Shown: piece after piece, positions 1 to 64,000 of the stretch
How positions within the stretch are numbered: position 1 is the stretch's first letter
Layout: each line of letters begins with the position of its first letter
Origin: Hericium rajendrae
Taxonomy: Eukaryota; Basidiomycota; Agaricomycetes; Russulales; Hericiaceae
Assembly (NCBI GenBank): GCA_033439255.1
Contig: CM065880.1
Span: 1,054,001-1,118,000, forward strand
Reading direction: 5' to 3'
DNA: 64,000 bases
Program-made: the position numbers and the translations under genes
The notes under the pieces: model-generated
Database searches by the model: none
What the model was told of the DNA's origin: nothing
What the model saw: the letters and a program-made list of their open reading frames with translations, nothing else

Positions 1-2713
1 AAGACGTGCTTGACAGCGAAGATCGCAGCGTGGACCGCAGATTGATTCATTGACCTCCGCGGAGACGATTTAGAAAACATGTTGACACGGTGGATTGATC
101 GGCGTGCAAGCTCAAGCACGGCATGAACGACCCAGCGATAACAGAAATTTCGAGGCCCATGGTATACAAAGAAATGCTCATGTCCACTCCCCGGCATGGA
201 TGTAAATTGTAGGTTGTGACGGCTTCTTTTCTTCTGTTGGACAACATTCCCGTAAGGCATGGTGAACCAATGAGGCCCAAACTCACCTATTTTTACTTCA
301 TCTGTTTGGGAACATAGCGTGGCATACACGAGATTCTGGGAAAGATCATCAAAAGTCCGACATGAGACTTGGGCACGATTTCCCAGATTGCCGTGTAATG
401 TAGCATAGGTAACATCAACCTTCTCGCTGCCACGCAACTTCAACACTGTGAAAGTACATACTGGGCGCTTCGAAAGCACAATACCCGCGATTCTCTCTCG
501 ACAACGTAACAAGTGCCCATCGAGGGAGAAAGAGCGCGTGAGCTGTCGATGCGCAACGACTGAATGCAAAGAATATTGACAGAGAAGATCACGCACTCTC
601 GTCCGCGTGCACTAAGGTGCACCAGCGTTGATGCCTGAAAGAACGCGGTGAAGCGGCGAGCTTTTGCTTGCTTGACAACCTCGCAATGCAGCCATCTGGA
701 GACGAGAACGTATGGACGGGATAAGGCTGGCGAATTATGCAGTACTGTGCAGGAGTCTTAAACATGAAAACGGATGTGCGGTTGGCTTTCTACATGGAGG
801 AGGATCATAGGTGAGTCTCACCAGATTTAATTGAATAGCGTGATATGTTTCTGGACAGATCAACTTCAAGATGAGGCTCAAGCGGGCAGCCTCATTCACT
901 GATTGGTTGATGGGGCCTTACGGGAGTGCTGTCAAACAAAAAGAGTCGCCATAACATTGGTTCATGCTGGGGAAAGGCGTCCCGTGGTCTTCCGTGGTGC
1001 AACAAGTAGCTCGCAATACACACGGTCTTATTCAAGTAGTGCTCGAGATCGCGAAGTCCTATCATAGTCTATCGCAGAACATCAGTCAGTCAAAGATGCG
1101 CGATAGACTTATGATCATACGCATGGACATACACAACCCTGTGAGACAGAAGACGCTGATCAGTGCCCGTGGCATCGCGATGATGTTGACGGCGGTAATG
1201 CGCATGCATTTGAAACAGTTCAGAGGCGCTGGCGCGACGTTTCATTTGCATGCGATATGGATAGCTGGCAACGAAAAGGCTGTCATTATCGCGATAGTGA
1301 TCATGTTATTGTTCTGGCTGGAGGTAAGTGTAGCTTCTTAGAGCAAGCTGTGCATATTATTGGGTGATCAGGCATTCTCCGTCGACGCCAAACGGAACAT
1401 ACGCATATGGATATAGAAGGCTTCTTTGAGCAGAACGAGAACATGCCAAAATGGGAAATCTCAACACACAAGCGCCAGGCGGCAACATGAGATGATGGCG
1501 GAGGTACGCCGCGCGAACTGTCGAGCGGTTCGCGCCCTTTCGCGCCCATAGCAGGGTATTGGTTCCCAGCGCAAGGCCTGGAAGAATTATCATGGCCTAT
1601 TCTGCAGGTTGTCTGGGTAGTTGGTGCAATGGGCTGGATATCGAGCAGTGCACAATCGGCCTGTGTACATGGCGTGTTCCTGGTTTGGATTTCGATTGCC
1701 CTGAACAGTTGGAGGCCGTGTGACGCTCGTGATATGGACGGGAGTTCAAATCGGCGATATGAACTTGTCTTGATAGGCCACGAGGCCTGGCGTGGAGATC
1801 CTCGCGGAGCTTGCTATATAAGGTAAGTCTTTACCCTGAAAAGGAAACGGCGCACGGATGCCATGTTTCCGGGCATGCACGCATGGTCCCTGGAGCGTCA
1901 GGCCAAGATGACATTGTCGCGTGCAAGTCATTGATTGTTCTGGAAGATGGTTGCCACGAGTGTAAGTATATCAGCTGTGTATCACCTCGAACGAAGTGGC
2001 GATGTCGCTGTCAGATGGCCACGGAAGTCGACCGTTTGATGACAGAAAGCGGCGACGACGATGAACTTACCATGCGGCAGCAGAATACAAACGCCTACTG
2101 CGCCGCTGATGGAGGAACGCATATGACCATGGCGAACCGGTTTTGTGAGCCGTGCAGAGCGGAGACAATTGATGGCAGGCGTAGTGGGAACAAGGTTTTG
2201 GCGTCTAACTGGACAGAAAAGGCAAGGCCTGGACTGGAAGACGCTCGCGAGGAAGATAGGAACGGCTGACGTAAGAAGGATAGGCTGCAATTTGCAAATG
2301 ACCGCTTCAGCCACAACTCATTGAACTCCTCCGGAATCAAGTCGACATATCGAATTTCGCAGCCGAACTGCCGTCCGACGTGGGCTCTGTCGACGGACCG
2401 TGCCACAACACACAACGACAACGGAGGCAACGCAAGCGCGTGTGCGATGACGCTGCAGATTGGCGTGACGGAGCGTGAGGGCGAATGAATTGAACTGAGC
2501 GTATTCGAAGGCTAAGAACGGAGCTTCTTGGGAGCAATCACGAAATCAGCGAGAGACCATCACCTGGTCTGCTGCAATCGGTTCACGCTTGACACCACTC
2601 ATCCAAAGCCGGCATTCCCCCTACATAGCTTTTCTTGCTGCCCCTTACTCCTTCCGCCTCTCTCTCTTCCCTCCACTTCTCTTCTTCCTTTCGTCCCCCA
2701 TCCCCTTGCTCCC
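1..2713. other. Gene-poor left edge, no supportable gene
   Basis: I see no recognisable protein family, RNA gene or mobile element here. The longest open stretch that could be an exon is 964-1341 (+), about 125 codons ending in a hydrophobic segment, but it has no recognisable domain and no convincing splice partners. A possible short exon at 764-811 is followed by a good donor (GTGAGT), yet the reading stops soon after the next acceptor. The composition is less GC-rich and less codon-like than the genes to the right. It could hold the 5' flank of the next gene, a degraded gene or a non-coding transcript. Confidence 0.5.
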
Positions 2714-5135
2714 ATGAGTCGCCGCGCTCATTCCATGATGCCACCCCCACCTCTGGAGCGTGACGTCGTCATGGGCCCTCCGCCCCTTCCAGGCCAGACT
2801 CCTCTAGCGACATCCATCTCTCAGAACACCCCGTCAAAAGACAGTAGAGAATACGTAGAAAAGTATTATAAACTCAAGAGGAAGTACTTCGACCTCGAAG
2901 AGGTAACTTCTTTTGCACCATGTTTTTTCGGCACCTTTCCTCACGACCCTGCCTAGAAACACAAGGAGATGGAGGACGAGCTCAGGCGGTCAGGAGAGCG
3001 CAATCTTCGCATGAACCAGGAGCGGGGGTACGTGGCAGAGATCGACTTCCCAGCCCACCCACTGATCTTTCTCCAGTGCTCTCCTCGATCGAATTCTAGA
3101 ATTAGAATCTCTCTCAAACGGCGCTTCTTCCAATCAGGCCGATCGTCATGCCCCGCTTCAGCCACCCAGTACAGCATTCCCCCGTTCCCTCATCTCGACG
3201 CGCGCACAGACCGCCTTCGCATCTAACCTCAGAGAAGCCGTCGAGGAGCTTGACACTGAGGACACTTCCGTCGACCCCTTGCTCACTTCACGTCATGTCG
3301 GTCCGCAAGCACGGAAGCGCCGGGAGGAAGAGTTGAAAGAACGTGCAGAAGAGGAAGCTCGCGAGGCCCGCAAGACGTCCAAAAGAAAGGGCGGCCCTAG
3401 TGGCGCTATTTCGGGAAAAGCAAGGACATAGGCGCCCCCTTACCTTTGCTCCGGGGCCTTCCCCAAGCGGCCCTTCTGGCGGAACATCGCAGACGCTGGT
3501 CTCTACGTCTGGCAAGCGTATCAGGATCAAGCCGCCAGCACCGGCGCAGGCGCCTCCAGACCTGTCACCACTCTCTTCTCATCCTGGCCCAGAAGGTCAC
3601 CATACCAGTCAGTTCGTGCACAACGCCGGCATTCCGATAAGCCTTCCGCCTGTCGGATCTCCTGGATCACCGTTGTCGTCTTTACCCTCAGATGGAGGCG
3701 ATCATTATATGGGTAGGGGCGCTTCTCACTTGCGGTTTTGGACCGGAGAACATGGGCACTCATGGCTTACTTCAGAATACATGATGAGTGTTAACTCATC
3801 TAATCCCTCCGATATCCAGCGTCATGCCAAACCAAAGCGATTGAAAGCGCATACAGTGACTTCAAAAAGCTATAGCATCCCGACAGTGCCACGGGATCGG
3901 AAGAACCGCCCTTTATTGCCGCTCAACGTCGGCATCATGACTGTGATCAGCCTCGGGGAGGTGTGCATGAGAGAGCATTTCCATACGGAACGTTACATTT
4001 TCCCTGTGGGTTACGAGGTGACAAGGTGAGAGCTTTTCTATGTGCGTCATATGTCAGGTTGGACCAATCGGTGACGTCGCATCGCTTCTTTGGTAGACGC
4101 TACTTGTCGGCGCGTGACCCCAACGCAGAGGTCGTGTATCACTGCACGATCCTTGATGGTGGTGATGGTCCAAAGTTTCAAATCGTCGCCAATGATATGC
4201 CTGACAAGCCCATCATTGCCGGCACTGCAACGGCGCATGGTCTGTCGTCGTACGTGCCGCGAATCATGTCCGAAATCGCCAACACAGCAACTCTGTGTCA
4301 GGGCCAGACTTTTTTGGCCTTGGGCAGAATACCATCAAGCACCTGATTCAGGAGCTTCCAAATGCAGACCGCCTCAAGGACTATGTATGGCAGCATTTCA
4401 CGGAGGGAGGGTAAGACCGTTTCACGACATTGTCTGATCAAGCGAGACTCATAGAACTTAAGCAGACCGCTCGGCGGACGCCACGCGGCTGTCATCCCCG
4501 CACTGCCGGAAGATTATGATAGCGCAAACAACAGCAGCGAACGCCAGGAGTCCAAAGGTTCTGCAGATTACTCGCTGGAGGGCGACGTCCCCATGTCCGA
4601 TATCCGAGTCTTGCCACCAGAGCACATCTCCCCGCATCCTTATGCGTATCACGAGCGTAGGGGTTCACGCGCAAGCAATGGCATCCCGGAAGACCTGCCG
4701 CCGCCTCCCTCAGCGCATGTCACCTCTCACTCCCATTCACACTCACCGCCAATGCACCGAGAGGCGTATGGGCACGGCCCACTCCCCCCGCTGCACACGC
4801 AAGTACCGCCACATCCCCGCGCAGTCGCACATGGTCACCACCATCGTCATCCACACGGGCCCGGCCCGTCTAGCTCTCACTCGGACTCGCGCTCACCACC
4901 ATACACCCATCAACCACTGCCGCCCCTTCAGGCTCAATCACCGTATCTCGCGAACTCGCCACCAGCGCACGCGGCTCCTGTGGCGCCGCCACCGGTGCCA
5001 CCGACGTTTGCGAGCATCATGAACGCGTACCCGGCGCCACCTTACGCGATGTCGCCGCGGCCAGGGACTGCGTCAGACCAAGGGAAGGGAGGCTCTGCTA
5101 GTCATCACAGCGGAAGTGTGAGCGGGGACCCGTGA
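2714..5135 (+). CDS. FYRN/FYRC-domain protein (TBRG1-like, chromatin-associated)
   Basis: The protein starts MSRRAHSMMPPPP and passes through a short coiled-coil/basic segment (EYVEKYYKLKRKYFDLEE, then a Glu/Arg-rich stretch around 3290-3420). It carries an FYRN motif near 3900-4025 (LPLNVGIMTVISLGE, YIFPVGYE) followed across an intron by an FYRC motif at 4100-4410 (AEVVYHCTILDGGDGPKF, then GPDFFGLGQNTIKHLIQEL). The tail to 5135 is rich in His, Pro and Ser. FYRN/FYRC pairs occur in trithorax/MLL methyltransferases, JmjC proteins and TBRG1; with no SET or JmjC domain here, a TBRG1-like nuclear cofactor is the best match. About six short introns are needed. The FYRC frame changes phase at GG 4232-4233, where one G seems missing. 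A second phase change near 3410-3440 is likely too. Confidence 0.75.
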
Positions 5136-6505
5136 GGATCGCACATTTTTGTTGGTGCGTGCCAGACTGCTCTGCGCATGTGGCGGCTTTGCTGACTTTC
5201 GTGTTGCAGGACATATGGTATTTGATTTGTCTCTACTTCCGGCTCTTCACCTGTCTCGGTCGACTGTTTGCTTCTCTAGTCTTGATGATGCCCGTCCTGT
5301 TTTACGATTATTCGCATCTAGTATTCGTCTCGTCCGCCCCACTCGCTCATTGTGTTTGTCCCTGTTTGTTAATCCAGCTCTCAATGCATCCCTCAATATC
5401 CAGAAACGTAATTTACCTCGCTCATTTTCCATCTATGCCCATCAAGTTTGTTAATCCCCTTGCTTGCTCAATGCATCCCTCAATATCCAGTAACGTAATG
5501 TACCTCGCTCATTTTCCATCTATGCCTATCAAGTCTCTCAGCTCGACATATACGATTCGGGCTTCGTTGTATGCGTCATTCGTGGCATTGATTACAGATG
5601 GGCCAGACCTTCCGTGCTGAGTCCTGACCATGCGCGAATGCTAGGTCGCTCTTCCATTCACTTTTTCGTCTGCTATTCCACATACGCCTGTAGCCCGTCC
5701 GTTCGCAGGACACACCCACCTGCAGACGGCGCGGGCGCCCAGCGCACCGCACCGGGGTCGGGGTCTGCGCTCGCTAAGCGTACGACCGCCTCCCCATAGC
5801 ACGCAGGCACGCTGGGTATCGAGACACGGCTACATTATGTATTCCACGAGTGGTTACTTATGAAGTGGAAAGCCCCATGTGGGGACTCCGCCCGTTGCGA
5901 GGACCGTGCCGGGTATTTGGGGTAGTATGTGGGGCTAACATACGTTCCTTCTTAATTTTCTTTCACGACGATTTTGTGGATTTTCCGTGTGGTTGGAGGC
6001 TAGGCTTTTCTTTGCGTGCTACGTATGTAGTTCGTAGGATCGTTTGGTTGGACACCCTTTGGAATGACAATCTGAATCGTTTCTATGTCCGTTGTCAAGA
6101 CGGCAGTGTTTTGTGAATGCTTTGATGTCGAGGATCACCGGGATGGGCAGCAAGATTCTCACGGGTGCAAACGCAAGCCTCGAGACGGCAGGCCAGGCTT
6201 TGCCATCGTCCGTCTCTACCTGCTCGTCGTCCGCCGCATCCTTCTTCTCTAGATCTTCGTGTCTGGTTTGTCTCACCTTCACATCACTTCTGGTGCCTTT
6301 ATCTAACTGTGTGGCAGGAAAGTAGAGCTGGGACCAACGAGGGCCCCACGTGGTTTTCTCTGCAGGTGCATCTAGTTTCATCAGTTCGTTCAGTTCGACT
6401 CGTGCATCTGCCCCGCCCACCCACACCATCCGCCCCGCCCCAGCTCTTTCATTTTCATTTTTCCCGCATTTTCTTGATGTTCTGCCCGTCACGCTGCCTA
6501 GTGCA
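5136..6505. other. 3' flank and intergenic stretch, no gene
   Basis: This holds the 3' flank of the FYR gene and the 5' flank of the next gene. Pyrimidine-rich sequence with a tandem duplication lies at 5364-5533. Open frames at 5132-5620 and 6019-6999 (opposite strand) have no recognisable domain and atypical composition, so I leave them out. The stretch 6370-6505 is C/T-rich, as is common just upstream of basidiomycete start codons. Confidence 0.55.
5364..5533. repeat. Imperfect direct tandem duplication, two units of about 82-88 bp
   Basis: Unit 1 begins at 5364 and unit 2 at 5446, both with GTTTGTTAATCC. Both then contain AATGCATCCCTCAATATCCAG and CTCGCTCATTTTCCATCTATG in the same order. 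The units differ by a few substitutions and by a small insertion (CCTTGCTTG) in unit 2. It lies about 230 bp after the FYR gene stop codon, so it probably sits in the 3' UTR or just beyond. Confidence 0.85.
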
Positions 6506-9500
6506 ATGACCTCCCGCCCGCAATACACACACAAGCGGCGTCCTTTGTCCGCCATCTTCCTGGGGCCCATCACCAACACCCCGCCCGATCTCCCCAGTCT
6601 CCCCGAGCCCCCGAGCCCCGGCGCGCACTCCAGCGGCTCAGGGCTTCCCTCGCCGCCGGCGACGAACTCCACGGGCAGCGGCAGCACGGGTGACAATAGC
6701 ACGCACGGCGGCAGTCTTCGGCGGCGCGCAGCCTCGGACGCGAACGCAACCCCGGACATGCTCAATAAGTACGACAGGTCATTTGGTTCGGGCTCGACGG
6801 TGTCGAGCCCGGAGGACGAGGGCGGGTTCGACGATGAGGACACGACGGCAAAGATGGTGAACGGGCGGCGGCGGCAAGCGTCTGCCGAGAACGCGATAGC
6901 GCTGCAGCGTGTCCGAAGCCTCACGGAGCGGAATCGCATGGTGCGTGCCGCTTTGAAGTGCGCTTGATTTTTGTGCTGAAGAATGCTCGGACATGTCAAT
7001 TTTCGCGGATCGCCACGCCTTGCTCCGTATTCGTGAACGCCCTCGCGGCCTGTATGCGTGTGATGATGGTGCGTAGGCTCTCGATAAGCTATCTAGGCTC
7101 AACACACCATCACCCTCGACCATGTCACGATCATCTCGCTCCCCGTTGCCCGCTCTCACTGGCCCGGGGCCGGGTTCCTCGGACTCTGGCCGCTCGTCTT
7201 CTCGTCTTTCCCATCACACGCATACTCATTCTGCACCGACCGGCCGCGATCGAGCAAACACACGCTCTGGTTCCGAAACGGAGCGCGAAAGTCAGCAACC
7301 CTCTTCGAGCTACTACTCTTCCGACGACCAGTCCGAGACTCCTCCCTCATCACTCTCCCATGCGCATTCAGGTGGTGGTAGATTCAGCAGCCGGAGGAGA
7401 GGCGGCTCGCTGCCCGACTCCCCTGAAACGAGGAGACCGCGCGATCGCAGTCGCGGCTCTCACCGGGGCCGTCACAGCGCACACCTAGGAAAAGAGCGGC
7501 GATGGCGTCCACCTCCGATCGAGGCAGGGAATATGGGCAGGACACCACACACGATGTGACGACAGCGGCGTTGGCGGCGGTGGCATCTATGCGGCAGCGC
7601 AGCCCTTCAACCAGCGGCGGAAAGCGTTCGAGGCAGCCACTGCCAAAGGAATTTCGTGAGAGCAAAAGAAGCAGCTTGGATGGCAGGGTCTGTAGCATTT
7701 TCTTTGGCATCGATGCTGCTGCCCATCCTGATGATTGCGTAATAATGCATGCTTTGCCCTGCAGCCTCCAAGCCAGCCCACAACACCGCACCGCGATCGG
7801 CACTATGTCACGTCGCGTAATACGCCGTCGCCGAAAGCGTCGTCCGCAAACTCGTTCTACCACAACCAGGTGTCGCCTAGGCCGCAGCGCACCCGATTTT
7901 CAACCGTACGCGAGCTCACGCGGAGACACCAGACAAGATGGGTGTCCGAGGACTTATCAAATGTGATGTCGTCTGCGCATGAGGAAGAAGACGATGAAAG
8001 CTACATGGACCGGCCGATGTCGAGTGGCGGGCGCGTGCGACAGCAAATGCAGCGCGGCGGGAGTGGCGGTATGGAACATTCTGTCGGCACCCGTCTAGTC
8101 GGTGGAAGCTTGCGTGCTGCCGGGATTGGGATGCGTCATGCGAATGACGAGGATGTCTTCCGCGCTGAGGAAGAGGCCGCCGCCGCCGCCCGTGGCCACA
8201 GACGACCACGCTCGAATGGCACCCCTTCGGTGAGGAGTTCAGAGTGGGATGAAGGGCAGAGCACGAGCACTGCGGGGCCGAGCAGAACGACTGGATCGTC
8301 AAGAGCATCAGATCGGCTGTACGACCCACGCACACCAGTCAACACGACGTCAAGATTCAGGGAGAGCGCGGCGCATATACTGGGCCGAATCTGACCAGGC
8401 CTGCGACGTCGATGGCGGATTATCACCACGGAGGCGACATGCCCCCACCGAGGACCGCACCGCAAGCCTTGCGCACCTACAAGTCGACATATACTTTCGA
8501 ACGTGATCGAGAGGGCATAGGCTCCGAAGCGAATTCGGGTGCGAGCGGCAGCAGGGATGCGGGACCAAGTCGACAGGCAGCGTATTCTTTGCCGCCGCTT
8601 CAGGCCCCAAATTTGCAGGAGCGGACATACGGCTCGCCGCGCGTGCGCATGAGCAGGCTCAATGGTAAACAGAAGGTGCTCTCCGCGGCGGACGAAGCGG
8701 CTATCGAACACCTGAAACTAATGGACGACTCGCTCGTCGTTTTCGAGACGCTTCTCTCGCGTCTTCCGCCCATGGGCAACACTACCACATCCATCATCCC
8801 GGAGCTGTTCCGCGACGCACAAAGCATCGTGCGGTACTCGGAGCAGGTCAACGGGATGCTGAGAAACGGCACGAACCGTGCGCTGGAGCGGCAGATCGAG
8901 CGCGAGATCGTGGACGAGTCGGAGGTCATCGACATGGTGCAGCTCTGGCGGGACGTGGGCAACGACTTCCGTGACTGCATGCGTGTGAGCGACGAGCTGG
9001 TGCGGACGATGACTGGGTTCTTGATAGGTGTCGGCAAAGTGCTCAGAGACTCGGGATCGACAACTGCGGGCCTGCAGCATCATCTGCGCGCGGCCAGTAT
9101 GGATGAGGACGCGGCGAGGAGGTTGGTAGGAGACGGGCGGTCGGCAACGGGGAGCGGACGGGGAGTGGGCCGGGGAGTGATAAACGCAATGGACCGGGAA
9201 GTGATAAGAGGAGCAGTACGGACGGGGGTCGCAGTGCCGAAACAAGACGGAGTTGGGATCTAGTTCGGCTGTCGGACAGGGAGCGGGACAAAGACCGGGA
9301 CAGAGAGACGCTGCGGAGGTCGTCAAGCCGCATGGACGCCATCATCGCAGGGAACCGACCATCTTCCTCTTTGCTGAAGGAACGAGATAACCAGCCAGTT
9401 GGGAGGCGAATCGACCTGGGTGCTGATAGCCCATTGCCCGCGCCTGCGCCTGTACCAGCGAGCGTATCCCGTAACGGTCTCTCGAGTCTCACTGTGTCAT

Positions 9501-10335
9501 CATCGACAAGGCGCTTGTATACCCCAAGAGATCGCGATGAGCATACGCCAAATTCTCTCGCAAAGATTGGGTTGGTGACCATCCAATCTCAGGAGAGCAT
9601 GCACGACTACGAACCTTCGCCAACGCCTGCACCTCGAGTCCAGCCTCAGTCGAGCGCTGACCGGCGCGCTCTGGCGCTAGCCCCGCTCTCGATCCCTGCG
9701 CCACTTCCAGCCCTCCCCTCTGAATACCAGCTCAGCCGACGGGTCTCAGCAGGCTCTGGTCCTCGAAAAATATCGACAGCTTCGAACGTCACTGTGCGTG
9801 CCAACACAGGCATCAGCGTCACGACTCCGAGCACGACCACTGCCGTCACTCCGCACACTGTATCCAATAACTTCACCCCTGACAAAGCCTTCTTCCCCCA
9901 GACGCGTGGCGAGCCGTCATCATCCACGTTGTCGCGGAAGCCCATGTAACATTTTCGCGTCCGTCTACGATCTCCGTAAACGCGCTCAACGGACTTGCAC
10001 AGCGGGACACCACGCGGCGGCGCACGAACTCGCAATCCTCGTCCGAAATGGCTGTCCACGACGAGCCCATCTCCGCGACGTCTGCGCCGCTGGGCGTTGT
10101 CAGCACCCCGGTCGCCCGCACACCGCGCTCGGGATCCGACACGGAGCGTCCGTCGTTGACGACGATTGGCCGGCGGACGCTCGGGCCTCGTGGGCGCGTG
10201 TCGCTCGATGAAGCGCGGGAGGGTGAGATGCGGAGGATCGGGGATAGAAGCGGGACGAGTAGTCAGGCGCAGACTATGGTGCTGCCGTCGACCAGGAAGG
10301 AGAGGCGGAGAACGATCACAGAGATCTTCTCATAG
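6506..10335 (+). CDS. Large Ser/Arg-rich protein with a conserved helical core, function unknown
   Basis: The likely start is MTSRPQYTHKRRPLSAIF. Exon 1 ends at 6940 and a clean intron (6941-7076, GTGCGT to GTAG) leads to LDKLSRLNTPSPS. Most of the protein is low-complexity Ser/Pro/Arg sequence. The only globular-looking part is 8670-9080, an alpha-helical block (AAIEHLKLMDDSLVVFETLL, RDAQSIVRYSEQVNGML, DMVQLWRDVGNDFRDCM). I do not recognise this as a named family; a cytoskeletal or cell-cycle scaffold is only a guess. The reading phase changes near 7420-7490, near 9125 and at CCC 9941-9943; restoring one base at the last site gives KPHVTFSRPSTISVNAL and continues to the stop at 10333-10335. 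Just after the core, two short NGPGSDKR-like repeats appear in the better frame at about 9165-9210. Confidence 0.6.
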
Positions 10336-11223
10336 TCATCCCACGTGCGATATTCTCTTGGGTTTCATTCTATCGTGGTAAGTCTCCGCTATATCGTTGT
10401 CGGGCTTGCTAATGAGCAATCCGCCATCAGTAACCATCTCAAATGTTTCATTTCCCTTTTTCATGTTTTTATTAGGTTCGGTCATGCCGACCTTCTTATT
10501 CTTCCATCATAACGGACTAGTCATCTTCCTTCAAACTGTGCCAACCCCTTCCTTGAAGCCCATCTGATGACGCACGGCATTACACCCTGATGAGGCGTAG
10601 ATAACTCTCCCTTCCGTGTCGCTTTTCTTCTTCTCCTTTCCTCTCCCCACCTTGTGACATTAGGTGTCTCTTTAGCAGCAACTCCCACGTCGCGGTTATG
10701 TTTATGGCTTCTTCAATGCATGCACGAGTATGATTCAATGACGCAGTGTGCCCGAATGTCTTTCTTGTTATCTGTTTGACGACGAATACGTACTACCTAG
10801 TATTACAGAGCTGCATAGTAATGAGATGGCAATTTGCCTGAGGGTTGGCTGGCGTGATATCCTTACTGAGCAAAGTGCCGGTGGACTCAGTCCCCGTGGA
10901 GATTGACATTTTGACTGCCCATCGCAGGCCAGTCCACCAGGATGAGCCCTGACCTAGCACAAGCGCGAATCGCGACGGCCCGTCTGAGCTGCGAAAGGGA
11001 TATGTAACACGCTGCTCCTCCGCAAAGAACAAAGCCCTTAGCCTGCGATCTCGCTACCCCGCGCATGCCACCAGGCGTCCGAGTCCATCCCATCTCCGCC
11101 AGACACCCGCTCGACCTCGATCTCGATCCCATACTTGTGATATCGGCGTTCATCCTCTGCCTTGCCCTTGCGAAACGCGGCCTTGAGCTCTATTTTGTCT
11201 TGACCACGAGCAGACGAAACGAG
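10336..11223. other. Intergenic, no gene seen
   Basis: This stretch holds the AT-richer 3' flank of the Ser-rich gene (T-rich runs at 10440-10500 and 10615-10640) and the 5' flank of the coiled-coil gene. I found no domain-bearing frame, RNA gene or repeat in it. Confidence 0.5.
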
Positions 11224-12345
11224 ATGCCTTCGTACAAGAAGTCGTCGAGTGGCGCGCCCGCGGATACCGCGGCGAAGAAGAGTGGCGCCGGCATGCAGGT
11301 GCGTCTCGTCCGCACCATAGCTCGGACGCGGAAATGCTGACGAGGCGGCGCGCAGATACCGAGCCTGATCAAAAGCGGCGCCTTGAAAGCGGGCGCGAAG
11401 CCGTGGAAGCGCGACAAGCTCCGCGCGCTTGTCAACGGCGGGAATGACGCGCCCACGGCGGACGAGTACCAGCGCAAGCTACAGGCGCTCGAAAAGGACG
11501 TCGCGCAGACGATGGCGAACCTGAAGACGATCGCCGCGGAGAGCAAGCGGCGCACGGCCGCGCTGGAGCGACAACGCGACGCGTCCATGGCGCGCGCGCG
11601 AGCTCGAGGCACTGCTGTGGACGGAGCGGCATCGCATGGCGGTGTCGAGTGCGAGATGCACCGAGCTCGAGGCGTGGGCGGCGGATCTGGAGGACCGGCA
11701 TGTGCGCGCGGTGGAGGAGCGCGTGTGGACGGCGGAGATGCACCGGATGCAGGTGGACCGGCTGGAGGGGACGCTGCGGTGGTCGGGCGAGGTGCTGAAG
11801 CAGAAGGTGCTGGAGTTGGAGAATTCCGGGAGGAGCTGGAAACGGCGAGGACGGAGAATTCGTGGCTGGAGAGGGAGTACGTGGAGTTGGACATCACGCC
11901 GCGGCCGGGGCGAGAGGCGACGACGACTTTGAGCGCGGACGAGGACGAGGAGGACGAAGACATCGCGATCATGCCGTTCCCCGCACGCCGAGCGTCCAGT
12001 CCGCCTTATTCCACCCCCACCCGCGCCCGCGACCGGCCTCTGCTGCGCACGGGGGTCCTGATCAGCCAGGCGCTGCAAGCCCATGGCAGTCCGCCTCCGG
12101 ACTGCACGTTCGAGATGCTCGCGCAATGCGTGCCCCGGCCATTGGTGTTTTCACCACCCGGGATTCCTGCACCGCGCGGTAGGACGGAACGGAGGGCACC
12201 TGATGGTCGGCAATCGTTGATTCCGCGGCCGTCGAATGTTGGGATGGGATTGCTGAATGGCGGTGATCCGTTTGCGACTCCGTCCAACGGAGAGATAGAC
12301 AGTGAAAATGCTCAAGATACTGAGGAGGATGGTTGGTTGTTCTGA
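11224..12345 (+). CDS. Coiled-coil protein, function unknown
   Basis: Exon 1 (11224-11298) encodes MPSYKKSSSGAPADTAAKK and is followed by an intron ending at 11355 (CGCAG). Exon 2 opens with IPSLIKSGALKAGAKPWKRD. A strong coiled coil follows, read best in two frames: KLQALEKDVAQTMANLKTI up to about 11595, then ELEALLWTERHRMAVSSARC and VDRLEGTLRWSGEVLKQKVL in a shifted frame to 11825, then REELETARTENSWLEREYVE back in the first frame. The C-terminus is acidic (DEDEEDEDIAIM) and then proline-rich, ending EEDGWLF. The two phase changes (a CG dinucleotide run near 11590-11602 and TT at 11824-11825) cancel, so one frame stays open throughout but loses the heptads in between. No family is recognised. 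Confidence 0.6.
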
Positions 12346-13200
12346 TGGATGATAGACACAGTATAACATTAGTCTGTTTCCTTTCCCCGATTTGCCTACA
12401 ATCGTGTATCTGTTGCTGTATCATTATTAATTATCCTACCTTGACTGCGCATGGCAAAGGTCGTATGAAGTACCCACGTTGATGAACAGTCCGACAGCCA
12501 GACTGTATGCCCGACCTGCAAAAATCAGCCTTGAACAATCCATGCGGCTGAAAAATGGGCGTTCATCGAGACAGATTTTGACAGGCGCACGCTTCCTTCG
12601 CGAGGTATGGCACCCAGCGCGAGACTCGTCTGTGTGTGCCTTGCAATTCAGACCTGCAGGCCAGGCCACACAGGTGTTAAGTGATCAAACGCCATACTTG
12701 TCATCTGTCAATACTGTCGACACAGCAGGCGTGAGGCCATGATCGCCCATCCGGTGACGCGTGAATACAGCTTAAAAAAATCTGATCCATTAATCATCGC
12801 CGGAAGAAATACCTCGACGTCGACCTTCGAACTGTGTACCCGTGACGGCGATGTGCCAGATTGGTGGGCCTTGCCCTGATTCGAGACCATTCGAGACAAT
12901 GGATTGACGAATTGAATAAGACTGGGCGCTAGACCATTACGAAACGGAGACAAAGTATAAGTACAGCCCTGAAGAGAATGAGAGGGACGAGCAAGGCTGG
13001 ATACCTTGTTGTCTGCTGGGCATCCATTTGTTCTGCGCTGCGTTGAACGCGTGCAACTGCTGTGCAACATTGTGCTTATGTCAGCAGTCATTGTGCAAAC
13101 CGAAAATAGCAAGCGGCACAGCTGGAGAGAGAAGCCTTTCCGTCCCATGCCTGGTCCAAGGCAATCTCTCTTCCACTATCCTCTCCCTCCTCGCGTCGAG
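12346..13200. other. Intergenic, no gene seen
   Basis: Nothing here resembles a conserved protein or RNA. The final 200 bp before the next start are C/T-rich. Open frames at 12479-12742 and on the opposite strand at 12708-13148 lack domains and sensible codon use. Confidence 0.5.
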
Positions 13201-14575
13201 ATGTCGTCGACTACCCTCTGTATCCTCCTCCTCGCCCTCCCCACCCTTTCTCTCGCTGTCTCATCACCCCGCAACTACCCACCAAGTCCTTTCTCACGTC
13301 GCAGCGGCCGTAATGTCCCACCACAAGGCTTCTATGACCCTCGCGACAACGGTGGCGCTTGGTTGACAGTCAGTACATATCACCCGTGTGTTTACTCTGC
13401 ATGCTTATGGGGGCTACAGCAAGTGGTCGGCACCATCCCTGCGGGACTGCACGAACCGATAAATGCCGTCATTTCGGGGTCATCAGACTCTTCGGTGCTT
13501 CAAGACCAGCAGGTCGATGGTGGCTTGCGCAATTACTTCGCGTGCGTCCATTCTATTCAGCTAGCGCACAGCGATTGAACAGATCCCAGTTCGTTTGGCT
13601 TTGCCGGCGAATGCCTTGGCCAGCATTCCGGTAATGACCAAGGTGCAGACCTTGGAGACGGCAATGGGACCAGTGAGTGGGACGCGTGCTGGCGCTTCCG
13701 CAATATCTTAATGCTCGCGCTTTCCAGAGAATGAGACTGCTGTCATTCGATGGGATTATGGAGATCCAACACTCGGAACATGTCAAGAGACAATAGAGGG
13801 GGGGAACCATTTTCGATACTGGGTCCAAGACGGCAGCAAGGCAGATAGGTATGCCATATGTCTTCACTCTTGACAGTGGGCTAATATCTATTTCAGCGGC
13901 GCTATTTTCCTCGCCGTGTCCTACGAATTGCCAGCCAAACGTAGGTGTTATCTTATTCTCCTTCGATATTCCCATCTCACGGATCTCCAAAGTGCAACAC
14001 GATATCATTTTCAAGGGTGAGTACTAAATGTGGTTGCCTTGTCTGACGTGCCGCTGACCCTTGGCCAACAGATACGATCTTGGCCGGTATGCCCACGCGT
14101 GCTTCTTGCTGATTGACATGCTTCTGACCCTTCCTGCCCAGTGATTGGCTAGTTGGGAACGCGACGGCCCAGTCACAGATCGTCCCAACCCAGACTCTAC
14201 AGAATGGGAGCACATTCTCAGGACAGACGTCAGCAAACGGTTATGTGTATCAGACCGATGTGACCTACACGTCAGGATTTCTCTCGAATGGCTCGGATGG
14301 CATCAATCACTTCGCCTCAGTTGGGGCGAATGGAACAAATGCCATTGACGGTCTCATCGCCGTCCTGAGCGTGACAACACTTACGAAGCCCAGTGGTGCA
14401 ACATCGTACGTGCTGCCTCAGCTGTGGTTTGTCCTCGGGTTCATTTCGAATTTGAAGGTCGTCAATACGACAAATGCCTCTTCCCACACTTGGGTGGCCT
14501 TCGGCAGCATCGATGCCCTTCATTGCAGGCACGCTGTTGGCCGTTCTCAGCGCATTCGCGTCGTCAGTACTATAG
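13201..14575 (+). CDS. Secreted, probably GPI-anchored surface protein, function unknown
   Basis: The N-terminus (MSSTTLCILLLALPTLSLA) is a clear signal peptide. The mature part is assembled from about eight short exons. Motifs in order are GFYDPRDNGGAWLT, TIPAGLHEPINAVISGSS, NETAVIRWDYGDPTLGTC, GNHFRYWVQDG and YVYQTDVTYTSGFLSNGS, with many N-glycosylation sequons. The last exon (14529-14575) encodes a hydrophobic tail, TLLAVLSAFASSVL, then stop, which fits a GPI-attachment signal. One junction near 14100-14160 works only with the acceptor GGCTAG, giving ILAVGNATAQSQ; the nearer acceptor would bring a stop into frame. The protein resembles uncharacterised basidiomycete secreted proteins. No catalytic motif is visible. 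Confidence 0.7.
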
Positions 14576-15137
14576 AACCTGCACAGGACCATCTAGAAGG
14601 ACACTGGTCCTGCCTGACCTCACTCGTTGCCGTGTTCGCGCTATCACACCCCGAGCTACATCCATCCAGACTGCTCATTCACTTACCAGTGGACGTTACA
14701 TTATTTAACGCCGTCGCTTCCCAGCGTGCAGGCCACGCTTCCCCTTCGTCGTCGCATCCTTCCATCCTGCATTGCTCCTTCCTCCCGCCCCTCCCGCGCA
14801 CCATCACATCCGAGCCTCCGCGCTCGCTGTCATTTACGAAGCCCGCTTGTTTATGTCCTCGCATCTATACCAGCATCCATCAGACCTGAGGAAGGAGGGG
14901 CAGGATACTGCCGTTTGTATTTGTACTTATGACTTTCACTTACTTACAGCTCGTATAGACTATTCCAACAGATGTTACCTAGTTGGCTCGGCGGTGCACG
15001 GGCATGATGCCGCCAGACTGGCCAGGAGAGGCCGAACGCGAATGCAGTCCGTAAAGCTACTTTTGGAGGTGTCTAGAGGTACAAGGAGCAAAACAACAGA
15101 TTACTGTACATCCCACTGCCCCGCTGTACAGCCCAGA
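14576..15137. other. Convergent 3' flanks, no gene
   Basis: This lies between the tail ends of the secreted-protein gene (+) and eIF3i (-). It contains C/T-rich and T-rich sequence but no recognisable gene. A continued open frame to 14889 is read-through past the last exon of the secreted-protein gene and is not supported. Confidence 0.5.
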
Positions 15138-16541
15138 TCAGTTCAGGATCTCGAGATCGCCGTAGGGCTTCGCGCGGAGATAGCTCTCGTCGAAATGGTG
15201 CACGCGCACGAAGCCGTCTTCGCCTCCCGATGCGTATGCGATGCCTTGTGGGTGCACGGCGATGCTGCAGTGCCACGCGTAAGTTTGAGTTAGGGACATG
15301 TGGGGAAAGAACATGGGACGTACGTGTTGATGGGGCCGAAGTGGCCCTTGACGCGGCCGACTTCCTCCTCGAAGACTTTGTGCCAGAAGCGCGTCTCGAA
15401 TTTGCCCTGGCGAAGTGATGTGGTGGTGACGCTCATGGCCTCCTGGCCACCGCCGAGTAAGACCTACGATACAAGGGCTCGTCAGGGTGTACATGACTTG
15501 AGTTGAGATGAGATCACGCACGTAGGGTGCGTTTGGCGCCAGCGCCGCGCTGTTCAGTGGTGTTTCTGTGCTGAACGTCTTCAGCACCCGCAATGTCTTC
15601 GAATCGTGTATCTGCGCGAGATGAACGTGAGCATCACCCATATCGTGGTGAAGAATGAGACATACCCGCGCTGTCTTGTCTTTGCTGCTCGTGACGAAAT
15701 ACGATCCGTCGGCGCTCAGCTGCAGGTCCGTGACGACGTCCATGTGCGCACGCTCGTTGCTGAGAACTTCGTCGCCCGTCTTCGCATCGTACAGCGCGAC
15801 CTTGCCGGACTCGTGTCCGGTGATGATCAAATTCGACTGGTACGAGAACGCGCAGACGGTCGCCTTCGAGCCAATCGGGTGGAAGAGCGACACGGGCTCC
15901 GGGTCCTCTGCACACACACCGCCAGTCAGCATACGGACGGAGAATGGGGCGCGGAAGACGCACGGTCGGTGCCGTCGCCCTCTCGGTTGATGTTGAACAC
16001 GCGGATCGCGCCTGGTGGACCCATGCGCTGCTCCGTGATGCACACGACCTGCTTATCGTCGTCGCTGAATGCGACCCGCTTCACCGCCGTCGGGAACTCC
16101 CATACGTACAGGCACTTGCCCGTTGGTACGTCCCAGAGGCGCATTTCATTATCGGCCGATCCGGAGACGAGGAAGCGTGATTGTGCTACAAGGGGAGCGA
16201 CGCTGTGAGTTGCATGCGGGATCAGAGGGAGGGGCACATACAGTCGACATCGATCGTCCAGACGGCGCCGTTGTGTCCCTCGTACGTCCCTAGCCGTTCG
16301 CCATTATGTGAGAACCAGACGTTGATGACGTGATCTTTTGAGCAGGAGAAGAGGAGGTCGCCCTCCTTGTTAAACTTGATTTGGGTCAAGGACCGCTCGT
16401 GGCCTGCGTAAAGTACAGGGATCAATATCTCGGGATGGAGAAAAAGCATATGATCTAACCTTGAAGTAAGATGGGTCTCTAAACCGGCACGTGTTCTGTA
16501 AGTTAATGATAAAACCTCCACTTCATCGAGCGACGTACCAT
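15138..16541 (-). CDS. TIF34: Translation initiation factor eIF3 subunit i (WD40 protein)
   Basis: This is the eIF3i subunit, a WD40 propeller that joins eIF3b/eIF3g in the 43S pre-initiation complex in the cytosol. The start reads [20 protein letters not shown] after the initiator Met, closely matching fungal and animal eIF3i. Further WD repeats include [37 protein letters not shown] and [20 protein letters not shown], and the gene ends [11 protein letters not shown]. The length, about 340 residues, is normal. The initiator ATG (16539-16541) is immediately followed by an intron (16479-16538, GTACGT to TTTAG), then a 19-nt exon (16460-16478). Later introns are 50-90 nt. The frame is clean throughout. 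It is head to head with the RIF1-like gene A, 300 bp away. Confidence 0.95.
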
Positions 16542-16841
16542 ATTTGCAGGTAAGGAGAATGTAGTAGTAGCAACAATTGAAGCCTTCGCAAATCTTCGCT
16601 GACAAGCTCTCAGTGCCTCTGGACTTTTCGCGTCACGTACCTGTGACAGAGCTCGGTCACTGCGCGCTCGTGACTCAGACGCGTCTGGTCGCGTCTTTCC
16701 CACGGCATGTAGTCGACGCTCGCTTGCTCTCCTATTGTTTTCCGACACATATTTATTCCCGCCGACTCCTCTATGCTGCAACTCAACCAAAGTCGACGCG
16801 CGCCGTTTTTATCTCAAGTCCCACGAACTCATAGCACATTA
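16542..16841. promoter_or_regulatory. Shared divergent promoter of eIF3i and RIF1-like A
   Basis: Exactly 300 bp separate the two start codons, which point away from each other. Nothing coding is visible, so both promoters must lie or overlap here. No TATA box is evident; the right half is rich in C and T on the + strand, as is usual before basidiomycete start codons. Confidence 0.5.
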
Positions 16842-19800
16842 ATGGCCTCCCCAGCCCCTTCCCATAGCCATGTCGACACGCGACGTGCGATCCTCCCCGT
16901 CCCTGATCTGCCAGAGGATCACCAACACCTTCTCGAGCCCTTTGAAACGCTTCTCTACTCGCTCGACGATCTCACGCACGAGAAGCTTTCGCTCCATGAC
17001 CTCACCGAGGCATACTCCATACTTTACCTGCGGCTGAGGACCTGCGCCCATATCCTGTCCGGCGCGTTCTCGGTCTGGTGCCGCGGGGAGCGGCGCTCGC
17101 GGGTAGTTGAGGTACTCAGGAGGGACGTATCGAGAGCCCTGACTCCTCCGCTCGCGTTTCTTGTCCAGCAGAATAATTCATTTGAGCCTTCAAGCGCGGA
17201 CCGACGCGAAGTGACCGAAGAGGATATCCAGTTTGTGAGGGATTCTACTGACGTATGCCATCATTCTTTGCGGGTCGTGTCCCAGATTTTCAGAGATGCA
17301 ACTCTTCTCACGATTTTGGAGGTTCGTCGAGTCATCGAGATAGCATTTTTTTTCTTGCTGAGGCTCCATTTGACAGACAGCGTCGGTCTTCTGGTGGACA
17401 CTATCCTCGATATCCTGACGATGGCTTCGTTGCCGTCTTTTGATGCATGTAAGACGTATGCGCTATGTATATGGGCTCTTCGGATGCACAGTCTCCCTGC
17501 ACGCGTTATTTCTTCAAGGAAGGAGCAACTCGTCATTGCTCTTCAGTGCGCTGTGAAGGGTGATATCTTCAACGATAGGAACGAAGAGCTCATAATTGAT
17601 GCTCTGCAGGTACGTCGCCTCATCAGTGAATTCAAGGTGTATTCACCGGTACTACAGGTAGTGAATTCTTCATTGAGCACCCATGGCGATGTCCTTGTGA
17701 TATCCCTCCATGGTGTCGTGTCTGTTGTCTTGCCGCATCTTGTTTCGCAATCTCCTGTCCTCCGGCATGAGGCTGCGAGTACACTATCAATATATTGCTC
17801 GACTCTACTCCGGCATCTAAGGCAATTTCCTGAAATCCGGACCCTGTTGTCTGCGGAAGTCTTAGCCTTCCTCGAAATACAGACGTGCAAGTCCAACGTC
17901 CCGCCTTCAGCAGAAGCGTCTCCCCGAAATGCTCAAGAAGGCCATGCGGGAAGGCAACACATGCAGAGTCGGAGGCGGCTGTACATGGGCCCTGACAGTT
18001 GTGGCCTGCCTGACGCTCCTGCTCCGCGACGCTTTCTTCTCTCACTCGCGCACGCTCCGGATGTGTATGGAGACCGCGGCTGAGCTCCTTAACCGTATAC
18101 ACCATCCGCTTCGGGGTCTGCATCCTCACGTCTGGCGCTTCTTCCTATGGGCTTTTGCATGCCTCAGAGCCCGGCTGAACGATGCGGTGCAGGACAGTGC
18201 GTTGTTGGACAGGGTGGAGCGTGCGCTGCGCACCATCAAACAGGAGCTGCACGATGGCTTGGGCGTAGCTCTTGTCCGTACGCTCGTTGGGCCCAACAGC
18301 AATGTGTGCTCTTCTGACGTCTGGGGCGTTCCGCAAACCATTTCGATTGTGAAAGGATATGCTTCAAAGCGAGGACAGCGCCGTCCGAGATGACGGGCTG
18401 GCGACGCTTCGCAAGCTACTCGATGGATGCCATACAAATCGCTCGGAAGGAGATCCGAGTTCAAGCTGGAATCATAATGCTTTGCTTTGCGGGGCTTTGT
18501 TGGAGGGAACGATTCTTCGGACACGCAAGGCCGAGCTCTCAGCGATCGTGAAGTCCCTCGGACGGGATGTTGTTGAGGTCAGGCAGCTGTCTTTCGGTGA
18601 AATTTCTCGTTATTGGGACGATCTTGCGTCGTGCTGGATCACGGTTGTGCAGAGCCATCACAACGCGTCCCCGGACGGCCTACTTGATGTACGTGATTAC
18701 TCTCAGCCCTTGTTGAAGCGCCGATCTGAACTTCAGGATGACAGGACGACACGTTATCGGTGTGGCGGGCTCTTCTGAACCAAGAAACCCGCATGACGGC
18801 TACGGACCTCACGGCGAAGGCGACGTCCGTGGTCATCCAGGTTCTTTCTCAAGATCTCCAAGAACCTGGTGTCTCCGTTAATGCGATGGAAAAGCATTCA
18901 TTAGACCTCATCAAGAAGCACTGGGACATTATGGCAGATGTTTTGAGCAGAACTGCGTTACAAGCTGCCGCCGCATTGATCCTCTTGACTGTTCTGAAGC
19001 ATAGCTTCAATCTCATAGCCGGACCTGTCAAGGCTGCCTGGTCTGATCTATGCGCCGGACTGGTTGCCACAGGTCATCCGGATATCTTGAAGACCCTAGC
19101 GGCGAATAATTCTCAGGGCAGGGAAGCGGAGCTCTCGAAGCAGATGTGGCTGTTAATGGCGAGCGCTTGGCATGAAACGAACAAGAAAGCAAGCCGCGAA
19201 GATTCATTATCGTTCCTCATGATGCCTTTCGAGTGAGTGGAACAAGTTCTGGCTATATCCACAGTCTCATTGTTTCATAGTGATAGCTCGTGGTCTCTCT
19301 CCGTTGATGAGATTGATGCATGGGATGCGGTGTTGGGACGTAGCATCGCTGGAGAAACGCCTGCCCAGACTATTGCCCTTCTTGAGGGCGTCAGTCGGAT
19401 ACTCCTCGCCAGGAGTTCAAAGTAGGTCATCAGGAAAATCTAACTTTTGGCGGTCTAACATTTGTGTGCAGGATTCCATTGAGCGTCGCTTTGACACTGG
19501 CAATTGCGCTGATTCGTCGTATGGATCTGGAACGAGTCACCGTGCTCCCGGTGATAACACTGTCTTTCATCAATAATGTCCTAGTCAGCTCATACTCGGA
19601 ATCTGAGTCAATCAGTCGCCAGGTTACCTTGGACTTGTTCAGTATTGCTCATAACCAAATCATCGTCGCACCGGATCCGCTTCTTATATCTTTATTGAAC
19701 AGTCTTGAGATGTCTCTAATTCTTTGGTTCAAGGATGAACATCGCATCACTTCAGAAGACGAATATAATTCCATGGTGCGTCCCATTTATTACGTTTTTT

Positions 19801-21646
19801 GTCACAATGCACTGATTGGCTTTCTAGATAATACCCCTCTACCGGACAATCTTAGTCCGTCTTGAAGATACCAAGCCCTCTTTGCAAATCATATTTTCTC
19901 TGGCGCCTCTTCTAGCCTCCGCATTCACGCGCATACCCCCTCCAGCTCATGGTCCACTTGCTTACAAGAAGTTCTTCGACAGCGTATACCTGACTCGCGG
20001 TCTCCCTGCGAAAGACTACCCAGAACAGCTCATTGTCTGCGCTATGACCTGTCTTCATTGTTTCGGCGGCGAAATGCTACCTGGACTCGAACTTGAATCA
20101 CAATCTCAAGATTCACCTCACGATGTGGAGAGTCGAGTCGTACCCGATTCCCAATCGGGTGTTGACAACGGCCCGCAGACAGAAAATTCTTCCAAAGTCC
20201 CCACTTTCGGCATTGCTGGGGATGTACAGCTCCCAGACAACTGATTGTCCCGACTTCGTGCAAGGCAGCTCGTCTGCTCGATTTCATCGTCCGATCTCTA
20301 CTTCAAAGCCTGCATCTATCTCGGCATCTAACATGTCACAGTCGTCAGCATTGCTTATTGGCCATGCGCAGACGCCATCGTTGCTCTCTGCCGTCGATCG
20401 ATCAAAGACAGTGCGAGATATCGGGCGTTCAGATGCTTCAGCGTGTCGAGCTGGTAATCCTGGAGCAGCAAGCAACGATGCTCCCGCTCCACCTTTGCGT
20501 GGATTGATATCCGGCCTTCGGAGGAAACGCTCCTCGACGGCCAGCACGGTTCCGCTCAAGAAACGGAAGCTGACACCGTCCGAAGAGTCCGCCGATCGAT
20601 TCACGTTCGCAGTCGGTCTGCGCCCATGACGCGCGTGTCTTCACCCATTGTGAACGCTGCTCGATCGCGATGCGTCCAACCTGGGCGCAAGGTCTTCGAC
20701 TGTGTGGAATTGCTGCCATACCACATGATACGCAAGCGGCATATGAAGGGCAAGAGCGTCGATGCAGGTGCTGCTAGAAGTCGGCGGTCGAGTGTTAGGG
20801 CATCTACAGATGCGCTTTTGAGTTCCATCCAACGTGGGCAGGACGATAATCGTCCCCAGCGATCAGCACACAAGGGCAAAGGCAAGCAAAGGCCGCACGA
20901 GAGAAATCTTCTCCTCGGGAGCAGTACGATGACTGGGAGATGACTGTGGACACGCCTCAGGTCATGAAATTCAGGAAAGAGCTCATGCGGGAGCAAGAAA
21001 TTGGTAGGCTTTTGTGTTCTGGAAACTGTGTTCATGCATGAAGCTGACTTGTTTCTACTCAGTACCCGAAACTCCTCAAGCTGATTTCACTACATCTGTT
21101 CGTCAAACTCTTCCGACGCCGACATCGTCCCCGATTCAATCATCCCCACACAGACATCACCCTGTTCATCATAGCCATTCATACCCTCCGATAGCTCCCG
21201 GCACCAATCTCCTTCCTTCATCGGAGAAGCCGGACTCTCCGATGGCGGATGCTCCGCCGCTGCGACGGGTGCAGAGCAGTTCAGCACAAATCATGCTCCT
21301 TCGACAGGCGCGCGATGCTATGACAGGTGATGGTTTATCACAGCTACAGGTGCCTGACTTGGTCACGGCGACGAAGATTGTTGAGGAGATGAGTGCAGCG
21401 CTCAATCAGAGGATGCGGAAGCAGCTCGTTGAGGGCGTTGGGGCACGGAGCGCGCGTCTGTATCTGGCGGTGCTAAATGAAATTTCACACGACGTTGCCT
21501 GGCGTCTTGCCTTCGTGATTGCTGCTGTATCCATTCATCTTGATACTGATACCGATTCATGAATTCAGATTAAAGCTGTGATGCACCTCCACGAGGCCAG
21601 CCTCGCGTTTGGGGTGAACGAGAAGAACCTTCCTTTCCGGCGATAG
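16842..21646 (+). CDS. RIF1-like protein, copy A (divergent paralogue)
   Basis: RIF1 is a long HEAT-repeat nuclear protein that sets replication timing and acts at telomeres and DNA breaks. The N-terminus here has LHDLTEAYSILYLRLRTCAH, matching SLIEAYSVLAARLR of the second RIF1-type gene in this window (28260-33319). Colinear similarity continues: SVGLLVDTILDILTMASLP with LGLLLTEVLAIPLARSLP; FINNVLVSSYSESESISRQ with FVNDTLVSTYPPEPRNLN; VFDCVELLP with VFLDAIEVP. The end is KNLPFRR. Frame changes are mostly explained by introns of 40-56 nt, for example 18307-18358, 18688-18743 and about 20836-20876; a few have weak donors (GTCTTA, GTCCCC). The region 20590-20700 is least certain. I see no SILK or RVxF motif near the N-terminus. 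It could be a gene under relaxed constraint. Confidence 0.6.
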
Positions 21647-22010
21647 ACCAAATTGGGCATCTTGGTTAACATAACTGGCAGCGCGTCTTCTGTGTCAAAA
21701 ACTGGCTTTATCTGCATCGACTTGCCAGTGATTTGACCCTGCTAGGTTCTATCAACAATCAGATGTTGATTTTCATCCAGTACGACATCTCTCACGGAAA
21801 GTGAGTGGATATCACAGACATCCCGCTGTGAGGCAGCCTCGCTTTGAAGGAGGTGCGTCGAATTAATGCAGTTTCCTTGACGGCATTACGTGCTATGATG
21901 GCACGCGGTCTCCTCGGCGCGATTCCGTAGCAGCCGTGAGTAGAGATCGTCAGTTGTTTGGAAACACGATCAATGCGAATCTTGAAGGGTCGTCAAAAGA
22001 AGCTCGAGGC
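21647..22010. other. Intergenic, no gene seen
   Basis: This short gap lies between RIF1-like A and the CFA synthase, which are in the same orientation. I see no RNA gene or repeat. Part of the CFA synthase leader may begin here, because its first exon is not fixed. Confidence 0.4.
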
Positions 22011-24250
22011 ATGTTGAACTTCCTCTCCCTCTCCATTTTCCTATCCCCTTCGTACGGCCCGTGGCGTCCCTTCTCTATCCTTTTGACCACAATGAGTAGG
22101 CAACTTCTGGATACACCCTCGCAACATGGGACGTCTTAGCAAGTCTCGCGGACGACGGACTTGAGTATGTTCGAGATTTGGCAATACGTGGGTTGGGACC
22201 GATGGCAAGGTTTGCCGAATCGGCAGTCATATCGTACGCCTGTTTTTCCTGCGAAGCTATTTTATTTTGACAACTAAGCTTTTTCAGAGTGTTCAGCAAG
22301 ATTCAACATGGTCATCTCACCGTCGTGACATCTGGTCAAACGTACCATTTCCCCTCGCAAAACACCCCTCTGGCCAACGATTATCCAGACGTCCACGCTG
22401 AATTACGCATCGTCAGCGACACGTTCTGGGTCCGACTATGTACTATGAATGATCTGGGTTTTTCCGAGGCATTCATGTACGGTGACGTTGAATGTGACGA
22501 CCTTATTCCGGTTTTCTTGGTACGTTCGTTGAATTCGACTTGAATGCGCAATGAAAGAACTAATCACGCGACGATAGATCTTTATTTACAATAAGGAGAA
22601 CATGCAAGATCTAGATTCGAGACTGAGCTGGCTCTTTACTCTACCCCAAGACTGACATCCTACCGCTTTCTGAACTCCTTGAGCAATTCTCGCTCGAATA
22701 TCTCCGCCCATTATGATCTGTCTAATGCGATGTTTTCTGGTACGTTCCAGACATCAAATGTTTGGTCCGTGAATTCGTCTGATTGCAGATGCATAGCTTT
22801 CCTTTCCAGTGACATGACATATTCCTGCGGCATCTACCCCGACTTAGATGGAGATATCACTGCATCTTACTCTCCATTTCCGGACCAAGGAAAGCTTCCC
22901 TTTAGCCCGACAGTGGAATCAGCACTTTCAATCGAGGCGGTTCTCTCTCCAGCTACGTCGAATGCGACGACTGCAGTAGGCTCGCGCGAGGCGAGTCCTG
23001 TACGCGGTGACGACCAGCTTCACGCAGCTCAGTTGCGAAAACTCCACACATCATCACCAAAGCGCGTATCATGCCTGGGCAGCGTGTTCTCGAGATAGGA
23101 AGTGGTTGGGGCTCGTTGACCATGTACATCGTGGAGAAGTTGCCGAAGACGCAAGTGGACACAATCACCCTGTCTGCACACCAGCATGCGTGGGTGACTC
23201 GACTTATCGAAGAGAAAGAACTGGAGGATCGCGTACGCGTTCATCTGATGGACTATCGTGAGATTCCTGAGGAATGGGAGGGTATGTTCGACCGTGTGGT
23301 CAGCGTCGAGATGGTCGAAGCAGTGGGACAAGAAAACCTCGAAGATTATTGGCGAGCGATTGACAAAGTCCTGAAAAGGAGGGCGGAGCAGGCGTGATTC
23401 AAGGGATCACCATCCCAGAGGCCCGTAAGTCTCGTCGTGGCCTTGCTATTGTTCTCGTCAGATCTCAACGCACACATTCACTTGTAGGTTTCGCTGCTTA
23501 TGCAAAACAAGTGGATTTCATCCGGAAATGGGTATGTCCCTATCTTACCATTGACTGAGCGTGCCTGTTCTAATTGAGTTTCTCTGGTCATACAGAGTAT
23601 GTCCGTCTTCACTAAGCTTGACGCTTTATTAACGCCTCGCGTCCAGTTTTCCCGGGCGGCCTGCTCCCTACCGTGACAGGGCTCATCACAACGATGACCA
23701 GCGCTACGTCGGGGCGCCTTCTCGTTGACTCGGTCTGCAATATCGGCCCGCACTACGCCCGCACCCTGCGTGACTGGCGTTCTCGCTTCCTCGCAAATTT
23801 CAGCGAAGTCGAGGACGCGCTCCGAAAGGACCACCCTGGCGTTTTTGACGGTGAAAAGGGTGCGTATGAGCTAGCTGTGTTCAAGAGAAAATGGATCTGT
23901 AAGTTCCTGGTACCTCAGCCCTGGTCTGCCGTCTGACATGTGCGACAGATTATTTGTGAGTTTCAGGATGTTTGCGCCCGTCTGGCTATCCCCTGACGAG
24001 ATGTAAAGCTGTTACTCCGAAGTGGGCTTCACGACGCATCTCTTGAATGGTGAGCTCTCCCGTAGTTGACGTGGAGCGGACTTATCTAGGACCTCTGTCC
24101 ATAGACCACATCATCGCATTCACGCGAGAGGGAAATGAGGGAATGGATGCGACGTGTTTGAGTGACCCTGGGCATTGGTGCCAGTGCCCAGTCATGGCCT
24201 GTCTGTTCGTCTTGTACAACTCACCGACAGGTGGCGAAAGTTTCTTGTGA
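22011..24250 (+). CDS. Cyclopropane-fatty-acyl-phospholipid synthase-like methyltransferase
   Basis: The family transfers a methylene from S-adenosylmethionine to unsaturated acyl chains of membrane lipids. The leader contains GPMARFAESAVIS, then DTFWVRLCTMNDLGFSEAFM, and the family segment NISAHYDLSNAMF ... LSSDMTYSCGIYPD. The SAM-binding motif is VLEIGSGWGSLTMYIVEKL at about 23083, followed by DRVVSVEMVEAVG and, after introns, VFPGGLLPTVTGL, GPHYARTLRDWRSRF, VFKRKWIYYF and the YSEVGF ending. A last exon reads DHIIAFTREGNEG, consistent with the usual TREGN-like C-terminus, and may run to 24250. The first exon is uncertain; 22011 is only the most upstream plausible ATG. The family is bacterial in origin and common in fungi. 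Confidence 0.8.
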
Positions 24251-24558
24251 GATAGATATCGATGAATACGTCATTTCCAACCTGTAAACAAGCATGTGTG
24301 AACATGGACAGCTTGTCCAGAATGGATATGCACAAATTCAAAACAAAACGATAAGTACAACAATCAAACAGAATTAGCGTACAGTATGCTACAGGATACA
24401 TATGAAGTACAATGGAGTTGAGGTATAATCCTCCTTTGGGAGAAGAAGATGCACTGTCCAAGGTCATGAAGATGATGAAGCAATCCGTTCTGTCAGTTAC
24501 GCGCTCATCAGTCCGAAAGTCAGATGGAACGAAAAATAGAATAATCGCACCTTAGCAG
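24251..24558. other. Convergent 3' flanks, no gene
   Basis: AT-rich sequence lies between the 3' ends of the CFA synthase (+) and the F-box gene (-). No coding or RNA feature is seen. Confidence 0.5.
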
Positions 24559-25949
24559 TCATGGCCCAATGTATCTGAATGTCAATTCCTGCCCTAGATG
24601 ATCCTCCATCCGGAATCCAGGGCAAGGATATATGTTCTTCAGCTCAATGGATGCCCAAGCCTGGATGTCTTGCATCATATGCGGGTTGAGCAAGCGAACT
24701 GATCCCACCGATTTAGGTGCGATCGAGGGCAATTTTTTGCATAACGCCGCAAATGCCTCCGTGCTGTCCAACGGACGTTCGAAAGCGATGCCGAGCTGTG
24801 TGACGGACGGGAGATGTTTGAGACGCGGAATATCCTCCTCGTCGAACAGATGTATGTCAAGACGTTGAAGATTGGGGCAATGATCCTTGAATGAGCTCAG
24901 GAACGTCGAGAAACTTACAAGGATTGACATCCGTGCATTTCCATATCGCAGGTCCAGGTAGGCTGAGGTGAGCTGCTGACCATATAGCGAGAGGAGTGAC
25001 GAAGAGATATGATGTCGCAGTTCGGACGGAATGGTCGGAAGAGGGCATGGCGGATAGAGGGGAAAGGGTTAATGTCTTGGTGAACGTCATCGTCGTGGCA
25101 GTGGCCATTGCCAGCGATCACCGTCGCAAACGAAAGATTCGATAGTAAGGGCCACGTAGCTGGGCACCCTAGGGAGACCTCGCCTCCCATGATAGTACGG
25201 AGGTTCGGCATGGAAGAAAGAAGTGCATGACAGTCCGATGGTGCGAACAGCACCTCGCTGTGCTCATCGAGATGCAGCTTGCGCAAAGAATGGCCACATT
25301 TATCGATAACAGTCCGAGTGAACTGCTCCCCGAAATACGGGGTTGTTCGAACGTAGCTCGAGACAGGAATGGAGAGGGACAGAATCTCCAGGTTGGTGCA
25401 GAAGGTGACGATTCTGTGGAGATGCAAGAACTCCAGCGGAGTGATGCTGGGCCCGAACATCATATAGTCGTTGGTTATTCGCAGAGATACCACCAAATGG
25501 CGAATCCGCGATCCCAGAGGGCGAGGAGCGTCGACCGACGAGACGCTGCGCGACTCCGACGCCTGGAGGGCCCGCGCGAGGGATTGTGCTGCTTTGCCGC
25601 TGTTCACCAGAACACATTGGTAGAGCACTGGCATGGCGATCAGATAAAACTGCCTGCATACGAGCGTCAGACCTCGGGTCGTGCGAAGAGAGGCTTTGAG
25701 GGCCTGTGTGTCGAAGCGGTCGGGAGGAGTAGTAAATGGTCCGTCTAGTGAGTCGATGACTTCGACATCCATAAGCCCCGGGACGAATGCCGACCATTCA
25801 AATATCCTGGTCCATAGTTCGGTCGGCAGTCGGAAGGCATCTGGGTTTCGAGGTAGTGTCTGTTCGAATCGCTCAAGAATGAGAATGTGGGGGAATTGAG
25901 TTGAGAACACGTCACTCACTGATCGTGAAGGCATGGTCATTGCCTTCAA
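24559..25949 (-). CDS. F-box protein with LRR-like tail
   Basis: F-box proteins bring substrates to SCF ubiquitin ligases. The N-terminal part carries the F-box core FRLPTELWTRIFEWSAFVPG, then LTLVCRQFYLIAMPVLYQCV, a very common agaricomycete arrangement. Leucine-rich segments follow (FCTNLEILSLSIPVSS, CGHSLRKLHLDEH, SSMPNLRTIMGG). The first frame ends at 24915. The repeat pattern, however, moves to another frame at GG 25037-25038 and continues SLYGQQLTSAYLDL and CPNLQRLDIHLFDEEDIPRL to the stop at 24559-24561. No intron explains the switch, and one extra C on the coding strand would restore it. That fits the base-loss pattern seen in other genes here; a real disabling change in this fast-evolving family is the alternative. 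Confidence 0.7.
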
Positions 25950-26372
25950 GGGTGAATTACCAATCTCCCGTTAGACACGGAAGATTGTACAGAGTGAAAT
26001 GGATGCAGATGGAGTGTCTGGGTCATAGCGTTGTGATGCTATAAATCGCTGAATTATTGTCGGATGGGAGAACAGGCGGACAGTGGGATGGTACTGACGT
26101 CGGACGACGTCGTATATAGTGAAGCTGGACAAGTTGAAACACCTGACAGTGGAAGTGGGCTGATATTGGAGAAGCGCTGTTTCATTTATATATGCACATC
26201 GCCTTGTCGAGATGTCTCGTTCGACGCTGTAGACGCGCCGGTGGGACACGCCGGCGGCTTCGTTCGTCAGAAACTATCACGCAGAACGCCAAAATGGCCT
26301 CATGTTCTCCAAAAGACAGAAAGGCCCTGAGGAGCACCTTCATAAGGTTGACGACACCGAGTTGTGATTCTA
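25950..26372. other. Intergenic, no gene seen
   Basis: This lies between the F-box start codon and the TIR element. It probably contains the F-box promoter. No domain-bearing frame is present. The TA at 26371-26372 is one half of the element's target duplication. Confidence 0.4.
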
Positions 26373-26458
26373 CTGCTGATTCAGAAAACCTTGCGTGGCG
26401 CGCCTGAACGCGCCACGAAATCCCGAAAACTCGAAAAACTCGAAAAACTCGAGAAACT
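26373..26458 (+). repeat. Left terminal inverted repeat of the TIR element
   Basis: About 86 bp from CTGCTGATTCAG to GAGAAACT. It pairs with 27511-27595 on the opposite strand. Three tandem CTCGAAAAA-type units lie at its inner edge. Confidence 0.8.
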
Positions 26459-27510
26459 CTAGCATATCTTCTACACCTCGTATAATCATCATTTGCGTGT
26501 CCTGAGCTCTTGTTATATTGTAACCCAAGCTATTTGCCACCTTTTTTCTGCAAAATGCCCAACTCCGAGGTCATCAGCGTTAGTGATGAAGAAGGCCTTG
26601 TCTGCGATGGCTCGCGATGGGCCTTGTGTGGATGACGGTTCAGAAGGGTTCTCAGATGAAGCCAGTGAGGAGATTGACAGGCTCGACCCTGAACGTGAGT
26701 CCGCAAACATTCTGAACTGAATTTCGACTGAATGCTCGTAGTAGCGTATGTCGAAGCCAGTGCACCACAGCGGCCCCTCGTGCATTGCGTTCTCTGCATG
26801 CTCGTATGCCGTACCGGACTACGGCAGACGTGTCAAGAGCCGTTCGCATGAGCAAGACGAAGATAACAATCGTACAGACCAGCGCGATGAGTATGCTTCC
26901 ACACTGGCGACATTCACCCATGCGCGTCCTCCGCGTCCTCCTGCAACACATACGCATGCAGACATGCGTGCGCACCCCCCTGCAACATGCCAGCGCATCC
27001 AGCCGTCGCATGCCAGCTTGCCCATCACATGCCACCCCGCCTGTCGCATATCCACCCACCCGTATGCTCGTTCGCTCACTTCCGCTCCTGCACGTCCCGT
27101 TCCTGCCTATCTGTTTGTCAAACGCTTGCCCGCACATCCATTCTGTCCCCGCACATCCTGCCGGAGCATCCCTGCCCACCTGTTTGTACGCCGCCACTGC
27201 ACACCGTACGTGCATGATGAAGCCACCGAGCTATAGGGGGTAAAAATGTACATATCTTATCATGTAACTACTGTATGTTATTCTGGACAATAAGAATGGA
27301 AATCTATAAGCTTTCGATGAGTTCCAAGCCCCGATATTCTCCCAACGAGACCTCATAGGTCTTGCAAGATGGTCTTCCCGATTTGGAACAGCATCCTTGC
27401 CCCACTCATCTTTGAGCAACTCAATTACATGCTATTCGATGCTGGGGTCGATTTCCCGAAAGACCATGAGATGACTGAGGAGAAATAGACAGAGAGCAAC
27501 AGTCTACGCA

Positions 27511-27595
27511 ATTTCTCGAGTTTTTCGAGTTTTCGGGAGTTTCGGGATTTCGCCGCGCGTTCAGACGCGCCACGCAAGGTTTCCTAAAAGAGCAG
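27511..27595 (-). repeat. Right terminal inverted repeat of the TIR element
   Basis: About 85 bp, the reverse complement of 26373-26458 with several substitutions and a small length difference in the CTCGAAAAA units. The sequence just outside repeats TAAAAGAGCAG once more (27596-27606), so the exact outer end could be shifted by one such 11-bp unit. Confidence 0.8.
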
Positions 27596-27597
27596 TA

Positions 27598-28259
27598 AAA
27601 GAGCAGTAACGATAACTCCCATATGCCCCACATATAAGAACACATCGTACCGCATGGATCTGCTTACTCCATGCTCATTTCTCTCATGACATTTTTCTGC
27701 GTCAGATCTCGCTCCACCGAAAGCATTCATTTGAGATGAGTCCGGACGGCGAGACGAAGCATGAGCTCGGACGGAGTAAGCATGCATGGAATACTAGTAG
27801 AACAGGCCCTGATAGGGCCCGTGGTCTGAACGGGCAGATGGAATGTACCTGTCGGCTGTCACGGCACTCCCGAGCCAATCATATACAGAACGGCGGTCTT
27901 CAGTGCGGGGTCAACAACGGAGATGACAAGCCGCATGCCAGCAAAAGGAAGATGTCCATCGAAGAACATACTAACGTAATTATTTTGCGGAACAGAATGA
28001 TTGTGTGGCGACTCACCATACAGTGGACAGCATCCCCTCTCACATTGTTTCTATGATAGAATGCAGAAGCATAAACACCGACGGAGATACAAGGACGGCT
28101 CTGACCAAGCCCAGATTGATTGTGTACGGAAAAGATACGATCTACAAATGCAACATGCAAGACTTGCTTTGAACAATGACTATGACAGAAACGCGAGGGT
28201 TGTGATGGAATCTATAGGTTGCTTGGAATATGAGGAACATATCGAGAAAACCGAAAGCA
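27598..28259. other. Intergenic between TIR element and RIF1-like B, no supported gene
   Basis: An open frame at 27736-28056 (+) has no recognisable domain, and a short one at about 28053 stops early. Neither shows family similarity or plausible splicing. I read this as the 3' flank of RIF1-like B plus the element's insertion site. Confidence 0.4.
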
Positions 28260-31200
28260 CTATGCGGACGGTGAAGCTACTGCGAGGCGAATCGGCAGTC
28301 GCAATGGAGACGAGGCGAACGATGCCGAGCTTGATCGTGACATCCGCCTTGCGACGCGCTGTATGGAAGGACTGACCGAGACATTTGAATCGTCACTGGG
28401 TGGGTCGCTGTTGAGATCCATTGTGCGATGCATGGTGGGAGAGATAAGATGATGGGGCGTGACTTGGCCCTGGTGCGGATCATCGTCAGATGATGGCAGG
28501 GCGGGCTTTCGCGCTGTTGGAGTATGGACAAGGCTTATAGAATCATCTGAAAGAACATGCACGTCAGGATTCGCTGTTACAGTCAGAGCCTGTCGAACTT
28601 ACCGCTTCCGATGACCTGAGAATCTACCAATCCTCGAAGCGGAGAGCTACTCCGCACCTGGGACCGAGACTGCGACCTCTTCCGCGTCGGTGGGAGCAAC
28701 CCTGACTGCAAGGGAAAGTTCATAGACTGGGTCTTCCTGATACTTCGCGTAAGGGGTCGCCGAGAGCTTGAGCTGGCCTTACTGGCACTATTCTGGCGTC
28801 TTTCCTGCCGCCGTACGTCTTTCAGCAGAGGGACTTCGATTGCGTCCAGAAAAACGCCGAGCTTCCGTTTTCTGGCGGACAGCCGTGGAGACGGGCACGG
28901 ACTGACACTACGACGAAGGGGCCCTGTCGTCGCCTTCGCCGTCATGTCAGGAGGAGGCGAGGGTTGAGCAGAAGCAGGGAAGGCGAAGAGGGTTTGTTCG
29001 ACTTGCATGCAGTCGACTTCGCTTTCCACATCACCTTCATCCATGTTCTTTTGGCTAGCTGGTGGGGCATGACTGGCTATATTCTGTGACGACGACGAAG
29101 TTACTGGTTGCATTGGTGAGGGCGCAAGGCGTTCTCGTTTAGTCGGACGTTCATTCGACGCAGGTTCAACCTGGGAACGCTTTCCGAGCACGGAAACGAT
29201 CGGCGAAGACTGCATTGCAATGCGATCCATGACTGAGACTAGCGGCCTACGGGGCGAAGCGTTCTCCTTGTCGGGAGAGATGTCCATCTTGTCCGGAGAC
29301 CGAGGGGACCGCGTGGGGCGCTTCGGAGTTGCAGGAGACCTGATGCGACGAGAAATGGCGGGCGCTAACGGCGATTGCGGCGAGAAAAGCACCGGTCCGA
29401 ACTTTGCTGAATCACCAGACTTGGAAGGTCGGTGAGGAGGAGACGACGATGACGGGGAAGACATCTTCTTCGGAGTAGAAAGCATTTGTACGTCGACAAG
29501 TGACGCCTCTGCGGGAAGGGGTGAAGGTGGAAGCTCTGCTTCTTCGACGGCTTTGGCCGGAGCGGGCAGTGACGAATCAAAGTCAAACGCTGGTCGAAGT
29601 ATGCCGTCAAGAGTGTCCTCTTGGTCTGCGGCGAATGGATTGGACTGTACGTCAGGTAGGGTGGTAGCCTCGGTCTTCGATTCAAATGCGACTGGGACCA
29701 CTTGCTCCGCAGGTAGGCACACCAACAAGTCTTCTGGCCAGCCTTCTGCGGGCGGAGAGACTTGTGCGACAGCAGTATGCCAGAAGTCGTTGAAGGCATT
29801 TACGATGGATGGAGGCTTGTCGCTCCGACCAGTAAAACCGGCCCTGAAAACGGGTACTAGGGCAACGATAGTGTCGACCGAGATGATAGAACGCGAGCAA
29901 ACAGCCACGTTTTCATACAATGGAACGACCTGACAGAACATGTGAGATGTCAGAATTGTGTCACAGCGGCGAAATAGACACTGACGTCTACGTCGTAGTC
30001 ATCTTGGTTGAAAACTCGGTATTCGTCGGAGATCCACGTTGCCAGACCGTCCTGAAGAATCTCCAGAATGCAACGCAACATCTCAGTGGGACATTTGTCC
30101 ACGAGCTGGGTGAGGTTCCGGAGCAACCAGCGCGAGGCGTTAAGGTTACGGGGTTCGGGCGGGTACGTGCTCACGAGCGTGTCATTGACGAACTCCAACA
30201 GTGTTCCAGGAATGTCGGTTGCCTCGGAAATTTCGATAGAAGAAACGAGGAGGTCGGCGACACGGGTAGAGGAGGTCGACGTCGGAATATGGGTGCTCGA
30301 AATGATGCCGGCGACATGGTCGATGACACGCAGTGTCTCGACACCTTCGTCCAAAGATTGATTAATAGCGAACTGCAAGGTCGCTTCCCATGTCTCCAAG
30401 TCTTCGGTACTCATTTCCCATCCATCCCTGTCACTGCGGTCATAAATGAAAGTCCATCAGAAACAAATGCGGACACCCCCATGAAAAACTCACGCAAACG
30501 GCACGCCGAGGAGGGAAAGAGCACCTTCCCACTTCGAGGGTGCGGCCTCCTTCCACCGCGCCACGAAGGTCCGCCACACGTAGCTTCGCACTTCCACGGA
30601 CCAGTCCCACTTCCATTTCATGGCCGAAGAGGGGTGTTTGGCGCCCCAGAAGATCTTGGTCGTGGTCTCGCGACATCGCACAAGGATCTCGGTGCATAAG
30701 AGTACCCATTGGTTCCGAGCGTCATGTGTCGAGTCCGTTTCCCAGACCAAGTCGTGCTCGTTCTCCATTAGGTAGGTCAGAACGATTTCCGCTGCCGCGG
30801 CCAAGTCGTCCTCAGGAATGATTTTGCGCGCGACATCCCATAGCTCACGAGTCACGTTAAGCTTCATGGCTGCGTTTGAGCGACCATGTCTTTTCACAGG
30901 ACTTGAGATACCCAATGAAACATCACCGCCACGTCTTCGACTGGGTGGTACGAAGACCACTTTGCTGTCCCCAAGAATGCCACCTAGGATGGTCGCGACT
31001 TGCTCTGCAAAAGTGATCAAGGCGTCCTCATTCTCGGCATCTAGTTTACAGTTATGAATAATTTCATGTCTGGAGCGGCGAAAGACCCACCTTGCAAAAT
31101 TTCAACATTGACGGTTAACAAACCTTTCCAACTGGCGATGAATTCCTCCTGAAAATGGGTCAGTGACGCCCTCTTCTCGAAATCGAGGAAGTTCTTACTG

Positions 31201-33319
31201 GCAATGCAGCATCTGAGTCCAAAGAGAGATGATGCAGACCCTCTTTCCAGACTTCTAGCAGACCTTCTATAACGCCATCGCCCGCAAGCTCGGCCTTTGT
31301 CAACGGCCGTACGTCGGCCACAGACGGCGTCGCATCGATGATCGGCCGAACCACGACGGGTAGCGCCATGAAATCCGCCGTCAGCAGTCCAGGGTACGAG
31401 CAGAAGAGACCCTCGGGCAAGAGCTTGGTCCAATCCCACTCGGGCGCCTCGTCAAGACTTACGAACCGCGCAAGGATAGACATAGCTTCCTCGGACACAT
31501 AGGCGCCCTTCTGGGCCATGGTCCTTACGACACCCATGACCTTCTTTATGTCCTCCTCGTCGTCCACACGGTTTGCGAGCACCGCTCCGACGGTCCCAAC
31601 CCCGGCGCCCATGTCCACGGCGGATTTGACCACTGTCCAATATTCCTCGCGCAGCTTCTCCTCCTCGGGCGTCAGCACCGTATCCTCCTCCATTCCCATG
31701 TCCGGCTCTCCGTCGTCCTCGGATTGGAAAGATCGGAGCGGTGGACGGAAGTATGTCCAGCTAATGCAACGCCAGAGTAGACATGCAAGACCGCGGACTG
31801 AGCTCTTCTTGTGTCGCATGGCGAGAGAAAGCAGATGTGACAAAATGCACGAGAGCTTTCTGCTGACGGTTAGAGCCGACCCGAGGAGGACAATGAAGTC
31901 GGCCATGACGCTCAGTGCCCAGACGGGCCCATGCGCAACGGCTGGTGGGTCGTGTGCATTGAGAGTTGTCCGCAGAGTGCGCACAATGACAGGGTCCACA
32001 GAGACCAATGCCTGACCCGGGCTCGCCTTCTTTCGTAGTGACTGCTGCTCTGGCACTTCAGTCAGGAATGCGGCGACGCATTCGGCTATATGGGAGTGGA
32101 CTAAAGTTTGTGGTATGCGCGTTGAGGCCAATGCAAATCCGCTGAGGGCATGACAAGCTTGTGTACGAAGGCTGAGGGTGACAGCAAGAAGATTATCGAG
32201 CACGGACGGAAGCAGCCCAGCGAACGCCGGGACGAACACCGCCGGCTCGTACAAGGACAGTTCGTGGATTGCCTATGATGCATATCAACACCAGGTACAT
32301 GAGGAGGTCGAAAGACTCACTCTGAGGCCATCACTGGCCGACCCTTTCTTACCCTCTTTTCCTAGCTCACCGTCGATTGCACGACGCAGCGCAAATGCGA
32401 TCCTGTCCTTTGCGGGGAGCAGCACGGAAACGGGCAGTCGTTGAGTTTGGATCAACCATATAGCCAGCGCGCATGTTTTGCGTGCGTTGGGAGTCGGCAA
32501 TGATCGTGCTAGAGGGATGGCGAGAACTTCCGTCAGCAGCAAGCCCAAATCGCGATCTGAAGGTGGAACATGATATCGAGATCAGCTCATGCGCGATTGC
32601 TTCGATAAATGCATACCATTGAACACGTGGTGAACTGCAGGGGTAGTGAAGACGAAAGCCAGCAGCTTGATCACCGAGTGGGTGGTCGTGCACAGATCAC
32701 GCGCATATTTGACCTGCTCTGCGGACATGCCGCGTTTCTTCCTAGGGCTCTTCTGCGGCGACGGCAGAGCTGTCCTCGCCTCAGGTTCGACCGGGCTCTC
32801 GGGTCCTGTATCCTCTGCCGCTGCGCCCGCCAGTGGATCCACCAATGCTCTCCCAAGATCACGACACATAGCATCCACAAGGACTTGACGATGTTTCCGA
32901 AGGGGTTGGAATAAGGGCCACGAGCAATCGGCGTCAGTGTTTTCCTGCACAGACGAACGAAGTCTGGCAGCGAGCACAGAGTACGCCTCGATGAGACTGC
33001 GTAATGACGCGTCTGGCGCCATGATTTGAGAGACCGGCCACTCCAGATAGCGCAGATCCGCCAAAGGATCGCTGGGCTCCGGCGTGGTCTCTCGCTCCGG
33101 CTCTACAGGGATGGCGGTGATGGGACCCGACGAGCGCTTAAGAATCGACCGTGCTGGGAGCTCTGTGGATGCGCTAGCCCGCAACCGTTTGCGTGGAGGG
33201 CTTGCTAGATTATGGTACTTGTTCAGTTGCGCCCAGGCCACACGAGAATTCGATGCTGAACGAGGTACACGGTTTTCCTTGTCGCGATGAGATGTCCCCG
33301 GCGGCGTTGGGAGACTCAT
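28260..33319 (-). CDS. RIF1: RIF1-like protein, copy B (telomere/replication-timing factor)
   Basis: RIF1 recruits protein phosphatase 1 to oppose DDK at replication origins and also acts at telomeres and double-strand breaks. The N-terminus (MSLPTPPGTSHRDKENR) carries two PP1-docking motifs: RVAW at residues 26-29 (RVxF type) and SILK at 58-61. The Rif1 N-terminal region follows (LRYLEWPVSQIM, SLIEAYSVLAARLR, VDAMCRDLGRALVDPL) and then long alpha-helical HEAT-type sequence with RVADLLVSSIEIS and LLEFVNDTLVSTY. The C-terminal third is disordered and Ser/Pro/Arg-rich with SP sites and basic clusters (ARKRKLG). The last intron (56 nt, about 28549-28604) joins VIGSG to DDSISLVHTPT, and the protein ends LAVASPSA. 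The frame is clean throughout. The length, about 1,400 residues or more, fits fungal RIF1. Its N-terminal disordered tail is missing from copy A at 16842-21646. Confidence 0.8.
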
Positions 33320-34191
33320 TACGGCGAAGGATATGACAGTCCAGAAAAAAAAAAAGGTTGCCACAAAAGAGACGACTTTTGAAGTAAGGGTATAATGGAG
33401 GCGAAGGGGTATGTGGGGAGAGGTCGAGATGGAGGAGCTAAGCGAAGCGGGTAAACAAGCGCGTCGCGGTGACCAAATAAACGCCAGCAATAAACGCGTC
33501 AATTTACGCGTCGCGTCTCCTGTTTGGCCTTTGTCCCGTGACCGTTTCTCTTTTCTAACTCCAGTACTTGAGTCTCCATCTCAACTCTTTCTTGTCCCTC
33601 AACGACATCAGCGTCAAGTTCGTGGTAAGTACGCTCACTGGACGTAGTCGGGAGGTTTCTGCCATGCAATAACACTACAAGTTCAATTATTATGCTCACA
33701 GACCCCGCTTCGCAAAATTCAACAGCTGGCCTTCAGAATTCACCAAGTGGAGATACCGCCCCCAAACGTTTCAGCAAGCTGAAAGGACGATCATGAGACA
33801 GCATGGCGATGCAACATAGTCCCTGGCGGATAAAGGTTAGCCTGATTGTTAACATGGGGAATAGACGGTGAAGTCTGGCTCGCTTTTTGGCGCGAACTTT
33901 CCTCAAAACCAAGGAAAGGCGCATGAAGTCTGCCACTTCAGCTTCTCGTCATCCTGGACTTCAAATTGAACCGTACGCGAGTTGAAGCGATGGCAAAAGC
34001 AAAGAAGAGCAGCAAGGGGAGTCGAGACGTGGTGTGAGAAGATCTTCAGACCATCACATGTGTGCCCAATCAAGATATTACCTATTCTGGATTCTTCTGG
34101 GCTGCCATATAATGGACGTCGAACAATCCGAATTCCTTGAGACTTGTTCATCTCCCCCCAGCCCTCACGCCAGTTCACGCTTCCTGCAGAC
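33320..34191. promoter_or_regulatory. Divergent intergenic region between RIF1-like B and the KNH-like gene
   Basis: The two genes point away from each other across 872 bp, so both promoters lie here. An A-run of about eleven bases sits at 33347-33358, just upstream of RIF1-like B. Near 33590-33700 a short transcribed-looking patch exists but has no coding signal. No RNA gene or repeat is seen. Confidence 0.4.
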
Positions 34192-35247
34192 ATGTCTTCC
34201 CTGACGTTCTTGTTCCTCTGCCTCGTCGCATTTGTACATGCTGCCCCCCTTGTGAAGCGTATCGTGATTGATCCTCAAATCACGAGTCCGACGGCTTCGA
34301 CGGTGTGGACTGTTGGAAGCAATGCCACCGTGACGTGGTGCGTCTTGTCCCTCTTGACCTTGTTTCATGGTCTGATAGGTGTGTTCGAAATTGTAGGGAC
34401 ACGACTCAGATCCCTTCGTCAGGCAACTTCTCTGGTCTGCTTATCCTGGGTTTCAACGAGAATGAGAGCGAGAATCTGCAGCTGGGTAAGAATCAATCTA
34501 CTTGTCCTTGAGGCTTCCTGCATTCTACCGCATTGTTGTACCCGTGTCCTTCATGGAGCGGAGGGTACGAACATGCGGTCGATCGATCCTCTTGGTCACT
34601 TCGCGTGCGCGCTCCCGTATCAGCAGACTCACTTATCGTTATCTTCAGACAACCCACTAGCTCAGGGCTTCGATCTTCGTGCCGGCAAGGTTGATATCAC
34701 GGTCCCGGATGTAACCTCCAAGTCTAACTACATCGTCGTTCGTGAGTATCTTAAGTCCATCGACTGTTCGAATATATGTCTAACGAACACATCAGTCATG
34801 GGCGATTCTGGTAACGCAAGCCCAGAATTCACGATCTCAGGCGGTTCTGCGTCCTCCGGCACGAGTACACCATCGTCGACTGTTGAATCGTCCGCCTCAT
34901 CCACGGCTGCCCCATCTTCGGCGGAGACCGCCTCAGCATCTAGTTCACCATCCGAGTCCCCTGCTGCACCTCCAACGACCGAAGTGCTACCACCGAGCTC
35001 GACGACCGAAGCGCCAGCACCGACCTCGACGACCGAAGCACCAGCACCGACCTCGACGAATGAGGCGCCAGCATCACCGCAGACTGCGGCCCCATCGGAA
35101 CCCACGGTCTCGCCATCGTCTTCACCTTCCAGTAGCCCTCTCGCCTTGGGCGGCGCGCAAACCGGTGGCGCGTTCTCGAACCATGCTAACGCTCTGACCA
35201 TGATCGCTCTCAGCGGGCTCTCCGCAGCCCTTCTGTTCGCTCTGTGA
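34192..35247 (+). CDS. KNH/Kre9-like Ser/Thr-rich GPI-anchored cell wall protein
   Basis: The signal peptide is MSSLTFLFLCLVAFVHA. The mature part begins after a Lys-Arg pair and has the Kre9/Knh1-like beta-sandwich signature (DPQITSPTASTVWTVGSNAT, VTWDTTQIPSSG, GKVDITVPDVTSKSNYIVV). A Ser/Thr/Pro stalk follows, with nine-residue TTEAPAPTS repeats at about 34970-35080, then a hydrophobic tail (ALTMIALSGLSAALLFAL) typical of GPI attachment. Exons are 34192-34337, 34397-34485, 34649-34741 and 34796-35247; all junctions are GT-AG and keep phase. Such proteins sit at the plasma membrane or wall and have been linked to beta-1,6-glucan assembly in yeast; many basidiomycete members are of unknown role. 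Confidence 0.88.
   Translation: MSSLTFLFLCLVAFVHAAPLVKRIVIDPQITSPTASTVWTVGSNATVTWCVLSLLTLFHGLIGVFEIVGTRLRSLRQATSLVCLSWVSTRMRARICSWVRINLLVLEASCILPHCCTRVLHGAEGTNMRSIDPLGHFACALPYQQTHLSLSSDNPLAQGFDLRAGKVDITVPDVTSKSNYIVVREYLKSIDCSNICLTNTSVMGDSGNASPEFTISGGSASSGTSTPSSTVESSASSTAAPSSAETASASSSPSESPAAPPTTEVLPPSSTTEAPAPTSTTEAPAPTSTNEAPASPQTAAPSEPTVSPSSSPSSSPLALGGAQTGGAFSNHANALTMIALSGLSAALLFAL
34970..35080 (+). repeat. 27-bp tandem repeats encoding TTEAPAPTS-type units
   Basis: Four consecutive nine-codon units read TTEVLPPSS, TTEAPAPTS, TTEAPAPTS and TNEAPASPQ. The middle two are nearly identical at DNA level. They lengthen the O-glycosylated stalk of the KNH-like wall protein. Confidence 0.85.
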
Positions 35248-36290
35248 TCCACACCTATCCACTGACGGACAAACCTACGCACACTATTTATGACTAGTTT
35301 GGATGTCGAATGGCATGACCTACTACGATTAACGGGCCTTACTACATCCACGAGGACCATAATGATTCCCCTCCATGAACCTTTCGGGATTTGCACATTG
35401 ATCTTTCGAACTTTTTTTTTTGTACACGATCTAGCTCACGCTTGTTTTTCCGTCGTTTGTTTTCGCAGATGTTTTCATAGTTGGCTCTGCTGCTGAGGAG
35501 GAGGATTTTGGCTACCTTTGATTACGGACAATTTAATTCCACCCTGTATCATCTGATTCTTCCACTCTTCCTGATCTGCGCGCCGTGACTCCATGTGCTC
35601 AGGACGTGGATGGCTGTTTCCAAGCCGCAAGGTGAGTTCGACGCAGAGACTGGAAGACGCGTTAGCCACATGACTGGATGACGCGTCCATGTGATCTCGA
35701 CACGGTCATATGCCTTCACACACGGCCGCGACGCGTCGAGATCGGTACCGAACCATTCTGGTCCGTCGATGCCTTCATGCAAGGACTGACGAAAGCGAAC
35801 ATCCACGAGCTCAGTCTGAAGCTGCGAACACAGCGCATTCCGCGCCTGTCGGAATTCAGACACCATCCTTGCGATAGGAAGTTTCGACAACGGTCATTTA
35901 AGATCCAATATGCTAAAGAGACAGCCGAGCTAGTCGTACGTATCGTAACGCAGAAGCCAAGGTGTACAAATAGAAATACATAGCAAGTATTGCTTCTGTT
36001 TAAACCAGAGGGTATCCGGATACCGCAAAGGCTGCAACATAGCTATCGTAAGACGGCACATGAGCGAGATGATGACATAAGTAGAGGAATTGAAGCACTC
36101 CAAGCGCGCACTGAAGGCGTGGTGGAGTTAGCGCAGCCGTCATTAAGGGCCGTGAGAAGAACGTGAAGTCTAGGCGTCAGTACCGTACAAGCACAACAGG
36201 CCTCTCGCTGGGAGGAGGCCAATCCAAAAGGAGGTAGTAGAGATGCAAAGTGGGAAAGATGAGATGAAGTCATGGAAAGGCCGAGGCGGA
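35248..36290. other. Convergent 3' flanks, no supported gene
   Basis: This lies between two convergent secreted-protein genes. A frame of 113 codons at 35549-35890 (-) starts MSKLPIARMVSEFRQ but matches no family I recognise and has no splice partner. I see no repeats or RNA genes. Confidence 0.4.
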
Positions 36291-36866
36291 CTACTTCGCC
36301 TCGAAGTGCCATGTGATGGGGAGAACGCCCGTATCTAAGGAGCCCAGCTGTTTGAACACCGCGGGCGACAAATCTGGTGGGCCAAGATGTGAGAATGCGG
36401 GGTTTAGAGCGAGCGCGATGGAAATATCGTACCGAGATCGTAATACCCGCATCCGGGGCAGCTGTCTCGGATCCAGCCTTTGGTAGTCTTGCCGTTGGCG
36501 GTATTCGTAATGGTGAGCCACTGAGCGAGATGTTAGCAGAGAGCATGCAGCAGTGGAGAGGACGGGCATACCTGATCACAGTTGCTGCCGCCGTTGTTGT
36601 CATAGAAAGACAAGGACATGGCGACGACAGGATCATTTTCATTGTCCGTGTGTCCACAGTTGCCGAGACCAGGTTGGAACCAGGTAGCCTGCGGGAATGC
36701 TCAGCATGAGGGTAAAGAATTTGACGACGAAGAGAACACATACTCTACCACTGTGAGTGATGCGTTTCTCCAGCTCCCCCGAAGCATTCTCGTTGGGTAT
36801 CGGCGCCGCAATGGTGGCACTGAGGAGGGAGAAGAGGGTAAAGAGCATGATGATGAAGTGATACAT
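36291..36866 (-). CDS. Secreted barwin/expansin-like (RlpA-like double-psi beta-barrel) protein
   Basis: A short secreted protein of about 125-130 residues. The signal peptide (MYHFIIMLFTLFSLLSATIAA) is followed by a short pro-region ending in ELEKR, a Kex2-type cleavage site. The single DPBB domain reads SGRATWFQPGLGNCG, DPVVAMSLSFYDNNGG, KGWIRDSCPGCGYYD and LDLSPAVFKQL. This fits fungal expansin-like/cerato-platanin-related proteins that bind or loosen polysaccharide; no C-terminal expansin domain is present. Exon 1 is 36744-36866 and exon 2 is 36572-36688, with GTATGT and GTATGC donors. The D of the SPCPGCGxxD-like motif is present (in YYDLDL). Confidence 0.88.
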
Positions 36867-39458
36867 TGTCGAGGATTGTAGAGGATTGTAGAGGACGAAT
36901 GGAGTAGGTGTATGTCGCGACGAATGATCTCGGAGAAATGGGAGACAATGTATCACAAGGGGCTGGAGGGCTGGGAGGGCAGTGAAGAACGGATGAGGGG
37001 CACCACTGGAGGAAAAACTGAGGGAGGAGCAGGCCTCATTAAATACCTGGGGAGCCTCCGGCCTTACATGATGTGTCCCTCACATGCATGGTGAGCGCAC
37101 GTCTCCAGAAGAAAGCGAAAATCTCAGGGCCGCAGTGTAAAGAAGGCCGCGGCGGATGAGGCAAATAGGGTGCTAGGTTACCGTTTCACGGCCATGCTCT
37201 CCATTCCGTGCATGCGTATCCGGGGTGGGTCTTTCATGGACCTGTTCCGGGATGCGAACAACCCCGCGAGCCCGTCGACAGCGGGGTAACAGGATGGTCC
37301 AGCAGGACGTCTTTCGTCCACAGGTTGCCCTGACCATGGGAATTACAACAAGGCTAGTAAAAGAAAAAGGGTGGGATTGACATCATGATGCAGGTGTTGC
37401 AAGGTGTCAGAGTCCGAAAGACGAATACAAGGATGTCATTGGATGTGCCCGAGGCACCAAGGCATCAAGGACCCCGCGGGTGTTGCACCGGAGGAGCACG
37501 TTTTCGCCGCAAGGAAACCTGCCGGTTATAATTTGTTAGCAGCCGGCGGTCATTCTGGTCTCTAATCCTCGTTATCCCCGTCGCACGCGCCCGGCAAAGT
37601 TGTACGCATTTGATATTGGACTTGCGGATGTCGTTGGCGAAGGCAACCTCGAGGGAAGCTGGCTCCGGTCGAGGAAACGCGTCTGCCAGACTGGCGTTTG
37701 CCGGCGGGGTCCCCCCGGTGATCCAGCTTGTTATCTAATCTCGGCGATGGCCGTTTCGCGACATGCAGCTGCCAGCGCTGGACTTGTCGTTAGATTCTCG
37801 TCTCCATCCAGCATTTCGCACCTCTTTGCAGGCTTAGCCGCAGAACTCACGTCCTTCTAAAGGCACGTCGTAATAGTGTCGATTCCATTGCCAGCAGGGC
37901 GCCTTCTTGCCAAGGATTATTTCCAGACTGACAACTGTGTTACTTAAGTCCACAGGCGGTGGTCGAATTAGCTTGGTGAGTTTGTTGACCAAGTACTTGG
38001 CAACTGCTGTACCGCCGGCGGACAATGCTACAAATGATTTCCAAAAATGGTTACGCATGCGCACGAGATGCTCCATGGCCCCTTTTTCCTTTTGTTCATT
38101 GGTTGCTCATGCTGGTAGGTTCGAGACCGCAGCTCCATGCGGCGATGACTCCTTCGGTCATCGGTATGTCTGCCAACGATACTTCTCTCGGGAGAAATTC
38201 GCCTTTGGAATCAGATACGCACTTTTGCGCGTACCCTCGGACTAGGTGAGGAATTTTCACATCGCGATTACAGTGGGCAACTTATGGTCGCAGCATGATG
38301 CGCGCTGTATCCTATGCAACGGATCCGATGTCAGATTCAGGATTGATACATACGTGATGTATCACTCATCCCTCGGAAAACCTGTGCGCCAGATCTGAAC
38401 AGTCTATCCTGCAACTGTCGACGGCTTGCTGTCAAGTGCACTTCGCAGCGACGTCAACTGCAATGGAACGGACTAGTTCTTTAGCACTTTGACATTGGGA
38501 TGTCATTTGCGAGCCACCACGGTATGCAGTCCTCTATACGTGCATCAATGTGCCCTGTATATATGCATCGTTGCCCCATGCTCCAGATTCCGAGACGTCA
38601 AAGTCGTTCTGGAACTTGGAACAAGGTTAGCATTCGTGTGTATTCGACAATCTTATAACTATTCTGGGTACAATCCACTGACTACCATCGACATCGCAGC
38701 TTCCCATGGAAGGCAAGCACGAAAAGCTTACTGGAGCTAGAGGCTAGAGCTGTGGCGAGCCTCGGCGCCGTGGGTACAGGCAGGTCATTCGTTCGGACCA
38801 ATGAACTTGAACCAGAGCTGTTTTGAAATATTTGCATTGGGACCGAGAGGTTCTGCGTGGTCCCGCTGTCCGTGTCTACCCAATCAATGAAAAGGTACGA
38901 GGGTTAGACGAAAGTAATCAGGAACTCGGCGCGCGCTTTCAGTTCCTCGACATCATGTGGTAGGCTTTGCGTTAAATTTTACATGCACCGTGTGTTACAC
39001 GTGGATTCGTTGCTCTAAGAAGTTCTGCGTCGTTGTCGTAAAACGAAGAGTAATTGATCATGTACATCCTGATGTAGTAAATATTCCTATTTTCTTTTCG
39101 GCACCGTCAAAGGACTCAAGGAAATCCGAAAGGAAGCGCGACTCCGAGAGTAAGAACGTCGACGTCCGGAGCATCCGCGCCGATGATGTAACGGAAGACG
39201 GAACGCCCTTCTGCGCTGCTCGCCGCGCCCCGCGGAGCCTTGCTTCAAGCTGTCTTGCTGCCATCATAACACGACGTAGATCACACGGCCACTGTTCTGA
39301 ACCAGACTCACTCCTTACGACACTCGTCTGGGGACCTTTCCGAAGCATCAACGGGTCATAGAACATCTTCAACTTGCCAAGCGTCCCGTTTCGGCCGCAG
39401 CTACACCAAAAGCCTTGACCACGTCGACGCTCAACCCGCGTTTGCCGGATCCCGAGAC
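36867..39458. other. 2.6-kb stretch without a recognisable gene
   Basis: The left 200 bp are probably the expansin-like promoter. Beyond that I see only short frames without domains (such as 37600-37860 and 37907-38245, both +). There are no terminal repeats, tRNA-like cloverleaf or low-complexity arrays. A perfect-looking short hairpin, GATACAT-ACGTG-ATGTATC, lies near 38345-38363. It may hold a rapidly evolving gene or a non-coding transcript. Confidence 0.45.
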
Positions 39459-42400
39459 ATGGATGGAGTGCAATCTCCAAATGCCAGAAGTTATGGCGAG
39501 AGTCTACCGGTAATGGCCCCGTGGGTAGATGATCGCCGATTTCTGACTGACGCCGCGTCCAGGATCAAGTCGACCGTGTAGCCAGTCTTTCAGACGCCCA
39601 TCTTGATCTTTTCGGTGATGTGAGCTTGCTTTCGTGAAATCTTCGTGCTTGCCATGTCCGCTGAGCCTTGTGAATGAAGATTCGTGAAATATATCGTGAC
39701 CTTTCGATGCTGGAACGCGAGTTTGCCGGAAAGCTGCAGCTGCTAGCCAAAAAGGCCGCAGAGAAGAAGACCAAGAAGATGGGCACCGCGGTATTCGGAG
39801 AGGGCCCTGCGCAGACTTGGAGTGAAGAAAGCTTGACGCAAAGGTTGTTTGCGTGTTATGTCTGCGCCGAGACTCAACTGACGCTTTTCAGCACTCTCAA
39901 TAACGCATACGCCAAGATCATCGGCTTTTTAGTCAACGCGTCGCAAGATCACAACAATGTTGCAGATGCCATCAATAACCAAGTCGTAGATCCCGTCAAA
40001 GCCTTGGAGCGGAAGGCTGAGGACAACATCAAGAAGGTACGCTTGTTTCTTTCCGCGCATCCCGCACTGCCGAGATGATGAGATACATGAACTAGGAGAA
40101 GCAGTTCTATCAGAAGCTCCTGTCGGAAAGAGACAGGGTATACAACGATCGCACTAAGGTACCTCATATGCTTCTTATGGTCCAGCTCCCGTTAAGCCGC
40201 TTTCCAGGCCAAGCAGAAGGTATTTCGTGTCAATCTCCAATTACGTCCACCAAATGACTTCGTGTCCAGTATGACGAAGAATGCGTTGAAGTCGGGATCC
40301 ACCGTCAGAAGCAGGCAAGCATCCAGCTCTCTGCTTGTCGCTGTGTCTGACGAGATAACAGGAAAGAGCACACGACGACAGACATGCAGATCGCGTGGCT
40401 AAGCAGTACGAGCAGCAGGTGACGGACATGTTAAATGCAAAGAAGTAGGTCATTTACATCCCTATAGACCTATGTTGATGTGTTTTGCTGTGCTTAGTGT
40501 CTATCTCCTCTCTACGGTTGTGGCCAACAAGACGAAGACTAGGTTCTACACGGAAGATCTGCCCCGGCTCGAAGATGTAAGTCACCCTCCATATTTCGAG
40601 ACAGCGTCCTAACATGCTGTTAAATTGGATCTACAGCAATATCGTAAGCACTTTATTGCATCTTATCCAGCATAATTTGCTGATCATACCGTAGAGCATC
40701 TGCAAGTCCATCTACTGACTAAATTCGTCAGCATCATACACCATGCCCAGGCACTCTTTATCACCCATTACGACACTCTGAAGAGCCGTGTCGTCATCGT
40801 CGATGACGCGTTAAACGACGTAGATCCAGGCAAGGATCAGGAACTGTTCATGGAGTATAATATTCGCCCATTCACTGCGATTAGTGACTGGGTATTCGAG
40901 CCATGTGCAAGTCACTATGATACCGTCGGTCTATTCTCCAATTTTTCTTATTGTCCGCTGATTTTGATGTGTAGGATGAAATTAGTCTAGAACCTGGACC
41001 CAAGATCTTCCTGCAGAACAGACTTGCCAGGTCCCGAGCGAAGAGGCAAGAGCTCGAACATTTGCTTGCAGATAAGAGTGAGCATACAGCCGGAACAATA
41101 AGGAGGGGTGTGCTTAATACTTCTTTGTCTCTCGATCGTCAGGCAAGGAAGCCGACAAGCTGTTAGCAATCGTCACAGCTTATAGGAGCAATCAGTCTCT
41201 TGGAAATGCTGATGAAGTCCTCGAGGTGAGGTTTAAAGTACCGAAACGGATGTGTTAGTACTGAAGAGTCCATGACGCTACACTGCAGAATTTCCTGCAG
41301 GCATCTCATCAAACTATGTCCTATCAGATGACGAAGACTTGTCTTGATGCAGAGATCGAAATTCTCGAGTCGAATCTTGGAGGGGACGAAGGAGGTCAGA
41401 ACCCGCATGCATTCAAGAGCTCTTCTTTCACTATTCCCACTGAATGTGGATACTGTCGTGTACGTATGACATGCTGTGCACGGGTCCACATCGCTGACAC
41501 CATTAAAAGACGTCCATCTGGGGCTTAAGCAAGCAGGGCAAGACATGCAAGGCATGTGGTCTATCGGTCCACTCCAAATGTGAATTGAAGGTATGCTTAT
41601 ATAAGTGATCAGCAAGATGTCCCATTAACGTTTCCATGCCTAGGTACCGGCCGACTGCACGGGCAACCGGGCATCTCGGCACAGGCAGTCGGAATCTCTA
41701 TCCTCTGTATCACGACTCTCATCAATCAGCCGTCTGTCTCGAAGCACTTCGAATGGTAGTATCCATAGTTTCACCTGGGATTCTCATGCTAATACTTTCG
41801 CAGCGTCGTCACTCCAGACCCCTACACCCAGCCCATCACCTCTGCAATCTGAGATCCAGGCGCAACCCCAGGAACATTATCCCACTGCGCGTGTAATCTT
41901 CGATTTCACCCCGACATCGCCGTTTGAACTAGCCGTTGAAGGTGAGCACGCGTCCATGCAGCTCCGATCTCTCTGGATTGATTGACACTGGGAGCGATTG
42001 ACACAGAGGGCACCGTCGTGCATGTAATCGAAGAAGACGATGGCTCAGGCTGGGTGAAGGTCTCGGATGATTCGGGCGGAAAAGGCCTCGTTCCTGCTTC
42101 CTACGTCCAGACGACGGATGCGAGTGCTCCACCGTCTCGAGCGCCTGTCCCGATGCTTGAGCAGGCGTCAACACAGCGAGGTAAGCACGTTTCGCTATGA
42201 AACGCATCTAAATGCCAAATTCGTACGTTGTACGTTGCAGTCCGAGGGTTGTATGACTACCAAGCGCAGGGTCCTGATGAACTTGATGTCCGTGAAGGGG
42301 ATATCATCGAGTTGACAGACGGCGGTCGAAGTTATGCTGAGGGATGGTGGGAAGGTAAGCTATATGCATGGGCACCCACGTAGGAATGCATTCTCATCGC

Positions 42401-42529
42401 TCGTGATCTGTAGGCGTCGATCCGAGAGGGAAGAAAGGCATCTTCCCGAGCAATTATGTAAGTTTTCGACATTCTGCCGAATATATGTCCTTGGATGGGC
42501 TAACTTCAAAAAAGGTCGAGGATATGTGA
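39459..42529 (+). CDS. BZZ1: Bzz1-type F-BAR, C1 and double-SH3 actin-patch protein
   Basis: Bzz1 binds Las17/WASP and membranes at endocytic actin patches. The start MDGVQSPNARSYGESLP splices at 39510 to DQVDRVASLSDAHLDLFGD, then IREIYRDLSMLEREFAGKL, giving a canonical FCH/F-BAR opening; further F-BAR helices extend to about 41300 (NNQVVDPVKALERKAEDNIK, NVYLLSTVVANKTKTRFY). A C1 zinc-binding module follows (HAFKSSSFTIPTECGYC, LSKQGKTCKACGLSVHSKC), then two SH3 domains (ARVIFDFTPTSPFELAVEEG ... GGKGLVPASYV and RGLYDYQAQGPDELDVREGD ... GKKGIFPSNYV). The last residues, VEDM, are in a separate tiny exon ending at 42529. At least fourteen short introns are present and the frame is clean. The C1 between F-BAR and SH3 matches fungal Bzz1. 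Confidence 0.92.
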
Positions 42530-45500
42530 GCGGGTTCTACATATACGGACTGTGATCATGATGATCCTTTGTTCTGACCGCAATATACCTTTCTCTCATG
42601 TTCCATGTCGAATTTTGACCTGGGAGATATGATCTCCTCGGAGTTGTCTCGAGGCGTGTCCCGTTCCCTGCGTCCGATTCCTATTTGATCTTTCTTCGCT
42701 GCGTCGCCCAATGCCGAGCTGCTGTGGACTTGTGTCGCTGAGTATTTTCTGCATGGACGCATATGTGCGCACGTATCTACGGACTTGGTATCAGTATGAG
42801 AACGTCTTATTTGGTGGTTGAGCTATAACCTTCGTCGACGAATGTCTCTTCCCGTCGCTACACAATTTTGAGTACCATGAACGTCGACCAAGGCATGACC
42901 CTAACTCACATCCGTCTCGAAACCCGACTCCGAAGTAGCCGGAAGCGCTGATGAACGCCGTAACTGTTATCCTTAGATTGCCGCTCCCGACTCCGGTTAC
43001 TTCATGGAGCTCTCTTTCAATGCGGCCCAAATCGCGGCAACTACTTCTGAATGTCGAGCGATGAGTAGCCGAGCACGTTTCTTCCTGTGCTCAAATGCCT
43101 TCTAATTCAGCACCACCAGGGCCTACAATGGGCTCGAATGTATTCCACCGACAGATTTCCGTGGCTTGGAACGGCCTTCCTAATGCTTCCGCAGCGCCCA
43201 AGACACGTACGCAAAACCTAAAATCCAGGTCACAAGGCCTATCTAGAATCACCGGCATGTTCGCCGACGCAAAATAGTCTCATGGAGACGCCGAGAGATA
43301 GACATGATATCGTAGGAGCCGAGTAAGAGCTTTTCACGCTCAGCAGCAACTGGTCAATCAAGCCGCCTTGGGCCAAAACATGGCCTCGAGGTAGGGCACT
43401 CGACCCGAGAAGGCCTGTCCGGGCTTTAGACAGGCACAGGAGCTCTTCCACTCCGGTAACTGATCGAGTCAGCCGCTCGCGAACGGTGAATTTGTCCGTT
43501 ATCTGGCTGGTCGCCGGGTCGGCAAACAAGCGGTAAATTGAAGAGAGAAACTGACCGGACTTGGATCTGAATTCCATGTTGACATACAGACTTCGTCTGC
43601 ACCACCTGGCAGGTGGGTAATTCGACAGTGTTTGTGCTCCAATACTTGTAGGTCACTCTGTTTCTGCAGTTCTATTGGAATCTGGCTGGTGTGAACCCAC
43701 GACACTGGGAGTTACCTTGTGGCTACCGTTACATTCGTCGACGATCTGTTAATCCGGCAGGTCGCTAACTCCCTTCGACGCGACTAGCCGGCGGGTGCTG
43801 GAACAATAGCGGACGACTGTGTGGTCCTGCCTCAAAGTTTGCTCGGCTAGCGATGGTACCAGAGGGGGTGTTCGGGTGTGGAGCAATATGTAGCTCAGCA
43901 GGTCCGCTGAAACTCAGAAAATAGATAAACAGATGCTGCAAGGAACATTTCGTGGATCTCGAAGAGAAAAATCACCACCGAAGGAGACTTTGATCATGAT
44001 GCCATGATTGATCGAACATGAGGTGGGAGGAAAAACGAAGCAAGGCCCGCGGCTGCTTACGATGCTTGTGAGCGCGCAGAAATTCTATAAAAGTTTCACG
44101 GTCCAAAGAACGATGTGCTATCACCTCTTCGCCTCCCCCATCAACTCTTTTGCTCTTCCTCTTCGACTGCCGTTGCTCACGAACTCCGTCGTGGACAAGG
44201 GCATGTCATGTACCCCCATGCATTACGCGCTGCCTTCGGGTTTGTTTGCTACATCAGCCAACCGCAGCATCAGCGAGAGGCTCTGCTCGCAGGAACCAGC
44301 GATCACGGCGAGCAGAACGAGCGAGCGGAGGTATCTAGTCTGCAGCACCAGGGCTGCACAAACCTGGTCTCTCCCGGACATCTTCGCGGCAGGTCCATCG
44401 CAGACTACTGTATTTCTTTCTACGCGCCGTCGCCGCGAAACGAGACTGTACTCTTGCGATGGATGACTGCGACGACGCTTCCGCGGACCGGCGGGGCGTG
44501 CGCTCGCGCTGCGAGATCATTGTCTTGCCCATCACCGCATGGAAATCTCGCCTCGTGCATGTCCTTGGCATCTGCGGCGTCGTGGAGAAGAGAAACGTCC
44601 CGTTGTGACGGCTTTTTTATCTGCGATGCCATGTGCCATGTATTGACCAGAAAATAAATGTGCATGAGTTCTTACCACGTCCAATAGGAATGGCCAATAA
44701 CAGTTGTGCGCGTATGCTTGTTCATGGCCCCACGATATCAATGCATGCCGAGCAATATACTAACGGCATGGGCGCGTGCAGCAAGAAGCTTGCCAGTGTC
44801 AGCAAGAACCTCCAATGCGTCATGAGAGTTGCTTGCTCGGTTGCTGCTCAGAGCGTCTGGGCCGACGTACCGGCATTCTACAGTCTCGGCTGCAGACCTC
44901 TACTTATCTGCAGGCCGCGGCGTCCTGTGCACGTGGGCCAAGAAGCTGTGCACGCAGGCCAAGAAGCTGTACCCCGGCGATCGTGAAGGTCGTGCGGTGA
45001 TGCAGGCGTTGGGCGTCAGGGTAGCGCAGCAGTACGAGATCAGGCATGTTCATGAAAATGAAAAGTAGCCGCTGGACGAATCAGAAATCAATAGTACGCA
45101 TATGGAGTTTGGAAAGACATACCAGCTATGTACAGACTGCGTCCTATACATGCGGAAAGAAGCTGTTTTGCGGCGTCGTGCATTGCTTCCATGATCATGC
45201 GCCTGCGCCGTTCATGCTGCCGTCGCCTCCTGCTACTGGCACAAGGGAATGGGCGTGTCGGCACCAGGGCCGGTAGAACTCGCAATAGCGACACAAGACC
45301 ACGCCTTCTGGTCTCTTCAAATATCGGCCGAGCGTTGCAAAGTGGAGTGTCAAAAGAGCGCTGAAACGTGGCCGCGAAGGGACACAGCAAGACGCACCTC
45401 AAGCTGCGAGAATCGCGCAGGACAGAACCGGCACCAGAGCGGTACAGAGAAAAGCTGACATTGATGCAGTAGAATACAGACCCGATCCGACGCACAAGCC

Positions 45501-45618
45501 GCCGGCGTAAAGTAAGCGAATAAACAGCAATGAAAGGCATTGATACACGGAGGAAGGTACACTGAACGCCCCGACTCGGAAAGCAATACCTGAAAGCAAG
45601 AAACCCACCCGACGCGCG
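42530..45618. other. 3.1-kb stretch without a recognised gene; weak candidate frames at 44115-45068
   Basis: Most of this is non-coding in appearance. From 44115 a frame of 180 codons (MLSPLRLPHQLFCSSSSTAV ... AMCHVLTRK, ending 44657) is open, and from about 44829 another short frame ends ALGVRVAQQYEIRHVHENEK at 45068, with a 21-bp tandem repeat encoding AKKLCTQ/AKKLYPG at 44935-44975. I recognise neither. They might be exons of one small lineage-specific gene, but no convincing splice joins them. Confidence 0.35.
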
Positions 45619-46857
45619 CTATCGTCCCGCGCTGACGCTGACGCCGACGCCGATCGCGGTGCGGATGAACGCGCCGTTCGCGCCCATCGGGCCAAACGCC
45701 GCGCCCGGGGGCAGCGGCGCGGGCAGCCCGGGCGTCGGCAGCGCCATCGCGAGCTGCGCGCCGCCGCGGTCCTCGCGCTCCGCGATCGTCGCGCCGCCGC
45801 GCCCGGGGTCGGGCAGCCCGTTCGCCTGCGAGAACGTCTCGCCGAGCCCGTAGAGCTTGCCGTTGTACTCCGCGTCGTCGATATGGTCGTGGAAGTAGAT
45901 CTCGCGCATCTTGAAGAACGTGCTCGCGGTCAGCAGCGAATCGGAGCCGGCCTGGTGCGACGAGCCGATGCGCATCACCTGCGGGGGGTCAGCGTTGGGC
46001 GGCGCGGATGGGCAGTGGACGCGTACGCACCCCGAGGTCGTCGGCGACGTCCTGCAGGCCGCCCTTGAGCATTTTGCAGGTGCGCATCATGGTCTTGATG
46101 TCGTAGCTTTTTGGAAACCAGGTATGCAGGCTCTCGAAGAACGCGCTCTCCGTCGTCGGTAGTGAGAGTGCAGTCAAAAGTTTGAGAAAATATCCAAAAT
46201 CGTAGCCGCTGTTCACACTCGTCAGCCCTCGTCCAACGGAACATCGAACGCAAAGAACGCCACCTGCGCACCTGTGAAACGAGATCCATTTCGCGTCCTC
46301 ATTGAGCACCAGCCCCGACGTGATCATCAGCTCTGCAAAGTCATTCGGCGCAATTCCAATCTCCTCGTGCCGCTGAAAATCGATCCCCGATTTCTGCAGG
46401 AGCTCGATGCTCTCTGGCGCGTACATGTCGTCGCTGCAACATGATTACGTCAGCCATGCTCATCGACAATCCACCGTCGGCGTGGTACACGCACTTGATA
46501 CTGAAGTGGAAGTTGAATTGCCAAGTGGAAATGTCCTGTGGGTAGTTTCCTTCCTCGTCTGCAAATGTGAGCCCGACCTGGATGATCTTGAGCAGGTCGA
46601 CGTTGCACCGCATCGTCTGGTAGTGGTAGTCCGACGAGGTCTTGAACGCGCCTATCGGCCGCGCCACGACCCCAGGAAACTCCGTGTCCTGCAGGACACA
46701 AGGCGCATGCGTGTAAGCCAAATCAGGTGTGCAGACGGCGCGGCAGGCGCACCATTGCAACATATGGGTACTTTTCGATGACGTCCCGGATATTCCGCAT
46801 CTCCACATCGAGGTTGGGCGCCCACACTTCTCTTATGGGCCCGCCGGACCCAGACAT
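45619..46857 (-). CDS. POP2: CCR4-NOT deadenylase subunit POP2/CAF1
   Basis: This is the DEDD-type 3'-5' exonuclease of the CCR4-NOT complex, which shortens mRNA poly(A) tails in the cytosol. The start is MSGSGGPIREVWAPNLDVEM. Exo I reads VAMDTEFPG (D36, E38). Downstream motifs are LKIIQVGLTFADEEG, exo II FHSGYDFGYFLKLL (split by an intron after the His-Ser) and exo III GSSHQAGSDSLLT, with the H and final D present. LKGGLQDVADDLGV is the usual linker. A Gly/Pro/Ala-rich tail of about 70 residues ends SVSAGR. Five short introns are needed and the frame is clean. The length, about 330 residues, is normal for fungal CAF1. Confidence 0.95.
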
Positions 46858-49672
46858 TTTCGCCAGTGCACCACGCGATTAGAGGGAGCAGGAGGCAAGG
46901 CGGCAGTGGCGACGCGCAGGGCAGATGGCGGGCGTATGCAATATTCAATCGAGACGCGCGCTCGGGCGGTGTTTGGTGCTGTGTCGCGACGCTCGCGGCC
47001 TTCGCGCCACTTCGACGACCTGCCTAATCCGGATGCGGGGTAGCCGCCGGCCGCCTCGCGTCCCCCGCCCTCTGCCTTGCAGCCGCTCGCAGCAAACTCA
47101 GCATGCAGCCCGAATTTCAGTCTCGAGGCGCGAAGACGGCCACGCCACGTGCGCTGTCTAATGTGTATTCTATTGGCCGCAGATCACCGCTCGAATGTAC
47201 ACATATGGGCGCGAGGTCCGCAACGTGGATCACGGTTTGCCGTCACGGAGGACAGAATAATCTGATTCGACAGTTGTCGAGTCGCTTGTGCAGCAGCAGG
47301 CGGACGCAAGGTCGACGCCGTGCCCCTGTGACCTGACACGGGAGCTGGGAAACAAGGGCTGGAAGGCGAAGGCGAAGTTTGGGCCTGCGTGCTGGAGGGT
47401 GAGCGTAAAGTCGCTGCCGGCGAAGATCAATTCAAGTACTCAAACGACATGGGACACGATGTAGATGCCAATTTCAATACATGCGTCTAGAAAGCATACA
47501 CATCACACTACCCCTACTCAGCTGAAAATTCCGCGGCTGGCAGATCGCCGTCTCCTGCGACGATCGACCAGCTCGGCAAGCAAATGGTGTGGGTCTCGAG
47601 GCCACGGGAAGACGTAACGGTCGTCCATCCGAGGAGATTGTGCGTATATATGGGGAAGGTATACCGCGAGAGAACAGTCGAAACCGCCCATGACATGGGA
47701 CGGTGCGTAGCAAACGCGTAAAATGACCGCTCTTCAACGCCTAACGCGTCCGCAGATATCCCATTGCACGAGCGCCGCCGGTACGCGTCGCATCGGCCGT
47801 GAGGCTGTCAGACAAGCTTTGCTCCATGCCAGACGCTGCGCGGGAGGGGGGACGAGGAGGGCGCCATGCAGAGCGGTGGGAAGTCTGCTGTGGTGCGGTG
47901 ATAATGCCGGGCGGCCTGCACTAACCAACGATGCAATCGCCTTAGAAAATCGACCCACTAGACTCCGGTGTCTCAGGATTTGGCAGGATAACCCAGAAGC
48001 GTCAGATACGCATGCGCGAAATTATCCGGGTTTGAATGGTCGGAATGAAGGAGGAGCAGCTGAGCTTGGCTTCTGATAGCGCTCTGCGATGGGCGTTGCT
48101 GCGGTCCTGACAGCGTCGTAGTCGTCATCATGCATCCGGCTGGGTCGTTAATAGCCTATCGTATGGACCATGTGTAGGGACGACAGCGTTTGCGAGCGTA
48201 GAATGAACGCAATTGCAAAACGTTGAAGGCAGAAACCCTCGGATGCAGACGAATTGAGCGAAAGATACACGCGGTTTCGGAGCAGAAAGATGCCGCTGTT
48301 CCATAGAAAGACAGGGTGGCGCCAGAAAGGCCACAGAAGAGAAGACATTGGTCCGCTTGCGATCGAGGGAGCTAGAATATGGGTAGCTGCGTAAAGATAC
48401 CCAGATCCAAGATCCGGACATCTGGTGACGCGACAATAAACAAACAAGTCATCAACTTCCCGAAAAATGCACATTTAACAGAGGACTAGAACTCGACGGC
48501 CCTGGATACGCGTATCATACATGAAGGATCAGGAATGATTTTCGCCTGTGTGCGTGTTTCAGTTCGCTGGAGAATAAAGGTGGAACACTGAGGAGACACT
48601 AACCAGATTGAAGGGCTGACGTACAGGTACCGTCGCCCTGGGCCTCTGTGTATATCCCATGGAAGACTTCCTCGGTCGGAAAGAAGACAATATATAGACT
48701 CGTGAGTAAGGAAACCTGGGTGGAATCTGCAGGTGGGCTATCGATGCAGGCTAGGGTGCGTAGAAACGCGATCGCGACGATAAACGTACCGCGTTACCAT
48801 GAGGCGTTCATTTCCGGCACGAACTGGGGCAGAAAGGACGCAGATGGACATAGGGCAGCAGATGCCCGAATACGATTGGGGCACTCGAGCGACGCGTCTG
48901 GCCCTGCGGCTATGACGATTTGCGGGCAAAGTGTCTGGCCTTGAAGATTAATGAGCGAGCAGGAGCAGGCACTGACGAGGGCGGGGATCGGAAACAGTAG
49001 GGACTTGGTCAGCGGAGGAATTGTGGGCTGTTCCGGGAGCTCTGGATAGATCCTCGGATCGTGCGCTTACGCGCAAGTCATGGGAGATTCCAAGCAGAAC
49101 GTTTGTTCTGATGGGATTTCCGAGTGCGTGCAGAGGCGAGCAACAGGGTGTTGGCTGCGGCCGAACGGAGGCCTCGTGTGCGCGGGTGGGAAGCAGACAC
49201 GCCGAGGGCTCGCTTCCCGCGTGTTTGGGATGGGCGGTGGCGAGAGGAAGCTCCGAGTTGCAGTTGATATCGACCGAGAAGGCAATGGGGCAGCTAGAGC
49301 TGGGGGCTTCGACGGCAACAGGCAGTGTCGCGTGAGGAACCCCTGGAAGCGACAGTAGGCCCCGCCCTGGGTGGCGCGCAGCGGAGAAACGAAATGACAG
49401 AAATAATGGGAACAGGAACGCGTGGGCAGGAAAGGAAGAGAGACTAGGCCAGAGAGGGAGGAGGCGAGGGCGCGGAGACGGGGACGGAGACGCCGGCGCG
49501 GGTTGCCGGAAGGACAATAAAATACAAGGGCTCGCCGGGGAGCGGCCGAAGGACCAGCCACGGTGCTGCCTCCGTCAAGTCCTCGCCCATCTCCATTTCT
49601 CTTGGGTTTTTCTCCTCTCTTCTTCTTCTTAAGGCCAGCGCGAACGCTGCGGATGTTTGCTTTCGCGTCCCA
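46858..49672. other. 2.8-kb stretch without a recognisable gene
   Basis: No frame here carries a known domain. The long open frames at 48948-49517 and 49067-49708 (both -) are the complement of a C/T-rich, GC-rich leader before the CENP-B-type gene and look like chance. The last 250 bp are strongly pyrimidine-rich on the + strand (CTCCTCTC..CTTCTTCTT), typical of a basidiomycete core promoter or 5' UTR. Confidence 0.45.
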
Positions 49673-51870
49673 ATGGACATTCCTCACCAGTACGGCGCCA
49701 TCTTCCAAGATTCATTCGTAAATTCTCTACCCCGCCAGCACTTCGATCCCACTATCGCCCAACACCCCAATTGGCACCGTCCCCAGCACCCTCCAACGAA
49801 CGCACCCAATGTCGAGCACCAGCCCATGTATCCTGTTATGAATAACCCCTCTATTAATCATGTCGATTATGCCTCTCCTTCTACCTCGTCGTTCGTTCAC
49901 CCTAATCATGCGTTCGTGTCCCATAATCAACCGGGTCCCCTCGACTCCAGTCACGCCCTCAATCTCAGTGGACCTCAGATAGAGAGCAGCATCGGCCCTA
50001 ACAGGGTCCTTACGCGTCGCCAGGCCCGCGCAGCCATCTCACACCCTGCACATCGGGAGCCGAGTACGGAGCCTGGTTCCTCGACAGAGAACTATGATGT
50101 ACGTGGTCGCTTCGAACATGTCCACCCCCATCTGTCAATCCTCTACTTATCATTTTCCTTCTTAGCCGCAGCAGCAGCAGCCCATGTTCTTCATGCCACA
50201 CGCGCTCTCTCGTCCACAGACGCCAGATAACTACATGCACGCTCCCCAGTACCAGCAGCCGCCAGAGCCTCCAATGGACTCTGGCGTAAGCCCCATCGGG
50301 ATGCAGCCACATTCCCAGGCGTCGCCACAGTATCCTCCCTCGTCAAATACTGCCGGGGCGTACCCTTATCCCTACTACCCTACGCACTCTCGGTCCACGT
50401 CCGGCTCGGCGAACTCCGCGTCGAATAACCGCTCCGCCTCGCCCGCACTCAGCGTCGCATCTGCACTCACGACCGTCTCGTCCGCATCGGGCCCCAACGC
50501 GCACTCGTTTGCCCCCTATGGGAACGGCTCCCCCGGCAACATGTCGCCTGTGGCCACCCGGCCAGGGAAGCAGCGCAAGCAGAGGCTGTTCAACGTCGAT
50601 CGTAAGGCGATCTGCGTCTTCCATAAGGAGAATCCCACGATGCGCCAGGAAGACATCGCGCTTCGCTACGGGGTCGAACGGAGCACCATCAGCAAGATCT
50701 TGAAGCAGAAGACCAAGTGGATGAACGTGCCCGAGCACGAAGAGCTCCGCGTCGCGAAGCACAGGTAATCTCCTTCGCGCGCCCTCTCACGCTTATCTCA
50801 TCTCACGTCTTCGCTTAGGCCGTCTAAGTTCCCCGAGATCGAGTCGGAGCTCCTCCAATGGCTGGTGGAATGCCGTGCGAACAAGGTTCTCCTTACCGAC
50901 TCGATCATCCGCGGCAAGGCGAAGGAGGTCGCGAAGCAGCTGCAGATCCCCGACGACAAATTCAAGGCCTCGTCCGGCTGGGTCGAGAATTTCAAGCACC
51001 GGCACGGGATCAAGCGCGGCGTGTGGTGCGGCGAGGGCCGCAACGTGAAGATCGCGCGTGCGCTCGGCAGCGGCGGCGAGTGGCGGCCTGAGTTCGACGA
51101 CCCCAACAAGGAGCCGCGCATGACGCTCGGCGACTACATCGCGCGGCACAACCTGTACGACCTCAACGACGCGATCGTGCCCGGTGCGAAGGTGTACATC
51201 CGCCCGCCAGGGTGGAAGCCGGGCCCGCCGCCGCCCGGCCAGAAGCCGCTCAAGGCGATCGCGATAAACCGCTTCACGGGCAAGCGCATATACGAGCCTG
51301 ACGACGAGGACTACGACCAGCGGCCGATGGTCGAGTCCGAGGATGAGGACGACCTGGTCGAGGTGCCGCCGCCGGATCCGCCTGCGCCGCCCCCGCCCCC
51401 GCCTCCAGTGGAGTCCGGGCGCGAAACGTCGCCGATTAACCTCGACCCTTCCGCACGCGAGCAGGGCGAGGACCGCCACCGCCGCCGCCGACACATCCTT
51501 GTCGTCAACATCGACATCGACGTCCGATAACACGGGCCTCTCCTCTGAGCCCGAGCCACAGCACCATATGTCGCTCGGGCAGCCCGATACCACGATTATG
51601 ACCGGTGCTTTGGGCCATAGCTCGACCCTGCCGCAGATGACTGAGGCCGAGTTCAACTATGCGCTCTTTGGCGCCGCCACGCTCGCCGCTGGGCATAACG
51701 ACGAGGTGCCCGACGCGGCGGAGGCCATGGTGTGCTACAACAAGGTCATGAAGTATGTCATGGCACACCCGGAGGTCGCGCTGTCCATGGAAGAGCGCAA
51801 GGTGCTCTTCGCGCTGAAGCCGCACCTGTGGGGCCTCGGTGCGCAGTTCATCCCTCCGACGGATATGTAG
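49673..51870 (+). CDS. CENP-B-type HTH DNA-binding protein without transposase domain
   Basis: This is a probable nuclear transcription factor or chromatin protein. After a long Pro/Ser/His-rich N-terminus (MDIPHQYGAIFQDSF ...), two helix-turn-helix modules appear. A Psq/CENP-B N-type HTH at about 50570-50740 reads DRKAICVFHKENPTM and DIALRYGVERSTISKIL; a Tc5/CENPB-type HTH at 50820-51010 reads FPEIESELLQWLVECRANKV, AKEVAKQLQIPDDKFKAS and WVENFKHRHGIKRG. A polyproline segment follows. An intron (52 nt, about 51412-51463) joins the polyproline to TATAAADTSLSSTSTSTSD; without it the frame ends at 51530. The C-terminal helix-rich segment (ALSMEERKVLFALKPHLWGL) ends PPTDM at 51870. No DDE transposase catalytic region is present, so this is a host regulator of pogo/CENP-B ancestry. 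Confidence 0.85.
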
Positions 51871-52707
51871 TGTTTCCATTCTGCGTGGGCAGAAACATGC
51901 GTGCTCGCCGCGCGCGAGCCGAAAAAGCACCCTGGTGCGCCATCTCTGTCCATCTACCGCCTTCGTTCTCTCGTCGTTCGTCGTCCTATCGCTCCGTTCT
52001 CGTTTTCTTGTTCTTGCACACGAACCGTCACTTATCATGCACTGTTTTTCTACCATCATGACACTCGCAATTGTCTCGCCTTCGTCCCATGCATATCTTC
52101 ACTCCGCTTCGTTATCGTCGGGTTATAGTGTCTCCGTCCTAGTTGCGTCTTCCTGTACCCAGTTGCTTTACATGTCTCTCCAATACCGGCCTACGCTACC
52201 CATCATCCCGCACCGCAACGACCCCACTCCCCATCCCGCACCGCACTCGCATGAACTCTCACTTTGTTCGCTCTGCACTTGATACGTATCGATACCCTGC
52301 ATCGCTTACGCACACCGTAGTCGTCTCGGTATTCTGGCCCGCATGTTCTCTCCGTGTTCCATTTGCAATACATACAGTGCAGCGCGTCGCGTTCATATTA
52401 CCTGCGCTGCGCATCATGCGACCACGCCTATCGACAACAATGGAAGTACAGATGAAGAAGTCGGTCTGGACTCGTAGAACCCGGCGCCGTAAGCTTCGTG
52501 CAGGTGGATCAACGTCGCCGGATGCGTGCTCCCGCCTCAGATCAATGCCGTGTCGTAAGAGACTCCAGCAGAAAAGCTCGGACTGGATATTATTATGTGC
52601 CCTGCCGGCGCACTATCATTGCATCAGCGCCGAAGGAGAAAATGCAGGTGCAAGGGCGATCTGCGGGCGAGACGCACCAGTTATCCCCGCGGCGCATGCG
52701 CTCGGTG
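51871..52707. other. Convergent 3' flanks, no gene
   Basis: T/C-rich 3' flank of the CENP-B-type gene, including C-rich direct repeats around 52200-52250 (CCCCATCCCGCACCGCA). No coding or RNA feature is supported. Confidence 0.45.
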
Positions 52708-53094
52708 TTAGGGCTTCGATTTTTTGTCTTTGAGCCGGAGGATTCGCTGCGCATAAACGGATGAGCAGGTGAGGGGGGAGGAGAGGGGAGGACGCACGGC
52801 TCGGGGCGGCGTTTTTCATGATGGTGAGCTTGCCGGAGGACGCGGCGCTCACCATCTGCGCCTCGATGCTGCGGTTGATCTTTGCGCTGAGGCCCTGTGC
52901 GCGATGTCAGTGTCACTGTGGTGTGCGTGAGGGAGGGAGGGAGGGGGCGGGCGCACCTGCTTCATGGAGGCCTGCTTGACGAGGACGGCCTTCTTGGGCG
53001 CGACGGCGCGCCTGCCCTTCTTGGGGTTAGCAGCGGCCTTCTGTGCGTGGCGCGTGCTCGCGTCCTTCTGTTTGAGTCCTTTGGTCTTGCCCAT
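52708..53094 (-). CDS. DUF2462/UPF0390-type small basic nucleolar protein
   Basis: A small, very basic protein. Exon 1 encodes MGKTKGLKQKDASTRHAQKA and GRRAVAPKKAVLVKQASMKQ. An intron (53 to about 65 nt, GTGCGC to GCACAG) joins it to GLSAKINRSIEAQMVSAASS and GKLTIMKN. These match the DUF2462 family (human L10K-type, fungal homologues), reported as nucleolar or ribosome-associated but poorly characterised. The end is uncertain: reading on without splicing adds an unlikely Pro/Ser tail, while a downstream stretch, RILRLKDKKSKP, ending at 52708 has the basic composition expected but is out of phase by one base across the apparent intron. It is head to head with NDUFA9. Confidence 0.75.
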
Positions 53095-53425
53095 TGGAGA
53101 ATCTTGAATACAAACATCACCATCTTGCCTTGTATATGTTGAAGCTATTCAGGATAGCTTTCTTATTTTTCGGTCTGATTACGTTGAGATCAGCAGTACT
53201 TCTTTTTCCATATTTTCTCACAATCTCGTCTGAGGTTATGGGATTTTGCACCCAGTGTGAAAAGACGCGCGGATTTGATCTTGCCGACAAGGGTGGGCAC
53301 GGGTTAGGGTCCGCGGGAAGAGCCGGCCAATGGGGCGGCAGCCAATTGGGCGCCGTCAGCGTCGCCGCCGTCCCTCAACAAACTCCTTGCTTCATTCACC
53401 TCCTCCCAGTGCTGGCCGAGCACAC
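53095..53425. promoter_or_regulatory. Shared divergent promoter of the DUF2462 protein and NDUFA9
   Basis: 331 bp lie between opposite-facing start codons. The middle contains AT-rich sequence and a GGCCAATGGGGCGG motif near 53325, a CCAAT-box-like element. A second CCAATTGGGCG follows at 53342. Both could bind a HAP/NF-Y complex, which often controls respiratory genes in fungi. Confidence 0.5.
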
Positions 53426-54911
53426 ATGCTCCTGCTCTCTCCGCCAGCGACTCTTGTGCGCCTGCAGCGCATCGCTGCAAAACCCGGCAAGGTGTGTCCC
53501 CGTCCTCGTGGACTCGTGCCAGCTAGGGCGCTGATGTCGTGCGCGGCGCAGCGCGCCCTCCACGACCTGGTGACGCTCCCGGACAAGAAGCCCGTCATCG
53601 CGCATGGCCCGCCCGGGCGCAGCGCCGTCAGTGGGCACGTCGCGACCGTCTTTGGCTGCACGGGCTTCCTCGGGCGCTACCTCGTCTCGAAGCTCGGTGC
53701 GCCCCTCCCCTCTCTCTTCTGTTTTGCAAGTCTGATCTTGCTGTGCGCAGCCAAGGTCGGCACGCAGGTCATCATCCCGTATCGCGATGAGGACGAAAAG
53801 CGGCATCTGAAGGTCATGGGCGATCTCGGGCAGATCGTGTCGATGGTGCGTGCGCCTTGCATCGGCGCAGCTGCGTCCATCCACTTACCGCTCGCGCGCA
53901 GGAATGGGACCTGCGCAACGAGGGCCAGATCGAGGAGTGCCTGCGCCACTCCGACATCGTCTACAACCTCGTCGGCCGCGAATACGAGACCAAGTACGCA
54001 CGCATACGCACACCCCCTTCACCAGCGCGCATCTCACGTTGACGATGGTGCAGGAACTTCAGCTTGCGCGACGCGAACGCGCTCGGCGCGGGCCGCATCG
54101 CGGGCGTCGCCGCGCGCGTGGGCGTCCCGCGCCTCGTGCACGTCTCGCACCTCAACGCGGCGGCGGACTCGCCGTCGCAGTTCTACCGCGCCAAGGCGGA
54201 GGGCGAGGCGCTCGTCAAGGACGCCTTCCCCACCGCGACGATCGTGCGCCCCGCCGCGATGTACGGCTACGAGGACAAGCTGCTCAACAACATGGCCCGT
54301 GCGTCTCTCTTCGCGTCTGGGGCGCGCTGGTGCTGATGATGTGCAGTCTGGCCCATCTGGTGGAAGCTGAACCACGCGCAGACGAAGAATTCGCCCGGCG
54401 CACGTACGTTTTTTTCCGTTTTGGTGGACGCTGACGCTGACCGCGTCGCGCAGGTCATGGACGTTGCGCAGGCACTCGCGAACCTGACGGACATGTCCGG
54501 GTTGACGGGCGCACGCTCTCGCTCCCGGGCCCCGTGACGCTCACGCACGAGTACCTGCTCGAGCTCGTCTCGACGCTGACGTACAACCCGCCGTCGCGCG
54601 CGCCCGTGCTCCCGCAGCGCGTCGCGCAGCTGCTGGCGCGCGCCGCGCAGGCCGTTTGGTGGCCCGCGTTGACCCCGGACGAGGTGCTGCGGCGCTACAT
54701 CGACGACGTCGACACGCCGGGCGACTGGGACGCGCTCGGTGTCGTGCCGGGCGAGGTCGAGGACTACGCGATCACGTATCTGCGGCGGTACCGCTCGGCG
54801 GCCAACTTTGTGCGCCCGGTCGTGCTGCCCCCTAGGACGGTGAGTCTGGTGAATCGGTGTTCCTTCTCTCTGTTGTTGACGTGTTGCGTTGTATTGCAGG
54901 CGGCCGAGTAG
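53426..54911 (+). CDS. Mitochondrial complex I 39/40-kDa subunit (NDUFA9 type)
   Basis: This is an atypical short-chain dehydrogenase that binds NADPH and stabilises complex I in the inner mitochondrial membrane. The basic N-terminus ([20 protein letters not shown]) fits a targeting signal. The Rossmann motif is [16 protein letters not shown], followed by [65 protein letters not shown] and [16 protein letters not shown]. The C-terminal half has [20 protein letters not shown] and [18 protein letters not shown], ending TAAE at 54911. Between 54388 and 54501 the true sequence is out of frame: one extra A at 54388-54389 and one missing G at 54499-54501 flank the conserved [14 protein letters not shown]. 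The two changes cancel, leaving an open but altered stretch of about 22 residues. Six short introns. Confidence 0.9.
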
Positions 54912-55545
54912 GTTAGATATTGGTGTGTTGTCTAGATATCGTGCTCTGAGCAACAAAGTTCGTCTACACTGCCGATGTCCCGGTCGCGGTCAGATCGTAC
55001 AGTTTAAGACCTGGTGCATGTGAAGTGTGTGTAAGTGCGCTCCGGCTGCAGTTGCAAGTGCGGCAGACAGATCTAGAAAGGAACTTTTTCCGAGGGCGTA
55101 TCTATACGTCGTACTCCATTGAATGTGAGACCCTGTCAGAGCAATGCATTGACTCATGCGCTGCAATACCCGTGCCGCCGGCATATTTATGACTGTCAAC
55201 GACTCAATATATCTTGCGCGCTCAGCTACTGAACTTAGAAGGCAGATGAGGGATGCCGTCTTCCGAGCATCTGCACATCGACGCCAGCTGTCACGAGTGC
55301 GCAGGTCCGACTATCGGCTCCGAAGTGCTCGAGTCTGCATCTCATCTTCAGATCCAGGCGTTGGAAGGCACTCGGAGCCGCGAGCGTCTACGCACGACGT
55401 CGCTGACTGTGCGAGGCGAATAGGCATTCAGAATAGGAAACGAGCATAAGAGAGCGGGGTGCAATTATGGAGGTCTAGTAGCACAAATGGACGAGCATGC
55501 GACGGTACAAATGGGACTGCGATCATGAGTGTGTCCGCCTCAGAA
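54912..55545. other. Convergent 3' flanks, no gene
   Basis: This lies between the 3' ends of NDUFA9 (+) and TOM22 (-). No conserved frame, RNA gene or repeat is seen. Confidence 0.5.
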
Positions 55546-56066
55546 CTAGAAGCCCGGGGGGACGACGCCCTGCGGGCGGTTTTGGTCACCCTGCGAGGGT
55601 GAGGGGTACATGGACCCGCCCGTCATCATCTGCGCGATGTCAGCGTCAGCATCGGCGGCGGAATGAGAGAGCGGGGGACGCACCTGGGCGCCCTGCTGCT
55701 GGGCGAGCACCTCCTTCTCCTGGGCGACGATCTTGGCCTCGTCCTCGAGGCTGAGCGCGAGCGGCAGGCCGACGAGCAGCGCGGAGGTGGTGAGGATCCA
55801 GACGAGGTTGCCCGCGAGCTTGCCGCCGCGCTTGAAGAAGGTGCCGGTGGCGGCGAGCTTGGCGGAGATGGAGTGGCGGGTGGTGGGGGGGATGATGTCG
55901 ACGAGGGCGGTGACGCGGTCGATGAAGGATTCGTCTGCGCCGACATCGGAGTCGACGGAGGCGATGGAGACGGAGGAGGATGTGCGGGAGGAGGCGGAGG
56001 ATGCGTAGGGGAGTTGGCGCCGCCGTACTGCTGATCCTTCTCCTCGACGATCTCGACCTTGACCAT
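55546..56066 (-). CDS. TOM22: Mitochondrial import receptor subunit TOM22
   Basis: TOM22 is the central receptor of the TOM complex in the outer mitochondrial membrane. The start MVKVEIVEEKDQQYGG is typical. The body reads VDSDVGADESFIDRVTALVD, IIPPTTRHSISAKLAATGTF, FKRGGKLAGN and one membrane helix, LVWILTTSALLVGLPLALSL, then a short intermembrane-space tail after one intron (QMMTGGSMYPSPSQGDQNRP ... PPGF). The start codon and the body are in different frames: the switch falls on GGGG 56008-56011 (CCCC on the coding strand), and one more C gives GANSPYASSASSRTSSS, the expected sequence. Because the gene is essential, an assembly error is the likely cause. Confidence 0.9.
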
Positions 56067-56281
56067 GGTTGCTGCTGACTGTGACGGTGACGGCGGGCGG
56101 GAGGACGGTGAGAGCGAAAAGGAAGACTGTTTGGCGTTGTTTGTGCAGCCGAGGTGCTCGGAGCCGCGCGTGGTATGGGGCCCGACAGTTGGGCGCGATG
56201 GGACTCGAGTCGACGGATGGGCTCTGGCAGCAGTTCACAATCTCCTCTCTCTCCCTCTCCACGCCGCTGACCGTCCGCAGC
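56067..56281. promoter_or_regulatory. Shared divergent promoter of TOM22 and the Zn2Cys6 regulator
   Basis: Only 215 bp separate the opposite-facing start codons. If the regulator begins further upstream, at ATG 56199, the gap shrinks to about 130 bp. No TATA box is seen. Confidence 0.45.
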
Positions 56282-59200
56282 ATGCAGCACAGCAGCGCGT
56301 CGCCCAACTCTCCCGACACCACTTCCAGCTCCGTTTCTCAGCCCTGTGCGTATACATATGTAAGCTTAGGGGCACCGTGGCATCCACTGACTGCGCAGCA
56401 TGCTTTCGTCCCTGCACCCAACAGCTGCCCTAGGCCTCCCATCCCCGTCCATGCAGAGCCAGATACACGAGCTCGCAAAGTCACTCCCGCCCCCGAGGAA
56501 GCAGAACATCGCCTGCGATGCATGCAGGTAAGTTCGGCACCGAGCTTGCCCCGCCCCCGCGCCGCGCACACCCATATTTATCCCCCGGTACCGCAGACAG
56601 CGCAAAGTCAAGTGTCACCAGGTCCCAGGCCAGTCCAAGGTACGCTCTCTTTTTTCTCACCGTTCGATAGCTGCTCAGTCCTCCTGCTTCGTACAGTGTC
56701 AGGTAGGCCCGACCGTTCTGTACCTAGCTCCTATCCTCATGCTCCCCGTAGCATTGCATAGTCAAGAATTATCCCTGCACGTCAGTCTGACTCCCCGATT
56801 CTGTGTTTCATGGGCGCTAATCCCGGGCCTTTCAATCAGACATCATGCACAGCAGGCAACCAGCGAGAAGAAGCGGACATCGTCGATCAATCGACGGCCA
56901 CGCGGGTACTCCGCAACTGCCAATGATAGGCAAGTATCTCCAGTTGTCCTGGGCGTCTTGCGATTGTATGCAGCGGCATCTGACCAGATTCTATAGCAGT
57001 CCGACAGGACCTCCCAAATCGTATGTATTCGTGCCTGTGCGGTTTGTACGCCCTTCATCTTGCGTCCCGCCCTAGATTGCCAAGCCCCACCGCGACTTCT
57101 CAGCCTTCTTCCTTCCGCCAATCTAGCTCTTCTCTCCATTTGCACCAGCCTATCCGACGAAACACCACCTTCACCGAACTTCTTGCCTACCTCTTCGCGC
57201 CTCCTGACGATGTCAGGTACGTGACTTGCACTTCGCTGCTTCCCCGATTCGAATAAACTCAATCACCGCCTTCAGCGATACCGACATGTACGCCCAGCCC
57301 GGCTTCCGGCTATCGCCTTATAAAGACTGGGGCGAGCTGGCGTGTAAGTTAGACAACGAGGCATTCCGCATCGAGTATGTATTTCCCGTTCTATATCGGT
57401 CGCCGTATCTCTGTGCGAAGGCACTTCTTCATCTGCCTATCCCCTCGGACTTTGTTGCGCTTGTTTCCCATTAAGCATCCTTCGCGACGCCGGCTAACCG
57501 CTTCCGCTCCGGCTGACCTCCCAGATTCGCACTCGACCTCGTCGAAGTCTATTTCCAAATCGTGCACACGCGTCTCCCCTTCCTCAATCCTCCACAGTTC
57601 CGCGCACGGCTCACGGTCAACATCCCGCAGTACGCGAACCAGTATGCGAGCGCGACCGGCGTCGGCGCGAGCAGCGTCTCCGAGGACCCGCTGCACCCGG
57701 CGCTGATGGCCGCCGTCATCGCATGGGGCGCCAAGTTCTCCGAGCATCCCGTGCTCGTCGCGGGGCGCGCACAGACGGGCAAGCAGAGCAACCTCGCGAA
57801 GGCGCTGATCAACCGCGCGCGCGAGGTCGCGGAGACGCTCAAGGTGCACCGCGTGCCGGTCGCCGAGCATGTGGTCATCGCGCTGCTGATCGAGCCGCTC
57901 CAGAGCCGTACGTCCGCTGCCTTCTCGCCATCTGCGCAGTGCTGATGCGTCGGTGCAGAGCTGCCCGAGGACTCAAGTGGTAATCTTCATTTGGTGCTGT
58001 CGATGAATGGTGCTGACGCGCGGCGCAGGCTTCCGCGGGTTCTGGCTGCAGTCGGCGATCCGGCAGCTGTTTGAGCTGCAGATCAACCACAAGTCGGTCA
58101 TTTCGAGTATCCAGGATCCCGAGGCGCGCGGCACGATGATATTCGCGTGGTGGATGGCGTGTCTCGCGGACGCCTACGGTGCGGCTTATTACCGCCGGAA
58201 ACCGCAGGTGGAGGATGCGGACTACGACATCGACTTTTATACGGTGGATCCTGTGTCGCTGGACCCGGATGGGCAGATGCCAAAGCCGGATCCAAGGGAG
58301 CATCTCGAGGTACGTCCGTCTTCTGCACATGCGTGTCCCTTTGCTGACGACATGACAGTTCCTGGTACGGACGCGTTCAAGGAGTTATTCGCGGTAAGAT
58401 CTGACGCGTCACTCATAGGGCTACTATCGCGCAGCGCACGCATTGGCACGCGTCTCACGGCACATGTCGAACGTGCTCTGGATACCGAGCACCGACTCGG
58501 AGGGCATTCCGATCGAGATCTTGCGCGGCATCATGCAGCAGCTGAACGAGTGGCGGGAACAGTACCTTCCGCACGTCGGCGTGCCCTCAAATTTCGCGGC
58601 AGAATGGGACTTTGTCTCCGCGGTCTCTGCGTGTCAGTACTCTCCCCGTGCGCGCAAGGTTGTCTGCTGACGCAGTGCATGTGCAGGTGCGAGCGACGCT
58701 ACGTTCCACATCATGTGGATCATCCTCTTCAACGCGCTCGACGACTTTGGGATCCGGAGGTCAACGAGGCCGTCGCGCTCGGCAGCCCGGGTAGCCTCCT
58801 CCCGAACATCCACCACATCGAGGAGATGAAGCGCAAAGTTCTTGACGAGGCTCTCCACGGCGCACTGCGGATAGCGGGTCTCGTGCGTCCTTCCCTGCTC
58901 GTACCTACTTACGCCGATTGACCCCGCATACAGGCCGGCGTGCTCACAAAAAACGGTTACCTGGTACGCGTGCCACGCTTTCAACCGCGCGTGTAACTAA
59001 CGCCCCCGTCTCGCAGCGCCTCGACCCCGCCGTGATGCACGTCAGCACGAACTACGCGGGCATCCTGCTCGCGCGCTTCGGGCGGCCGGAGGTGAAGAAC
59101 TGCATCGAGGGCCTCGAGCAGTACAGCTACTCGTACGAAGAGGCGGCCGACCAGGCGGCGGACCTGCGCCGGCTGTACACGCTCGCGACGCGCGGCGAGG

Positions 59201-59343
59201 GCGACTTCCACCACATGGCGAGCGCGATTCCGCGCACGGTGACGGCGTCGCGAGCGCGCAGCAGATGTATGTCGACGCTACGGCCGCGTTCCGGTAGCGC
59301 GCGGTCGGGCACGGAGCATTTAGACTTTCTTTATTCGGCATAG
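56282..59343 (+). CDS. Zn(II)2Cys6 transcription factor with fungal-specific regulatory domain
   Basis: The start MQHSSASPNSPDTTSSSVSQ splices (GTGCGT to CAACAG) to SALGLPSPSMQSQIHELAKS. The zinc cluster is CDAC-RQRKVKC-HQVPGQSKC-QHC-IVKNYPC, with all six cysteines, split over four exons including a 6-nt exon (56697-56702). A basic linker (EKKRTSSINRRPRG) follows, then a GC-AG intron (56930-56987). The fungal-specific TF domain spans the rest: FALDLVEVYFQIVHTRLPFL, HPALMAAVIAWGAKFSEHP, RGFWLQSAIRQLFELQIN, FAWWMACLADAYGAAYYRRK, EWREQYLPHVGVPSNF, ATFHIMWIILFNAL and the final NYAGILLARFG region. At CCG 59230-59232 the frame changes; restoring one base gives ASAQQMYVDATAAFR and a stop at 59297. 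As written, the frame runs to 59343. About fifteen introns. Confidence 0.88.
56697..56702 (+). other. 6-nt microexon TGTCAG in the zinc-cluster coding region
   Basis: The hexamer encodes Cys-Gln, including the fourth zinc-ligand cysteine. It is flanked by TACAG on the left and GTAGGC on the right. Leaving it out keeps the frame but removes that cysteine; including it yields a perfect C6 cluster. Confidence 0.8.
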
Positions 59344-59492
59344 CATTATTGTTGGACTGTAGCACCAGTTGGATCCTGTTGTATCGTTGCTTTTGGGACA
59401 CGTCTCACCATCCGTCATTCGGGTTCGATGTAAAATAAAACATTGATTGGGTAGAGGCATATATGAGCGTAATCGACGGTACAGTGGCAGCC

Positions 59493-61725
59493 TCAGAACC
59501 GCACGCTCTTGACGACCTTGGAGATGCCGGACTGCTCGCCGGCGTAGCGCGTCGCGTCGCCAGGGCCCTTGTACACCGCCTTCTGCGACGCGAGCACTTT
59601 CTTCGCCTGGTCGAACTTCTGGCGCTTTTCACGCGCGGGTTGCGCACGCTCTTCGCGCGGTGCGGCGTCAGGCCGCGGTTCTTGAGGATCGCGCGCGTGA
59701 GCGAGCGCGGGCCCGCGGCGCTGTCGTCGCCGATCTCGGGGCTGCATCCGCGCGTCAGCATCGCACAGCACAGATGAAGAGCGGAGGAAAGCGCACCGTG
59801 CAGCCGCCTTCGCGGCGTCGTACTCCGCTTGCTTCGCCTCTTTGCGCGCCGTCTTCGACTTCTTCACCAGCGAATAATATCCGCCCTCGTCCTCCTCCCC
59901 GCTCCCGCTCCCGCTCACTCTCCGCATCGTCCTTCCGCGCCCGCTTCCGCGCCGGCTCCGCAGCGTCCAGATCCGCGCCGCCGAGCCCAAGCCCGCCCGC
60001 CGCCGCCTCGCGCAGGCGGCGCGCCTCGCGCTCGCGCCGCCGCTCGCGATACGGCACGTCGTCGTCCCCGCCAAGCGCCGCCCGCGCGCCCGCGCGCCGC
60101 GCGCTCGTCCCCGCGATCTGCGCCGTGTGGAAGCGCAGACTCTTCTTGCGCGCGCTTTGTCCGCCGCGTCCGCCGCGCCGAGCGTCTGCGCGTCGCCGAA
60201 CGCATCGGCTGCGTCTGTGCTGCGCGCGGGGCGCTTGGACGACGCGGAGGGGACGAAGGCGGGCTCGGCGAGGTCGAAGATGGGCGGGGGGCGGGGGCGG
60301 CGAGTTTGCGTTTCTTTGGCGGCGGGGCGGCGTCTGTTGTTTTGGACTTGGACTTTTTCTTGGTGGGTGGTGTGGGGAGGCCGGCGGGGAGGTCTTCCTC
60401 TGCCTCGCGGAGAAGCTGCGCGAGGTCCTCGAAGTCGAGATGCATGCGCTTGCCGTTGAGCTTGAACGACGCGCCGTCGGCGCCGTTGAGGAAGGCGGGC
60501 TCGTCGAGGTCCTCGTCGGAGAGGGCGTCGGCGTCTGATGCGGAGAGGTCGAAGTCGAGCTCCTCGAGTGTGCTGAGCGCTTGCTTGAGCTGCAGGAGGC
60601 GGCCGAAGATCGGGTGGGCGCGGAGATGCTCGGGGCGTGCGGCGTATTTGTCGCTTGTGCGGAGGTGCAGGTAGAAGGCGAGGGTCGTGGCGTATGTGAG
60701 CAGGGTTTCTGTGGGGTCGGTTAGATGTGGAAGAACAGAATCTGTGGGATGGGGCGGACGGTAGTGGAGATGCGCCATTCCACGGCTGAGAGCATCGGGC
60801 TCGTTGGCCTCGAGCCTGGATGTCGTGAGCTGGATGAATCAAGGCAGGCAGAGAGACTTACTGCTTCAGGCGCTCTTGTGAGCTGACAAGCTTGGCCGCG
60901 ACGTCCTCCCAGTCAGCTGCGAGAGCGAGAGTTTCGGGGTTGGTTTTCTCCAGATGGCGGATGATGGACTTCCTGTCCGTTGGAAGCGGTCGAGTGTCCA
61001 CCTTGGATGGAGGCTCGATGGGATCCCTACATGCGATTCCAGTTAGCGGCAGTTTGATGCATAAGAGCCTGTAAGGCGTCCGCACTCAATGATGTCCTCC
61101 TGATCGACAACTGCCACGACGTCCCCGAGCCCGAAATCATCCTCCGTCATTACATCCCGCGCCTTGGCCTGCAGCCGCCTTGCCTCCTGCTCCTCGAGCT
61201 CATTCATCTCCTCATCGCTTGACTCGAGCTCCGCAGCATTCGAGGAGTAGTACGCCGCTTTTGAGCGCCCCCAGCTCTCCTCTTCCTCCTCTTCCTCTTC
61301 CTCGCTTTCCGAGATCTCAGCCTTCGCTCGCGCCTTGGCCTTGGTCTTCGATTTTTTGGAGGGTTTCAAAGGCGCGGGCATTTCGACGTCCACCATGTCC
61401 TCCTCCTCGTCTTCGTATTGACCCTCGTTTTCGTCGTCTGAATCGGACGCCGGTATACCTTTCAGCGCAAAGACCTCCTCTTCATCGCCATCGTCGTCGC
61501 CCTGGTACTCTCCACCGTCCAGAAGAATGCGGTCCTTGTTGGCGTGAACTGAAATGAGATATATCTGAGGATTTACATGTGTAAATAGTGGAAAAGCATA
61601 CATTCTTCCTCCTCGTCCATGGGTATGTCTTCCACAGTGTTCCAACGCTTCATTTTGCCGTCTTTGCGGTCGATCGGGCGCGGGCCTGCCTTGGGACCCT
61701 TCTTCGGGCCTCGTCGTCGTACCAT
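59493..61725 (-). CDS. SAS10: SAS10/UTP3 small-subunit processome protein
   Basis: Sas10/Utp3 is a nucleolar component of the U3 small-subunit processome needed for 18S rRNA maturation. The start is MVRRRGPKKGPKAGPRP. An acidic, Lys-rich N-terminal region follows (EESWGRSKAAYYSSNAAELE, EDDFGLGDVVAVVDQEDIIE). The Sas10/Utp3/C1D domain reads LLTYATTLAFYLHLRTSDKY and HLRAHPIFGRLLQLKQALST. The C-terminal Sas10 domain contains SLRFHTAQIAGTSARR, DVPYRERRRERE, GGYYSLVKKSKTARKEAKQA, SLTRAILKNRGLTPHRAKSV and the ending SGISKVVKSVRF. In the GC-rich 3' half the frame changes four or more times, at TTTT 59626-59629, CCCC 59897-59900, a CG-rich run near 60140-60152, and GGGGGG 60286-60291. Each is explained by base loss. 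It is head to head with the TIGR04076-like gene. Confidence 0.9.
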
Positions 61726-62103
61726 GGTGTGAGCTCGTAAATGTTTGTGAGCAGGGATGGCCTGCTGTTGGAGTGAAGAGCGCGAAAGCAAGTTTCCAAA
61801 ATTTGGAGATCTCAAGGCACGTGGTCGGCTATCAAACCGGCATTCAAACAGGAAACGGCTGATGGCAACATCCTCTGGAGCCTGCTGCCAGTGCATCCAA
61901 TTACATTGTACTACCGATGGTTGTACTGGTTTGACCGTTTCACTTTCCCTACATTTGTGATCTCCTCTTGCACCCTGCCCTATCATCGGCTTCCTTCACA
62001 ATTTTTATCACCCCGTGTACTATTATCACCATCTGCAGCTTCCGGCATATCGCCCTTGGAGAGCTTATCTCCTCATACTCCAGCTCTTGTTGCATTTACG
62101 ATC
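61726..62103. promoter_or_regulatory. Shared divergent promoter of SAS10 and the TIGR04076-like gene
   Basis: 378 bp lie between opposite-facing start codons. The right half has pyrimidine-rich sequence before ATG 62104. No further motif can be assigned with confidence. Confidence 0.45.
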
Positions 62104-62530
62104 ATGGCCACCCAAAGCGATGATTCATTCACCCTGTACGATCTCCGCGTCGAGGTTGTCTGCCCGCCCAACGCACGCATCCTCTGCGGCGCCAAATCCG
62201 GCGACCACTTCACGCTCGAGGGCGAGATGCTGCACCTGCCCCCGGGCAGGGCATCTCCATCTACTCTCTCAGTACGCGGACCCTAGAATCCGCCCTTGCA
62301 CACCCAGCTGATGATGGAAGTTCAGGCGCGGTGCTCCCGCTGCTTGCGGCCAAGCAGCGCGTGACGGCGCCCAACGACTGGATGTCGACGGACGCGGAGG
62401 TGCGTGTCCGGATCCGAATTGTCCGTCGACGTTGCGGATCGTGAGGACGGGGGTGCGGACGTTTAGGCATGGTGAGACGACGATCGTGCCCTTACCTTCG
62501 CAGGATGCGGCAACAGAAAGCGACCAGTAA
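62104..62530 (+). CDS. Small TIGR04076-like protein
   Basis: The sequence reads MATQSDDSFTLYDLRVEVVC, then CGAKSGDHFTLEGEMLHLPP, and after an intron (about 62272-62323, GTACGC to TTCAG) AVLPLLAAKQRVTAPNDWM, ACPDPNCPSTLRIVRTGVRT and FRHGETTIVPLP, ending at 62530. It resembles the TIGR04076 family, which is widespread in bacteria and scattered in fungi and has no known function; conserved Cys residues (CGAK, CPDPNC) could bind metal. Two one-base losses break the written frame: a C at 62247, expected PPGQGISIYSL, and a G at 62402, expected DAEVACPDPN. It converges with FCF2, and only about 130 bp separate their ends. Confidence 0.7.
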
Positions 62531-62659
62531 ATGTGCTCGAGCACAGCCGCGCAAATTCTTGACACAGACGCTCGGAGGAAGGCTGGGAGTTCGAGCATAT
62601 CCGCAACCCATCAGCGGATAATATATCTCATAGATAGTAAAAATGTAGGAATATCCACA

Positions 62660-63778
62660 CTACCATTTTGGCTTCCGTGCCATTTTCTTCGCGTGCAACG
62701 TCCCTCTGCCTATCTTGCCCCGACTCGTCTGCAGCTCCGAGAACTTCCTCTTCGCATACCTCCGCGCCTCCGCATCATCCACCAGCTCATCCACCAACGT
62801 CCGCTTCCGCTCCGCGCGCGACAGATTATCCCCGCTTGTCGTGCCAAAGGGCGTGCTCGTCGGTATGATCGTGCCAATCTATGAATCAGGGCAAAATGAG
62901 CATTGGCCGGACAGCTCCTACAGGAGCGAATGACGCACCGCGAAATGCTTCGGCAGGCCCTTGATGCCCTTGCCTTCACCCTCCTCCTTCCTGTAGAACG
63001 CTTCGGGTCGAGCTGGTTGCGCAGGCGCAGCGCCTCCACCTCGCGATGCAGGCGCGGCAGATCGGCCTCGGCGGGCGCGGGCAGGTCAAACCAGTCGGGG
63101 CCGGCCGTTTTGTTCTTCAGCTGCGCAGAGATCGCAAGTGAGAATCACGAATGGATGCAAGAAGAAAAAGTGCTCACTGCCTTCTTTTCCTTCTTCGTCA
63201 GTGGCTTGCCGGAGTTTGTGAGTTCGGGGGGAGGCGGCGGTGGGGCGGGGGCTTTGAGCGACGACATGGACTGGGCGGTGCGCTCGGCGTCCGGGTCGTT
63301 CAGGGAGCTGGGGTCGCGCCGGGTTGCGCCTAGTATGATGTATGGTTTTGGTATGCGCCCCGGGTCTAGTGCAGGCAGTTTTCTGGAGTCGGGGAATAAG
63401 AGATGAGTTCTACGAATGGATGGAGAAACGCACTGTTGCTCAGATTTGGCATCGCCAAGAAGAAGGACGTCTTCCTCGGTGGGTGGTGTTGAGTCCTCAG
63501 CGAGACTCGTGCCGCTTCCTTCGCCCTGTTTCGCGAGGATGTTTTGGCGAGCTTTCTCGAGGAGGGAGTCAAGGTATTCTTGCGTGATCTCGTCTTCGGA
63601 CTCGGAGTCGTCGAAGTCTGAGTCTGAGTCTGAGTCGGATGAGAAATCTGAGCCGGATGCTGAAGAGCTTGCGCTGACTCTGAGGATTCGTGTGCAGCAG
63701 GCAACAATGGGGAGGCGAGGGAAGAAGATGGTAGTGCTTTTGCTTTGCCTTTGCCTTTTGATGTGAGCTGGGGGGACA
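62660..63778 (-). CDS. FCF2: FCF2-type pre-rRNA processing protein
   Basis: Fcf2 acts in the nucleolus in early 18S pre-rRNA cleavage with the small-subunit processome. An acidic Ser-rich N-terminal part (EITQEYLDSLLEKARQNILA, TEEDVLLLGDAKSEQ) leads to PYIILGATRRDPSSLNDPD and KPLTKKEKKA. The Fcf2 domain is diagnostic: AGPDWFDLPAPAEADLPRL, EALRLRNQLDPKRFYRKEEG, GLPKHFAIGTIIPTSTPFG and AERKRTLVDELVDDAEARRY, then AKRKFSELQ; it ends AKKMARKPKW at 62660. One T seems missing at AA 62997-62998, where RFYRKEEG should continue. The start is uncertain: MSPQLTSKGKGKAK at 63778 may be preceded by an exon with TLPGISQLESS further right, up to about 63943. Confidence 0.85.
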
Positions 63779-64000
63779 TCGCAGGAGAAGTGACGTCCGA
63801 TGTGCTGCTCTCTAGTTGAGAGATGCCGGGCAGCGTTACTGCAAAGCTAAGCGGGGGTCAAAGGCGTCGAAGAGGAGGAAACTTGAGGAGACTGAGGATG
63901 CCGGACAGAAATGAGATGGGCGCCTATGGGCGGCGGACGGCATTGCCGCCGACGCGTCTCGCAAACTCGCATCGTCCTCCGTCGACTTGCGCTTCCTTCC
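63779..64000. other. Possible first exon of FCF2 and window edge
   Basis: On the - strand a plausible acceptor (TTTGCAG) near 63840 leads into LPGISQLESSTSDVTSPAM, in frame with FCF2. An upstream ATG lies at 63943. The FCF2 gene may therefore begin here, or even beyond the window edge. Confidence 0.35.

Follow-up and report, generated by a model that had tools for sequence, protein, structure and literature searches.

The window analysed here is a 64,000-nucleotide stretch of the Hericium rajendrae genome (positions 1054001-1118000 of contig C3, in a genome of 46.8 Mb and 19 contigs). It carries two large genes, referred to below as copy A and copy B, that lie on the same chromosome in opposite orientation and within 17 kb. 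Copy B was modelled on the minus strand at 28260-33319, as eight exons (33319-32617, 32556-32321, 32272-31199, 31148-31091, 31040-30494, 30433-29986, 29929-28603 and 28546-28260) encoding 1559 amino acids without an internal stop, in a model that was partly set by hand. Its layout consists of an N-terminal docking-like pair of motifs, then a long and probably helical region, and then a low-complexity tail. Copy A lies on the plus strand. Its repeat region (16842-20139) was obtained by splice-aware alignment to B and encodes 962 amino acids without stops, in exons at 16842-17325, 17377-17609 and 17658-17858, followed after a doubtful junction by 17914-18303, 18356-18688, 18745-19232, 19281-19421, 19472-19775 and 19828-20139. 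The alignment to B stops near 20.1 kb, and a low-complexity tail of uncertain exon structure (20198-21560, plus strand), delineated from reading frames and intron enumeration, runs on to about 21.5 kb. Within this tail there is a possible C-terminal helix (LRQARDAMTGDGLSQLQVPDLVTATKIVEEMSAALNQRMRKQL), for which alignment gave no convincing counterpart in the 3′ region of B. The first gene predictor over-split both genes, and was kept for the starts and a few junctions, including the tail intron at 20140-20197. The start points proposed in an earlier, sequence-only reading of the window (MASPAP... at 16842 on the plus strand and MSLPTPPGTSH... at 33319 on the minus strand) are both exact.

Copy A is divergent from a gene for eIF3i (15138-16541, minus strand; Pfam EIF3I, 487.8 bits), and their modelled starts are separated by roughly 300 bases, a spacing that depends on an eIF3i model whose first exon is just 3 bases long; a promoter shared by the two genes is possible. 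The interval between A and B had been said to hold a CFA synthase, an F-box gene and an element with terminal inverted repeats (TIR). The first of these is present (PF02353, 163.5 bits), as is the last, whereas the F-box match, in a partial protein, is below threshold (14.7 bits against a cutoff of 24.3). The TIR element is 1.23 kb long (26368-27600) and ends in 89-base terminal inverted repeats that are 85% complementary. Two more near full-length copies were found on contigs C12 and C1 at 99-100% identity, with relatives at 69-71% on C2 and C8, and the element is probably a non-autonomous DNA transposon that was mobile recently. Beside copy B, on the plus strand at 34975-35055, three 27-base direct repeats lie in a Ser/Thr/Pro-rich reading frame.

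Homology of the two copies

When the 962-residue model of copy A is compared to B, BLASTP gives an E-value of 7e-49, with 235 of 1049 positions identical (22%) and 436 of 1049 positive, which rules out chance similarity. Two of the matching segment pairs from which the paralogy was originally argued (LTEAYSILYLRLR with LIEAYSVLAARLR, and FINNVLVSS with FVNDTLVST) fall inside this one colinear alignment. A third, VFDCVELLP with VFLDAIEVP, can be seen by eye in the two tails, but the alignment did not recover it.

The positions of introns provide a second line of comparison. We aligned the B protein to the genomic DNA of copy A, permitting introns and frameshifts, with an aligner that was blind to the introns of B. 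Five of the eight introns placed in the repeat region of A correspond in phase to introns of B. Three of these are at the identical residue (B residues 313, 671 and 1022) and all are in phase 0: A introns 17610-17657, 18689-18744 and 19776-19827 on the plus strand match B introns 32320-32273, 31198-31149 and 29985-29930 on the minus strand, respectively. The other two are off by one residue. A intron 17326-17376 corresponds to B intron 32616-32557 in phase 1 (residues 235/236), and A intron 19233-19280 to B intron 30493-30434 in phase 2 (residues 873/874). The former has a weak donor (GTCGAG), and adjoins the first intron of B in the alignment. Over the repeat region as a whole, three introns of A are absent from B and one intron of B is absent from A. 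The reverse alignment, of the A protein on B DNA, again gave three exact matches and two off by one. Some care is needed in reading these placements. The aligner was free with introns, giving 20 in A, of which the first eight were used and the 12 in the tail dropped, and 12 in the reverse run on B, where five are introns of the B model and one shares only the acceptor. Since introns are placed so freely, single weak ones are not trustworthy. The hypergeometric value for the common introns (1.7e-8 with 300 slots) is a rough guide, as it presumes exact matches or slots set by the authors.

As copy A retains introns common to B, it is a DNA-level duplicate, and an origin as a retrocopy is ruled out. 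Searches of the genome with E-values up to 1 returned only the two loci: the B protein gave seven matches (five in B and two in A) and the A protein nine (six in A and three in B). There was thus no third locus at this threshold in the 46.8 Mb, at which a much more diverged copy could escape. Judged from these comparisons the two genes are clearly homologous along their repeat regions, and the local duplication with strong divergence that was first proposed for them is supported by the BLASTP score, the five in-phase introns and the lack of a third matching locus. Copying of a larger block is another possible origin of the pair. Repeats linking A and B reach 26 bases at most, and this is uninformative on the point, because DNA repeats would not have survived such divergence.

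The reading frame of copy A

By intron enumeration, copy A contains at least two junctions that have no good splice solution, a point absent from the sequence-only reading. At the first (17859-17925, plus strand) the frame changes, and the choice is between introns with weak donors (e.g. GTCTTA) and a frameshift. The weak intron placed at 17859-17913 may be an aligner artefact; with a lower frameshift penalty the aligner takes a frameshift at this junction, and also near 18.37 and 20.13 kb. The second doubtful junction, at about 20578-20691 on the plus strand, presents the same choice between weak donors and a frameshift, but has one open alternative intron (20411-20472). There are no stops in the 1088 codons of copy A, in a frame that was partly chosen for openness, and this bounds any neutral period of the gene at K of about 0.03 substitutions per site. 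The frame used also has the best codon score in all ten exons, on a codon-use scale trained on 14 other reading frames within the window. These observations suggest that coding constraint on A held until recently, and that the frame changes left unbridged represent either beginning decay or unusual splicing.

Two other accounts of the breaks need to be weighed. Copy A could be a young pseudogene with real frame breaks, leaving B alone to work. The frame changes that lack a good intron, at least two in number, fit this directly, and because the models of copy B and of the neighbouring eIF3i gene are both open, with mostly consensus donors, poor local assembly is not an obvious cause. However, such a pseudogene would have to have kept 1088 codons free of stops and the best-scoring frame in every exon, and the two doubtful junctions have some splice option, the open alternative intron at the second site and a weak-donor intron at the first. 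We regard this account as possible, without favouring it. The breaks could also be sequencing errors or unusual introns, in which case A would be a second RIF1 in full working order, serving a task of its own. Coding-type sequence flanks each break and stops are absent, as this account would have it, but the models of B and of eIF3i nearby have no such breaks, and we consider it somewhat unlikely. For copy A we prefer an account in which coding constraint lasted until recently, with the gene perhaps now starting to decay or being oddly spliced.

PP1-docking motifs and the probable assignment to RIF1

Both genes had been described as RIF1-type in the sequence-only reading. A motif scan of copy B identified a PP1-docking-like pair (33137-33244, minus strand), with RVAW at residues 26-29 and SILK at residues 58-61. 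Yeast Rif1 (PF12231; PDB IDs: 5nw5, 5nvr) has the same arrangement, an N-terminal RVxF motif and then SILK (SVAF and SILR in yeast), with 27 residues between them compared to 28 in B, and in both proteins the docking pair is followed by a long region, probably helical in B, and a low-complexity tail. Among 20000 shuffled versions of the B sequence, 0.235% contained a pair spaced by 15-60 residues; when the first motif was loosened and the spacing set to 24-32, 29 of 30000 did. Both of these spacing windows were set after seeing B. The motifs are described as N-terminal in fungal Rif1 (PMC3410773), and as present in all Rif1 homologues analysed except putative plant ones (PMC3410773; also PMC4811881). 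RVxF comes first in B and in the yeast sequence used here, whereas the wording that PMC3410773 uses for fungi is SILK-RVxF. In Hansenula polymorpha Rif1 the docking pair is reported to immediately precede the HEAT region (PMC8820739).

Copy A, which begins MASPAPSHSHVDTRRAILPV, differs in this respect. The motif scan found neither RVxF nor SILK in its 962-residue model, and no SILK in any of the three plus frames across 16200-21700. The same frames contain four RVxF-like hits, one with an internal stop, and by the exon positions all four are off the coding frame.

Comparison with other species drew on the literature, Pfam profiles and a single solved yeast structure, and searches for the RIF1 family itself were negative. 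Neither copy reaches the cutoff of the Pfam Rif1_N profile (PF12231), whole or as N-terminal pieces, whereas the N-terminal region of yeast Rif1, used as a positive control, scores 186.7 bits; this control sequence matched PDB IDs 5nw5 and 5nvr. Yeast Rif1 could not be aligned with a profile built from A and B (hhalign probability 0.2%). Under the earlier reading, a score of A to generic HEAT profiles alone would have told against paralogy. A matches no Pfam family at E-values up to 10, and as B misses Rif1_N too, the HEAT-profile check does not separate the two copies; in B, HEAT_EZ scores 12.7 bits, against a cutoff of 27. Structure predictions for exon 3 of B, alone and together with one exon of A, were mostly helical and of low confidence (mean pLDDT 43.8 and 38.1). 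A fold search with the low-confidence exon 3 model gave no E-value below 0.001, and no Rif1 among the best 50 of 630, and is given no weight here. Sequence searches of the PDB at E-values up to 10 returned two hits for B, none for A, four for the A and B profile and none for the A tail; none was named Rif1, and the best E-value was 0.94. Yeast Rif1 found no match in the genome, and PF12231 none in the genome contigs, in searches run without a positive control; the empty PF12231 result carries no weight. Scanning viral contigs with an exon of B produced eight pattern matches, of which none were confirmed.

The RIF1-type label thus stands in part, through the yeast-like RVxF-SILK pair of copy B; neither copy earns it by the Rif1_N profile or by similarity to yeast Rif1. 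The name RIF1 for B comes from architecture, meaning the docking pair and the layout, and not from a sequence-family match. On that architecture we consider B very probably a RIF1, and most likely one that recruits PP1. That A and B are large helical nuclear proteins of some other family, one of them with a PP1-docking N-terminus, would agree with the missing Rif1_N match and the lack of alignment to yeast Rif1, but is improbable, as the pair in B matches that of yeast Rif1 in order, spacing and place, homologues of yeast Rif1 may share as little as the 16% identity reported for the Hansenula polymorpha protein (PMC8820739), and the genome searches, lacking a positive control, gave no better Rif1 candidate.

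Possible roles of the two copies

RIF1 proteins without a PP1 dock already have precedents, both in laboratory mutants (PMC7371424) and in putative homologues from plants (PMC3410773). In yeast rif1 mutants without PP1 docking (rif1-pp1bs), telomeric origins are reported to fire while telomere length is kept (PMC7371424), by which the PP1 and telomere-length roles would be separable. The same source discusses a published conflict on telomere length in such mutants, and the unpublished telomere elongation in RVxF/SILK mutants mentioned in PMC4811881 speaks against such a separation. Since docking mutants are reported to keep telomere length, a RIF1 without the dock could still do other work. 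Copy A, if expressed, would resemble these mutants in lacking the dock; unlike them, it is a diverged gene in its own right, with a copy that carries the dock close by. The putative plant homologues are, like A, natural and without a SILK/PP1 motif, but they were set aside as too diverged, and the passages of PMC3410773 that deal with them mention no dock-bearing partner gene. A dock-less RIF1 paired with a dock-bearing copy is likewise not described in the relevant passages of these two sources, and no duplicated RIF1 in fungi is announced in the titles and abstract openings of the literature matches listed. A similar case from another family is that of RAP1A and RAP1B in Hansenula polymorpha, also a duplicated telomere protein in a fungus (PMC6510891); Rap1A is subtelomeric and has no reported telomeric role, as given in PMC8820739. 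Relative to yeast Rif1 itself, the differences are the lack of detectable similarity to the protein or to the Rif1_N profile, the presence of two nearby copies, and the lack of a dock in A.

Taken with the architecture of B and the state of A, we think it probable that the locus holds a duplicated RIF1, with B as the working copy and A as a dock-less one that may be beginning to decay or be oddly spliced. One RIF1 gene would have been duplicated at the DNA level, giving inverted and strongly diverged copies within 17 kb, and B would have stayed the working RIF1. The RVAW-SILK pair of B would bind PP1, through which DDK phosphates would be removed from the replication helicase and origins delayed, while the helical array would hold B on chromatin or DNA ends. 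Copy A would have retained the helical array and lost the PP1 dock. If expressed, it could be a PP1-free RIF1 scaffold, acting at DNA ends, at telomeres or in repair, or a competitor of B; it may now be starting to decay, or may have unusual splicing.

The idea that the two copies divide tasks, one serving replication timing and the other something else, was a sensible guess for a pair in which A lacks the PP1-docking motifs. A natural split of RIF1 function, with B responsible for PP1 and replication timing and A, free of PP1, for DNA ends, telomeres or repair, is a more specific proposal that we make tentatively and hold to be somewhat unlikely. RIF1 sets origin timing through PP1, protects ends and takes part in repair, and these jobs are hard to separate in one protein. 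Docking and dock-less copies in one fungus, if true, would mean that the jobs of RIF1 have been separated by nature. If copy A is instead decaying, it would mean that a second RIF1 can persist for long under selection before it is lost.
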